Shown here piece by piece: positions 1-64,000 of a DNA stretch of 64,000 nucleotides (positions within the stretch are counted from its first letter, which is position 1; each line of letters starts with the position of its first letter). The stretch is taken from positions 186,001 through 250,000 of the forward strand of contig JAVXUO010002708.1 in the NCBI GenBank assembly GCA_033065855.1, read 5' to 3'. This DNA is from Escallonia rubra (lineage: Eukaryota > Streptophyta > Magnoliopsida > Escalloniales > Escalloniaceae). The notes under the pieces are model-generated. The model saw nothing but the letters and a program-made list of their open reading frames with translations. It did not search any database and was not told where the DNA came from. Both the position numbers and the translations under genes were made by a program.

Positions 1-1139
1 GAACACTCATAACTGGTGTCTTCCCGTGTGACCATGGTCACAATAAGACTAAGTCTTTGCTCCTCCTTTAGTAAAGTTTCACCAATGACATCTAAACAAG
101 ATCTTATCACCTTGAAAGGCTCAACGGTAACCTACTCTTTCCATTTTGAATTCTAAGACCTCCAAAGGTACCATTTGTACATTTTACTTTTCTAAAAGGC
201 ATTGTACTCCTTTTAACATCAATAGAAGTTAATCCTTTCTTAATTTTACTCCTTTCATGCTTGTAGTATCGTACTTAATACTCAACCCTACTCCTAACCA
301 TCCAAACAAGGTACACATCGTTGTGTCTAGCACGGACCAACAATGGTGGTGGAGTGCTCCATCCTTCGTGGTATTTCGACCTTTAAGGAAGCACAACTAG
401 GCTTGGATCTGTCTATAGACCTTAAGTGGACATTGATGACATCACGTTTGATTAGCCAGGACATAGTCACACCCTAGTCCTTTAGAAGCACTCACTGGAA
501 CCTAAGCATTACTGCTCTGCCAAGTTAGATGGAACCCGTCACCTCCAACTTGATCCAATGTGAAGTAGTATTGGCTAACCGCACTTAAGCGAGAGAGAAC
601 AAGGGGTGTTTTCACTTATCTCGATGATTCCTTTAAGCACTGAGGTTAAGGACAGGCTTGGTTAGTGTCCTTCCGAGCATCAGCACTTTAATTCCCAAGG
701 CTTCAGTTGAACCCATTATGTCTATCCTAAGTGACTGACAAGTCACAATCAACATCAAGTTCTGAGCATCTACCCTCAAGTAGCTTGAGTCAGGTAGTAC
801 GGATTATCAAAAGCGATTCACCCACTGACTAGCTCGTGTGGGGTCTTTAAGTGGTCTCCCCGGTGATTACTTTTCTTGGTGGATTAAAGAAGAATGTAAG
901 TTCACATAAACCCTAAGTGATCCGGCCTTGGGGTAGGTATCTAACACATAGGGCTTAAACACCATGCTAACGCTAACACATAGGGCTTAAGCCATGAGGG
1001 AATTGCTCAACTCTGTGAAAAGTAGTCACCTTATTTCACTTATTCAAGAACCTTAAGAGAGTTCAGGACATGCAACATTCTATCCCTTCACTTTCATCCT
1101 TCCCGCTCGTAGTCCAAGGAAACCCTATTTTTAGGAAGG
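1..1139. other. Non-coding stretch, no gene seen
   Basis: I see no reading frame, RNA gene or recognisable transposon protein here. Two near copies of 'cacatagggctta' lie at about 946-985, suggesting part of a repetitive element such as an untranslated retrotransposon region, but no ends or target duplications can be placed. Confidence 0.4.
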
Positions 1140-1361
1140 ATTACAACAAAGAGGGTAATCCACAATTTCTAAATCGAGTCAAAAATATATTCGATTTCGA
1201 GATAGCATAGGAAAATAAAATATATAAAAACAAAAAGAAAGGGGAGCGAACTGATACAAAAAGAACTCTGTTCGATTTTTTAGTCTATCTATAAGAGGAG
1301 ATCATATGAAAAATGTAACCGATTCTTTCGTTTCTTTGGGCCACTGGCCATCCGCCGGGAG
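1140..1361 (+). other. atpF: Nuclear insertion of plastid DNA (atpH-atpF spacer and start of atpF)
   Basis: From the ATG at 1306 the sequence reads MKNVTDSFVSLGHWPSAG, which I recognise as the N-terminus of plastid ATP synthase CF0 subunit b (atpF exon 1). Just upstream are 'aagaggagatcat' and an AT-rich leader resembling the plastid atpH-atpF spacer ('aaatcgagtcaaaaatatat'). Similarity stops abruptly after the GGGAG codons at 1361, where unrelated DNA begins. With only about 18 codons, no rest of exon 1, no intron and no exon 2, this cannot work as a gene. It is a short transferred plastid fragment (NUPT). The left boundary, about 1140, is approximate and judged from memory of the spacer. 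A plastid BLAST would fix both ends and the identity. Confidence 0.85.
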
Positions 1362-1382
1362 AAACATATATAGTATAAAATC

Positions 1383-2501
1383 GGGTTAAATATACTTAAG
1401 TACCTCAAGAGTATTATGCAGAAATCTTACTTGACGGTGCATTATTTCAATTTTTACACGTTTGGGTTTGGAATTTTAATTTTGCCATTAGTAAGGATTT
1501 CGGTCCTAATCCGTAACTTTGTTCCTAAACCGTCAAGGTAAAAAAACGTCAGTTTACTTGTAATTATGGCAAAAAAACCCAACTTTCTGCCCCCTCCACA
1601 ACCGGCTATTGGCCCCTTCCTGCCAACAGGCCATCGCCCACTTTCGTAGTCACCAACCCAATACTGACACTCAACCCACCAAACCCAACCTCACTGCCAA
1701 CCAAACACAACACTGCCACCACCGCGACACACACACAGAACACACCCATTCATCCCCTCCCCCCCCCCCCCACCCAAACACGACACACAAAGACTCACAA
1801 ACACATACAACATAAGAGAACAACACATGTTCGCCCTTTTTCTCCCCCCACCCCATTGCCCATCGGCCATCACTCATCCCCCTCCTACCCCCACCCACCA
1901 TGATCTTACCACCCTTCCACCACTGCACTAACTACAGGGAGACATACACACACACACACACACGAAAGTACAAAGACTAACAAACAGGCAGCGATTCAAA
2001 ACCCAGTGCCCCTACCCTCAACCCCATCTTCCACCCTTCTACTCCCGCACAACCTTCCACCCAGCCCCACCCACACACACGCCCCCTATAGAAAAACACA
2101 CACAAACGAAAACATGCACACTCATAAACACTGAACACAAGTACACACACACAGAAATACAGACAAAAAAAATAACACAAAAATACAACCCACATACATG
2201 CACGCACACACCCTGTGGCATGGTCTACTTAAAGTGGTGGTGGTTAATGCAGCTTGGGTTGTCGTAGCGGGGGAGGTAAATGGCATGAAGAAAAATATTA
2301 CAACACCGAAAAAGAGAGGAGAGAAGAACGAAACATAGGTTAACGCTTTTGCCTTGATAGTTTTTTTTCTTATCAAAGTTAGGAATTTAAACCAAAGTAC
2401 TTACTAATGGCAAAACTTGAACTCCATACGTGTAAAAATTAAAATTATGGGTTCTCAAGTGAGATTTTCGCGTACTCTTGGAGTACTTAACTTTATTAGC
2501 C
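1383..2501. mobile_element. Mutator-like long-TIR non-autonomous element, CA-rich core
   Basis: The ends are long inverted repeats of about 120 bp. The left end from 1383 (GGGTTAAATATACTTAAGTA, then CAAGAGTA, TTTTTACACGT and TTGCCATTAGTAAG) matches the reverse complement of the right end up to 2501 in the same order. The core at 1590-2230 is strongly C/A-rich on the + strand, with several runs of C and CA. No protein is recognisable; the frames through the core are products of the skewed composition. I could not find a clean target duplication. The long TIR, size (1.1 kb) and architecture match the element at 40734-41790, which has a 9-bp duplication, so a Mutator-like origin is inferred. Confidence 0.6.
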
Positions 2502-3104
2502 TTAAAAGAAATTAGAATACTTGCATTGTTGATGGTGTCTTTCTTTTGGTAGATGGACAAGAGCTAAACACCTAATTATATCAATTAATTTAGCATATGT
2601 TAAGGATTGAGAATTATTAGTATCTTTCTTTCGTACGGGATGTTCGATGGTTTACACATATGGAGTTTCCCTTCTCTTCTTTGAGGATTAAAGATTTGCA
2701 ACAATTATATGATTTTCTCATTCTGCTTGTTTCACTCATTTGTGTTGCATAGCGGTAGGGATGGCAATAAGACCCGCAACCGGCGGATCCCCGCCCCGCC
2801 CCTATAGGAGCGGGTCTTTTTGACTTTGATCGGGCCACGGGGCGGGTATGGTTTTTTTAAAAAAAAATCGCAGCGGGTATGGTATTTAGTCCAAACCGCC
2901 CCGCGACCCGCTTCTGTCCCGGTATTTAACCCTACTCATCTTTAATCCTAGCCGTCCATCTCACACCTATATAATATGTCCTTACTGGCTTACTCCTTAT
3001 CATCCCCATTCCCCAACCCTAATTCCCAATCAATCTCTCACTCTCTGCCGACAACAAAGGAGCCGCGCCTCCTTCTCTCTCAGCCTCTCCTTTGCACAGT
3101 CCCG

Positions 3105-3447
3105 CGCGCAGCACTCACGCCATAGAAGTTCACTCCGCCATCGCCACTGAAGTCAAACTTGGCCACCGTCACCAGCGACACAGTCTGGGCTGAGACGCAT
3201 TCTTCGGACCCGGTGCCGCAATCGCCGGTGAGGCAGTTGAACCGACCAGTGAGGCCGTAGGAGCAGAGGGTGCGAGCCCAGAACTGACCGGACCATGAGG
3301 GAGGGATCAAAAGGGAAGCTGACTCGCCCGGTTCAAGCATGAAAATGGTGGTGGTGAGGGGCGGCGTCCCGTGACCTGAAACCACCGCTGGCCAAACAGT
3401 GTAGGTGCACTCATTTGCGAGGTTCAAACTCGTTGAGTATACGCCTG
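3105..3447 (-). pseudogene. Thaumatin-like protein (PR-5 family) gene fragment, truncated
   Basis: The minus strand encodes about 113 residues homologous to the N-terminal half of mature thaumatin-like proteins: AGVYSTSLNLANECTYTVWP, then PPLTTTIFMLEPGES, WSGQFWARTLC and the family signature GRFNCLTGDCGTGSEEC, which fits the PROSITE thaumatin pattern. Family members have about 200-225 mature residues with 16 cysteines; this stops after the equivalent of 'DFYDVS' (NFYGVS), where unrelated sequence starts near 3105. At the 5' side there is a pyrimidine-rich tract and TTTGTGCAG acceptor at 3448-3456, giving a phase 1 junction (G|CA) where these genes have an intron after the signal peptide. No signal-peptide exon is recognisable. 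The frame is open, but both ends are missing and it lies inside a transposon, so I call it a captured pseudogene fragment. Confidence 0.85.
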
Positions 3448-3492
3448 CTGCACAAAGACAGAAAGATGGGTCAAAACCTCAATTGAGACAAA

Positions 3493-3517
3493 GCGATCAT
3501 GGCACTGCCATGATCGC
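3493..3517. repeat. Perfect 25-bp palindrome (12-bp arms, 1-base centre)
   Basis: GCGATCATGGCA, then C, then TGCCATGATCGC: the two 12-base arms are exact reverse complements. It lies inside the hAT element just upstream (minus-strand sense) of the captured intron end, possibly at a joint between captured pieces. Confidence 0.9.
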
Positions 3518-3786
3518 GGGGGCGGTGGTGCTACTGTATTGCGTGTTGAGCGAAGGCGAAATCGACGACGACGACTACCATTGCAGTGATCTACAATGGC
3601 CAGTGCAGATCGGGTCGGATCGGGGTCGGATTACCAGGAAGACCATCGGATCGAGGATTGTATCTTCATCTATAAACCCGATAGCGGGGCGGGGCGGGGC
3701 GGAGTCACTTGTTTGGTGTGGCGGGGCGGGGGCGGGTTTTTTGAAACCCGCATCCGACCCGCCCCATTTCCCTCCCTACATAGCGG

Positions 3787-5031
3787 GTGAGAGACAAATT
3801 AAAATTTTTTAAGACGATTTTTCTTTCAAAACAATAAACTCCTTTTTCTGGTGCTGGAAGTTTTTTGCTCTACCTTGCACTAATCAAGAAAGAGGACGAC
3901 ATAATCCTTTTGTTTGTTATATGTAAGGGATTGTCCTTTTATCGTGGAGTTTGTAAGTAGAAAAATACGTTCAATCAAAGGGGACAGAGCGAGCATTGAA
4001 AATTTTGTTTAGTGGATCATTTGATTATCATTTTCCTTGAAACACGACGGTGAAATATGCATTTCCTCCAACAGTGATACTTGCTAAGAGTGTGTTTCAA
4101 ATTAATTCTACAATGGTTAAAACTGATTAAATCCAAATTAAATCACGTTTGAAGTGTTTGGAAAAAAAAAAGTAAGTTGATTAAATATGCTCCAACATGT
4201 TCAAAACTGATTAAATCCATAATCCTCACTTTCTTGGATTTAATAAGTTTTTGGAGAATCAGGTTTGACCAAAAGAATTATCAAGTTATTCTCACATATT
4301 AACAGATGAGAATATCAAATTATCCTCACATATTAACGGACATTAAATGCCCCCCTTAAATTTGAATACATTATATGATAACTTTGTCACACTAAATCTA
4401 CTTTAATCCATTTTTATCCAAACACCTTTGACAATTTTTAATATATTATGCTTAATATAGATTAAAGCTAATTTTAGAAACTCATTCAGATTTAATCAAA
4501 ATCTATCTTTGAGAATCAATCCCAAACCGCCTGTAGATGGGATCATGTAAAAGGGTAAAATATATATTAAGATCAAGTGAAGTCCATCCATCTTGCAAAG
4601 AAAGAAATGCAGGCGTTTCAGCTCCACATTATTGCTTTCCTAGCAACTTCAACATTATCGAAATTGACAAAGTGAGAAAAATATAAGAGTAACTCATTCT
4701 TTCAGTTATTTGCCCTTATGGTTGATATTCACGTGCAATGCATGTGCATTACAAGTAATATTAAGAAAAAATTCAGATAAAACCAAAGTCTTGGCCATCC
4801 GGATTATGTTATAAGAACAATTCAATTACCAATAGCTGGTTGGGTTTAACTCTAGTCAAGGAGATTACTTACCGCAGTAGTCTAAAAGAAAAGAATAATA
4901 GTTGGGAACAAGATGTTTATTGTACGAACTGTTGATGAAGAAACCTGATATACACAAAGCTACATTGATCTAGTAATTCAAGACTATACTTTCATGATTA
5001 GGAATAGAATTAGTGGAGTACTTTTCTTGCT
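3787..5031. other. AT-rich non-coding DNA, no gene seen
   Basis: No open frame of note. Short direct repeats occur ('caaattatcctcacatattaac' type motifs near 4290-4340). Nothing points to a gene or to a definable mobile element. Confidence 0.4.
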
Positions 5032-5039
5032 AATGAAAG

Positions 5040-5681
5040 CAGGGGCGGAGCCCAAGCATGACCGGGGGGGGGGGGGGGGGGGGCATGGCACCCCCCCCCC
5101 CCCCCCACACACACACCCACACCCACCCCAAAGTTTGAGATTTTTTTTTAATTGTTTTAAATAATAGATAGTTATGTTTAAAATATTTACTAAAATGCCA
5201 CCATTTTAATTATTCAATGTATTAGATTTTATTTTGTAATGTTTTTTACTTTTTGTGCCACCAGTCGTGGTAGTCTTTATCTTTCTCGTTCTCTTGTCCA
5301 TCTTCATTCTTCCAAATTCTGAATCTCCAGATTTTAAAGTAAACACTAATATATCAATGTTAGTTCTTTTTTTTTAATTTAAATTCTTATAGTGTGTTAA
5401 CTTATACGTAACTATTGTCATCATACAATTGATATCGCACTAATAATACATATATACAATAAAAGTAAGTTTCGTTCATGCAAGAGTAGTAGTTTGTTGT
5501 TAACTAACTTTACAAGTTAAATAAAACATTATAAATAGTTAAATTATATGATTATTAGGCAAATTGAATAATCTATTTTGCATTTAACGTATTCAATCGT
5601 GATGTGAATGCTTTATGTTAGCCGTTAATTTTTTTTTTATGACATTTTGGTCCCCCGGTTGGACTTCCTGGATCCGCCCCT
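5040..5681. mobile_element. Non-autonomous DNA element with GGGGCGGAGCC ends, copy 1
   Basis: The left end reads CAGGGGCGGAGCC and the right end is AAGGGGCGGATCCAGG read in reverse complement. ATGAAAG flanks both sides (5033-5039 and 5683-5689), consistent with an 8-bp hAT-like target duplication with one mismatch. The interior is AT-rich with no protein. The element is repeated in inverted orientation at 62385-62986, alignable almost end to end at what I estimate by eye as high-80s percent identity. This type of end is widespread in plant genomes. Confidence 0.65.
5064..5106. repeat. G20 / C16 homopolymer hairpin
   Basis: Twenty consecutive G (5064-5083), a 7-base spacer CATGGCA, then sixteen consecutive C (5091-5106). 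The runs are complementary and close together, so the strand could fold into a hairpin or G-quadruplex. Such runs are error-prone in sequencing, so exact lengths should not be trusted. Confidence 0.8.
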
Positions 5682-5689
5682 TATGAAAG

Positions 5690-8163
5690 GACCGGATGGC
5701 AGCAAAGTGAAAGACGAATGGCCCTCAGACAACAATAACAATCAAAACTTATCAGTATAATCTTTGTATTAAACATGGTTTAAATTAATGGGGTGGTACA
5801 ACCATCAAATAGTCAAATATATTAAATCATAGATGCGGATACAGTGCACAAAGCACAATCTTCCAAGGCACCAGCTAAAAAGAAATCCTTACAGCGTGGG
5901 GATTCTCGTAGAGATTATGCAAATCAAGAAAAAGTCTAGTTTTAGTGTTTCTTTAAGTCTTAACCCACTAAATCCAGTTGTTCGGTCATATATGCAAATC
6001 AGTATCATGGAGAAATCATGCAAGCTAGAAAAAGTTATAATACAGTGTATACGGGTACTAGCTAAACTATCCTGTAGCCCCCTTTTGCTAATCTTAGAAA
6101 CCTATATGGCTAGAGATGTTTCGTGGGTATTTCTTGAAGAGACAAACCTTATCTATAGAATCAAGCATAAGGTCAAATGCACTCAAATATGAGTAGTGTT
6201 GACTGGTATCGAAGCTAATAAGTTTAACAACTTTTTGATAAAGCCCCTGAGTTAATAGTTAGTCAAATATTAGGGTCAAAGTACAAAAAATCTTATGATT
6301 TTCTTAGCTTTCATTTCTCTGCTTTTATAAAATACGAAAGTTGCTTTTAAAAAAAAAAAGTTATTTGGACACCAATTTCATAGAAGTAATAAAGTTTTGA
6401 TGTTTTTAAAAAATACCAAAGTTGCCTTTTATAAAAAAAAAAGTTATTTGGATACCAATTTCATGGAAGTAATAAAATTTAACTAAGTATCACGTTAAGA
6501 AAAATATGAAAACAGCTCCATGATATTTATATTGCACAACTTGCATACGTGTACGTCAAAAAATGAGTTAGACGAATTTGAATGTTTATATCTGCTAATA
6601 ACCGGTGGTAGTGCTTAACCAAGATAGGGTGTGTGTCGGTATGCGCGCTCGTGTGCCATGGTGGGGCGAGGTTGGGGGATCCTCAATCTGCGTCTTCGGC
6701 TCTCACATAGGAGAAGATGAGCTTGAGTCCTGGCTCTCTTGTGAGGGTGGGTAACGGGCGCGGAGGGGTGGGGTGGTTGTGGACTGATGGTGTGGTCAAT
6801 TATTTGGTCACTTATCCTACTTGTTCTACTGCTACATCATTTTAGTGTATCAAAATTAGGTAGTAAATCACTAAAGACACACAAACATAAAGCAATTGGC
6901 TCTTGTTGCGGCAGAAAATAGAATTCGGTTGCGAATTGTTTATAGGTCAGACATTTATAATCGGTCGGCAAGATTATGGGCGATATGGAAAGGCTTGAAT
7001 GGTGTTGAGAATAGAGGATTTCGTCGGCTCATTGTTGTCTATCTCCAGTAATTCCAACTTGGACCCCAAAAGAAAACTCATGAAGTGATGGCTCGAACAA
7101 ACGTGTGCTCGAACAAACTGGCGAGGGTTTGCAGATCTGAAGGCATTCTCTTGCGACCCATTGAAGTTCCTCCGGCTAATATTTTAGAAGGTTTGGGTGA
7201 TGATGCTCGGGACAAACAGCATCCCCGGTTCCTGACTTTGTTAATCCATTCTTGCTTTTTGTCAAGGAAACTTAAAATGTACCATGTTACATTCCTTTTT
7301 TTTTTTTAAACCCTTTTCCAGCCGAGGAGGGGAATGGGGGATTTGTCAGATCCAATTACTCATTCCAAGGAAGGATTTGCTCTCTAAAACAAGGATTCTA
7401 CCTCGGTTGGGAGTTTTCAAAGATCATGATTCTTGCCGGGTGTTGTGGGTCAGGTCAGATCTGCTTTAAACAAAAGGACATGGGAAAGGTTTTGTGGGTA
7501 TTCGGTATTGACATGAACCTCTTAACCAAGCTGTCCATCTGAAGTTTGAACTTTTTGTGTTATCTTATTTCGTTATTTGGATCATGCTCACGACCATCAT
7601 CAACGATAAAGAAATGTCTATTGCTAAACAAAGAAGCAGCGAAGAAAACAAGACACCTTGTTTCCTTATTGGTTTTACCCGGCCGGTACCCAAGAAGACG
7701 AAAACCATTCTGTTTCGCTTGTGCATACCATTGTTCGTTACTAAAATATCGCTGATAAATTTGTAGCGGCAAATGAAGGTGTTGGAAATCATAACGTGGT
7801 GTAAAATTAGAAGTTTTCTCAATGATAATTATTTGGCCGAGTTGCATTCTTTCGGGCCAAACTATTAGAAGGATTCGCCAGCTAGAATGCCTGGTTTTGA
7901 CCCTTTTGATACCATAGATCAAGTCTAGGTCACTTGGGTTTGCTTTTTCGGCAGCATCTTCACTCTATATTAATGCTTAACTTTTGAAATCTCTGGAGAT
8001 ATCACATTATGTTGTACTAGGTGATGATTAATTAATCGGAAAGAAGCCACTATGAAATCAGAGGCAGTGTTCTTTGTGATTATCTTTGACTATTTGTGAT
8101 ACCGTGATGTCAAAGAGAAAACTAGCAGAAAATAGGGTTGATCTCAGAATTGTAAACTAATAT
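5690..8163. other. Non-coding or unrecognised region
   Basis: Several short open frames exist on both strands (for example 5833-6192 +, 7085-7309 +, 7560-7922 -). None shows a domain, motif or exon structure I recognise, and overlapping frames on both strands at 7546-7922 argue for chance. Some GC-rich, coding-like stretches near 6640-7520 could be relics of something old, but I cannot identify them. Confidence 0.35.
6326..6480. repeat. Two tandem copies of a ~70-bp unit
   Basis: The unit running from 'aatacgaaagttgc' through an A-run to 'gaagtaataaa' (6330-6397) recurs at about 6410-6478 as 'aataccaaagttgc' with the same order of blocks (A-run, GTTATTTGGA, CCAATTTCAT). A local duplication; no function implied. 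Confidence 0.75.
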
Positions 8164-9421
8164 TAGGGTTGTAAATGAGTCGAGCTATTTACGATCGAGT
8201 TGTTCATGAACAACTCGTCTTTGTTCACCAGAAGTTAGTTTTTGTTTGTTTTTTTGGATAAGTGATCCGAACATGAATATTTTTTTAAGTTTCATTTATT
8301 AAACGTGCTGAGCTTGAACATACAAAAGTATTCATGAATATGTTCAAGAACGGTTTATGAAGCATGAAACTTTTTAAACTTTATGTTGAATTTGGGTTTT
8401 GAGTATAAGGCCTAAAACTAGATAGCTTAAAGATATCAAGCCCTCTTCCTCACAAACAGACACACACACCTGCCATCGTCACATCGCCCTTTTTCTCACA
8501 AACAAACAGACCAACCAACATCTTGTCACCTCCTTCAGTGACGCACACACCTCTTTCTCTTTTAGTGAAAACTTATTTCGTCTTTTTGGTTGGAACTTTA
8601 GGAGTCTAAACAAAGTTGGATTTGAACCAAAAAAATAAAAAATAAAAACAACTTTGCTATCAATATTGAATTTCAAATAAATATGTTAGAACAAAAATCG
8701 ACATAACTAGTTATAATAGGCTTTCTATTTGATTATATTGAAAGGCCCAATGAATTGAGATGTCCCTAAGCGGTTGAGTGTTGCACCCTAGATGGCGAAA
8801 GTCCCCGTAGCTGTCACCCAACCAGTATGGAAGTCTTCCTTCGTTTTTTTACGGTGAAGTCTCCGCTTATAGATGGACTAAAAAGTCGAACATAGTTCTT
8901 TTCTATCACACGCACACATAACCAGCAACATGTGACCTCCCTCAGCGACGCACACTTACGCACCAAACATCACGACATCACATGCACTTCTCAATACGAT
9001 TTGATTCTTCGTAAAGATCTAGAAACTCGTCGATATCTATTCGATCTCTGCCTAGCTGTGATTTCTTGTGATTAGGTCAATGACAAGGTTTTGCGAGAAC
9101 ATTTTTTCTATTAATTTGTTGTTTTTTCACCTTTGAGTTGTTGGGATATTAGATTTTTAGATCTGGTGATTTTCTTTTGTTTTTGGGGTCTAACTGAACC
9201 AAAATATGAGTTTACAAGGCTCGAGTTATGATTGCATAGGTTAAACGAGCGAGCCGAGCCGAGCCGAGCCCAAGCTTTGTAAGTGGTTTCACGAAGCGAG
9301 TTCAAAGGAATATTTCACCCTTTTATAAGAACTCGAGTCGAGTTCAAACATGGTCTCAACTATACGAACCAAACACGAAAATACCCATGTTCAGCTCGAA
9401 TTCGGTTTGTGTACAGCCCTA
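8164..9421. mobile_element. hAT-like non-autonomous element
   Basis: The left end TAGGGTTGTAAATGAGTCGA and the right end (reverse complement TAGGGCTGTACACAAACCGA) are inverted repeats of the TAGGGNTGTANA type seen on many plant hAT elements, with the GAGCC/GAGCT subterminal motif repeated inside (9246-9270). The flanks ACTAATAT (8156-8163) and ACCAATAT (9421-9428) match at 7 of 8 bases if the terminal A is shared. Inside, a CACACAC/GTGACCTCC...GCGACGCACAC block occurs twice (8460-8550 and 8905-8960). No transposase frame is seen. Confidence 0.55.
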
Positions 9422-10490
9422 CCAATATATAAAATTTCATTTGAGTATCTCATGTTCAAAATGTTTTTTCTGTTAGTACTTTAAATTATTTTTGCAATTC
9501 AAACCAGTCCACGAGCTTCATAGACATCACTTTTTGCAAGGTAATTTGTCATGCGTGAAAAACGATTTCAAGGGTGTTATTAATTGACAAACAACATGAC
9601 CACACATGTACACAGCCTTTTCTCTATTTCCTTCTCTTTTTAATCTAAACTAATAGCTCACATGCACAGAACACCACTGGCACGCCACCCAAAATAACCA
9701 CCACCACCACCACCGAACTTGTATAGACAACATTGCATACTACTTGCCGAAAAACTTGAAAGAAAAAAATCTCCAAACTGCTGGGGAAAATTAGAAAATG
9801 CTATGAAGCTTGTCAATTTCATCTCCCTAAATGAAGAGCTGAATTTTTGTGTTTCTTTAAATTGCAAAAAATGGTAGGTCTTGTTAAAGTCTTGTGTCCA
9901 ACTTAAATTCATGCTCAATAGGAAGAAAAGATCAGCAGGTATAAGAAGCAGATTCACCAATTATTTTAACTGATATGAAATAAGTATAACTTAACAGGTA
10001 CACATTGTGATTCAAGTGAAAGAGGGAGACAAGTGGTGGTGATGATTAGCAACGAAAACCACCTATGACAATTGGCGATGATGACCAGTGATGATTAGGG
10101 AGGGGGAGAGAGAGAGAGAGAGAGATGAACACGCCCATATATACCATGTAAATTGATCTAATATGGGTTTTCCTTTAAATTATTCTTTTAATTTGAAAAT
10201 GATTCAAGATTGTGCAAATTTGATGTATGATTTAGTAACCTTCATTTTTGGCGTTGATATCGACATTTTGAGTAGATCTTGCTTGTGATAATCGAAATAA
10301 GCTTGTGAAGCTCAGGTCAGTTTTAAACTATCGTGAGGCCAGGTCGGGTTATGCTTATGTTGTATAAGATTTTTGCTAGATTTTGATGGGGAGGGTGCAG
10401 TGATTTCAGTGATCCTGAGTCAGGGAGTTTGACTCTGTGATGACTCGAGAAAGTTATGTGGCGAAATTATATGGGTTAGGGGAATGCATA
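9422..10490. other. Non-coding DNA with a GA microsatellite
   Basis: No credible gene. A (GA)n tract lies at about 10107-10125. A (CCA)n-like run at 9698-9715 explains the proline- or glycine-rich chance frames on either strand. Confidence 0.4.
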
Positions 10491-10495
10491 GTTTG

Positions 10496-11618
10496 ACCCC
10501 CTTTACATAGTGCACCGAGAAATTTGACTCCCTTCACTTCAACTTGACGTACTTAAGACCTTTCTAGTAATACAGCTCAATTGATGGAAAATGTTCACTT
10601 TAGCCACCTGTGAACAACGAGAGTTTTAAGCTAGCATTTATTTTTTAAGAATAAGAAATTTTACCTCCCTTCTTCACTTCTGCACTGTTAACCCCCCCAA
10701 GCCCACAGCGCTTCCCACTACAACTGCCGCCCCATTCCCCATCAACCACCACCACATGCATCATCAATACACACGCACTACAACCTTCTTTTTCCTTATG
10801 CACCAAATTAAACCATAGCCCATCACATGGATCAAGATTGAGGAGGTTGAGGACAAGGGGGTGATGCAAAATGAGCCAAATCAAACCGTATATGAGTCCA
10901 TCCTATACCAATGGTAGTCTATGATGGTGAATTGTGGTGATAGGAGGAGAAAAGGAGGGGAAGTAAATGCTTGGCATGTTCAGTGGGTGGATGGATAGGT
11001 GGCTGGTGGTGGGTGGCTATTGTGGTGGTGGTTTATTTATGTCGCAGTGGCGGGTGATTGTTGCGAAAATAGTTGTATGTGATATGGTGGTGGATGGCTG
11101 TTGCAATGGTTGGTGGATCGTGCGGCGATGATGGGTGATTGTTATTATAATGGTTTAAGTGGTTGATGGGTATACGTGCGTGCATAATGGGTGGTGGTGT
11201 GTGTGTGTGTGCAGCTTGCGGCCTGTGTGGTGACGGGGATAGGGGGAGAAGGTGGTGTGTGAAGCAGCGTGTGTGTATCTGTGCGGTGATGGGTATGGGG
11301 GGCCGTGTGTGTTTTGTATGTGTGCAGGGGGTGTGGGGTGATCACAAAGATTGGGATTAGGGAGAGGGAGCGACCGTGCGTGCGGCATTGTGCGCAGGCG
11401 CGTGCGCAGGGGGAATGTGGGCGATGGAATTAAGAGGTGAATATGGGGGTAGGGGTGGTTACAGAGGTGAATGTGGGAGAGTGTAAGAGAGGTTGGAAAA
11501 GGGCATTGGCCTAAAATTTGATAAGAAAATAGGGTTGTCAATTTCATTTCAGTTAGTTTAATGGTTCCATCTAATATGTTGTATTTTCATAACAAATTTC
11601 TTAGTGCACTGTGTAGAA
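10496..11618. mobile_element. TG-rich block with inverted ends, possible long-TIR element
   Basis: 'tagtgcaccgagaaatttg' near 10507 resembles the reverse complement of the sequence near 11600 ('cagtgcactaagaaatttg'), and between them lies a strongly T/G-rich core (10920-11450) of GGTGG/GTGTG repeats. The layout (about 1.1 kb, inverted ends, strand-skewed core) resembles the elements at 1383-2501 and 42241-43397, here in the opposite orientation. The inverted match is short, no target duplication was found, and open frames through the core are compositional. Confidence 0.35.
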
Positions 11619-12329
11619 TTGGCAGTATTGGTTAAATCAAGGTGGGTTGAGGTATCTTTGGCAGTATTGAAGGTTGGACCATTTCCTCAAGGGGGTTGAG
11701 GTACTTTCCCCTATTCTTATGATCATCGGCCCTTATCATCACCAGTGCTGCTTGACACTGCTAAACTATGCATTTGGCTGCAAGCCGAGATCAAGGCTAG
11801 ACTCACATCACCCATCTCTGGTTATGAAGAGTGAGAAAATCCAAAGCACAATCGATCCACTGAATATCACCCTGATGTCCAATTATATCATTCTTTAAAA
11901 CAAAACTTTTACATAGTGAATCTTACCCCTCTCGTGGTTAAGGGCTATTCGTTCATGGAAGACATCTAGCTTTTTCTTGTACCTTCGAGATTTAAGACGC
12001 AACATTGTGAAGCGTATGAAGACACTGACAATGCCAAACACATCTTGCTCGCTTCACCTTTTTTTGTGCCTGACAAAAAAAAATGCGTCGCTTCTTCCCA
12101 TTCACGCTTAATGGCTCTGTAATGTTTGACTTTAGCACCTCCCTACAAAGTTTATCCTCTGTTGAACACACCTCCCTGGTTTATTCAGAGTCAACTCCCT
12201 GGCCAATCGCCTCCATCACAAGGTTTTTATGGCATTTTTCTGGATTATGAAAGGTCCCAACGAAAGCATGAAGTTATATTATGTGCACTTTAAACACTTA
12301 GACACCTCATTTTTGTAGACTTGATTTTC
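11619..12329. other. Non-coding DNA, no gene seen
   Basis: Only a 74-codon frame at 11674-11898 with no recognisable motif. I see no splice-supported gene or repeat. Confidence 0.35.
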
Positions 12330-13560
12330 ATTTTAGTCCAGTCAGTTAGTCTATATTGATTGACTTTATGTCCTTTTACTTTTATCTAGTCTAGTATAGC
12401 CCATTCCAGTCTAATTTGGATCCATTTCAATTAGTCCATTTTTATAGGCTTTGTTTTCTTTTATTTTCTCTTTCAGTCCACTCCGGTAATGTCCTATTCA
12501 TTTAGTCAATTTTTGGGCTTGATCTCATTTTATTTAGTCCGGTCCAATGCAGTCCTGTCCAATCAGTTTATGTTGGACTTAACTTAGGTTAGAGTCTAGT
12601 AGTTTTGTTTACCTTAGGTTGGGTTGTAGTCTAGAATAAGAGCTTTAAAGTAAATTCCAAAGATAAGTATACTGGCCCGTACATTTGTTACCGTTCGGTA
12701 CACTTTGACGATTAAAACTTTCGACCAGTAGAGAGTACGTTTGTCTTTTAATATTTTCTGTAATGTCGGCTGTGATTTGCATCTTACTCTTTTTTTTTTT
12801 TTTTTTTTTGGCTTTCTGCAGCCCTAGACCCAAGGCCTCTATATAAACAACCTCCTCGCACCCCCTTAAACACGTTGAAAACCCACCGAGGCTGGTATTC
12901 TTATGTGACGTCTATTACCAAGGGCTTAACCTATTGTGATCATCTCGTACACATATTCATACACTTGTTCTTTTGGTTCTCTTGCATCTTGGATAAATCC
13001 ACCCCGGCAGCCAGACAATTTAGATCAAAATGTTAGATTTTTTACATTTTGGTTCAAGTAGATCATCTTCAATTCGCGATCAAATTCTGGTTCTTAAATT
13101 AAATCCCTTTTTTCTTGTAGTATTTAGATTTTAGAATCTAGTTGCACATCTATTTTCACAAAACCACATACCAGAATTAAGATTGCCTCTTCTAGTGTTG
13201 CAACAACGAGGTTTTGATCCCGATTATTCTAATCGGGTTACGTAGGCCACTCAGACCTAGATGTTGAGTTTTAATCTACAATTTAGGTGTTTGATCTTCC
13301 TTTTCAACACTAGTTATTAAAACCAGATAAAAACAAATAGAGACATATTTATGGTCTGATGAGGTGCCTAACACCTTCTTGTCTTATAAATTAGTCCCTA
13401 AATCCGAATCTAGGATTACAAGATTAGATTAGAATTAGTTATCTATTTTCAATTTTAGAGTTTCCTTGTTTTTCCTAAAAAAAATAAAAAATTAACTCTA
13501 AAATAGATAGCGACTTGAAAGAGTAGATTTCTCACAATGCACGTCATCACAATGGTGACT
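12330..13560 (-). repeat. LTR-like dispersed repeat, copy 1 (reverse orientation)
   Basis: Read on the minus strand, this segment shares a series of blocks with 15450-16505 and 24237-26115: 'aaggtgttaggcacc' (13357-13371 in reverse), 'cctacgta..cccgatt', 'agtcgctatc', and the GACTGGACT-rich tail (12330-12560). The other copies contain a TATA-like 'tttata-agg' segment, typical of an LTR promoter. It is therefore probably a degraded solo LTR or LTR fragment of a retrotransposon that I cannot assign to a family. Ends are approximate. Confidence 0.55.
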
Positions 13561-14112
13561 CTGGTGGGGATAAATAAATTCAAAGGACTAGACTCATTAT
13601 ACTTGTTGTGGTTTTATGATATTTGTTTTGTCTTGATTTTTAGTTGTGACGATACTATCTTTGTAGTTTGTAATGTTCGTCTGTGTTTCAGTGGCTCTCA
13701 TGGGATTACTTGGCCCACCATTTGAGGCTGATGGTTGAAACCCTTGATCTGTTAAAAAAAGTTAGGCAAATTCAACTATGCCTTCACTTATAAGGCCAAA
13801 GTACTTAAATGTTTGTTAGCGGTTGGTATATAAAAAAGTTCGCACGCGTACTAATGATCATCTAAATTTACGGCTGTAGTTATGGACAAAAGCTATGTCA
13901 TTCAATTAAACCGAGAGAGGAACCTCAAACTGGACTTTGAGATGCCACAATCACTAGGCCGTTCTTGACGATATTTCCTTTGATAGGAGAAACATGTCAG
14001 TTTTACTTTGTATAGGCCGGTGGTAGGGGCTGATGCAAAATAAAACCCCTCGCTGTACAGAATAAATCAGCCAGTTCGCCTATTTCATATTACAAAAACA
14101 AGGTCACTGACT

Positions 14113-14240
14113 TACCGGCCGATACACTTTCTGAGTGTACTGCATAATAGAAGATTCGGATTTTTTCTACCGGCCGATACACTTTCTGAGTGTACTGCAT
14201 AATAGAAGATTCGGATTTTTTCTACCGGCCGGTACACCTT
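14113..14240 (+). repeat. 55-bp tandem duplication
   Basis: The unit starting TACCGGCCGATACACTTTCT at 14113 is repeated exactly at 14168, and a third partial copy (TACCGGCCGGTACACC) begins at 14223. Exact identity between the two full units indicates a recent duplication. The CCGGCC motif is near-palindromic. Confidence 0.95.
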
Positions 14241-15449
14241 TTTACAAATATCTTTCAAAAATTATTCGTGATGGCCAATACATATGCTGCCCCCCCCCCC
14301 CTGCCCCTCCAAAAAAAAAAACCGTCTTTATGGACAATCCTTTGGCACCTTTCCAAACTTTATCAGTTGGTAATGACATGTACTGGACGGTATTCCGCTA
14401 TGGAGTGTTGTACCAAGTTATGGTGTGCTTATGTGTTTAATTAGTTTGTCCATTTAATTAAGAATTAATTTCTTGTTTGTTTCACTCATCTTTTCTTTCT
14501 GGTCATTTCATAGGGTAATAAAAACATATTAAAATTTTTTAAAAAAATTCAACTCTTACAGCTCTTCTTTAGGGTTGGAGTCAACTAAACATTTATGTGT
14601 CATTTTTTCTCTTGTAAGTCTAAGGGTCTATCCTTAGCAAGTTGAGAGCATACCCAAACTTTTCAGGCAAAAATAGATAATTACCCATTTTCATACCGAT
14701 TGAATTCTCAATTGACCAATCATTTCAAGAATTTTTGGGATATTGTCTTAAGTTTAGTGGTATATGGCTTTGCAATTTTCTTTTTCAATTTTAGGGTTGA
14801 TGATCGCTTTTCAAAGTTACAAAAAAAATCTTATTTTCTTGGAAACTGGATGTCACCAACCTCATAGATATATTTGGAATTGTATTTAAACATTCAAAAT
14901 CCAAAAGACAATCAAGAAGGGATTGTGGCTTTTTTTTCTTAACCAATTATAACCATCTTTACATTCGATGAAAAACAAGCCAATCCTTTGAAGATATTGA
15001 GGTGTCACAAGGCCAAACTGGTATTCTCCGGGAAAGGGTAGACAAATGAAATGGTTCGAATGTGTGATTTCTTCTCTCGTTGCTGGTGTAAGGTCACTCC
15101 ATCGGCTTGAGCTGTATGATATAGCTCTCACTTGTAACTCTGGTAGTTAATAATAAGTAATCACCGTTATGTGTACATACTTATTTAATATACCAAGAAA
15201 ACAGGAGTCCCTTTAGTACTAGTCCTTAGAGGTGACAGTCGAATTTGCCCCGATAACTAAGAAGTCTAAGGGTTTCAACCATTGCCCTCGAGTTGGTGGG
15301 TTTGGAACAATGGTGCACGTGTCTGAGGTACAAAATAAAAGCACAAGTACAACAGTTATAGCATATTATACAGGTTATACATGATAAAATAAAACACAAA
15401 AGGGCCAAGAAAAGCTATAAACTTTTCAAGCCTAGTCCTCTTATTTTTT
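14241..15449. other. AT-rich non-coding DNA, no gene seen
   Basis: A C10 run and an A10 run at about 14290-14320, and AT-rich DNA with no recognisable coding frame. The 81-codon minus frame at 14886-15131 has no family resemblance that I can see. Confidence 0.35.
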
Positions 15450-16505
15450 AGTCCCCAACTGAGTCGCGCTATAGCGAACCATCTAGAAAAAATCATAGAT
15501 CGGAAAAAGGTCTAAAATTAGGAGTCGACATATTATTTTATGAAAATAAAGAACAATAAGAAAACCCCTAAAAAAACTCTAAAATTTTTGAAGACTACTG
15601 ATTTATTAAAAATGAAAAAAAGGGTTTAGGAACTAAGTTATATGACAGAGAGGTGTTAGGCACCCCTCATACCTTATTGGTCTTTACTTCATTTTTATTG
15701 ATGTTTGGCCTCAAACACATAAATATGCATAAAATAAACCCTAAATCAAGTTCTAAATTATTGGTTTGAATTCGATAGTAGGGGTCAAATGGCCTACGTA
15801 TCTAGTTGAATAAACCAGAATCAAAATCATCATAGCTCGACTCGCACCTTAAAGGAGGCGACCTACACTTCGGTCTTTGACTCAAACTATGTTAAGAAAT
15901 TAAATGAACTAAAGACTCTTTTTTTAAATATTTTTTTATAGACCAAAATGAAGTCACGGGGATGGGCGACACTTTAGACTACCATACCCTAAATTAATCT
16001 AGACAGTTGTAAATGTCAAATTTCTTACCTAGAAGGCTCGGGAGCTCTTTGTGATGAAATCCCACGATACAAATGGTTTATCAATATGAAAAAATCAGTA
16101 TGAAATGTCAAATTTCTCATTCGAGATGATATACCACTTTTATAGAAGAAATTATATAAAAAGCTCTAAAGAGAAAAAGTTAATCTCTAGAAATGGAGCC
16201 CAAAGACCCTTTTATATAGGTCTGGGGTACCAGAAATGATAAAGACGAACATCTCAATCTGTGATATGGATATAAAATAGAATATTTTATAAAAATTGCA
16301 AGCTAAAAATAATAAAACTTGACAGTTTTCGACAAACTGGCCAGTTCATCCCTTAAAAAATTTTGATCTTTTCTCGAATTTCAGGACATTATATGTCCTT
16401 AATTCAGTAATTATCTCTAAAAACACAGAAGGGATGTACCAATTTTCTGGAATATCTCATATTTTCGTCTTAATCAAGGATATTTGAATGTAAAGAGGAT
16501 AAATG
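15450..16505 (+). repeat. LTR-like dispersed repeat, copy 2
   Basis: Begins 'atagcgaacc' and continues with 'ggtgttaggcacccc' (15653-15667), 'ggcctacgtat', 'taatctagacag', 'tttatataggtctgggg' (TATA-like) and 'ttcaggacattat'. All these blocks recur in the same order in the copy starting at 24237. The absence of coding sequence and the TATA-like block suggest an LTR. Its right edge abuts the copia RNase H relic at about 16512. Confidence 0.6.
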
Positions 16506-16511
16506 ACAAGA

Positions 16512-16915
16512 TATTTCCATGTCTTCCAGCCAACTCAATCTCTATGGAGCTATATCATCGCAGTTTAGATTTAAAAAATGTGTTTCCATATCAACGATTG
16601 AAGTTGAGTATATAGCATATGCCAAGGCAAGAAAAGAAATGATATGGATGAAGCGATTTCTCCATGAGTTAGGCTTGAAACACTATGCGTATGTACACAG
16701 TATTTGTTGATAGTCAAAGCGCTTTTGACTTAAGCAAAATTTTTATGTACCCACTCTCAGACAAAGCACATTGATGTGCAATATCATCGGCCCCGTGAAG
16801 TCATTGAAAATGAGATGATCCAGCTAAAGAATTACATATGAGAATCTATCAGATATGATGACGAAAGTTGTTCCCAAAGAAAGGTTCGAGCTCTGCACTG
16901 AGCACTAATTGTGCC
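16512..16915 (+). pseudogene. Ty1/copia RNase H and pol 3' end, broken
   Basis: The + strand reads KKCVSISTIEVEYIAYAKAR, then KEMIWMKRFLHELGLK, matching the copia RNase H core (typical form 'KCVALSTTEAEYIA...E..WL..L'). After a frame break comes a DSQSAFDLSK-like stretch (16713-16742), then V-IENEMIQLK and SDMMTKVVPKERFELC, the normal end of a copia polyprotein. At least two frame breaks and stops make it dead. Reverse transcriptase and integrase are not found next to it; the copia gag-integrase relic at 19733-21715 lies downstream, in the wrong order to be the same intact element, so it is a separate or rearranged fragment. Confidence 0.8.
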
Positions 16916-17199
16916 CAATAGTCAGGAGTATTGGTTCCAAACCGTCTAATTTTTCCTAATTGACATTTGCCACTAGTGTGGTTGAGGCAAGAGAAATCGT
17001 GCCAGGAAAGAGAAGCTACTAGACTGGGGTTTTGGGTGGAATGTAAAAGAAAAAAATATGGATCTATGGGCTTAAATCCCAACATTTTGGGAGAGGAAGG
17101 GTTTCCTTTAAATTGCATCTTTCAAAAACATTCCCACTGAATGTCTAAACATACGGCTTCTACTAAAAAAGACAGCAGAAAATCATGGCTTTGCCTAGA

Positions 17200-17540
17200 G
17201 CTATCCAAATAATCCCCCCTATAGCCTAATGCTGCTCAAGGGGCACTAATGTATACAATCCAAATGGACAACATTGGGGTGGGGTATGAGAATCGGGAAT
17301 CTTGTTAGATTTGAAAATTTGTCTTTGACACTCGATTAAAAGTTCAAACTTTGCTTGTTAGTTGTTGAAGGTTAGTGTGTCCACCAAATTAGCCTGGTCA
17401 AAATACATATACAACATCTCTATTTGTCCAACAGAAATATATCTTTAAGGCAATCATAAGCAGAAACCAGATCATAGACCACTGTCACGCATGAGGTTAC
17501 AAGTAGAGCTTGTAAATCATGCTTGAACTTGAACAACAGT
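17200..17540 (+). pseudogene. Relic of SSL intron 1 (part of the decayed SSL copy)
   Basis: Blocks such as 'tatagcct-at', 'aatccaaatg-acaac', 'attaaaagttcaaactt' and 'cttgttagt' occur in the same order here and in intron 1 of SSL-A at about 37055-37210. Shared non-coding sequence beside the exon relic shows that the copy arose by duplication of genomic DNA, not by retroposition. Confidence 0.65.
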
Positions 17541-17815
17541 GAGAAGGAGTGTCATTGTCCATTTGCATGAGAAATAGAACATATATGTGGACGGCCATTA
17601 GGATTAAGGTTGGATCACAAGACTGGAGATTTATATATTGTTGATCCCTACGTATATGGGCCGTCAGGTTGTAGGTTCAGCTAGTGGTTTGACTACTCTA
17701 CCAGTTACAGAAGTCGAAGGCCAGCCATTACTCTTGACCAATGATATGGATATTGATGAGCACAAAGGTTTCAAATACTTCACAGAGACAGGCTCAAGGT
17801 TTTACATAAGTTAAT
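17541..17815 (+). pseudogene. Strictosidine synthase-like exon 2 relic
   Basis: The translation gives KECHCPFA, a stop, EIEHICGRPLGLRLDHKTG, DLYIV, then after a frame break GLQVVG-type sequence (shifted), VTEVEGQPLLLTNDMDIDEH and KYFTETGSRFY. This is exon 2 of the SSL family, closest to SSL-A exon 2 (EHVCGRPLGLRFD, TEVEGRPLLFTNDMDIDD). Damage: an in-frame stop at the PFAPEMEH equivalent, a frameshift around 17655-17680, and loss of the donor (A-AGTTAATTTG in place of AGGTAATTTTG at the exon end). No exon 1 or exon 3 of this copy is seen; a copia fragment lies upstream and a Tat LTR downstream. It is a dead third member of the SSL cluster. Confidence 0.85.
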
Positions 17816-17889
17816 TTGACTGGGAGCTCAGAACCTCTTGCCTACTATATAATTAAGTTATTAATGACATCATTGATATAGCTAAAAAT

Positions 17890-18300
17890 ACGCCTCCAAT
17901 CAATGGACAACGCGTGGCAGTTATGACACGTAGTCATCCATAAAGTCATTACTGATTTGGAAGTTGTTGTAGTGATATCCAGATTAACTCAATCATTAGA
18001 GATAGACACATGATCCTCAAGGATCTTAATGCGATCCCGATAGGATCTGTCCACAGCCCAGTTCTACTAAGGCTCTTCTTCCTACAACTATATAAAATGG
18101 TCTACCCCCCAAGTATGGGACAATTTCACACACATATACACTATGTCTTACTACTTTCTCAGAGTTCTAAATTGTTAGTTGTCTCTGACTTAAGCATTGA
18201 AGAGTTCCCCGCCGGAACCCCACCCGGCGGTCATTTCGCGTTTTCTTTTGCAGGACTATTCTCTGGTTGTGGTTCCCGATCCAGATTTTAGCAGCAACAG
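17890..18300 (+). repeat. 5' LTR of a truncated Tat-type gypsy element
   Basis: Contains a TATA box in 'actatataaaatgg' (about 18088-18101) and the string 'tctgacttaagcattgaaga' (18185-18204), the equivalent of 'ttctgacttaagcatcggaga' in the LTR at 49502-49923, then a GCCGGAACCCCACCCGGCGG hairpin-like motif. It is followed by a primer-binding-like segment 'ttagcgtcatccatggga' (18302-18319), analogous to TTGGCGCCATCCGTGGGA in the intact element. The left edge is approximate; no second LTR was found. Confidence 0.6.
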
Positions 18301-18319
18301 ATTAGCGTCATCCATGGGA

Positions 18320-19580
18320 CCAATACAGGGAACATGGCCAATCATTCATCTTCCAGCGACTCTCCACTTAGTCATTCTCGAAACCGTCACGCACGATCCA
18401 ATAGTTCTCATCGACTCAGTCGTTCTCACGACCAATGTTCGATACCCTCGCATCATCGTGTCGGTTGTGCGAAAGATGTTCATGTTAACGTAACATCCAA
18501 TACTCCAAAGTCAGATAATAGATCTCGAAGAAACCAATCTCCATCAACGACTCTGAAGAACGGTGACCTTCATCATCGTATCAACCGCTAGCTGTTCAAA
18601 ACACCCCATGCGAACCTTACGAGAGAAATTCATGAACTAAAAGATGTCATGAACACTCTCCAACAAACTCTCGACATCGCGATGGCTCCTCCATCCACCC
18701 ATCATTCTCACTTGGATCCAAGCGACCTTCATCTCCGACTCATCTCTGGATCAAGTTATACCCGCAAATACAAGTCAGAGGCTGATCCAACATACGATTC
18801 CAAAGAGAAGAGTGGAGAACATACGACGAGGAGTGAATCATGTTATCGCTGCGATCCATCGGTCGAGGGTAGCACCAATTCCTCTCCTGAGAAGGTTGCC
18901 AGATCTGACACCCCTCAAAGATCGTTTCATAGGAAAAGGCGCATGAGTATCGTCCCTAACAACGAAACTCCTAGAAGGTGGTCAAGTATCATTCGCAGGC
19001 ACAAGCTCCCCCAAGGAATAAATCTGGATATCCATTGTCTGAGGCAATCGAGAGGGCCAAACTACCACCCAACTTTCGAATGCCTCAATGCGACCTTTAT
19101 GATGGAAGTGGAAATCCTGGTGAACATGTTTATCAATTCGAAACAAACATGTTGCTCTTCCAAGTATCAGATGCCATCATGTGCAGAGCATTCCCTACCA
19201 CTTTACGGAAGGTTGCACATGCATGGTTCAAATCACTACAGCCGAGGTCCATACATTCTTTTGCCCAGCTATCAGATCTCTTTCAGAAACACTTTGTAAG
19301 CAGCCGCCTACGAAGGAAGAACTCGGCAAGCCTACTTAATGTAGTGCAGGAAAAGAACGAGTCATTAGCACATTACCTTAGACGATTCAATGCAGCGACT
19401 TTGGAAGTTAACAATCTGGATGAATCTGTCAAGTATATTGCATTCCTTCGAGGCCTCCGTCCCACCTTTAAGTTTGCATTCTCCGTCAACAAAAGCCCCC
19501 CGGGAAATATGAGAGCTCTTCACGAGAAGGCTAATAAGTATATTCAGGCAAAAGAATACTTGGAGATCCACAGAGGATGA
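18320..19580 (+). pseudogene. Gypsy (Tat-type) gag relic
   Basis: After a serine/arginine-rich leader with frame changes (18334-18960), the frame 18978-19580 reads a retrotransposon gag domain: FRMPQCDLYDGSGNPGEHVY, MCRAFPTTLRKVAHAWFKSL, SIHSFAQLSDLFQKHFV, EKNESLAHYLRRFNAATLE, and FLRGLRPTFKFAFSVNKSPP. This is the same family as the gag of the complete element at 49.5-59.4 kb (MPPCESYDGTGDPMEHL). Protease and polymerase are absent: similarity ends about 19700, where a copia element begins. The leader and gag core are in different frames, so the gene is broken. Confidence 0.85.
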
Positions 19581-19732
19581 TGGGGAGAAGGCAAGGAGGA
19601 ACAAGGGAAACGGTCATGGGAACTAAGTCCCCAAGGAAGAAAGAAGGAAAAAAAATGCTCCAAGCGCGATGAAAGGCGTCCCAAAGACCTGTTTGCCCTT
19701 AAGTACCAATTGTTAAAACCAATTACATAGCC

Positions 19733-21715
19733 ATGGCCTCCACTAGTAAATCATCATCAAATTTAACCCAATTTAATTATACCCAAACCGCAGTGCCGAT
19801 CTTTGAGGGAGAGTCATATGATTTTTGGAGCATTCAAATGAAGACATTTTTCATCTCACAAGGGCTATGGAGTTTCGTACAAAATGGGTACGAACAACCC
19901 ACTGACTCCGCTGCGTTTGCGACATGGAGCGAGAACAAGAAGAAGCAATATTATGAAAATTAGATGAAGGATGCCAAGGCTTTGCTCTACATTCAACAAA
20001 GAGTTAGCAAAACCATTTTTCCGAGAATCATGGCGGCGACGGTGGCAAAGGAAGCTTGGGATATTCTGCAAAATGAGTTTAAGGGCTCTGACAAGGTAAT
20101 CTCCATCAAACTTCAGTCTTTATGGAAGGATTTTGATATTCTATTGATGAAGGAAGGTGAATTGGTTCAAGCATTTTTTTTCTCGTGTCTCTAATATAAT
20201 TAATCAGATTAGAAGTTATGGAGACACAATCGAAAATAAGAAAATCATTCAGAAAATCTTAAAAAGTCTTCCGATGAAATTTGATCATGTTGTGGCTGCT
20301 ATAAAAGAATCTAAAAATATTAGTGAACTCACGTTAGTAGAGTTAATGGGCTCTCTCCAAGCTCATGAGGAGAGGATGCACTGATTTGAGCAGCCTATAG
20401 AGCAAGCCTTCCAATCGAAGCTAAATATACCCAAAAATGACGGAGAGAAGAGAAGAAACGAAATCCATTGGCAAAAATTTCAGCATAAAAGGGGAACATT
20501 TAATAATCATGGACAGGGGAGAGGAAAATATAAAAATCAGGGGACTAATAGAGGAAACGTTAAATCTAGCCCTTATTGTCATTTGTGCAAGAAAGATAAT
20601 CATGACATTAGAAACTGCCGATACAGATGCACGAGGTACAAATGGCCTAATCATTTTGAAAAGGACTGTTTTTTCCGGGAAAAAATGTGATTCTAGTGAT
20701 CGATTGTTCTTTTCTTGCTTGAACACTCAACAAGAATCACATGATATTTGGTATCTCGATAGTGGTTGCTCAAACCACATGATTAGCAACAAAGGTTGCT
20801 TTGTCACATTAGATGAAGATATTAAATCTGAAGTTACGCTTGGTGATGGTAAAAAGCAAAAAGTTGAAGGAAAATGCATAATTGATGTATTCATCAAAAC
20901 TGGTGAGTCGAGTATATTCATCATTTTCTTTACGTTTCAGACTTGGCGCATAATCTATTATGTGACGTTGGCCAATTAACTCAAAGGGGTTATAAGCTTG
21001 AATTTGATGAAAATAACTGCCTTATTTTTTATAAGCAAAGAAGGCAGCTTATTATGACCATAAAGATGTCCCATAATAAAGTCTTTCCACTTTTAATGCC
21101 ACTTGAGGAAGGAATTGCCTTGAAATCCGAAATTTTGGATGAGTCTAAATTGTGGCACTTGAAGTATGGTCATCTAAATTTTAATAGTCTTAAGTTGTTG
21201 AAGCGAAAGGATATGGTGTTTGGGCTGCCAAATATAAATGTCGGAAAGAATATATGTGAAGGCTGCATTTATGGAAAGATGCATAGGCTACATTTTCCTA
21301 AAAAGTCTTGGAGGGCTAGAAGTCCACTTGAACTCGTGCACGCATATATTTGGGGACCTTCTAGAACACTTTCTATTGCCGGAAAAAGGTATTTTTTTTG
21401 TTGTTTATTAATGATTTTAGTCGGATGATGTGGGTATATTTTCTTGAGAGAAAATTAGAAGCATTTTCATTCTTTATACAGTTCAAGGTCCTAGCTGAAA
21501 ATCAAAGTGGCCATTCTCTTAAAGTTTTGCGAACTGGTCATGGGGGAGAATTTAATGATCATAAGTTCATTGAGTTTTGCAAGAAGAATGGGATCAAGAA
21601 AGAATTGACTATTCGACGTACACCATAACAAAACGGTGTCGCCGAAAGAAAAAATAGAACTATCATTGAAATGGCATGTAGCATGCTCAAAGGCAAAAGT
21701 AAGATAGCACTCCTA
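19733..21715 (+). pseudogene. Ty1/copia gag-protease-integrase relic
   Basis: In order: a copia gag domain (VPIFEGESYDFWSIQMKTFF, then KEAWDILQNEFKGSDKV) starting at the ATG at 19733; a zinc-knuckle region in a shifted frame (about 20570-20690); aspartic protease WYLDSGCSNHMISN (20749-20790); the pre-integrase domain LWHLKYGHLNFNSLKLL with C-x2-C (21150-21270); and the integrase core to GVAERKNRT (about 21640-21660). There is a stop after gag codon 76, frame changes near 20190, 20400 and 20940, and a stop replacing the residue before QNGVAER. Reverse transcriptase and RNase H are missing and no LTRs are evident, so this is a 5' fragment of a dead element. Confidence 0.85.
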
Positions 21716-21839
21716 TCTTTGGGTAAATTGCTCTTTTGCTGAACGAAAGTAAGATAGCACTATCCTGCCATCATTTGGTCTTCAGGAAGCTCTCATATAC
21801 TAGCCTCAATGGAAACTTTAGCTTCAAATCGTATATGGA

Positions 21840-24150
21840 TGCTACAGGTTGCATTTTGTTAAGCCCAATTCTCCCAAGAATGTGCTGAAAGAGGATAGGA
21901 CTTTAATGACAAAGAAGCCTAGCATAAAACGTACCTTGTGAGGTTTTCTCCCTATTACCACTAGTAGGGCAATAGTTCCTTCAACTTGAACTAGGATTTC
22001 GGAGAAGTTATAAATAGGGTGATTGAAAACTTTGAGGTGATCTATGCCACGCTTCATCTTCTCGAAAGTCTCATAGAACAAAATATTGGCTATTTGAATA
22101 ACATAGTTGGCGACTTGAATATTAACAACTAAAGGATCATCGTGCAAGAACTGGACACCTTCTAAGCCAGTGTCCGTCAAAGATATAGTGGGGTTAACAT
22201 GCATCTTCTTGTCAGGATTTCAGTGTTTTGGACCCTTTAAGAGCGTACGCCTTTTATGATCACGAAGTAAGACTGCCAATGCAAATCCTCCCAAGAGAGT
22301 GCGCATAACCCTCTCTTGATTATTATTATTGTCACCTTTTTGCTCCGGAAAGCGTCTTTGAGGCTTCTGGTGACCGTCAAACTTCCCTGAATTGGGGTTA
22401 CGAAGATATTCCCAAAGATAGCCTCACTCGATGAGCTCCTCAATCTGCAACTGGAGATGTCTACTATCTTCGGTACCATGTCCAACCTCTTTGTAGAATC
22501 AACAATATTACTTGTTCTTCTCCTTTTTACTAAAAGGGGCTTCATTGTTCTATGATGTTTATCTAGTTCATTATTCTCAATCTTGTCTAGAAGTTAGTCC
22601 TTTGTAGCGTCTAGAGCAAAATTCTCAAACCCTTGCTAAGGGTTCCGTGGCCTACCACACAACCTCTTGAATTCGTGGCTTTTTCCCAAACCCATTGTCT
22701 ATGGATTTTTGTTCCCCTTGTTTTTTAAGCTTGTTGACGGCCTTGTCCTTATTGTTTTGTGTCCATTCAGATATGATTAATTCTACTTGGCTATACTTTT
22801 TAACCCGCTTGGAAATGGCCATATTTGCAGGGGGACTTTTAGAGAGGGACCAAGAGAGTGACCTATTTCTCACACCAGCTATCATGGCTATAAAGGGGAT
22901 GGTTTGGTCAAAGTTTTCTATCTGCTAGACCTCTTTACTGAAGCACGTAGCATACGTGCTTAATGACTTAGCTTGAGGCTGTACCATGTCCATAAGGCTT
23001 GCTAAGGTCTTGCCATACCTTCGGCTACTAAAATAAGTGATTATTGAGCTTCTAAATGAGTTAAGATAAGAAGGAAATGGATTTGGGTATTGGGTTTCGA
23101 AACCAAGTGATGGAAGCCTTATGCAAAGTGTTTGGAAAAGCACGACACTTGACTACATCTGAGAAGCATATCGGCTTAAAGGCGCGAACATGATGTTAAA
23201 GGTCTATAGTGTCATCAAGCATCTTGAGCGCAACAAGAAGAGAAGCACACGTGATTACATCTATAAAAGTGGTGACTTTCTTAATCAAATTCATTTGATT
23301 GGTCAGCAGAATGACTTACCTCCAACACTTTGATGATGCAGTTCATGTCTTCAAGCTTCTCATCATACAGAACTGTTAGGGCATGCAAACTAGCTTCTGA
23401 ATAATCAGTGTCATGCTAAAGATTACGTGGATTCCTCATCTTATCATTATAAGACACATAATTCTGGATAGAGTTTTGAGAGTCCCCGTGCATTTTTCCC
23501 TTGTTTAAAGTTCTCATGGATAAGTACATTTAGTCTATTCATGCTCACGTTCGGCCTGGGAGACTTTGGTTTTCGAGCACTTATGATCGCGACGGGTGCG
23601 TCTGAGCCCCTCGGGGCCAAATGTCTTCCCAGTGGTGGACTGTTGCACAAGATAAAGGTTCATTGTGTGCATCCCATTAGTGGGAAGGTCGACGAGGTGA
23701 TACACGGCCAGAGTGATGGTACCATTGACGAAGACCTTTTTCAAAAGTAGTTTGCATGTCTTCCACTAAACACTAAAGCATCTCAAAGGTTGTGGCCAAT
23801 TGATCATTTGTAGGAGCAGCAGGGAATTTTTGGTTGGCAGATCGGTTGAGCCAATCACTTCATTGCAGGAGTCGATCATGAGTAGCAGCAAGGGTTGTCT
23901 CTACACTTGGGGATCAATGACTTGCCTTTCCTTTTCCTAAACAACAATTATAGCGAAGGCTCCAGCCACGCAGTCTTACCATTCAAACTATTTGGGAAGA
24001 CATTAGTTTTGTGCCCATCAAATAGCGTGTTCAATAGTTTTTTGGTTCCCATGAGATCTATAAATGGATTCTACATGTGGCGTCAATCTGTTATTCGAAA
24101 GTATCAGGATGGACCGAAGAAATCTGCACGGCACTTGCAATGACAAAAGG
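21840..24150 (-). pseudogene. Gypsy gag-protease relic on the minus strand
   Basis: Minus-strand pieces in order from 24150 down: degenerate gag N-terminal sequence; RRYGKTLASLMDMVQPQAKS followed by LSTYATCFSKEV (22925-23020), the usual gag 'SL..Y..RF..E' region; SLSKSPPANMAISKRVKKY; a degenerate zinc-knuckle block with HLQLQIEELIERGYL-like sequence (about 22400-22470, frame-shifted); and protease-like VNIQVANYVIQIANILFYETF, in which the catalytic DTG is not present, then ILVQVEGTIALLVVIGRKP. Frames change several times and no polymerase follows. It is a dead gypsy fragment in opposite orientation to the other retrotransposon pieces here. Confidence 0.7.
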
Positions 24151-24236
24151 GTGAGCGTTGGAAGGATTCGATGAAAACACTTTGAGCTCAAGTTAGAATA
24201 TGTGGAAAAAGGATTTGAAAAGGTAAGAGTGTATAT

Positions 24237-26115
24237 ATGTGTAGCGAACCTCCTCGAAAAAATTCCCTAAAGGATTTTAATGGAGTCGCCATCTTATTTA
24301 ATTCAAACTAGGAAAAATAAGAAAAATCCTAAAATGACTATAAAGTGTTCAGAAGGACGATTGGTCTATTGAAATCATGAAGGGATCCGGGGACTAAGTT
24401 ACGCAATAGGAAGGTGTTAGGCACCCACCACACCCTTTCGGTCACTATTTCATTTTTTATTGAATTTTGCCTAAAGAACACATGACATGTAAAACATGAC
24501 AAGACTCATCCTAAGTTAATTTTTATGTTTTTTGGCTTGAACTCGACATCCGGGTCAAATTGCTTACGTATTCGATCGGACTAATCGAAACCAAACTCAC
24601 CGTAGTTCGACTCTGGTCCTACGGGAAGTAGTCTACATTTTGGGACTTAGACTTAGTTTAACAAATGTAAAAGACTCTTTTTGATATTTTTGAATAGAAA
24701 TGCAACTACAGGAAGGGGAGACAATCTAGACTATTATTATCTAAGCTAATCTAGAAAACTATAAATGTACCTCGAGAAGGCGCTTGCTTAGTAGACTTTG
24801 GAACTCCCTATGATGAATTGATGATGCAAGTGAGTTGGGTATATAGAAGTAAATATGACATGCTAAATTTCCCTTATAGTCTGTAGTAGGACTTTCCTCC
24901 CAAAATTGGGATCTCATAAGTAACATTTTAATAATGCCCATATTACCCTTGAGACAATGAAGACTAAATTTTGAATGACTTCTAGGTTTTAAGGTTTCTT
25001 ATGGAAGCTTATCACTTTATTTACAATTAAGTGATTGTTTTAGATGTTAGAGTTGACTCATAACTGATTATTTTGCTTTTGGTGTGACATTAATTAGATT
25101 TAGATGTTGGGATGTTTGTCGTGATCTCATGGTTATTTTTGTTTTTTACATGATGAAATTAATCAACTATGTAAGGCTTATGACATTAGTATGATATGTA
25201 TTTTGTATGATTTATCGATAATTAAATTATTTTACCAACAAAATCATGTCATACATTCTTAATCTTTGTTAGAATCATCACAAATTAGGGTATATACGTA
25301 AGGGTATATACCTAACCATTGTATAAGGGTATATACGTAACCATGTGTCTTTTCTTTTCTTTTCTGCTTAACTCACAAACAAGAGAAAAGAATGATAAAA
25401 TTCACAAACAAGAGGAAGGATAATTATTTTCCCTTAAAACTCACAAACAGGCTATTAGAGATGATCTACCACTTCTACGAAAGAAATTGTATAAAAGCTC
25501 TAGGGAGAAAAAGCTTATTCCTTGAAAATATAGCCCAAAGCCCCTATTTATAGAGGTCCAGGCGCCAAAAATGGTAAGGATAAGTATCGCAGTCTATGAT
25601 TTGATGATAGAGAAGAATATCTGATGAAAATCTGAAACTTGAAAAAAGTCAACTTACCGGCCTATTAGCCGATAACCAGCCGATTTTTGACTAACTGACT
25701 GGTTCAGCTTAGAAACAATTTTTTTCTGAATTTTAGGACATTATCTGCCCCTAATTCGGGATTATCTTAAAAAAATACCGTTGGGATAAAACAGATTCAG
25801 GAATTATCTCCAGATTTCACATAAATCAATGATTAATCACATATATCAAGGATAAATCACTAGACAGCCAAGTTTTCTAATCAATCACAATTTTTTAACT
25901 TGACTTGGGTTAAACCTAACTAACTGGACTGGTTTAACCAACTGGACTGGACTCCAACTAGACTAGACTTGACTCAAATTGAATTGGACTGGACCCCTTA
26001 TTGGACTTAATCAAATAAATTAGGCGCATTATATTATTACGCCTAAGCCTATATAATAAACTTAATTAATAATAAAGTTCAATTATCATTCAATAAATAA
26101 AAAGACGATAAAAAA
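24237..26115 (+). repeat. LTR-like dispersed repeat, copy 3 (longest)
   Basis: Starts 'tgtagcgaacctcc' and shows the same ordered blocks as copy 2: 'gagtcgccatc', 'aaggtgttaggcaccc' (24411-24426), 'ttgcttacgtattcgat', 'ctatttatagaggtccagg' (TATA-like) and 'tttaggacattat', then a GACTGGACT-rich tail (25915-25995). Compared with copy 2 it has about 580 extra bases (24858-25440), which look like a later insertion. The initial TG is LTR-like, but no clear CA end or target duplication could be placed. Confidence 0.6.
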
Positions 26116-27240
26116 TGGGATGTCTATAATATGTGTTGATGTGCGCGCATACTGGGCATCCCTATGTATATATTGAATCTAAGAAGAAGTTTATATCGCA
26201 TAGGATTGGAATACTGATCCATCTAGAAAAAAAAGTGGAATTAGGAAATGAGTCTAAACGTACTTCTGGACGTGTAAGCAAAGACCTTTGACCGTTGACC
26301 GTTTCTGAATACTGTTGACCTTTTTGGCGACACATGTCACACTTTTAATTAAAAACAAACTTCACCCCTAACTAAAACCCTTAAATTATGGTGAATTCAA
26401 GCCCGTGATGGCTCTTTCCACCAGAAGTTTCTGGTATTTGTCTACAAAGCGATCTTTCATAAATCTGACAAAGAGATAAGGCTGGAAATATCGCCGATGG
26501 TGGTACATTTTCTAGATTTAGCTTCAGGGATAAAGGGAAACAAGCTTATATTGGTGTCGATGGTGGTGCAAATCACATGGAGATAGTAATGGTGGTGGAG
26601 GAGGAAGCAGCGTAATACCTATGTTTATAGATGTATAGGCGGAGTATGTGTCGGTTGGTCTTTGACCGGAAAATAAGAATGAGACTAAGGAAGTGGACCC
26701 TGGTCATCAACATAAAATGTAGTAATGATTTTCATAAACTATGTAGTTTGCAAGACTACGATTCTTTGATGTAATAAAAAATGTCGCTAAATGCATTCCA
26801 ATGACAAAAGATTATCGCCATAAAATTTAGCAACGACATTAATCAAAACATTTTTAGTGACTATCTTTTACTACTAAAGATGTTACAGTAAAAATTATGT
26901 CTAGCAAAAGATCATTTGCCATGTGTTGTGGTACATCACAAAAGAGAGGAGAAGAGGGAGTAAAAGGATTCAATAATATCTGAGCTTAAAGCTTGCAGCC
27001 TATATTTCATCTAGACCCTCCGGGTCATTTTGTATTGTCCATTTGGATGTGGAAAAAAGACTAATTGGGACCCATTTGGCGAAATATTTGCAACAATGAC
27101 TTTGTTAAATTGTTAAGACTGTTATTGTAACAGTAGCTCTGTAACCAAGAAAATTAGCGCTAAAAAGTGTCTTATGACATAGGATTTACTTGAACTGTAC
27201 TTAATAGTGCAACATATGAGACCCACGTAGCTGCTGATCT
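26116..27240. other. Non-coding DNA with a CACTA-like subterminal fragment
   Basis: No gene. At about 26760-26900 there are TAGCGAC / TTAGTGAC / CGCTAAA repeats ('aaatttagcaacgacatt', 'ttttagtgactatc') related to those at 44600-45130, 47340-47440 and 62000-62160. These look like subterminal repeats of a dispersed DNA transposon family. Confidence 0.45.
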
Positions 27241-30200
27241 TAGATGTGTCAAACGGGCCGGGGGGGGCATAGAGTAGCCTTATCCAGCCCAGAAAAGGCC
27301 TAGGCATGCCCGGCCACTAGAGTGAACAGTGCAGGCTGGATTTAGAGGGCCTAAAGACTAGATCCATTTTTCCCCCAAAACATTCGATCCGGCCTATTTT
27401 AAATCTAAGTCCGCCACGGCCTGTTATCCAACCCGAAGCCAACACGCTTTAGTCCAAACCTGCCACGAGTCCAGGTCCGACGAACCCGCCCTGCCTCGTG
27501 TGAAAAATTGAGAGAATTAGTACTTGGTAACAAATAAGCATGCATTGAATCTTGTAGAATGTAGACAAGAGAAGTTGTGAATTACTGTGAAAAATGTGAT
27601 AAGAATGAATCAACCTATAAGTTTTTCAAGCCTCGCATAAGACGAAAATACCCCTATTCATTACTATTTAACTAGTCTTACCAGTTTATTTTTTCAATCT
27701 TTCAAACATTTAAAAAAATATGTCTACTTCAAGAGGATCAAAATCACGTAGCCGAAAACATCCACCACCACGAACACCACAATTTAAGAGCAACCACTTG
27801 TGGGTACAGACACCCAAAATTATTTGGCTTTTTAACCAAAACATTCCTAATTTTCAAAATATACCATCATAAGATCTACAACACTTTAGTCAAGAACGCA
27901 ACTCAATTAGCTATACTAATACTCCAACGCACAATCTACACTCGATGAGTGATTGTGGAGATGACGGACCGAGTAATTATGCCTCAAGTCTGCCAGAAAT
28001 CGAAAAGACAAATAAAAAGTTCAAAGCTAAGTGTTGGGAGCAATTTACAACGGTTATGCTTGATGGCTTACTCCAAGCTCAAGGTAAGTATAATTTAAAC
28101 AATCTTAATAGATATTTCCAACAATATGCATCTACACAAGGCCATGTTGATGAGAGCCAAATGCAATCATCTTTTGAAGGTAAGTTATGTATTGATTTAT
28201 AAGCAACGATAACAAAGAGACAGTCTTGCTAAACTTTTTTGTGCACAAAAGAACATTTTAATTTTGCTGATAATGGAAAGTATAGTAGATAAAAAAATTA
28301 TGTGCAACCTTTTTGTAAAAAAGTTCATAAAAATACTACTAGGTCAGATGCACTTAGACAATATAATGCGGCAAACAACGCGTAATTGGTTATTTTAAAA
28401 AAATTGATGGTAAAGTTAGTCATATGTCTGACGTTCAAAGATCACTTTAATTATTCTTGTGTAACATTACATTAAATTGTGTTTTCATTGGGTTGTGCAC
28501 AAGAGAATCATCACTTTTATTCTATGTACACATGATGCATCACACATTGCTGAAATTATACTCCAAGTATGTAATACCTTTAAAATATATGACAAGACAA
28601 TAAGTGTTGGTTTTGATAAGGCTTCCAATAATAATATTGTTGTTTAATTATTAGAGACAAACCTCAAACTTATACTGAATTGAATTTTTTTTAATGTTTT
28701 GATATATTTGCCATATGATTAATTTAGTAGTTCAAGATAGTTTAGCTGCTTGGAGGACCAATTATTTCCAAAATAAGAGGTAAAGCTGTGTTTGTTAATT
28801 CTATAGGCCCAAGAATACAAGAATATAAAGGTTTGTGTATTCTAATGTGCCTCATAAGAGACCTATTATAGATATCCATCACAGGTGGACTTTACATATT
28901 ATATGCCCTTACATGATATAGTATACAAACAAGTTTATATTCTCTGCCTACTCACCAAGTTTGCACAAGGCGTGCCAACTCTCGGTGAATTGCAGTTAGC
29001 TGCATGCATGGTTGAATTTTTTGATGTATTCTACATGTCTACCTTTCTAATGTTTGGCAAGTACTATCCCAAATCCCCTTTTGCTATACGAAGAGTACTT
29101 AAAATAGCACAAGTTTTAGACAAATGCAAATGTTTAATGAGGGAAGACATGGACATTAAATTTGATATATTCGAAGGGATTGCCTGTTGTATTTGCTATT
29201 ACCACTGCGTTGGATCCTAGGTTCAAATTGCATGGTGCAATTATTCAATTATAGAAATAGGTGTAAAATAGGCTATGGGTCAATTGCGATTGACACTCTT
29301 ACAACTTTCATGAGTATGTCGTTTGAACAACTTTATAACCATTACTGAAATTTCGCTAATGTGCGCGTGTGCGCAACACCATCGAGCGGTCAAATATATT
29401 ATGAAACATATCTTAATGGCATTGAAAATGTAGTAGCAAAATAAGCACGAGTGAATTGTACAGGTTGTTCTTCATTTTCATATTTTAATCTTCATTGTAA
29501 ACAGATGAGTAAAAGAAATTGGATTTATTAACTTTTTGAAAACAAAGTGATAAATTTTATTGCGTTTTATCCTAAATTGCACGTGATGTGCTATAAGTGC
29601 AAACCTCAACGGTTGCTTCATAGTCGTGTTTTCAGTGAGCGAGAGGGTGTTGGATGACTGGAGGAGCCGTCTTAACCCTGAAACATCAGAATTATGTATT
29701 TGTTGAAAGGATTATCTTGATGCGAAATACTGAGAGAAAGATAAACCAATTGATGATTAAAAAGGCAGCAATTGGAGCGTTAAAGATACTTTGGATGATT
29801 AGGTAATTTTCTTTTCTTTTCTTTTTCTCAACTTTTTAGAATATATTTTTCTCAAAATATTGTTTACATTGTCGCCGTAGGTATTTTTCAAACATATTAA
29901 ATATATTTGGAGTCATTATTAAATATATTTGGAGTCATAAATACATCCGAACATGCTTCACTTTTTCTAGACATCAAATTTTTACATCGAAAAAAATTTA
30001 GATAACTTTTGTCTATTTGTTTACAAGCAACATGTTCCAAGCCCGTATGAAAAGAGGAGGGTGCATAAATAAATTAATCATAAATTTAAGTTTATTACAA
30101 AATTAAAAAGGATTATAGAAGGTTTTTCGAAAAAATAAATAATTTTTTTGTCGGCTCTTGAAGGAGCTCGGCCCAAGCCCGGCCCATTTTTTTAGGCTCA

Positions 30201-30287
30201 AGCCTGGCCCGAACTGGCCCACTTTGCTGAATAGGCCGTTGGTCCCGGGCTGGGCCAGCCCAATCCCCGGCCCATTGACAACTTCTA
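27241..30287 (+). mobile_element. Decayed autonomous-type hAT transposon
   Basis: The left end TAGATGTGTCAAACGGGCCG and the right end (reverse complement TAGAAGTTGTCAATGGGCCG) are inverted repeats rich in GGGCCGGG, a common plant hAT arrangement. The flanks GCTGATCT (27233-27240) and ACTAATTT (30288-30295) agree at 5 of 8 bases and all three differences are transitions, which fits an old 8-bp target duplication. The interior carries a broken hAT transposase. The right end lies 92 bp before the start codon of SSL-A. Confidence 0.7.
27720..29790 (+). pseudogene. hAT transposase relic
   Basis: Recognisable pieces in order: a basic N-terminus from the ATG at 27720; a BED zinc-finger-like region (KKFKAKCWEQFTTV, 28014-28055); a mid-protein segment (28885-29220) with LGELQLAA and KYYPKSPFAIRR; TALDPRFKLHGA in a shifted frame (about 29206-29241), the conserved hAT '(A)LDPR(Y/F)K' motif; SFEQLYNHY (29311-29337); and the C-terminal dimerisation region RVLDDWRSRLNPETSELCIC and KDYLDAKY (about 29645-29730). 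Many stops and frame changes separate them. It no longer encodes a protein but would have driven DNA cut-and-paste of the hAT element around it. Confidence 0.8.
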
Positions 30288-30379
30288 ACTAATTTTCGAA
30301 CTTCAGGCCGAGAGATATATGGAGAGTGACCAGACGCATTTGAAATCTCGTATCACTTCCTAATTCCCATATTTCAGCC

Positions 30380-30663
30380 ATGAACAGGAAGCTCATCTTG
30401 ACTGCAACAGCACTTGCAGTGCTCTCCATCTTCTTGGCTTTCGGCACAACTCCCCATGTGTTTACTCCACCTCCACTGCATGGCTCCCACGACCAGCTCC
30501 ACACCGCAGAATTGCTCCATCTCACCGGAGCCGTCGGGCCGGAAAGTCTAGCGTTCGACCCAGATGGGGAAGGGCCCTACACCGGCGTCGCCGACGGTCG
30601 GATTCTCAAGTGGCAAGGTGTTGGCCGAGGTTGGGTTGATTTTGCAATCACTTCCTCTCAAAG
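30380..30663 (+). CDS. SSL-A exon 1
   Basis: Encodes residues 1-94 plus two bases: start MNRKLILTATALAVLSIFLA (hydrophobic leader), then the first propeller strand with GPESLAFDPDGEGPYTG. The ATG in 'cagccatgaac' is the first one before the hydrophobic leader. The donor is AAAG|GTACGC. Confidence 0.88.
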
Positions 30664-33600
30664 GTACGCAACGATTCTCATTTGACGCTAGTGCGTATGA
30701 GTGACGAATTTCTATCTTTAGGGGCACATGAGGTCTGAAAATTCAGTCCAGACACCATAAAAGTAAGTACAAAAGACCACCTAACCTTTTTTACTTTTTG
30801 ACTTTCACGGTTTTACCTATTCTTAAGTGGTAAAGTTCATATTGTCCATGTCAATAAGAGAAGGACCGTCATCCAGCCCCAAACCCATGTTGCCAATATG
30901 TCTCACCCACAAATTTGCATTGCTAATGTCTCTCCTTTTTCATTTTGTTACGACCACCAATGATTTTAGAAAAATTAGAACTTCATGAAAGCAAAAGTTC
31001 CCGCGCAATCTCTCTTGTCTCCTTAGTTTTATACATTATTCGATCTGTATCTATGTATTATTCTTTTTGTGTACACACTCATTGTATGTGCCTTGCAAGC
31101 ACTAGTTCATCCTGAAGAACTACGGTGCTCCCATAATTAATTAGCTAGGCTTTATGCGGCAATTTAGCAGAACAGGCATCTCTATGTCATTAGGTATCTT
31201 TTACTAGTGCTATTAACACATAATCTACTACTTCTATCAACACTAGAAACTTTTTCTAATGTAAATGCAATAAACATTTGATCTTCTTTGATAAATATTT
31301 TACGGCCGTTTTTTGCGTGCCAAACAAAATATGAATAATCATGTCTGGCGTCTGGCCATGCATCTAGGGACGACTATTTAATCCGAGGGAGGAGTTTATC
31401 CCGCTTGAGAGGGATAATTTTGTATGATGGGGGAGTTGTACTAAGGCGGAGCCACGTTTCAAGGGAGGTAGACAATTGCCCAAGCAAGTGTTTCCATTTG
31501 TGTTTGGTCAGTTAGGAAAATTGGTGGTCAATTGCATTGAATTAGACCTTTGCCAACCTTAAATTCGTGAAGACTGCCTGCGCCCGAGCGCAGTCTCTGT
31601 GTCACGTGCCCTCGGCACAACACCCGACGTGCCCATGCACCGAGCCACGTATACAGTCGTGCCCTCTGGCACCCTCTCACACTACCACACCCCTGGCTTT
31701 GGTCCATCCCTTCACCAAACCATTTGCACCTTGCCTTGGTCGTGGAATATGCTTGGACCCAATCTCTGGAGTTTTGTAGCATTCCTCAGGATAGACGACT
31801 CCTCAAGGACACTACCTCAGGGAGCTCCAAGTGCTCCGGCGAGGTCTCCCCTCCCGCCAGGTAAGCGACTCCTCCGGGACACTACCTCGACCCGTCTGGT
31901 ACCTCTTAGAGACTACCTTGGTGCGCTCTAAGTGCTCTGGCACACGGACTCGTCGCGGGGATAGGGGACTCTTTCGGGAGACTTATCTCCGTCAGGGAGC
32001 TCCAAGTGCTGTGGCATGAGGACTCCCCTACGGCCAAGTAGGCGACTCCTCAGGAAGACTACCTCGGCGAGCTCCAATTACTCTGTCGGGTATACGACTC
32101 GTCTGGGAACTATCTTGGTGTGCTTCAAATGCTCTAGTACAAGGACTCGCTCTCGAAATAGGCGGCTCCTTTAGAACACTATCTCCACCAAAGTGTCTGC
32201 ATTAGTAGTCTATGTGCTCCGACACTGGGGGCTCTTCATCAGCAACCCTAGGTACTATGACCCCCGGGTCACTCCGAGCAGGTCCTCTACATCTCTGAAG
32301 GGCATCGCCCCTAGTCTGACGAACAGTTAGGTGTCGGCCCTTCCTCTACCTCTGCCGTCCTTTGACGCCCTGGTGGAATTCAACAAGGGCTTTGGACTGG
32401 CAGCTAGATCAAGGGATTCTCTGACCACACCGGCGCTATGTGAGACAGTCTTTCTAAATAGACAGAGCAAAGTGTTGTGTGGGGCAAGCAAGGTTGAATA
32501 CGCAATCCGACAATCCGTTGAGCACGGGTATCTGTGGCCCCCTCGCTAAGTTGCCACTCACAGGCAGCGACATTGTGTTGTTTGATAGCAGCACCATCTC
32601 AACCCCTATGAGTTGGGGACTTCAGAATTCTTTTCAGTAAAACATAAGTCAATTGCACTTCCTCACTCTAGAATTTCAGAGCTAAAGAATTATAGAGAGA
32701 GAAACATACAGGACCTTGACGCAAGACGCCGACAGTGGACCTTGACTCTGGACCTAAGCATTGGACTCCAATTGTCGTCGTGTATTAGCCATGCACCTTC
32801 ACCCTCGCAGCACCTACCACTCTTTAGACTCTGACTAGGAAGCCTTGGTTTCTACTCTTGTTCCATCCTTACTCTGTCCCGCATCAGCATACTTGGCAAT
32901 TTGACTCAGACTGCATTCTTTGTGGCACCTCCACGTCTACGTCTACTACGAACCCACTTTGTTGCATTATTTTGGCAGCTTTGCTAGGAAGGTGAGCGTC
33001 GTAACACATTTTGTCCCATATCTGACACACCCAACCAACCATGCCTCTGCAACGCAAGGCTAATAGGACTACCAAACAAAGCGTCAACCTAGCTATCCAA
33101 GAAAAGCATCACGAGGAGGACTAAGAGGAGACCAGTGCCGTCCGACTCCAGGCTCCCCTAAGACGGACTCACCCAATGTTGTCACCATCATCAATGCCAC
33201 AGTCCAGCGCCTCACCCATTGTTATAAAAAGCGCGCCTAGGCGCTAGGCTCAGCCAGGCGCACTCCTCGGGCCTCCCCAGGCGCAGCGCATTGCGCTCAG
33301 GCGCCAAGGCGCATGGCACAGCATGGCGGTGGAGGCGCACACCTAGGCGCACAAAATGTGACCATTGGATACGCTATCGTGGCTTAATCTGGAATGTCCA
33401 TTTTTCTTTTAGATTTAATTTTTTTAGCTCCACTCCACCAAGTCTAACACACTAAACCTAACTCTAAAAATCCCCAAATCAGAAATACAGTAACTTTCAC
33501 GACTCAACTCTCGGTCCCTTGCTAGTCGCCCCCGTCCCTTGCTCCGGTCGTCGTCAACGTCTCTCTGGTCGTTGCCGGTCGCCCGCATTCCTCTCTGCCG

Positions 33601-36600
33601 CTGCTACCCCAATCGCCGACACTGACGCCGTCGCCGCTACTCCTATTTCCTGTTGCTACTCTTCTGCTCCACTCCTGATTTCTCTCTCTCTCCCTCCCTC
33701 CCTCCCTCCCTCACAAGTCACAGCACTCACCCAGTCTCTTCCTCACTCCCTCACTCACAAGTCACAACTCATATTCTTAACTTGGATGCATATGCATTGG
33801 ATGTGCAGAAGAGATATATTATGCAATTGCTGGATAGATAGACAGCCCAAATCAACATTTTTACGATGAAGCCGTGAAGGATTGTCATGTTGCTGAAATT
33901 ATCCTTGTACTTCGAATGCACAGAAGATAGACAATTTTTGTGATGACTGAGCAGAGTTTAAGGTCCAATGATTAGATATCAGGTTCAATATATTCAAGGG
34001 ACAGAGGCATATCAGCACTCTTCTTGTACTAGAAGACATGATATACATATTTGATGTATTCTCTTACTGGGCCCTTAGCGATGATGAGGATGGTGGTGTT
34101 ATCTTCACTTAGTATTCGGTGATTTGCGATTTTCTAGTGGATTTAATTGTTGATTCTAATGTTGGAAGCTTGTTAAATTATGATGTGATGGAATCTGAAA
34201 CTTTTTCTAGTGTTTGGAAGTTTGTTAATTGTCATGTTCTTATTTTTTTCATAATTTTATTGTTTTAATGCATCATTATCTTTTAATTTTATTTATTTTA
34301 ATATTGCGTCTTGCTTCGAAAAGGTGCGCGTCTGTGCCTTACGCCGTAGGTACGCCTACGCCTTTAATAACACTGGCCTCACTCCTACCATCACTGACCT
34401 CCAAGACTCCCAATTATCTCTAGTGGCCATGATCTTGGAGATGCAAAACTCAAATCAAGTCTTAACTTTGCAATTGCCCATCTCTCAACGCCTTAGAGCT
34501 CCCCATCACGTGCCCGCCGCTCAGCCATCCCAAGCTCTAGGGTTGGCCCATGCTCTAGGGTTGGCCCCTGCTGCTCAAATCCAACCTTCAAGGCCTGGGC
34601 TAGTTTTGGACACTACCTAGGTCCCAATGTTATGACCATCGCCACCTTGGTCCTCGCCCTCTAGGATAGGACTCGCGGCACCTTTGCCCACGGCGCCTCG
34701 CCTTACCCTTGCTCGGAGTACTTCAAACGCACGACTCAATTCAGATGGAGCCTAACCCCAACATGGCCAGCCAACTAACACCAGTCATGCCCCTGACTTA
34801 CTCCAGGTGACCCTTCTTGACTGTCGACCTCCTACCGCTGGGCCTACCCCTATGTAAACCACACCCCAAGGAGTTGCTCCCCACCACCAACCCTACTCTG
34901 TCATTGTCATCCCTTCAATGTTCAGATCGCCTTGTTTGGGGCTTAGGTGCCAAGATCATTCCGATCAGGCACAAACCCTCGCATGCTTCCATGTCACCAA
35001 ACATGACCTTGATGCCATCCTCCTCCATCTCAAGGAATCATCATTACCTCACTCCTATTCTAAGCTATCCAGTCATGCCCCCTACTCTGGCAACCTTGCC
35101 ACCAAACCTTACCCTGTGAAGTACAAGCAACCAGCCTTCACCATGTTTAATGGCATATAGGGCAATGCTCATGAGCACCTTACCCGTTTTGCTGGCTCCC
35201 TAAAGCACTACGGGGAGAATAACACTTCTGAAGTTTTGAGAATTCCACAAGTCCCTGACTGGCCCCACCTATTTCTAGTACCACCAGATCTCTGAGGCTA
35301 CCATCCACTCTTAGTCTCACATGATCCAGCTCTTCCTTGACAACTTTCCTTATGAAGAGGAGCATGTGACTATCGTGAATATTGTTGGCATTCGGCGGAA
35401 AACCCCGGGGAGGACCTCAACGCTTATTATCAAACGGTTTCATCTCAAGTGCTTGGAATGCACTGACTTCGGCAAGGACAAGTCCCTTGTACCCATTTGC
35501 ATCAAGAACATTAGAGCCACCTACATGATCTACCTTGAAAACCTCTAGCTTCGGTCTTGAGGTCATCTCAAGGAAGCTACGTGACGCACCTATGACTTGG
35601 TCGGTCCATCACGGACCTTGAAGCCCAAGCTCAGAACTCCTTGACTGCGGCAGTGGAGGCAGCCAGCGATGACAACAACAAAATTGTCAATCCCAGGGAG
35701 GAGATCGGCGCCCTAACAAGAGAATGCAACCGGAGGCTACCTTGGAGTAGCTATGCGAGTTCAACACCGTCAAGGAGTTTCTCAAGGCTTGGATCATCGA
35801 TAACTCCATAACCCTTCCCCTTGTTTATTATGAGCCTACGCCAGAGGACCTAGCCAGGCCCAACTACTGCCCTAATCATCGGACTGTTAGTCATGGCCTC
35901 AGAAACTGCAGGGGTCTCAAATTCACCTTCGCCAAGAAGATTGCATTCGAAGAGCTCAAACTCTAAGTGTGGAGACTTGTGCCCCCCCCCCCCCCTCGCA
36001 AAAAAAAATGTATTCACCACCCTGACAAAGGCATGTTGCCTCCTATGTTATCAATGTAAAGTTGCTATTTTTAGACTTGGGATAATTTTTCAAGTTACAG
36101 ATGTTCTTGCACAAGTCTACTAGCACCACCCTTGAGTGCATAGCTTGCTCCCTTGGGAGCTTCACCCCTTCTCCATCACCAAGTAGGCCATGTACCTTAC
36201 TGTCCGCTTGACACTGTACAGGGACTTGGTAGACGGTGCGCGAGGTGGCTCGAGCCCACGCTATTAAGTCTCAACTCTATTTACCGACATCAACCCTGCG
36301 TGACCTCATGAATCCCTTGTCGGGCACGCATGCATCATGTCTTCCCCAACACCCCCCACCCCACCCCTCGGCTACCGTTTCTCAACTTAATTCCGTCGGC
36401 GTCGTCTTACTGCCCCTGGTACTATCTCCCCTCCCTTCGACCTCACCATGCGAAAGTCACTCTTGTCGTCGCCTCGGGTCGACACCCAAGTCTCCCCCTC
36501 CCTCTGACCTTGAGCCCTCGTTGTTACGTCACCAACCCCAAGATCCTCCCTCTGCACCCTTGCCCGAGCTTTCTTTTATCTGCTTTTTGGGAGCCAACTT

Positions 36601-39600
36601 TGGCGATTGCACTTTGATTTCCATCCGCTCAATGACCAAAATCAACTTCATATGACTAACTTAACACAGCTCGAGGGAATAGGTCCAGCGGGTTTCCCGA
36701 ACAAGAACATGGACAAGAAGTTCCTTGAGTCTAGACTTTATGGTGACGTGAGAATGCCAGAACATAAAAGAAAGACTTTTATCAAGAATTTCAAAGACGA
36801 GAACCGAAGACCTTATAAGAGCGGATGCCAAATTCTTTCTCTCTTCTTGAAATGGTAATAGCCCAACACCAATTTTGGAAACGATAGGAAGGAAATGGGA
36901 AAACCAAGAGCAATGTTTTTTATCCTGCCATAACCTTTTCGGCCGGCACATACTTCCAAGGGCAGTTAACTGTCCCATAATTAGGATTTTTTATGTTGTT
37001 TACAAAACCAATTTAATGTTATTTTCTAGAAAAAAAACCCAACTTCGAGTCATATATAGCCTGATCATGTCTGCTTTTTTAAAGTGTCATGCGCAGTCTC
37101 TTATATTCTTACAATTCATAACTAGAAATACCAATCATCCAAATGAACAACTTGAGCCTTTAACGCTTGACAATTAAAAGTTCAAACTTTTCTTGTTAGT
37201 AATTAGATGTTCACCACTTTAACCTTGCCAATTTACGTCTAGATATCTGTATTTTTCTAGTAAAACAGCTACTCTTAGGCTAGGTAACACGGACACGGTG
37301 TCGGACACCGACATCGACAGAGACACCGGACACCGCAATTTCCAAAAAATCATATTTTGGACACCGCAGGACACCGCTATTTTTTTAATATATTTTTATT
37401 ATATATATATATATATATATATATTAAATACATTCCACAATCTAAAATAACTAAGTCAAAAAAACATTTCTGAAATTAAGTACTGGACAAAATAACTAAG
37501 TAAAAAAAAAAAAAATGAGAGGGACTTTCTTCACTTAATCAGTACAAATGCAAGAAATGAGTCAAACGACTCTTGGCAGATGGAGAAAAAAAGAGAGGAA
37601 AGAAACGACTTTGACAGATGGAGAAAAACGACTCTTGACAAAGAGGGATGGGATACTTTCAGAATAGAAGAAAAAGGAGACGAGGTTGAGGAAAAAGGAC
37701 CTGTGGGTCAGCGACGGCGGTGGAGGACCTCCGGCGACGATCAAGTGAGCTCTGGCGATGGCAACGGCGACAGCTACTACGGCATCTGGCGACGGCGATT
37801 GGATCTGTCGGCTTCGGCTTCGGAATGTTGGCGACTAAGCTCCAGCGATAGATCTGAGTCGGTAATGGCTCAGAAGGGCACCCGTGAGGCGAGAGAGAAG
37901 GAGACGGCGTGAGGTAAGAGAAGCAGATGGTCCGACACTGCTCTATGTCGTGTCGGACACGTGTCTGACACTCCTCGGTGAAGTGTCCGACACGGTGTCG
38001 GAAATTAAAAAAAAAATCCGACACTGATTGGCGGTGTCCGACACGTGTCGGCCGGTGTCCGGAGGGTGTCGGGTGTCCATCCGGTTAGGACACCATACCT
38101 CCACCTAGAAGAGGTGTCCGTGCTTCTTAGTTCTTAGGTGAACGTAAGCTCGAAGCCTCGAACTAGATCTTCGATGACTGTCGCACAGGATGTACATGTA
38201 GAGCTCTTAAGTCGTACTAAAACTTCTAAGAAAGTAATATTGATATGTTTGATTTGTTTGTGATGCTTAATTGACACATTAACGTTTCTTTTTGCGAAGG
38301 AAGGAGTGTGTTCGCCCATTTGCACCAGAAATGGAACATGTATGCGGAAGGCCATTAGGACTACGATTTGATCAGAGTACTGGAGATCTCTATATTGCTG
38401 ATGCCTACTTAGGCCTTCAAGTTGTAGGGTCAGCTGGAGGTTTGGCTACTCAAATAGTTACCGAAGTAGAAGGCCGGCCCTTACTCTTCACAAACGATAT
38501 GGACATCGATGACTATGAAGGCGTCATTTACTTCACAGATACGAGCACAAGGTTTCACAGAAGGTAATTTTGTTTTTTGAATGAAAGAACACAGTGGTAT
38601 TAGATTGGGTTCCTACTTTGCAAAGCAAAAGCTAGTTCGTTCTTGTGACACATAAATTTGGTGGTAATACAATTTTGAGAAATTAGATGACAATTGTGAG
38701 AAATTTGATGCCCCGGTTGAAAAAGTTTCCCTGTTTCAGTGTTTCCTCTTTCATATTTTTAGATATGTCTTGTATCCCTTTTCCAAATAGAAAATCTTTT
38801 ATGGCTACGGTCACCAAAATTTTGAAAATGCTTAATCTTGTTAGAATTTTAAAAGCACAGTTTTTGTTGCTTCTGGGAAAAACTTTCAGATGGAGAGAAA
38901 AGTGGCTTTGAATTGTAGCCATGGAAAATGTTTTTGAGCTTTCTAAAGAAGGAAATGCGAGGCCACTGAGAGAGTTACATTAGTAAGTGGAATCATATTT
39001 GGGAAGTTTATTAAGAAAAAAAGGGGTATAATATCCAAGCAAAATTTTTCTTGAAAAGCACAAAATCAGATACACTAAAAACTGTGTTGCCTGTATTGCC
39101 CTTCCAGCAATACCAGTTTTCATTCAAATTGAACTGTATAGACCTCCTAGAATTGCTTACAAGTCACTATATCCCCTTGAGCTTAATCTCGTAAGCACGT
39201 ACAATAAATAGCCTACTAACATGAGCAATAGATGTATCTGTATAGCAAATGGGAGCAGCACTCCTCATCTTACTGTCGTCAGATATACATATTTCTGTGC
39301 ATTCATGCAGGCAATTTATCTCATCGGTTCTAAGCAAGGATGAGACAGGCAGGTTGATGAAATATGATAAAGCAAGCAAAGAAGTAACGGTTCTACTGCG
39401 TGGCCTTGCTTTTGCAAATGGTGTGGCGCTTAGCAAAGATCGCTCATTTGTGCTAGTAGCGGAAACGACTACTTGTAGGATCATAAGGTTTTGGCTTCAG
39501 GGTCCTAATGCTGGAAATCATGAAACTTTTGCTGAATTGCCCGGATTTCCGGACAATGTTAGGAGGAATTCGAAAGGGGAATTTTGGGTGGCCTTGCATG

Positions 39601-39875
39601 CCAAAAGAGGCCCTCTAGCACACTGGTCTATTGCTAATTCATGGGTTGGGAAGACATTGTTGAAGCTTCCGCTTAGCTTTAAGCAACTGCACTACTTAGT
39701 AGGAGGGAAGGCTCACGCAACCGCGATGAAGCTAAGTGAGGAAGGGGAAGTTTTGAAAGTTTTAGAAGACAGTGGAGGAAATAGGTTGAGGTTTATTAGC
39801 GAAGTGGAGGAGAGAAACGGGAAGTTGTGGATCGGTTCGGTGATGATGCCTTTCATTGGCATTTATGATTTGTAG
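30380..39875 (+). CDS. Strictosidine synthase-like protein SSL-A (three exons)
   Basis: Joins 30380-30663, 38300-38563 and 39311-39875: 1113 nt, 370 aa, the usual length for plant SSL/APMAP-like proteins. Both junctions are phase 2 with standard signals (AAAG|GTACGC, TTTGCGAAG|G; AGAAG|GTAATT, TTCATGCAG|G). Residues 5-22 form a hydrophobic signal or anchor, so a secretory route is expected. Family motifs: GAVGPESLAFDPDGEGPYTGVADGRI in exon 1; CGRPLGLRFD and LYIADAYLGL in exon 2; FANGVALSKD, AETTTCRI, LPGFPDNVRRN, GEFWVALH and GKLWIGSV in exon 3. The fold is a six-bladed beta-propeller. I align Ser (FISEVEERNG) with the catalytic Glu of true strictosidine synthase, so Pictet-Spengler activity is unlikely; hydrolase-like or structural roles are possible. 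Intron 1 is 7.6 kb of transposon DNA. The reading frame is intact, but expression is unproven because its upstream region is a hAT relic. Confidence 0.88.
31560..36650 (+). pseudogene. Heavily decayed Ty3/gypsy gag region inside SSL-A intron 1
   Basis: A coding-like, GC-richer stretch unlike the surrounding AT-rich intron. Around 35120-35200 a broken frame reads KYKQPAFTMFNGI, a stop, then GNAHEHLTRFAGSLKHYGE, the gypsy gag entry (typical 'KYK.P.F..FDG.GNP..HL..F'), followed by MIQLFLDNFPYEEEHV and, near 35860-35935, NYCPNHRTVSHGLRNCRG, resembling the zinc-knuckle of this gag family. Upstream, 31790-32220 holds five or six diverged repeats of a roughly 75-bp unit ('gactcctc-gg-acactacctc...ctccaagtgctc'), possibly untranslated LTR or leader. 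Frames are broken throughout, polymerase is absent, and the gag is split by the DNA element at 33222-34370. LTR ends are not identified. Confidence 0.65.
33222..34370. mobile_element. DNA element with AGGCGC-rich ends inserted in the gypsy relic
   Basis: The ends TTATAAAAAGCGCGCCTAGG and (reverse complement) TTATTAAAGGCGTAGGCGTA are imperfect inverted repeats, followed on the left by many AGGCGC/GGCGCA repeats (33230-33350). It splits a gag-like reading stretch, whose two halves lie on either side. A (TCCC)n tract sits at 33688-33712. Flanks CATTG / CACTG are weak duplication candidates. No transposase, so non-autonomous. Confidence 0.55.
37280..38130. mobile_element. hAT-like MITE in SSL-A intron 1
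   Basis: The inverted ends CTAGGTAACACGGACACG and (reverse complement) CTAAGAAGCACGGACACC are flanked by CTCTTAGG (37272-37279) and TTCTTAGG (38131-38138), an 8-bp target duplication with one transition. Subterminal GTGTCGGACACGTGTC-type repeats crowd both ends (37300-37375, 37935-38080). Inside are an (AT)n tract at about 37400-37425 and a CGGCGA-rich part (37700-37860) whose frames on both strands look compositional. The related SSL relic at 17.4-17.5 kb lacks this insertion. Confidence 0.75.
38300..38563 (+). CDS. SSL-A exon 2
   Basis: Encodes KECVRPFAPEMEHVCGRPLG through YFTDTSTRFHRR: the most conserved propeller region, with TGDLYIADAYLGLQVV and FTNDMDIDDYEGVIYFTD. 264 nt, phase 2 at both sides. 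Confidence 0.9.
39311..39875 (+). CDS. SSL-A exon 3
   Basis: Encodes the C-terminal propeller blades from QFISSVLSKDETGRLMKYD to MMPFIGIYDL and the TAG stop. Contains LPGFPDNVRRN and KAHATAMKLSEEGEVL, typical of SSL proteins. Confidence 0.9.
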
Positions 39876-40724
39876 TAAAGATTGCACCCCCATATGATGG
39901 GCTTTTTATCATGTGCTTTCCTTCTTTATGTTGCAAACTTGATTCTCAACAAGTCTATATGGGAAATGTTCTGGGTGGATCATTGCAGCTGATGTTTCTT
40001 TGGTGTTTCATGCAACTATCTTTCTTGCATCGTTCGTGTGGCTGGGGGCCAGGCACAAGGATCCTCTATACGGATAAAAAGGTTACATTAAACTTCAATC
40101 TTCGTCATCAAGTACGCAAACTAAGTTGCATTAATCTAGGGACATTCTTACACATAAAGAAACAACTGGCTATGTACCCTAAATAAGCCCTCAAGCTATT
40201 TTTGCCATAGACTCCTCCAATGTCCAAATGATGTTATGGGTCGGTGCAAAGCCTGGTGTATTAACTTGTAGCATTACACGTCACCGCTCATTGTGTGGTC
40301 CAATAACTTTATTCTCATGTGCGCTCTTGCGCTAGCGCCCACACAATTAGTCTGTGACAGCTACCACGCCCAATCCCGTACACCCTCCCAAAGGAAGAAA
40401 CAACTCCCCTGATTCTCGTCTTATGCTAGCACCCTGCATAGTATAACAGCTCTTTTTGACTTCCTTACACATCTCCTGGCGCTCGCCATTAAAGATATTT
40501 CGAACGCACTGTCTAGTGCCATCGTGGTCTAGCATTCCAGTACAGAACTAGGTGCGACTCTAATACCACTTCTTACAAACTTAGAATAGATACCCCAGTG
40601 TTCGAAAGATGTTAAGATCGGTGTAAAGTCCAGTGCATTACACTCTAAGCCCGTCTCCTGGTCGAATCCAACGCCTATACCTGTGTGCACACCCCTACAT
40701 GAGTCGGTGACAAGGTGCTCAAGG
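39876..40724. other. SSL-A downstream region and spacer, no gene seen
   Basis: 3' flanking DNA of SSL-A. Two diverged copies of a roughly 330-bp motif ('gtccaaatgatgttatgggtcggtgcaaagcc' type at 40218 and 'gttcgaaagatgttaagatcggtgtaaag' at 40600) indicate a decayed repeat. No coding frame is supported. Confidence 0.4.
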
Positions 40725-40733
40725 AAAAATTTA

Positions 40734-41790
40734 GGGATAATTACAGCAGTGTCCATGAGGTTATTTAGGGATAATTACAGTAGTGTCCATGAGGTTAGGG
40801 TGTAATTACAGTCATAGACATTAAGTTTCAAAATATAACATACCGTGACCAAAAATCCTAATTTTGTAATATTTGTGTAAATCCGTTAGGGTTCCGTCCA
40901 AAAAGTGTATTTTTTTATGATGTCATCGTTATGTATTTTCAAAATGGCAATACTACCTTTTACTGCATATACTAAATAATTTTTAAAATGTTCAAATTAG
41001 GATTAGGGTTTTTTAGGGTTTGTATAAAAACCCTAATTTTCAAATTAATGTTTTGAAAACCCTAATTTGAAAATTAGGATTTTGAAAATTTGATTTGTCT
41101 CCTACTGCCGGCGACCAATCTCTTGCCGGCATCCCCCCCATCGCCCTTCCCCCTCCATCTCTTCCCCCCCCCCCCACCCCCCACCCACACACCTCGCCCC
41201 CCGCAACAACCCCCTCCCTTGCCCCACACTGCCGGCAGCTCCATCGCCCCTTCACTCTAAAATTTCTCTCTTCTCCCCACCTGAAACCACCACCACCACC
41301 AGTCCCCTAACGTCGCAGCCCCTTCACTCCCCCCACCCGCCGCCACCTCTTCACTCCCCCCACCCGTCGCCAACCCTTCCCTCACCCCCCACCCCTAAAA
41401 TCCTACTCAGTCGGATGGACTGATCTGCCGCCACCTGCGGCCCACCTCCTCGATCCAGAAAACGGAGCAAAAGCCAAAATCTGATGCTGAAATCCTCTTG
41501 GAGCTGCGATACTGGTCGTACGGCTCCAACGAGCTCCAACCCTTCCCCTCTGTAATTTTTAGGTTTGAATCTGATAGGAGGAGAGATTGAATTGGAGAGA
41601 GAAAGGAGAGAGAAAAAAGATAAAAGAAAAATGGAATTTTAATTTCATTTAGGGGTAATAAAGTCTTTTTGTCAAAACCGTTATGTATTTTGTATTCCGT
41701 CTGATTAACGGACATAAGTGTAATTTGTCCAAACTAATGGACACGCCTGTAATTACACCCTAACCTCAGGAATACTGCTGTAATTATCCC
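40734..41790. mobile_element. Mutator-like non-autonomous element with 9-bp target duplication
   Basis: A perfect 9-bp duplication AAAAATTTA lies at 40725-40733 and 41791-41799, the hallmark of Mutator-like elements. The ends are long inverted repeats: GGGATAATTACAGCAGTGTC on the left and GGGATAATTACAGCAGTATT (reverse complement) on the right, continuing through GAGGTTAGGGTGTAATTACA. The first 33 bp of the left end are duplicated in tandem (40734 and about 40767). The core at 41090-41400 is extremely C-rich. No transposase; the frames on both strands of the core reflect composition. Confidence 0.85.
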
Positions 41791-42240
41791 AAAAATTTAA
41801 TACTACTTGAAAGTAATTACTCGGGGGAAAGGAATGTCTTCTTTTTTCTTTTCCTTGTATGTAAAGGATCCAAGGGTTTCATTAATTAACAAAAGAGTAA
41901 CATACCCAAGATATAGTAACCAGTACTCCATTTAGATTTGCGATAAAAGACAACATTATGCATAGCTTCTCTTTACTGAAAATGTTTATCGGGTACCATC
42001 TTAGGATCAACGATAAAACTACTTGCATCAAAGATAAAATATGCGTTCTAAGGTGAGTAACCATACCATTTACCCATTTTTATCCCACATTTTAACAGTC
42101 ACATGACAGTCATGTCAATGCACCTTGTCATCATTGTGATTCATCTATAAAAGAATATGTACTCAAACTTGATTTGATGAACACTAGTATCCAGTGGAAA
42201 CGTAAGCCAGCCCAGTCTAATCGCATTTGAAAACTTAACA

Positions 42241-43397
42241 GTGTAACTTATCCTCAATTCTAAGGTATACATACTTTTTCCACTTAAAAAAAATTGTTTC
42301 AATTGCATCGCATAACATCTTAACATTTGAAATTAGTTCTAATTGAACCCAAAATCGTATCTCTGTTTAAAAAGAGATGGACGGTCATCCACCTTGAGGG
42401 CAAACATATTTTTCAGGATAAACACGGCCACAACCCACCATAAAGTTACTGGCACACCCACCACCCACCCCCTTCCCCCTACCACAAAGCCGCCGGTACC
42501 CCCACCCCCTTCCCCCTAACCACCCACACACCAGGAGCACATTTACCCCACCACACAACACCACAATCTGCCACCCCTATCACCTGCCACCCCCGTCACC
42601 CACCACCAGTGCATTCAAGTTTCCCCCACCCTTAATTTCCCATCAATCACCACCAGTGCGCACACACCCTGCACAAGCGCGCATACACTGCCAGCGCACC
42701 CCCCCCCCGGCCCCGCTCAATCCCCATCACCAACCACCACGCACCCAAACGCACACCCATATGCACTACGGTCCCCCACCCTTCCATCCCCCATCCCCCA
42801 CGACCAGTGCACACACACCTGCAACATGCACACAACACTCACGTGCCCATATCCCCCCCCCCCCCCTTTACCCCGTCCAAATTTCTATTGCTCGTCACCA
42901 TCACCAACCACTAATGGACACACACAAGACTCACATGCCAAAATGAGAAGAGTTATTGCCAATTAATGAAGAAATGTTTGTACTTGACTGAGGGTGGCCC
43001 ACCACCGTGAGATTGTAGGTATGCGTTTCGAGGGAGGGGGTAGATGGAGTGTGTGTTGGTGTGTGATGCGAGGGTGGTGGGTGCGCATGTATTTTTGGGT
43101 GTGCAAATGATGGTGCATAAGGAGGGGATGTGGGTGGCGCCAGGGTGTGGGTGGTGGGGAGAAACGGTGGCTGGCGACTTTCGTGGGGCGTAGGTGTGTT
43201 TTCGTCCTTGTTTGTCTTGTAAAGACATATTTTCCCCTCAAGGTGGATGGTTGTCCACCTTTTTCAAACGGAGATATAATTTTGAGTCAAATTGGAACTA
43301 ATTTCAAATGTTAGGGTGTTATATGATGCAATTGAAACTATAAAATTTTAAGTGAGACAACTATGCAAATCTTAGAAGGTTGAGCGCAATTTTACCC
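42241..43397. mobile_element. Mutator-like long-TIR element with mirrored C-rich / G-rich halves
   Basis: Long inverted repeats of roughly 190 bp: left 'tcaattctaagg', 'tttcaattgcatc', 'aacatttgaaattagtt' and 'catccaccttgaggg' recur in reverse complement from 43397 inward. The flanks AACTTAACA (42232-42240) and AACTTCAAA (43398-43406) match at 7 of 9, fitting an old 9-bp duplication. The core is C/A-rich up to about 42940 and then G/T-rich to about 43190, so the whole element tends to fold back. No protein is seen. Confidence 0.65.
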
Positions 43398-43932
43398 AAC
43401 TTCAAAACTCGTATAAACAAACTTAAACAAATCACAATTTGACAAGGCCAACACGATCCGTTTCTGATTTATGCTTCCAACCACAAATCATCAATTTCCA
43501 AATCTCCCCAAGAACATAAACTATAAATTTTCATTCCCCGGAAATTTCTGACTCAGTCCTAACTCCTAAATAATCAGGTGGGGACTAGGGACTGGGCCCT
43601 AAACATGCCATGCCCTCTTATCCTTGCCTTAGAATCCCCTCCACTAACAGGATGCAACCAAAAGTAAGCAAAAGTTAAAAAGGAATTTGACATCATGGTT
43701 CTACATGTCGGGAAGTCACTGGTGGCCATCGCCCACCAGCTTTGTCACTTATGCCTGTCATGGCATTAATTTCTTCAGATGCTCCAACTTCTCACGTACG
43801 TTTTCTGCATATATCACTTGAACAAAATCATGATGACAAGCACAGTGTGTGGATCTCAGTATTCCAACCTATATATAATTCGATCAATATGCTATTTTGG
43901 GCAAATGAGATTGAAGGGTCATTTGTAGAGTC

Positions 43933-44062
43933 GAAATGGACATGACAAAGATTTGAGAGAGATTAAGGATGAAGAGTGCAGTGCGAAAATATTGTAGATT
44001 TGAAATGGACATGACAAAGATTTGAGAGAGGTTAAGGATGAAGAGTGCAGTGCGAAGATCTC
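43933..44062 (+). repeat. 69-bp tandem duplication
   Basis: 'gaaatggacatgacaaagat' through 'gaagagtgcagtgcgaa' at 43933 is repeated from 44002 with one or two differences, so the duplication is recent. Confidence 0.9.
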
Positions 44063-44599
44063 TTATAGTCTGAATTATTCAAGACCGCCGAAGCAAAAGC
44101 TAGAACGTTAACAATACGAACATCTTTTAAGGTTTTTGATCAATAGTCTGAAGTATTCACGACCTTTGAAGCGGAAACTAGAGGACAAGAGGCGGAATAA
44201 AAGAAAATTAACTAATGTTTATTATGCACTAGATGGTAGTCCCCGGGAGTTCATGTACTTGATTTCCAAAAGTTATGGTGGCTAATTGTGAATTTTTGAA
44301 ACTTAATAGGAGAAACCAAAAGGTATACATAATTGTGAATTTTAGCTGCAATCTTAGTAGCTCTCTATGATAAATATAGTTTGTTATGACTAATTAATGA
44401 TGCTAAAAAGGATGTTATCAAGATTTTCTGCTGATAATATATGCAAAAGTGCGAATAATCATTTTTAGAAACAATAAAACTAGCGTTAAATAGGAGGTTG
44501 TAACTTCTGCCTAAAATCCGAGTTGCACATTAAATATGTGTGGTCTCTAATGTTACATAGTTGTGATACTATGCGGTACTAAAACCACTTTACTATTAA

Positions 44600-45130
44600 A
44601 ATGCTTATTTTAACAACCTTCATATATTTGTCCACGCCTTTCTGTGGTTATAATTTTAAAATTTTCATCATTAAAATACTTTTTAGCGACAAAGTAAGTT
44701 CATCAAATTGTCATTGACAAATAGTAGACTAACATGGTAACGCGGACAGCACGTAATTTGGCGCCGGCTACTCCGAGGGGCCTCGCAGGTCAAATTTAGT
44801 AAGAGTTGCAACTCCATAAATGCACATTAGTTGACATATAACCTGTTCTTAATTATGAGATTAAAGTTACAATGGTAGGCCAAAGCTCATTAAAAGTTGA
44901 GAAAATTTTGTCTGCTATCCGGATTGAAGTAATATTTCTCATAGTCTTCATATAGCGACAATTAAAGGTCGCTAAATGTTTATAGTGACTTTTATCTAGA
45001 ACGCTAAAAAAAATCTGTTAAAAATTATCGCTAAAAGTGTCAGTACAAAAATCACTAGAAACATTTAGCGACTATTAGTTGTCACTTGTTCCTAAAAGTT
45101 TATATCACTTGCATGGAAAATTTATTTTGA
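44600..45130. repeat. TAGCGAC-type subterminal repeats of a DNA transposon family
   Basis: Contains 'tatagcgacaattaaaggtc', 'gctaaatgtttatagtgact', 'aacgctaaaaaaaatctgtt' and 'catttagcgactatt'. The same ordered blocks occur in the same orientation at 61990-62160, and partial ones at 26760-26900 and 47340-47440. Repeated TAGCGAC motifs on both strands are typical of CACTA subterminal regions, but no CACTA end was located, so the family is uncertain. Confidence 0.5.
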
Positions 45131-45563
45131 TATACCTTCTATTGAATGCGACCAACTAGGGCTTGCTAAAGAATACATTTCGTGCTATGGGAGAGACTGC
45201 GCACTCAACACTACGTACTAAACAAGCAAGTAACTTTCCTGACTTTAATTTCTTGGACAACTTTCTTAGACAGTTTCTCTAAAGTGTTTGATGTTTAAAC
45301 ACAAACTATTCCTATTGGAATTGCATGATTTTTGTAGAGTAGTCTCTTGATTAATTGATTCCGCCCTAGCGTGCAAATTAAACATATTAGCGACACTTAT
45401 TGTGCAATTCAATCTAGAGTATAATATGCCACTTGCATAGTACTTATATAGTGGCCTAGCTAACATTTATAGACAATATCTGAGAGCACACTTGTAATGT
45501 AACAATCTCTATACCAAATGCCAATATGGTAGTTTACCTATCACATCTTTCATCTCTCCCCCT

Positions 45564-45570
45564 TATATAA
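45564..45570 (+). promoter_or_regulatory. Candidate TATA box of SSL-B
   Basis: TATATAA lies 76 bp before the SSL-B ATG and is followed by a CT-rich leader including (TC)n at 45591-45614, a usual plant core promoter plus pyrimidine-rich 5' UTR. Position and form fit, but no transcript data are available. Confidence 0.6.
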
Positions 45571-45645
45571 TCCCTTCATAATTTTTGTGGTCTCTCTATC
45601 TCTCTCTCTCTCTCCCCAACCCCTTGAACCCCCCCTCCAGAAAAA

Positions 45646-45938
45646 ATGAGCTCAAATAAGGTCTTTCTAATCACTGCATCAACTATAATCTTCATATCCA
45701 CCCTGTTATCAGTTGACTACTTTAGGCTTCTCTCTCATCATTCCGACGCCGAGAAGTCGTCCGACAGTGAGTTTCAGCATTGGGAAGTGATACCAGTGGT
45801 GGGTGCAGTTGGACCTGAAAGCTTTACATTTGACCCCAGTGGTGACGGTCCATACACCGGCGTATCGGATGGCAGGATAATCAAGTGGCAAGAACATGAA
45901 CGCCGGTGGATCGATTTCGCCGTTACTTCTCCGGTGAG
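45646..45938 (+). CDS. SSL-B exon 1
   Basis: Encodes residues 1-97 plus two bases. MSSNKVFLITASTIIFISTL is the leader; VGAVGPESFTFDP starts the propeller. An earlier GT (CCG|GTGAGG, 45934) would break the phase, so the donor at 45939 is preferred. Confidence 0.87.
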
Positions 45939-48900
45939 GTGTGCTCCCTATCTTACCATGAAATTCAATTTTTAATACCCATATGCAGCGCATGCAAACT
46001 TCGTGTTCATAGATACGTATTGGTTGAGTTCACGTAACAGTTCTCATGCACAGTGCACTTTATTGGTGGTGCATGAGGCCGTGGTTTCTTATGATCAGCA
46101 ACCACACTAACACATAACATTTTGGCTACCGATTGCCAGTTGGTGCTTCCAAATTTTGACACTTCCTGCTTTGCTTGATTGTGCCTTGTGTACGACATTT
46201 TTACAGAGTAATAGTACATGGCGTGTCATTTGCAATTTACTTTTGCACTAATAACAAGTAATTGAGGTGTGTAAGTAGGCTTTTTTTCTTACCAAATTAA
46301 GTCGTATAGGTGAATACCAGACAAGTTGTTTACTTTTGCACTAGGCTGGCCAGCATATTGAGAAACATTAAAAGGCCTACGTTTTAGTGATGCCTACCCA
46401 AAAGAATTTCGGATGCTCTATAGTTTGCAGTTTCTTCTCCTTATTCTTACTTTCGCCAACCTTAAAAACTACAGTTTGTAAGAATAGAGATAACCATGCC
46501 CTATATCCTTTAGCAATATGGGGCCTCATCTTCTAAGCACCAAGAAAAATAGTGATCTCTTTACGTACAATGATTCAGATTGACCGTTGTTTTACTCTGT
46601 AGATCGGGTCTCACATAGGTTCGACTCTCGTGGACAAGATTTTAGGATGAACAAATCATACCATTCTGCGGTGCACAAAAGAGAAACAACAAATTTATTT
46701 TACTATTTTTAATGTTCTTCCATTCGCACAGAACGAACAAAAGAAAAAGGAACCTAATTACCTCTCAAAACAAGGCCACTGTGTCTGCCTAAAAGGATGC
46801 TGATATCTCTCCTACAGCGTTTTCGACATAAGCCAAGCTAAGCCATGCTGTACCCACCAAATCTCTTCTTGGGCGTACTTACATAAGAATGTGTTCGCCT
46901 AGTAGATGCGATCACAATAAGTTGTCACTTGGAACTACGTTTAACAGGATCAATAGTCCTATAGGCATAGTAATATATCTGAGTTGTCACTTGGACTATT
47001 TCTGAGAAATGAGGGGGAGAAAGAGTACCAAGTATGCTGTGGAAATATTGAGTCTTCCATAGTAAGTTCGTCGCATGTAATTAACTCTAGACCACATGGT
47101 CCGACAATAAGTGTATCAATGTATACGTATAAACTGTACTCAGAATGCACCTGGTCTAAAGCACATGCGACTTATGACAAAAAAATTCATAGAAGTAACT
47201 GAGAGACAACCAACACATTCATTGCCCTGAGATAATTCGTGACTGCCTTGGTAATTAGGGCTACCCTGTGTACCAGGAGAAAATACATTATTTTGGTCTC
47301 CATTTAGTACAGGTTTTCTACTAAATATACTACTTTGTTTTTAATTAGTGATGCTAAAATAATTATCGTTGAAAGTGTTTGCATAAATGTCACTAATAAT
47401 ATTTAACGACTACTAATAATCGGTACATGGGGAGTTATAGCCTCTTTGACAATCCTAGTTTGAAGCCAAAACGAGGCTTTTGATAATACGCATTCTTACC
47501 TTTAAAATATGAGACAATACAATCGATTCAATGAGAAATATTCATTGTGAGTGAGACCGATGGCATACTATATGATGGACTCTGACGATAGACATGAAAG
47601 TTTACTCCCTTTTGATTAAGTTTTTGATCTTAAGATAGTTACAACTCCTCCTCGGATATCCAAAATTAATATAAGTATAGTTAACGACATTTCTACTAAC
47701 ATTTACAATGATATTTTTTAACAGCACATCTTCAGTCTCATCAAATAATACTCCCTCCGTTCCTAAAAAATTGATCATATTTTCTTTTTGGGACGTCCCA
47801 CAAAAAGTGATCACTTCCAAATTAGCAAATATTCTATAGGTATTTTTACATACTTACCATTTTTATATTTTTTTTATTCTATTTCTCTCACCACATTTAA
47901 TTCTCTGTCAACTCATTTTCTCTCTCCTAGCCCACCACTTTACACTTTTTTATTTTATTTCTCTCTCCACATTTAACACTCTATCAACCAATTTTTTCTC
48001 TCATGGCTCACTCTCTTCCCCCTCTCTCTCTAAAGGGTAAAATGAGAAAGACACACAATATATAACTTAAATCCTTAATATACGTGCAAAGTAAAATGGA
48101 TCAATCTTTCAGGAACAGAGGGAGTAGCTACTAAAAATATTTAACGACCATATCGCTACACAAGAGTTTTAATCTTCCTATAACCTCGATAACAGTCAAA
48201 GTTATTCCTTTCTTTTTAGATAGAGAGCACTAATGATGTATAATTGATATCGGCTATTTTGTGTTGCGTCTCACTCACTCACATTGGTGACAACAAAGAA
48301 ATATTTTCTCAAATTCGGTTGCTAAGCTTACACTGACTACCCTATCACCCATTTCTCTTAATCCACCTGCCCCGAGCTCCCAATCTGCACTATAATAGAA
48401 ATAGCTGGTTTAGAATGCCAAGAACTATGGCACCTGAGGAACTTTGGTACCACAAACTATATATCGAGAAACGGGGTAGTATTATCAACAACTTTCGTTA
48501 AAAAACTCTAATTTGAAGTTCGTAAAGTTATGTCCAAAATAATTATCCTACCGAAGGCAGCAGAGGAAGAGGAATCAAACTAGTGAAAACGTGACTTAGA
48601 TTTACGAGGTAAGTCTTTATGCCCTCTCGTTTATTATTCTCGTCGTGCTTGTAAAATTGGTAGGAGTCCATGCCAAACCCTCCTTTTTACCAAAAAAAAA
48701 AAAAAGGAGTTAAAAAGTCAGGTTCGTCATAACAGTTATCGGTGTCGAAAAACTGTGACCCTCTTATCGTGGAATTTGTTATACATTTTACAGTTAACAA
48801 AGATGACAAGTGAATCACAAAAATGGCAAGTAAATCCCAAGCTTAGCTCTAAAACCAAAGTTTCCCCTTTGTTACTTCTCACAACATTGAATTTGTCTAC

Positions 48901-51900
48901 AGAGATGGCTGTGATGGGTCGCGTGGAACAGAACACATTTGTGGCCGCCCATTGGGCCTTGCCTTTGATGAAAATACTGGAGATCTCTATATTGCGGATG
49001 CGTATTTGGGCCTTCTTGTTGTTGGGGGCTACGGTGGCCTGGCTACCAAGGTTGCGACACAAGCCCAAGGTGTTCCATTCAGATTCACCAATGGCTTGGA
49101 CATTCACCCGAGTAACGGGGTTGTCTACTTCACTGACAGCAGCTCAAGTTATCAACGGAGGTATGCTTTATATTTCTCCGTCAATCCCACTTTTTTAAGC
49201 TTTAACGAATGCCTTTTAATGAAGACCTAGAGTTGCAAATTGACTAGCTCCTATGTCAATGTACAAATGGTGTTACGTACTTTGACAATAGGCCTAGCGT
49301 GCTTCTGCTGTGTAAGAAGATCATACCTATCAGCTGTCTGCATTTGTGGTACTTTAGCTTTTTATCAAGAAAGGGTCTAGAGGCCTTAACTAGCTGAGTA
49401 AATATGCGAATTCTCTCTAGATACGGAGCAAGATCTTGGGCTCAGTTACAATGGAGTGAGTTGCGACTAGGGATGCAACTTAGTTATGTTGGGTTCGGTT
49501 CTGATGTAGAGGAAAAACACCACCTCTAAGATGAGGCCACATGTCATCATCCAGACACATCAAAACCGCCACACCATTAATATGGAAGTGAGTAAAGATG
49601 AGTTACTCAGGGAGTAACTCCGGGGTATTAACCAGACACTAATGAGGAGTAATCATCCATGATGATGAGTAACCCTCCTATTAATCTGATAACCCCATAA
49701 TTAAACATAAATAACTCCCCACTGAGCTGGGAACACTATAAAAGGAGTGGGGAAGAATATGTCAGGTAAGTAAGAGAGTTGAACTTACACTTTATCAAGT
49801 CTCAAACATATTCTGACTTAAGCATCGGAGATTTTATGCCGAAAATCCTTCAGGCGAGTCACCGGTGTCGATTTTGCTGTGCAGGTCTATTCTCGAAGCG
49901 CGTCCTGAGTTCTCTCCACAACATTTTGGCGCCATCCGTGGGAACGACATTCGTGAATATATTATGTCTCAAAATCCCACACCACCAGCTCAGCAAGGTG
50001 GGGCAACTCCACCAATTTTACCCTTGCCACCAATCTGTGATTCACTTCGTGAGGGAGCCGCATCGCCGTCCTCCAGTCGCGGAAAAAAGGTTGCGACAAC
50101 TGCTACCGTAGCACGAACCACCGCTGTTGCAGTACCTATAATTCCTGCAGTAATGTCAGATGCCGTCGCGACAGCATCAATACCCGTAACGGTAATTCCA
50201 CCCGCTGTGAAAATCGTTCCTCCCTCCATAAACACTGTCCTTCCTCCGCTCCAAACTGTCAACGTGTCCGCACCTACCACAACGTTACCAGTCATGAGCA
50301 ACCAAGCTGACTTAATGGCCGTTCTTCGGGCTATGCAACAATCCATCGAACGGTTACAAGCAGCTGTGGACAATCCACCTCCGCAATTAGAACCTCTCCA
50401 ACCTCCAAACGAGCAACATGTAACTGGTACGCGGAGGCAGCCAATTAGACATCGATTAAATTTCCATGAGGAACCAGGAACCTCAAAGACTCCGGAAGGA
50501 ATACAAGTAGAAGATGGACAATCCGACGATGAACGGCGCAACCCGAGGTCCAGAAAATAAGAAGAAAGTTCTTACGAAGCTCATTCTACCAAGAGGGACC
50601 CTTATTATAACCCTGGTGAACATCGTGCCGAACGATACACCAGTGCTCCAGTCATCGTTGGGCGACCATTCATAGAAGAGGTTGATCACTTCCCTACGCC
50701 GCAGAACTTCAAGATGCCTCCTTGTGAATCATACGATGGCACCGGAGACCCGATGGAGCACTTAGCTTGTTTCACTTCTGGTATGAATCTACACTTAGTC
50801 CTTGACCAAATTATGTGCCGAGCGTTCCCGGTAACCTTGGAAGGAGCTGCCCACGTATGGGTTCAACACCGCGCACCCCGCTCTATCTCCTGCTGGGCCC
50901 AGTTGACGAAATCCTTCCGCAACAATTTTTTAACAAGTCAGATACAAAGGAAAAACTCTTTGGCTCTTTTCCGTATCGTACAAGGACCCAAGGAGTCCTT
51001 GAAATCCTACTACGCCCGCTTCAACACTGAGAAACTCCTCATTGACAATTTGGATTCAGGGGTGACTTTTGCGGCAATGGCAAGAGGTGTGCGTCCGGGG
51101 ACACCATTGCGTTTCTCGCTGAATAAAAGACCTCCGGAGCATATGACTGACCTACTTGATCGGGTAGAGAAATATCTCCGGGCTGAAGAGGATTCCATGA
51201 CCACCACCCAAAATGAAGGAATTTCTGGTCAGAAGAGGCGTGATCGCCCGGAGGGGAAGATACCCGAAGAACCTAAACGCTCACGGACGACCCTTTCCAA
51301 GCACTTCACCCCTCTTACAACATCTCGGGAACATATCCTCAACCAGATCAAAGGCCAAGATATCTTAAAGTGGCCCAAGTCGATGAGGATGCCCGCCGAT
51401 AGAAGAGATGCCCAGCTCTATTGCCAATTCCATAAGGATCATGGTCATACGACTAAAGAATGTAAAGTTCTTCGGCGAGAGATCGAGAATCTTATTGCAA
51501 GAGGGCACCTCAAACAATTTGTCAAGACAAATGAACGCCAAGGAGGTAAGCGGGGAGGCGGACAAAAAAGGCATGACGATTCGGCCCCTAAGGAATCCCC
51601 GGTGATAAACACAATATCTGGAAGCCTAAGTACTGAGGGAACCTCAAGATCAGCTCGAAACGCTTACGCACGACAAGTCAACTTGACGCAGGGACCAGCT
51701 AAGCGCCCAAAGGCCCCCGCCACTATAAGTTTTGATGATACAGATCTTGAGGAAGTCATTACACCGGACGATGACACTCTGGTTATCTCCCTCCAAATAG
51801 ATACGTACGTCATCAAACGCATCTTAGTGGACACAGGAAGCTCCGCGGACATTCTCTTTGAAGAAGCATTCTCTCAAATAAAGGTATCGAAAGAATGAAT

Positions 51901-54900
51901 CCGTCCGGTCTCCTCGCCGCTGTACGGCTTCACGGGAGCATCCGCGCCAGTTGAGGGAGTAATCTCCCTCACTGTAGTTGCTGGATCATACCCGCTTCAA
52001 GCTACGCAATCAATCGACTTCCTGGTAGTCAAGATCAAGTCAGCCTATAATGGAATATTAGGGCGAGCGGGCCTCAACAAATTACAAGCTATAGCCTCAA
52101 CGTTTCACCTGTGTATGAAATTCCCAACTCCCAACGGAATATGAGTAGTAAATGGAGATCAAGCTATAGCACGCAAGTGTTACATGGCTTTGTGCAAAGT
52201 AGAGGAGGCGCTTGCCATTGAAGACCAGCGTGATGAACATACTTTCAGGCGAGCTGAGCCGGTGGAAGAACTTGTCTCCATAACACTAGGAGCAGACGGG
52301 AGTCACCAGTTAAAGATAGGTTCCACGCTGGAGCCAGCTCTTCGTGATCGACTGGTATCATTCCTTCGCTCAAATGCGGATGTCTTCGCATGGAGCGCCG
52401 TAGATATGCCAGGAATAGATCCATCCATAATGACCCATCGTCTCTCAGTTGATCCAAGCTGTAAATCGGTGAAGCAGAAAAAGCGATCCTTCGCACCGGA
52501 AAGGCAAACGATCATCAAACAAGAGGTTGACAAGCTTCTAGAAGTAAAGTTCATTGCTGAAATCAACTATCCGACATGGGTGGCTAATGTAGTCATGGTT
52601 CCAAAGGCTGGGACGAACAAGTGGAGAATATGCATTGACTACACTGATTTGAAGAAGGCTTGCCCCAAGGACAGCTACCCTCTGCCTCGGATCGACACAC
52701 TGATAGATGCAACCTTGGGGCATGAGTTGCTTAGCTTCATGGATGCCTTCTCCGGTTATAATTAGATTCGCATGCACGATGACGATGTGGAAAAAAACGG
52801 CTTTCATTACCATCGAAGGTCTCTTTTTCTACAAAGTCATGCCCTTCGGCTTGAAGAACGCAGGTGCCACCAACCAACGGCTTGTTGATAAGATCTTTAA
52901 GCCTTTGCTAGGTAAAACCATGGAAGTTTATGTTGACGACATGCTTGTCAAAAGCCTTCGTGCAGCTGATCACATTGCCGACCTTGAGGAATGTTTTAAT
53001 CTCTTGCGCAAATACAAAATGCGGCTCAATCTGGCCAAGTGTGCATTTGGGGTCTCATCAGGCAAGTTCTTAGGTTTCATGGTCTCGTACAGAGGTATAG
53101 AAGCCAATCCTGAAAACATCAAGGTCATACAAGACATCACCGCACCGAAGAGAGTGAAAGAGGTGCAGATACTAACTCGACGTATAGTGGCACTTGGCAG
53201 ATTTCTCTCTAAGTCTGCTGAGAGATGTTTGCCTTTCTTTAAAGCCTTGAAGAACATAAAAAACTTCGAGTGGACCGCCGAGTGCCAAAATTCCTTTGAA
53301 GCCTTGAAAGAGTATCTGACGCCCCCCCCGCTCCTATCCAAACCACTTGCTGGGGAGGAGCTCTTCTTGTATTTAGACATAGCAGAGTCGGTTGTAAGTG
53401 CGGTGCTTGTCCGTAACCAGAACAGTAAGCAACTCCATATATACTATGTGAGCCAAGTACTACAAGGTGCTGAGTTACGTTATCCAGATACAGAAAAACT
53501 TGCATTCGCTCTCTTGATCGCATCTCGAAATTTTCAACCATACTTTTAGTCCCACTCCATAACAGTGCTCACGGACAAGCCCTTACGGCGAATACTCCAC
53601 AAGCCCGATGTCTCAGGACGACTAGTCCCATGGTCCATTGAACTCGGGGAGTTCGACATCCACTATAAGCCACGCCCTTCTATCAAAGGTCAGGCCCTCG
53701 CTGACTTCATTGTTGAGTGTACTTTGCCCATCGAAGACGAGGAGCAGCTATCCCAGCAGGATAGGCCTTTCACCTGGACCCTCCATGTGGATGGTTCTTC
53801 CAATGCAAACGGAAGTGGAGCTGGCTTAATCCTTCATGGTCTTGAAAACCTCGTAGTTGAATATGCCCTATGATTTGACTTTCCCTCTTCAAACAATGAA
53901 GCTGAATACGAGGCTTTTATTGCTGGGATGCACCTTGCAAAGACTATGCGAGCAGAGGCACTTCATGCCCATAGTGATTCACAGCTGGTCGTCAAGCAGT
54001 TCTCTGGAGAGTATGAAGCACGAGGCGTGAAAATGGCTGAATACCTCCAAAAAGCCAAAAGGCTTGCAGAGACTTTTGTGTATTTCAACATCACTCAAGT
54101 CAGCCGAGAAGACAATACGTCAGCTGACGCACTTTCACCCTTAGCGTCCCTCGACCAGTCTGGGCTTAGTCGAACAGTTCACTTGGAACTCCTCTACGAA
54201 CCAAGTATTAATGGTCGTGAAGTCATGCAAACCGAGCATGAACCATCATGGATGAACCCAATTAAATCCTATCTTGCGGATGGTATCCTACCAGCCGATT
54301 AGAAACAAGCTCGAGGGATCATTTCACGCACGGCCCGATACACGATTGTTGATGACGTGCTGTACAAAAGATTTTTTACACTCCCCTACCTTCGTTGCCT
54401 TACCCTTACGGAAGCCACATATGCTCTGCGCGAGGTGCACGAGGGAATATGTGGTCAACACTTGGGTGGGAAAGCCCTCGCACACAAAATCCTTCGTCAA
54501 GGCTATTACTGGCCGACAATACAGCAAGACGCGCTGGAGCATACAAAAAAAATGTGATGCTTGTCAACGGTTCTCGCCTGTGCCAAAGCTTGGTCCTACC
54601 GCATTGACTACTTTGAACAGTTCTATTCCCTTCGCCGTGTGGGGCATGGATATATTGGGACCTTTTGCCCGGCTTCAGCCCATCGGAAATTTGTAATCGT
54701 TGCTATTGATTATTTCACTAAGTGGGTCGAAGCCCTATCCTCCATCACAGAGCAGAAGTGTGAAGACTTCTTCTGGCGCTCGGTTGTCTGCCATTTTGGA
54801 ATCCCTCGTGTACTTGTCACCGACAATGGAAGACAATTCGACAACCACATCTTTTGTGTGTTTTGCGCTAATTTATCAATTGAACAACGTTTCACTTCCG

Positions 54901-57900
54901 TGGCTCACCCACAAACAAACGGCCAGACGGAGGTACCCAATCGTACCCTCCTCCAAGGCCTAAAGTAGAAGCTCGATGGTGCGGAAGGACTCTGGGTTGA
55001 CGAACTCCATAAGATCCTTTGGGCTTATCAAACAACGACAAGGAACCCAACAGGCGATACTCCCTTCAACTTGGCCTTTGGCACGGAGGCACTAATCCCG
55101 GTTGAGATTGGTCTACCCTTTCTTTGTCTATTCACTTATGACCCTAACATGAACGATGAGGCGTTACGTTGCAATCTTGACCTCTTAGACGAACAAAGGG
55201 ATCAAGCACAGCTCCGATTAGCCGCATATCAGCAATGTGTGGCCAGATATCACGATCGACGCATTCGCCTTCGGGCTTTCTGCATTGGAGACCTCGTCCT
55301 TCGCCGAGTAGAAGCCTCAACCCCTCTCGATGCCATAGGCAAGCTGTCACCAAACTGGGAAGGCCCTTATCGCGTGACCAAGTATGGTGGGCCTGGATCA
55401 TATCACTTAGAACATTTGGATGGAAAAAGCATCCCACGAACGTGGAATACTACCAATTTACGACGATACTACGCATGAGCAAGATCAAAGAGGGGCCACA
55501 CATACCTTATCTTTATACTTGATTTTTGGATCCTGCTCATGCTTGGACAGCCCACTATGTTACGAGTTTTACGGCTTTGCACAGCCTTAGCTTTTTTCTT
55601 TTTTATTGCCATTGGTGTACTTCTCTTCTATTATGAATGCAAGAGAATTTGGCAGAAGTAGATGCAAAATAAGACATTGAATATATTAGAAATTGAGTCA
55701 ACTGCATCAAGGCAACAAAAGAAGAGTCCCCTAAAATTAAGTCTAGAACAAAGGAAACTAGACTATTCATCCTGATCAGTCGCACCCTCGGGCATTCCCA
55801 TCTCCCGAATTTGAGTCTCGGCCAAAGATTGCTGCCTTGAAATTGTCCTGGAAGTTGACCCGGATGCACCTAGCGATCGGCCAACAGAAGGGCTAGCTAT
55901 TGCACATGAACTTGCACCTTTCTTTCGTTCGGCCTCTTCTGCTCGAAGAGCGTCATCCGTAGCGATCTCACGGGCAAACTTGTGCTCATAAATGCTCAAG
56001 TCAAACTCATGATGATGTTTTTGAATATCAGTCTTGCACTCATTATAGCCATGCACGAGAGCCCTTTTCGAATCACGGAAGCGCTGATCTGTAAAAGTCT
56101 TGGATCTCTTGAACATCTGCACTGCTTGAAGTGCCACGGACGACTTCTCAGCCTCCGATTTATCAATACGAGCAGATAACCCCTCATTGGCCAGTTCCAG
56201 TCGCTCTACCTTCTTGCTCAAATCATCGACTTTCTTCTCGGCCTCCCTACGACAGTTATTCTCTACCATTACCTTCTTTTGTTCCTCATCCAAGACTTTA
56301 TCTGCGGCAATAAGCTTCTCTGCGCCAATCTGCACCTGCGCCATAGCCTACATAACAAAAGAAGTTAGACACCAGAACTTTTGATATAGAAATTAAAGAG
56401 AAGAAATCAAACCTGCGACATAAGTTGGACCATGCCATTTGCTGTATCAGCAACACCATAAGCAGACAATGTCTTGCGATCCATATGAATGATCGCGTGA
56501 CGGGACCAGTCCCATGCTGTACGAGGAGACTTGAAGACCGACTCCTCAACAGATATACCCCAGGCAGGACGATGAAGAATGTCAGCTCGAACAGAGGACG
56601 ACGTAGCTCTACTCCCACCTCGGCCCAATGCTTTTCTTTTTCTTGGAGCTTCTTTAGACTTGTCTACCGTAGACAAGCCAAGAACAAACTCTTCTGCTTG
56701 CGGTGGAACCTCTTTTGCTTGAGGCCCGAAAACCAGTGTGTCAAAATCCAAGTCTTGCATTTCCTCCTCTTCAATGCCATGAATGGAAGCCAATCCGTCG
56801 GGAATAATGTCCCCCAACACCCCTTGAAAATTAAACAACGAAGGCTCGCCTTGTGCTCGGGATGACATATTTCCTGCACAGAGAGCAAAAGTAAGGCACC
56901 ATTAAAAGATTCAATGCGCAGGCTCTGGTAAGAACATTTACCAGGGTCGTTCTCGCCCTCTTCTTCCTCCTCGTCGAAATCTTGAGGTTCAGGGGGAAAG
57001 ATGATGCCGCATTCGCAAAGTTGAGCGTTACTCAAAGGATATCTGGACTCTAAGGACGCAGCTCCTTTGAGCTTCTCAATATGCTCGAGGTCAATCTCCG
57101 ACAAATCTTTTTCCTTTAATTTATTACATGGTCTAGTGTCACACTCAGCTAGCCACTCGTTACAAACTTCCCTCCGTTGAGACTTAGGCAATTTAACAAA
57201 CAAAAACCACTCCTTCCAGTTATGGTTGGATGACGGTGGATAGGGAAATAACTTCGCTTCGGATTTTGGGTGCCGACTTAAGAAATACCAACCTACTTGT
57301 TTGGTGATTGTGCATATGGTGAAAAACCATCTGAATACCCTAACTCTAGGCCTCAAACCAAGTTTATGACATTGATATATGAAAAAACTCATAAACCGCC
57401 ACGCATGAGGGGAAAATTGGCCAGGTGCAAGGCCATATAGGTTCAAGACTCTAATAAAAAAAGGATGGAGAGGAACCCTAAAGCCATTGATAAACATACC
57501 CCAATAAACACCAATTTCATCAATGGTGGCCATGTTGGCTGATTCATCCTCTTCGGGAAGCCTAAGTTTTACAATGGGAGGAATCTCACAGCGCTCCCGA
57601 AGGAGTTTCAAGTCATAGCTGCTAAGTTTGCTTCTAAGTGTATGCGCGCCAAAAGGTTTAGGAGATTGGGCGCTCTCCCTTAAAACCTCTTTGGCAGGGA
57701 CTCCCCTCGGCTCCTGGAAAGGAACCAAAGGGACACCAGTTTCCAAAAACAGGGGGTCAAAAGTAGGTTCTACCCTGACGCCTTGAGCGTCAACATTAGG
57801 CACAAAAACACATTCTTCATCTTCATTAGATATAATTTCATATCAAAAGCAAAAGATTTCAAAAAAAAAGGGAGGGGGTTTGGAGCTTACTTGGTGAAAC

Positions 57901-60900
57901 TGAAGATCTTCAAAAGCCCAAACAAATCGCCTCTCTCGACTCCACTCAAGAAATGAGAAGTGTGTGGGAAAAGAAACTTTTTTACCCCTTATATAGAGAT
58001 GAAAGACTCATCCAACGGGTAAGATTCCATGACCGTTGAAATACCATGGACACGTGGCATGATCCGATGAAATTACTAGGGGGCAAAATTACCCGTTTAC
58101 CCCACAACGATAAACAAAACGTATCCGAGTAGATGAAAACCTATGGTGTCGAGAAGACGAGCACCTATGGTGCCTCCACTCGACCAAACCAAGCACCTCT
58201 ACTCGGCTGGCCGAGTAGACGAGCACCTATCATGACTCTACTCGACCAAGCCGAGTAGACGAGCACTTATGATGCCTCTACTCGGCCAAGCCGAGTAGAC
58301 GATCACATATGACGCCTCTATTCGGCCAAGCCGAGTAGACGAGAACCCAGGCCGAGTAGACGAGCACCGATAACGCCTCTACTCGGCCAAGCCGAGTAGA
58401 CGAGCACCTATGACGCCTCTACTCGGCCAAGCCGAGTAGACGAGCATCTATGGTGCCTCTACTAGGCCAAGCCGAGTAGAAGAGCACCTATCAAGCCTCT
58501 ACTCGGCAAAGCCGAGTAGATGAGCACCTATCACTGACGCCTTTACTCGGCCAAGCTGAGTAGACGAGCACCTATGATGCCTCTACTCGGCCAAGCAGGT
58601 AGACGAGAACCGATAACGCCTCTACTCGGCCAAGCCGAACAGACGAGCACCTATCACACCTTTACTCGGCCAAGCCGAGTAGACGAGCACCTATCACGCC
58701 TCTACTTGGCCAAGCCGAGCAGACGAGCACCCAAAGTGCCTCTACTCGGCCAAGCCGAGCAGACGAGCACCCAAAGTGCCTCTACTCGGCCAAGCCGAGC
58801 AGGCGAGCACCCAAAGTGCCTCTACTCAGCCAAGCCGAGTAGACGAGCACCTGATGTTTTTTTTTCACTCAGCCAAAACAATGACCCCTTTTCTTGATCA
58901 AGCCGAGTAGGGGGGCCCCTCATTGTACTACTACATGATCTACATGAGTAGAAAAACTTATGAAATCTACCATCTACAATTCCATATTCTCCTTCAAAGA
59001 ACATGAAATGGGGGGGCAAGTGATGTAGAAGAAAAATATCACCTATAAGATGAGGCCACGTGTCATCATCCAGACACATCAAAACCGCCACACCATTAAT
59101 ATGAAAGTGAGTAAAGATGAATTACTCAGGAGTAACTCCGGGGTATTAACCAGACACTAATGAGGAGTAACCATCCATAATGATGAGTAACCCCCCCATT
59201 AATCTGGTAACCTCATAATAACTCCCCACTAAGCTGGGAGCCCTATAAAAGGAGTGGAGAATAATATGTCAGGTAGGTAAGAGAGTTAAACTTACACTTT
59301 ACTAAGTCTCAAACATATTCTGACTTAAGTATCGGAGATTTCCCGCCGAAAATCCTTCCGGCGAGTCACCGGTGTCGGTTTTGCTGTGCAGGTCTATTCA
59401 CGAAGCGCGTCCTGAGTTGTCTCCACAACAGGTTCCACCTCAACCCGACTGTGGTGGCGGCCAGTGGTTGATGGAGGTGGATGTGCAATTTCTAACAGGT
59501 GGTCAGTGGAAGGCAGTAGCCAGCAACGGCAGTTGGCATTAGCTGGCGGGGGCAGTGTCGGTAGCAGGCACGGGGTGTTGGCGGCCAAAGGTCGGTAGGA
59601 GTGGCAGGTGGCGACTGTCGGTGGGCAGTGGAGGTGGTAGGGGAGATGGTCGAGTTGTGGTCGGCAGAGATGGGGGCCAAGGGCGATATCAGAGGTCAAG
59701 GATGACAGTTGTTAGCGGTGCCTAGCAAGCGCCTGCAGTGGCAGGCACGTGATCGTGAACAGTGGCTGTCAAGAATGACAGGTGGTAGCGACTAGCGATG
59801 CAACGACAGTTTGGAAGCTGTGGTATAACTGTGTAAAATATTTGAATGAGACCCTTTTAGTTTACTTTCTTTCTTGGATTAAAAAAGTTGATTAAAAAAA
59901 TTAAATCCTATATACCGTGAATTCCATATTAACTAGATCGGTGATGTCCAAAGGAAACATCCAAATAGGTTATTGTGTTATAAAAACCAAATTGCGCATA
60001 TAACTTTCATATATTTTGCAACATAAAGAACTTTAAAACTCGCTAAATTTAAGCAACAAGTGGAGGCTTTGGTGATCACAAAGCGTTATGAATGGTCAAA
60101 TTTACATGCTTCTATTAAGCATATCATGCCAGTCACAATAAGTGTGAATAAACCATACGGTGGGTTTGCAGACGATCATGCGGCCTCTTGCGGTTCGTTG
60201 GTTCATCTCGTTTGTAGTGTATAGGGTGTGGTTGTTTTTACAATTTTTTGCTTTCTTGTATAGCTTAAGGTTTGCATGGATAGGCGATTAGGGCTTTGTT
60301 AGGTCGGTTAGATTGCTAGAACATTGTAAGCCTGTTTATTTATTTTCTTTATTGACGGTACAATGTTCTCTTCTTAGGGTTGTATTATTAGCATGACGTG
60401 AGGCTATGCACTCTCGTCATGTGGCACTTTTAGAGAGAGAGTATGAGTTATATTTTCTTGTCAGTGTACCATGTAAGTTGATGACAAACCAAGGATCTTT
60501 TGCCCGCCCTTCTTCCACAAACAGTAGCTACTCACGTAAAGAGTCGTCTCGCTTAAAGAGCTATTCACTAGAGACTAATTGTTGATGAATCTTCCCTTCC
60601 TCTTAAAAATTTTGCAGGAATTACATGTCTGTGATAATCAGTGGAGAGAAAACGGGAAGGCTAATGACATTCAACCCCAAAACCAAAGAAACAACTGTTC
60701 TCCTCCACAATCTCTCATTTCCAAATGGAGTTGCACTAAGCCAAAATGGTGAGTTCCTCCTTGTGGCAGAGACCACAAATTGCAGAATATTGAAGCTTTG
60801 GCTAGAAACATCAAAAGCCGGAACAGTTGAAGTTTTTGCACAACTCCCTGGATTTCCAGATAATATTCGAAGGAATCAGAAGGGGGAGTTTTGGGTGGGA

Positions 60901-61188
60901 ATTCATTCAAGAAGAAGCAGCTTCTTGAAAAGGGTTCTCTCATTTACTTGGATAGGGAGTACATTTGTTAATTACTTTCCAGTTGACATTACAAACTTAG
61001 ATTCATATGCAGCTAAGTTGAAAGGGAGTGGATTGGCAGTGAAGTTGGGGGAGAATGGTGAGATATTAGAACTGATAGAGGACAAAAAGGGAAAGATATG
61101 GAAGTCAGCCAGTGAAGTAATGGAGAGACATGGTTATCTATTGATTGGCTCTGTAAAGATGCCATTTTTGGTTAAGCTAAACAAGTAG
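45646..61188 (+). CDS. Strictosidine synthase-like protein SSL-B (three exons)
   Basis: Joins 45646-45938, 48903-49160 and 60618-61188: 1122 nt, 373 aa. Both introns are phase 2, at the same positions as in SSL-A (GTGAG|GTGTGC ... GTCTACAG|A; CGGAG|GTATGC ... TTTTGCAG|G). A hydrophobic leader (residues 6-23) suggests the secretory pathway. Exon 1 carries GAVGPESFTFDPSGDGPYTG; exon 2 DGCDGSRGTEHICGRPLGL, LYIADAYLGLLVVGG and YFTDSSSSYQRR; exon 3 FPNGVALSQN, AETTNCRI, LPGFPDNIRRNQKGEFWVG and a divergent C-terminus ending KMPFLVKLNK. As in SSL-A, Ser (SASEVMERHG) sits where I place the catalytic Glu of strictosidine synthase. The protein is clearly diverged from SSL-A, so the duplication is not recent. 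Intron 2 (11.5 kb) holds an entire gypsy element in the sense orientation. The frame is intact; whether such an intron is spliced efficiently is unknown. Confidence 0.88.
47751..48124. mobile_element. Stowaway-type MITE in SSL-B intron 1
   Basis: The ends CTCCCTCCGTTCCTAAAAAA and (reverse complement) CTCCCTCTGTTCCTGAAAGA are flanked by TA on both sides (47749-47750, 48125-48126). CTCCCTCCGT ends plus TA duplication are diagnostic of Stowaway (Tc1/mariner) MITEs. 374 bp, no coding capacity. Confidence 0.92.
48903..49160 (+). CDS. SSL-B exon 2
   Basis: Encodes GCDGSRGTEHICGRPLGLAF through FTDSSSSYQRR. 258 nt, phase 2 on both sides. The acceptor is GTCTACAG at 48895-48902; it is required to keep TEHICGRP in frame with exon 1. 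Confidence 0.9.
49502..49923 (+). repeat. 5' LTR of the gypsy element
   Basis: 422 bp, TGATGTAG...CCACAACA, with a TATA box CTATAAAAGG (TATAAAA at 49737-49743). Matches the 3' LTR apart from about 30 substitutions, a 1-bp gap and an 11-bp gap. Confidence 0.93.
49924..49945 (+). promoter_or_regulatory. Candidate primer-binding site
   Basis: TTTTGGCGCCATCCGTGGGA directly follows the 5' LTR. TGGCGCC complements the 3' end of a tRNA such as Asp; the remainder matches poorly, so the tRNA identity is uncertain. Confidence 0.55.
49964..52144 (+). pseudogene. Gypsy gag and aspartic protease, interrupted by stops
   Basis: One continuous frame from the ATG at 49964 with stops at 50558 (TAA), 51896 (TGA) and 52142 (TGA). 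The N-terminal part is Pro/Ala/Val-rich. The gag domain starts near 50714 (MPPCESYDGTGDPMEHLACF, then MCRAFPVTLEGAAHVW). A zinc-knuckle-like QFHKDHGHTTKECKVLRREI lies at about 51425-51485. The protease active site DTGSSADILF is at 51840-51869. Gag would form the virus-like particle and protease would cut the polyprotein. Downstream, VEGVISLTVVAG and YNGILGRAGLNKLQA continue the protease region normally. The stops make it non-functional in cis. Confidence 0.9.
52145..54302 (+). pseudogene. Gypsy reverse transcriptase, RNase H and second RNase H, broken
   Basis: Reverse transcriptase: PTWVANVVMVPKAGTNKWRI, CIDYTDLKKACPKDSYPLPR and the catalytic YVDD at 52929-52940. RNase H of the gypsy type follows (LFLYLDIAESVVSAVLVRNQ, ELRYPDTEKLAFALL). 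After a linker comes a second, archaeal-type RNase H (TWTLHVDGSSNANGSGAGLI, NNEAEYEAFIAGM, HSDSQLVVKQ), typical of Tat elements. Damage: stops at 52763 (TAG), 53547 (TAG), 53871 (TGA) and 54300 (TAG), and a +1 shift at a run of seven A (52791-52797). It copied the element RNA into DNA when alive. Confidence 0.9.
54303..55478 (+). pseudogene. Gypsy integrase, broken
   Basis: Zinc-binding start: EVHEGICGQHLGGKALAHKI, then, after a +1 shift at a run of eight A (54545-54552), CDACQRF. Catalytic core: WGMDILGP (first Asp), another frame change near 54670, VIVAIDYFTKWVEA, VTDNGRQFD (second Asp) and HPQTNGQTEVPNRTLL (Glu). A TAG stop at 54966 precedes the C-terminal part, which ends with GDLVLRRV, LSPNWEGPYRV and NLRRYYA at 55478. 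No chromodomain, as usual for Tat. It would have inserted the element cDNA; it is now inactive. Confidence 0.88.
55763..57842 (-). CDS. Antisense spliced frame in the gypsy element (putative gypsy-type transposon family)
   Basis: Minus-strand exons 57803-56942, 56873-56413 and 56347-55763 give about 635 codons with no stop or frameshift. The introns are 68 and 65 bp: CCTG|GTAAAT ... CTCTGTGCAG|GA (phase 1) and TCGCAG|GTTTGA ... TTATGTAG|GC (phase 0), and both restore the frame. Exon 1 has a region (LKLLRERCEIP, FINGFRVPLHPFF, LNLYGLAPGQFSPHAWRFMS, FRWFFTI) that I recognise as the plant 'putative gypsy type transposon' (Transposase_28-like) family; it ends acidic (DEEEEEGEND). Exon 2 has a basic PRKRK. 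Exon 3 is a predicted coiled coil with a Ser-rich tail. Antisense extra frames of this sort are known from Tat elements; their function is unknown. The first codon of the frame at 57803 is GTG; the frame is open back to 57842 without an ATG, and the first in-frame Met is near residue 90, so the start is unresolved. Confidence 0.75.
57988..57996 (-). promoter_or_regulatory. Candidate TATA box for the antisense frame
   Basis: On the minus strand CTATATAAG lies in 'tctctatataaggggt', about 185 bases before the first codon of the antisense frame. A possible leader-intron donor (CCAA|GTAAGC, about 57890) followed by a pyrimidine-rich tract lies between. Placement supports independent antisense transcription, but this is inference. 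Confidence 0.5.
58150..58860. repeat. Array of ~18 hairpin-forming 40-bp repeats
   Basis: A unit of about 40 bp, 'gacgagcacctatgaYgcct' followed by CTACTCGGCCAAGCCGAGTA, is repeated about 18 times with substitutions and small indels. The second half is an inverted repeat (CTACTCGGC, loop CAA, GCCGAGTAG), so most units can form a 9-bp stem. The array sits between the antisense frame and the 3' LTR, where Tat-type elements often carry tandem repeats. Frames through it are by-products. Confidence 0.92.
59004..59020 (+). promoter_or_regulatory. Polypurine tract
   Basis: GAAATGGGGGGGCAAG immediately precedes the 3' LTR; a purine run here primes plus-strand DNA synthesis in LTR retrotransposons. 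The C near its end is slightly unusual. Confidence 0.75.
59021..59430 (+). repeat. 3' LTR of the gypsy element
   Basis: 410 bp, TGATGTAG...CCACAACA, followed by the target duplication GGTTC. The TATA box CTATAAAAGG is conserved, so it could initiate transcription into the rest of SSL-B intron 2 and exon 3. Confidence 0.93.
59436..60617 (+). other. Remainder of SSL-B intron 2, no gene
   Basis: Begins with GGTGG/GGCAGTGG-type G-rich minisatellite-like DNA (59440-59820), which produces chance frames, then AT-rich intron ending in a pyrimidine-rich tract and TTTTGCAG. Confidence 0.5.
60618..61188 (+). CDS. SSL-B exon 3
   Basis: Encodes NYMSVIISGEKTGRLMTFNP through KMPFLVKLNK and the TAG stop: the C-terminal blades with LPGFPDNIRRNQKGEFWVGI. 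The acceptor TTTTGCAG|G restores the Arg codon split after exon 2. Confidence 0.9.
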
Positions 61189-62384
61189 TCTACAAATATA
61201 TATATATGGCTCTTTGCATATTTTAGAAAGTGGGACATTATAAAAGTCTGCAATTATTCAGCCAGAACAAAGTACAAATTTGTCTCAGACTTTTCTTTTC
61301 TAGTTGTTGTTTCTCTCAAGGTGACTGAGGATAATTGTATAGATCACAACTGATAGTCTAATTTAGTGCATCTTATATTGAGGGTACACTTTAGGAATGT
61401 TATTCTTTGTTCAAGGGCGGATAAGAGTGTAATCGTTTGGTCAGGGATCAAACTTTCGTTTCAATTGAATGTTTCGAATGGAAAAAAGTTAGAAACGTTG
61501 TAATAACTTTTTGACCATTTGGTTAATATTTTGATAGGTTTCAATTGTTTCGCTCGAGAAAATAAAATTAGTCGAAATTACATTTCGAGGGCCTCGCAAC
61601 AAAAACATTTCAGTTAGAGCAAAGCAAGTAGAAGTAAAGAAAATCCGGTCGTTGAAGGCGGATAATTATCTTCTCCTGAGTTTGTACTATGGTTAACCAG
61701 ACTTAGTTAGGCATCAGGCTTCATTTTGCATGTAGCCACGAATGAGACTAGTGTGTGAGATTTATTTCATACTTCAATGAAAAAAGATGCTTGAGAATCA
61801 TTGAGATTTGCAGATAACGTGGCGACGTGTACAAGATTTTTGGGTGCGGATGCAGGAAAAAGTTGTTGTTCTTTCATCATATACACCACTATGACATGAA
61901 AATTCTCTGCTCTAGCAATAGCGCTTATCAAAGTTATTCCTTACTATTGCGGTACAAATGACATGGATGTAGGAAAAAATTTAGTTGTTATCCCGATTGG
62001 AGAAATCTTCCTCTTATCCTCTAAATAGCGACAATCAATCATCTTTAAATGTTTCTAGTGATTTTTATTTAGTGACGCTAAAAAAATGCTATTAAGAATT
62101 GTCGCTGAAAGTGTTAGAAGAAAAGTCACTGGAAACATTTAGCGAGTATTAAATGTCTGTATACATGAGATTGGAGGAAGACTTTTACAACCTGAACAGA
62201 AGCCAAAGTTTGTTAAGGAAAATATCATTGTCATGGAGCTAATCATAGAAGAGAATATAGAGGCATTTGCTTGATATTTGAGTGGAAACATCATTTTCCT
62301 TTGATAGTGTGTCACCATGAGGCATGGAAAGTTCCCTTATCAACATTTTTTGTTCGGAAATTTTTTGTTCTGGACATTTGGCAG
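61189..62384. other. SSL-B downstream DNA with TAGCGAC repeats
   Basis: An (AT)n-like run follows the stop (61196-61207). No gene. At 61990-62160 the blocks 'aaatagcgacaatcaatca', 'tttagtgacgctaaaaaaat' and 'acatttagcgagtatt' repeat those at 44950-45080 upstream of SSL-B in the same order. Confidence 0.5.
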
Positions 62385-62986
62385 CAGGGACGGAGCTAGG
62401 AAGTCCAACCGGGGGGGACCAAAATGTCATAAAAAAAAATTAGCGGCTAACATAAAGAATTCGCGTTAAGATTGAATACGTTAAATACAAAATAGATTGC
62501 TCAATTTGACTAATAATCATATAATTTAACTATTTATAGTGATTTATTCCGTATTTAANTTGTAAAGTTAGTCAACAACAAATTATTAATCTTACATGAA
62601 AGAAACTTTACTCTTATTGTATATATGTATTAATTATTAGTGTGATTATTAATTATATGATAACAATAGTCACGTATAAGTTAACATACTATAAGAATTT
62701 AAATTAAAAAAGAAAAAAAGAAGTAACCTTGATATATTAGTGTTTACTTTAAAATTTAGAGATTTAAAATTTGGAAGAATGAAGATAGACAAGGGAACGA
62801 GAAAGATAAAGACTACGACGACTAGTGGCACAAAAAATAAAAAACATTACAAAATGAAATCTAATACATTGTATAATTAAAATTGTGTCATTTTAGTAAA
62901 TATTATAAACATAACTACCTACTATTTAAAATAACTAAAAAAAAATTCTCAAACTTTGGGGTGGGGGGGGCATGGCCCGCCTTGGT
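62385..62986. mobile_element. Non-autonomous DNA element with GGGGCGGAGCC ends, copy 2 (inverted)
   Basis: Starts AGGGACGGAGCTAGGAAGTC and aligns in reverse complement with nearly all of 5040-5681. Its far end is cut: after 'catggcccgccttggtc' the expected GGCTCCGCCCC end is missing and a new element-like start CAGGGGCGGAGCCAGGATTT follows. It contains the only ambiguous base of the window (n at 62559). Confidence 0.65.
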
Positions 62987-64000
62987 CAGGGGCGGAGCCA
63001 GGATTTCAACTCAGGGGGGGCTAAATATATATCGAAATTAATAATTTTTTTTATTAGTAAAATAGCAACAAAAAAAAAATTTTGCATTTTTCGACAAAAC
63101 ACAAAAAAATACGAAAAAACATCCAAAAAGTCTTATTTAATTTCATGAGAGCTACTAATATGGTTTTTTATTATAGTACTTATCCATTCTGAAAATAAAA
63201 CACATTTTATTTTCAATATCAATCCATCAATTATCAATCAAATAACCTAATTAATCAAAAATATTTTATTCTTTTACTTTTTCAGTCATGTTTCATTATT
63301 GCGTTAACCTAATTTCAACCCACCATTCAACTAAATCACACATTCGATATCTCAATCCAATTGGGTCCCATCCTCCATCAATCTCAATATCTACAACTTA
63401 AGGAGCCTCAACCTTCTTTTATTTAACGCAAGGGTGCACCTATGTCACATGGTGAACCACTACATCTGTGGCCCTAATACCTAACCAACAAACCCCACCA
63501 AAATTCCACAGGTATGATTTCCATTAAACATGCAAATCAATCTAAACGATTTTGATTACAACAAAAGCAACAAAGTGACCATTGTTGAGCCTTTACATGC
63601 AAGTGTATAAAAATTTGCAAAGGCTTAACAATACGACAACCAGACATGCATACCATACACCATGACCTCTGTACACAGACAAGAGCAATGATTTACAAGA
63701 AAAGAATGTACGCATATAGCTAGGCTTTGAACATAAGGAAGCCAGGAATGGACACAGCTTAGGTCGCACTAAGCATCTCGACCTCAATATACACGTGATA
63801 GGATTGAAAAACAATGTGATAGTGGATGGCGCCGACGATGGTCATTGAAACCATAGAGGAATGCAATTCAACAACTGCTCACGCATGTGGCTTCCTTTGT
63901 GTGTGTGTGTGTGTGTGTGACATTGCAGGAACCGTCATTTCAGACCACAATTTGTCGCTAAAAGCTACAATTCTGCGTACACACGGATGTGCTCAAACAT
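62987..64000. other. Start of another GGGGCGGAGCC element and non-coding DNA
   Basis: CAGGGGCGGAGCCAGGATTT at 62987 followed by a G-run is the usual start of this element type; its other end was not found before the window ends. The rest is AT-rich DNA with a (GT)n tract at about 63899-63919 and no credible gene. Confidence 0.45.

Follow-up and report, generated by a model that had tools for sequence, protein, structure and literature searches.

A three-exon antisense TRP28 frame in the pol-3' LTR interval of a Retand-type Ty3/gypsy retrotransposon from Escallonia

Retand elements and the Escallonia copy

Antisense open reading frames (ORFs) encoding a TRP28 domain are a known feature of Retand elements, and their function is given as unknown in the accessible parts of both a recent survey (PMC11963269) and a 2020 review (PMC7264820). 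According to the survey, 97% of the Retand clusters with recent activity have TRP28 genes, and it places the length of the region between pol and the 3' LTR at 2,933-6,566 bp (PMC11963269), while the review calls for antisense and spliced transcripts to be examined (PMC7264820). Plant LTR elements generally lack introns, Ogre and EVADE being the exceptions named in the available text of a 2025 review (PMC12786077). A term search for "intron" in the texts of PMC11963269 and PMC7264820 returned nothing, and our literature search brought up no intron-bearing antisense accessory gene in plants; as the original publications on Grande, Retand and the extra ORFs lay outside the reach of that search, no priority is claimed for antisense introns.

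In Escallonia, a Retand-type Ty3/gypsy element carries a three-exon frame on the minus strand, between pol and the 3' LTR. Within the window (the whole 64-kb stretch of DNA that was analysed), the element is composed as follows:

49497..49501 and 59431..59435: left and right copies of the target-site duplication, GGTTC, 5 bp
49502..49923, plus strand: 5' LTR, with TG...CA ends
50714..51898, plus strand: gag (PF03732), from ORF frames and Pfam
52184..55478, plus strand: pol (RT-RNaseH-INT), interrupted by stops and frame changes
59021..59430, plus strand: 3' LTR

The LTRs, the target-site duplication, and gag and pol of Ty3/gypsy type are as in the Retand lineage, as are the antisense ORF with TRP28 (PF04195) and the region of ~3,540 bp between pol and the 3' LTR (55479-59020), which falls inside the published range; a G-rich tract precedes the 3' LTR. 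Three frame changes, as many as the initial annotation had reported for gag-pol, were seen in the ORF frames of pol, which also contains stops. The alignment of the 5' with the 3' LTR has 30 mismatches in 410 sites (K80 0.078). At the substitution rate of grasses, 1.3e-8 per site per year, this divergence corresponds to an insertion age of about 3 million years.

The element is flanked, at 45646-45975 and 60625-61188, by same-strand fragments of a gene resembling strictosidine synthase (PF20067; PF03088), and it has therefore probably inserted into one of the introns of this gene or broken the gene in two. The window also holds a 68-nt direct repeat in tandem at 43923-44059 (69-nt spacing, copies 94% alike), and a search of the 64 kb with Rfam at gathering scores gave no match.

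The antisense gene in the window

The gene and the sequences upstream of it are arranged on the minus strand as follows:

58126..58891, minus strand: tandem array of a 40-nt unit with a dyad core, a candidate regulatory target upstream of the TATA box
57987..57995, minus strand: TATA box (TATATAAGG), candidate own promoter
56942..57833, minus strand: exon 1, with TRP28 (PF04195); 57833 is the start position of the relatives and is not an ATG here
56874..56941, minus strand: intron 1, 68 nt, GT-AG
56413..56873, minus strand: exon 2
56348..56412, minus strand: intron 2, 65 nt, GT-AG
55763..56347, minus strand: exon 3 including the stop codon, encoding the long C-terminal helices

Re-derivation gave the same three exons as had been proposed (57842-56942, 56873-56413 and 56347-55763), joined through GT-AG introns of 68 and 65 nt in phases 1 and 0. 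The joined frame is free of stops, as had been reported, but it spans 648 codons from 57842 rather than about 635. Exon 1 matches the Transposase_28 profile (PF04195, E 1.1e-17), as had been anticipated. The gene was also correctly placed within a gypsy element; however, it is not antisense to gag-pol itself, but occupies the interval between pol and the 3' LTR and is convergent with pol, its stop codon lying ~285 nt from the end of pol. Judged by its sequence, it is aORF-3R, the antisense accessory gene with TRP28 (PF04195) already described from Retand-type elements.

The description of this frame as intact does not hold. The start ATG of the relatives, which is kept in 46 of 47 of them (the exception, L032, has an unaligned 5' end), aligns to 57833, where the window copy has no ATG. 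Position 57842 is the codon right after an in-frame TGA (57845) and not a start, the ATG at 57841 belongs to another frame that stops at 57772, and the next in-frame ATG is found at 57533. Thus, the start codon has been lost from the window copy and the frame is lesioned.

It had further been noted that about four lesions would be expected in this copy by simple proportion and that none is seen. When the 26 substitutions private to the gene of the window copy are placed at random, however, only 0.85 stops are expected, and P(0) is 0.41; extrapolation from the tree tip length (0.032 per site) gives ~2 expected stops and P ~0.13. The stop count being within chance, the window copy needs no special explanation. 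The 26 private substitutions fall in 1,938 gene sites, and 52 fall in 2,678 pol sites, with L009 and L019 excluded from the pol counts. Private indels are absent from the exons, and pol has two of one base and one of 6. The rule used for private sites called no substitutions among 133 sites of the introns and 246 of the leader and promoter, against ~5 expected at the exon rate, and it may undercall where the relatives vary; the leader of the window copy has several private indels. Half of the private gene substitutions are synonymous (13, with 6.9 expected) and half nonsynonymous (13, with 18.3 expected, in addition to the 0.85 stops), and they are distributed 6/5/15 over the codon positions. 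Such a pattern is a hint that selection acted on the lineage prior to insertion. The window copy itself is a decaying relic without a start codon.

Constraint and splicing across the family

At least 163 exon-3 matches are present in the 566-Mb assembly, and 48 loci picked by exon-3 similarity were aligned with the window. One of these (L029), which has no match to exon 1 or 2, was omitted from all gene counts; L032, with its unaligned 5' end and many indels, was omitted from the tree, dN/dS and completeness and retained in the splice, start and TATA counts; and three loci with nonhomologous flanks (L009, L019 and L048) were omitted from the pol frame counts. The protein searches, some of which scored only candidates sharing most words, yielded only Escallonia among the matches listed (E. 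herrerae and one E. rubra), and consequently the tree has no outgroup. These protein matches place the host as E. herrerae or a close relative of it. The tree separates subfamily A, to which the window copy belongs, from B1-B3, C, D and E (L055).

Fifteen of the 21 pairs compared span the major groups (A, B, C, D, E), with dN of 0.12-0.28 and dS of at least 1.5. Omega is 0.04-0.09 in 11 of these pairs, the other four being saturated, and 0.07-0.10 in three further between-major-group pairs, all of these values being rough since dS is near saturation. The B1-B2 pair (L039-L040) has an omega of 0.13, and the five within-subfamily pairs range from 0.11 to 0.58; in an example pair between major groups, differences by codon position are 98/71/312. 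The dN/dS comparison that had been proposed as a check thus gives 0.04-0.10 between major subfamilies where omega is estimable, which is not near 1. The gene and pol of the same copies behave alike (13 pairs compared), and in nine between-subfamily pairs of pol, omega is 0.05-0.09 in the three that are estimable, with six saturated. Furthermore, 36 of 37 exon indels that distinguish seven subfamily representatives from the window are multiples of three, and the sole other one is a gap left by the alignment at the junction of the lost intron. These sequence comparisons provide strong evidence that the family is under strong purifying selection at the protein level.

The initial annotation had held that disruption of the frame in most family members would speak against the gene. 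Taken literally, such disruption is present: one or more stops interrupt 32 of 48 rows, many rows have frameshifts, and by ATG, splice sites and frame only 11 of 47 rows (window counted) are complete, while 36 are not. Yet omega between subfamilies is far below 1, and 36 incomplete rows are as expected of old insertions, which decay after they insert. The figure of 11 in 47 is not a genome-wide rate, because the sample was picked by exon-3 similarity, and for the same reason the densities of stops in pol and in the gene were not used. Thus, the choice that had been offered between constraint and chance resolves into both: the family is constrained, and in the window copy the missing stops are within chance and the start is gone. 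A functionless antisense frame that arose by chance in a dead element would fit the lost start codon, the unremarkable stop count and the many incomplete rows, but it is contradicted by the low family omega, by indels in threes, by conserved splice sites and by the PF04195 match, and it is very improbable.

The gene lies opposite to the integrase in all 38 loci with an integrase match, the other 10 of 48 loci having no such match. For three loci (L043, L040 and L034), the third-position divergence of the gene disagrees with that of pol (for L043-L035, 0.23 in the gene vs 0.52 in pol), which suggests recombination between accessory-gene and pol modules.

Both introns are features of the family. 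GT-AG ends are found at intron 1 in 44 of 48 aligned rows (window counted) and at intron 2 in 40 rows out of the 42 in which this intron is present, and these ends are kept while the bodies of the introns have diverged, with differences at 33-58% of compared sites between major groups. Such conservation of splice sites across divergent copies is what an expressed, spliced gene would show. Intron 2 is missing exactly at its junction in 6 of 6 subfamily C copies, some of which are very close (L049 and L050 tips ~0.002), and in the one C copy tested the gene is still opposite to the integrase. Among the exon-3 matches listed, counted by eye, an open frame of at least 256 aa is found in 36 rows, with 235 aa or less in all others; frames of such length are too long for exon 3 alone, which suggests that intron 2 has been lost from many members of subfamily C. 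Loss is favoured over gain because intron 2 is present in A, B, D and E, in a tree without an outgroup. In the most popular model of intron loss, to go by the accessible text of PMC2614967, DNA copied from spliced RNA recombines with the gene. An exact loss of intron 2 is the outcome expected from this process. The intron that subfamily C has lost is the 3'-most one, and it is the 3'-most intron whose loss the spliced-RNA-copy model favours. Intron 2 would then in all likelihood have been lost once, via a DNA copy of spliced RNA, and its exact absence may be read as a mark that splicing has left in the genome. In B rows and in four of six C rows, intron 1 measures 69 nt, and two public gene models (P0006 and P0008) read through it in frame in some copies; with such a length and such a frame, intron retention could yield a longer protein.

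Upstream, in 40 of 48 rows, a TATAWA motif precedes the start position by 162-198 nt; the motif is absent from four of five B1 rows. The leader contains, at 57890, a splice-donor-like GTAAG (CAAGTAAGC-like) that is kept in most aligned rows. No acceptor is conserved between this site and the start codon in the aligned rows, and a 5'UTR intron beginning there was considered as a candidate.

Taken together, these results indicate that the frame very probably represents an antisense TRP28 accessory gene of a Retand-type element that is real in the family, with its own TATA box, two spliceosomal introns and constraint on its sequence. The family gene would, with good reason from its sequence, be transcribed from its own promoter, spliced and translated. 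Its antisense orientation would let the introns survive reverse transcription, since the genomic RNA that is reverse transcribed presumably carries them in a direction that cannot be spliced. It may instead be the antisense transcript rather than the protein that matters, by overlapping the sense RNA at its 3' end and giving dsRNA or interference. The convergent arrangement, with the stop codon so close to the end of pol, would suit such a role, and the possibility is raised in the available text of the 2020 review (PMC7264820). However, neither strong constraint on the protein nor in-frame indels would be expected if only the transcript mattered, and such a role is unlikely, although transcript and protein roles could coexist.

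The predicted protein, the dyad array and known systems

The product of the constrained gene is predicted to be about 630-650 aa long in the family, with an N-terminal TRP28 domain, an acidic and then a basic stretch, and long C-terminal helices. PF04195 is the only Pfam family above cut-off in four of four relatives scanned, and a PDB sequence search with a 15-row alignment gave no match at E <= 1. An AlphaFold model made with 33 aligned relatives has a mean pLDDT of 41; long helices occupy residues 443-601 of the modelled relative, with block pLDDT of 57-83 over 481-600, and may be read as a coiled coil. Because the model is poor outside these helices, it does not reveal a DNA-binding fold. 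Given the TRP28 domain, the acidic and basic stretches, the helices and a candidate target in the dyad array, a regulatory or DNA-associated protein is plausible.

On the gene strand, the core of the array reads GCTCG-TCTACTCGGC-nnn-GCCGAGTAGA-GGCG. The core was compared in one copy per subfamily, with C left out. Among the window, A, B2, B3, D and E, 26-29 of its 29 letters are common to each pair, while gene third codon positions in the same pairs are 42-85% identical, and the dyad core is common even to the deepest copy. Six B1 pairs have 22-25 of 29 core letters in common, and for B1-B2 (p 0.46) and B1-B3 (p 0.07) core identity is not above third-position identity. As the core was located by a 20-letter motif search, only nine flank letters are free of that selection; between A and E all nine are identical (0.42^9 = 4e-4). 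The exact core occurs 164 times genome-wide and its reversed control not at all. Counted by eye among the matches listed, 29 of 38 core clusters lie within 3 kb upstream of an exon-3 match on the same strand, and nine have no exon-3 match.

The arms of the array, ~10 nt long, pair well in most units, and subfamily C has related units in which both arms have changed together (only three of its units pass the motif cut-off). Both features would be expected if the array folded into a structural RNA hairpin within the genomic transcript, serving packaging, dimerisation or export and unrelated to the antisense protein. However, one-sided changes wobble equally on either strand (190 vs 186 in 465 units), with A (105 to 48) and B1 (12 to 51) leaning in opposite ways, and most subfamilies have kept the unpaired flanks GCTCG and GGCG. 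We regard a purely structural RNA as rather unlikely, although the wobble test, having shown no overall strand preference, does not separate a DNA site from a hairpin RNA. The array might also be an ordinary minisatellite whose core looks conserved through recombination between subfamilies. The disagreement between gene and pol distances noted above means that modules may recombine, and in four of 21 pairs (window-B1, window-B2, window-B3 and B2-B3) the spacers resemble each other more than shuffled ones do; in most pairs, however, they are near the shuffled value and some differ in length, which is unlike recent whole-array exchange. A minisatellite of this kind is likewise somewhat doubtful.

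These observations have led to a tentative proposal for the TRP28 protein, in which it would act, perhaps as a dimer, on the dyad array beside its promoter, thereby regulating or de-silencing the element. A predicted coiled-coil dimer would suit a dyad, but this is a fit only, and we consider such an action possible rather than probable. A broader version would have the antisense, intron-bearing TRP28 gene and a dyad array recognised by a dimer form a self-contained Retand control module, with VANC-like control or de-silencing, an orientation that keeps the introns, and a subfamily C that testifies to the rare copying of spliced antisense RNA back into the element. This combined scheme is, in our estimate, fairly unlikely as a whole. 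Nevertheless, the family provides strong evidence of protein-level constraint for TRP28 genes, points to the dyad array as a concrete candidate target, DNA or RNA, and offers a testable route to the function of antisense accessory genes.

As far as the accessible parts of the reports allow, the Escallonia element can be placed among several described systems. It resembles the surveyed Retand elements (Vicient 2025, PMC11963269) in its long region between pol and the 3' LTR, its antisense TRP28 ORF and its tandem array, and its LTR and internal sizes are within their published ranges. That survey relied on ORF prediction, whereas here two conserved introns and a dyad core common to subfamilies are found; ORF-based surveys can miss or truncate intron-bearing antisense genes of this type. 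Gene 23 of Grande (Gomez-Orte 2013, via PMC7264820) is likewise antisense, located in the 3' internal region and equipped with its own promoter, and its product is nuclear. Ogre and EVADE (PMC6317226, PMC12786077) are also plant LTR elements with introns, but these belong to their own gag-pol transcripts and those in Escallonia to an antisense accessory gene; the Escallonia family shows that an accessory gene of an LTR element can keep introns when it is antisense. In LTR elements of bdelloid rotifers, accessory ORFs (ORF3) are separate transcriptional units with spliced messages (PMC5408684). These differ in being animal elements with other protein families, and the available text does not state an antisense orientation.

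The VANC system of VANDAL elements (PMC5735166) combines an element-encoded accessory protein with a tandem short motif in non-coding element DNA, and in the Escallonia element such a motif is found in non-coding DNA near the accessory gene. However, VANDALs are Mu-like DNA transposons (from a title cited in PMC12844716) and the Escallonia element is an LTR retrotransposon. Furthermore, VANC targets vary considerably between related elements, according to the part of PMC5735166 consulted, whereas the candidate core in Escallonia is largely common to its subfamilies.
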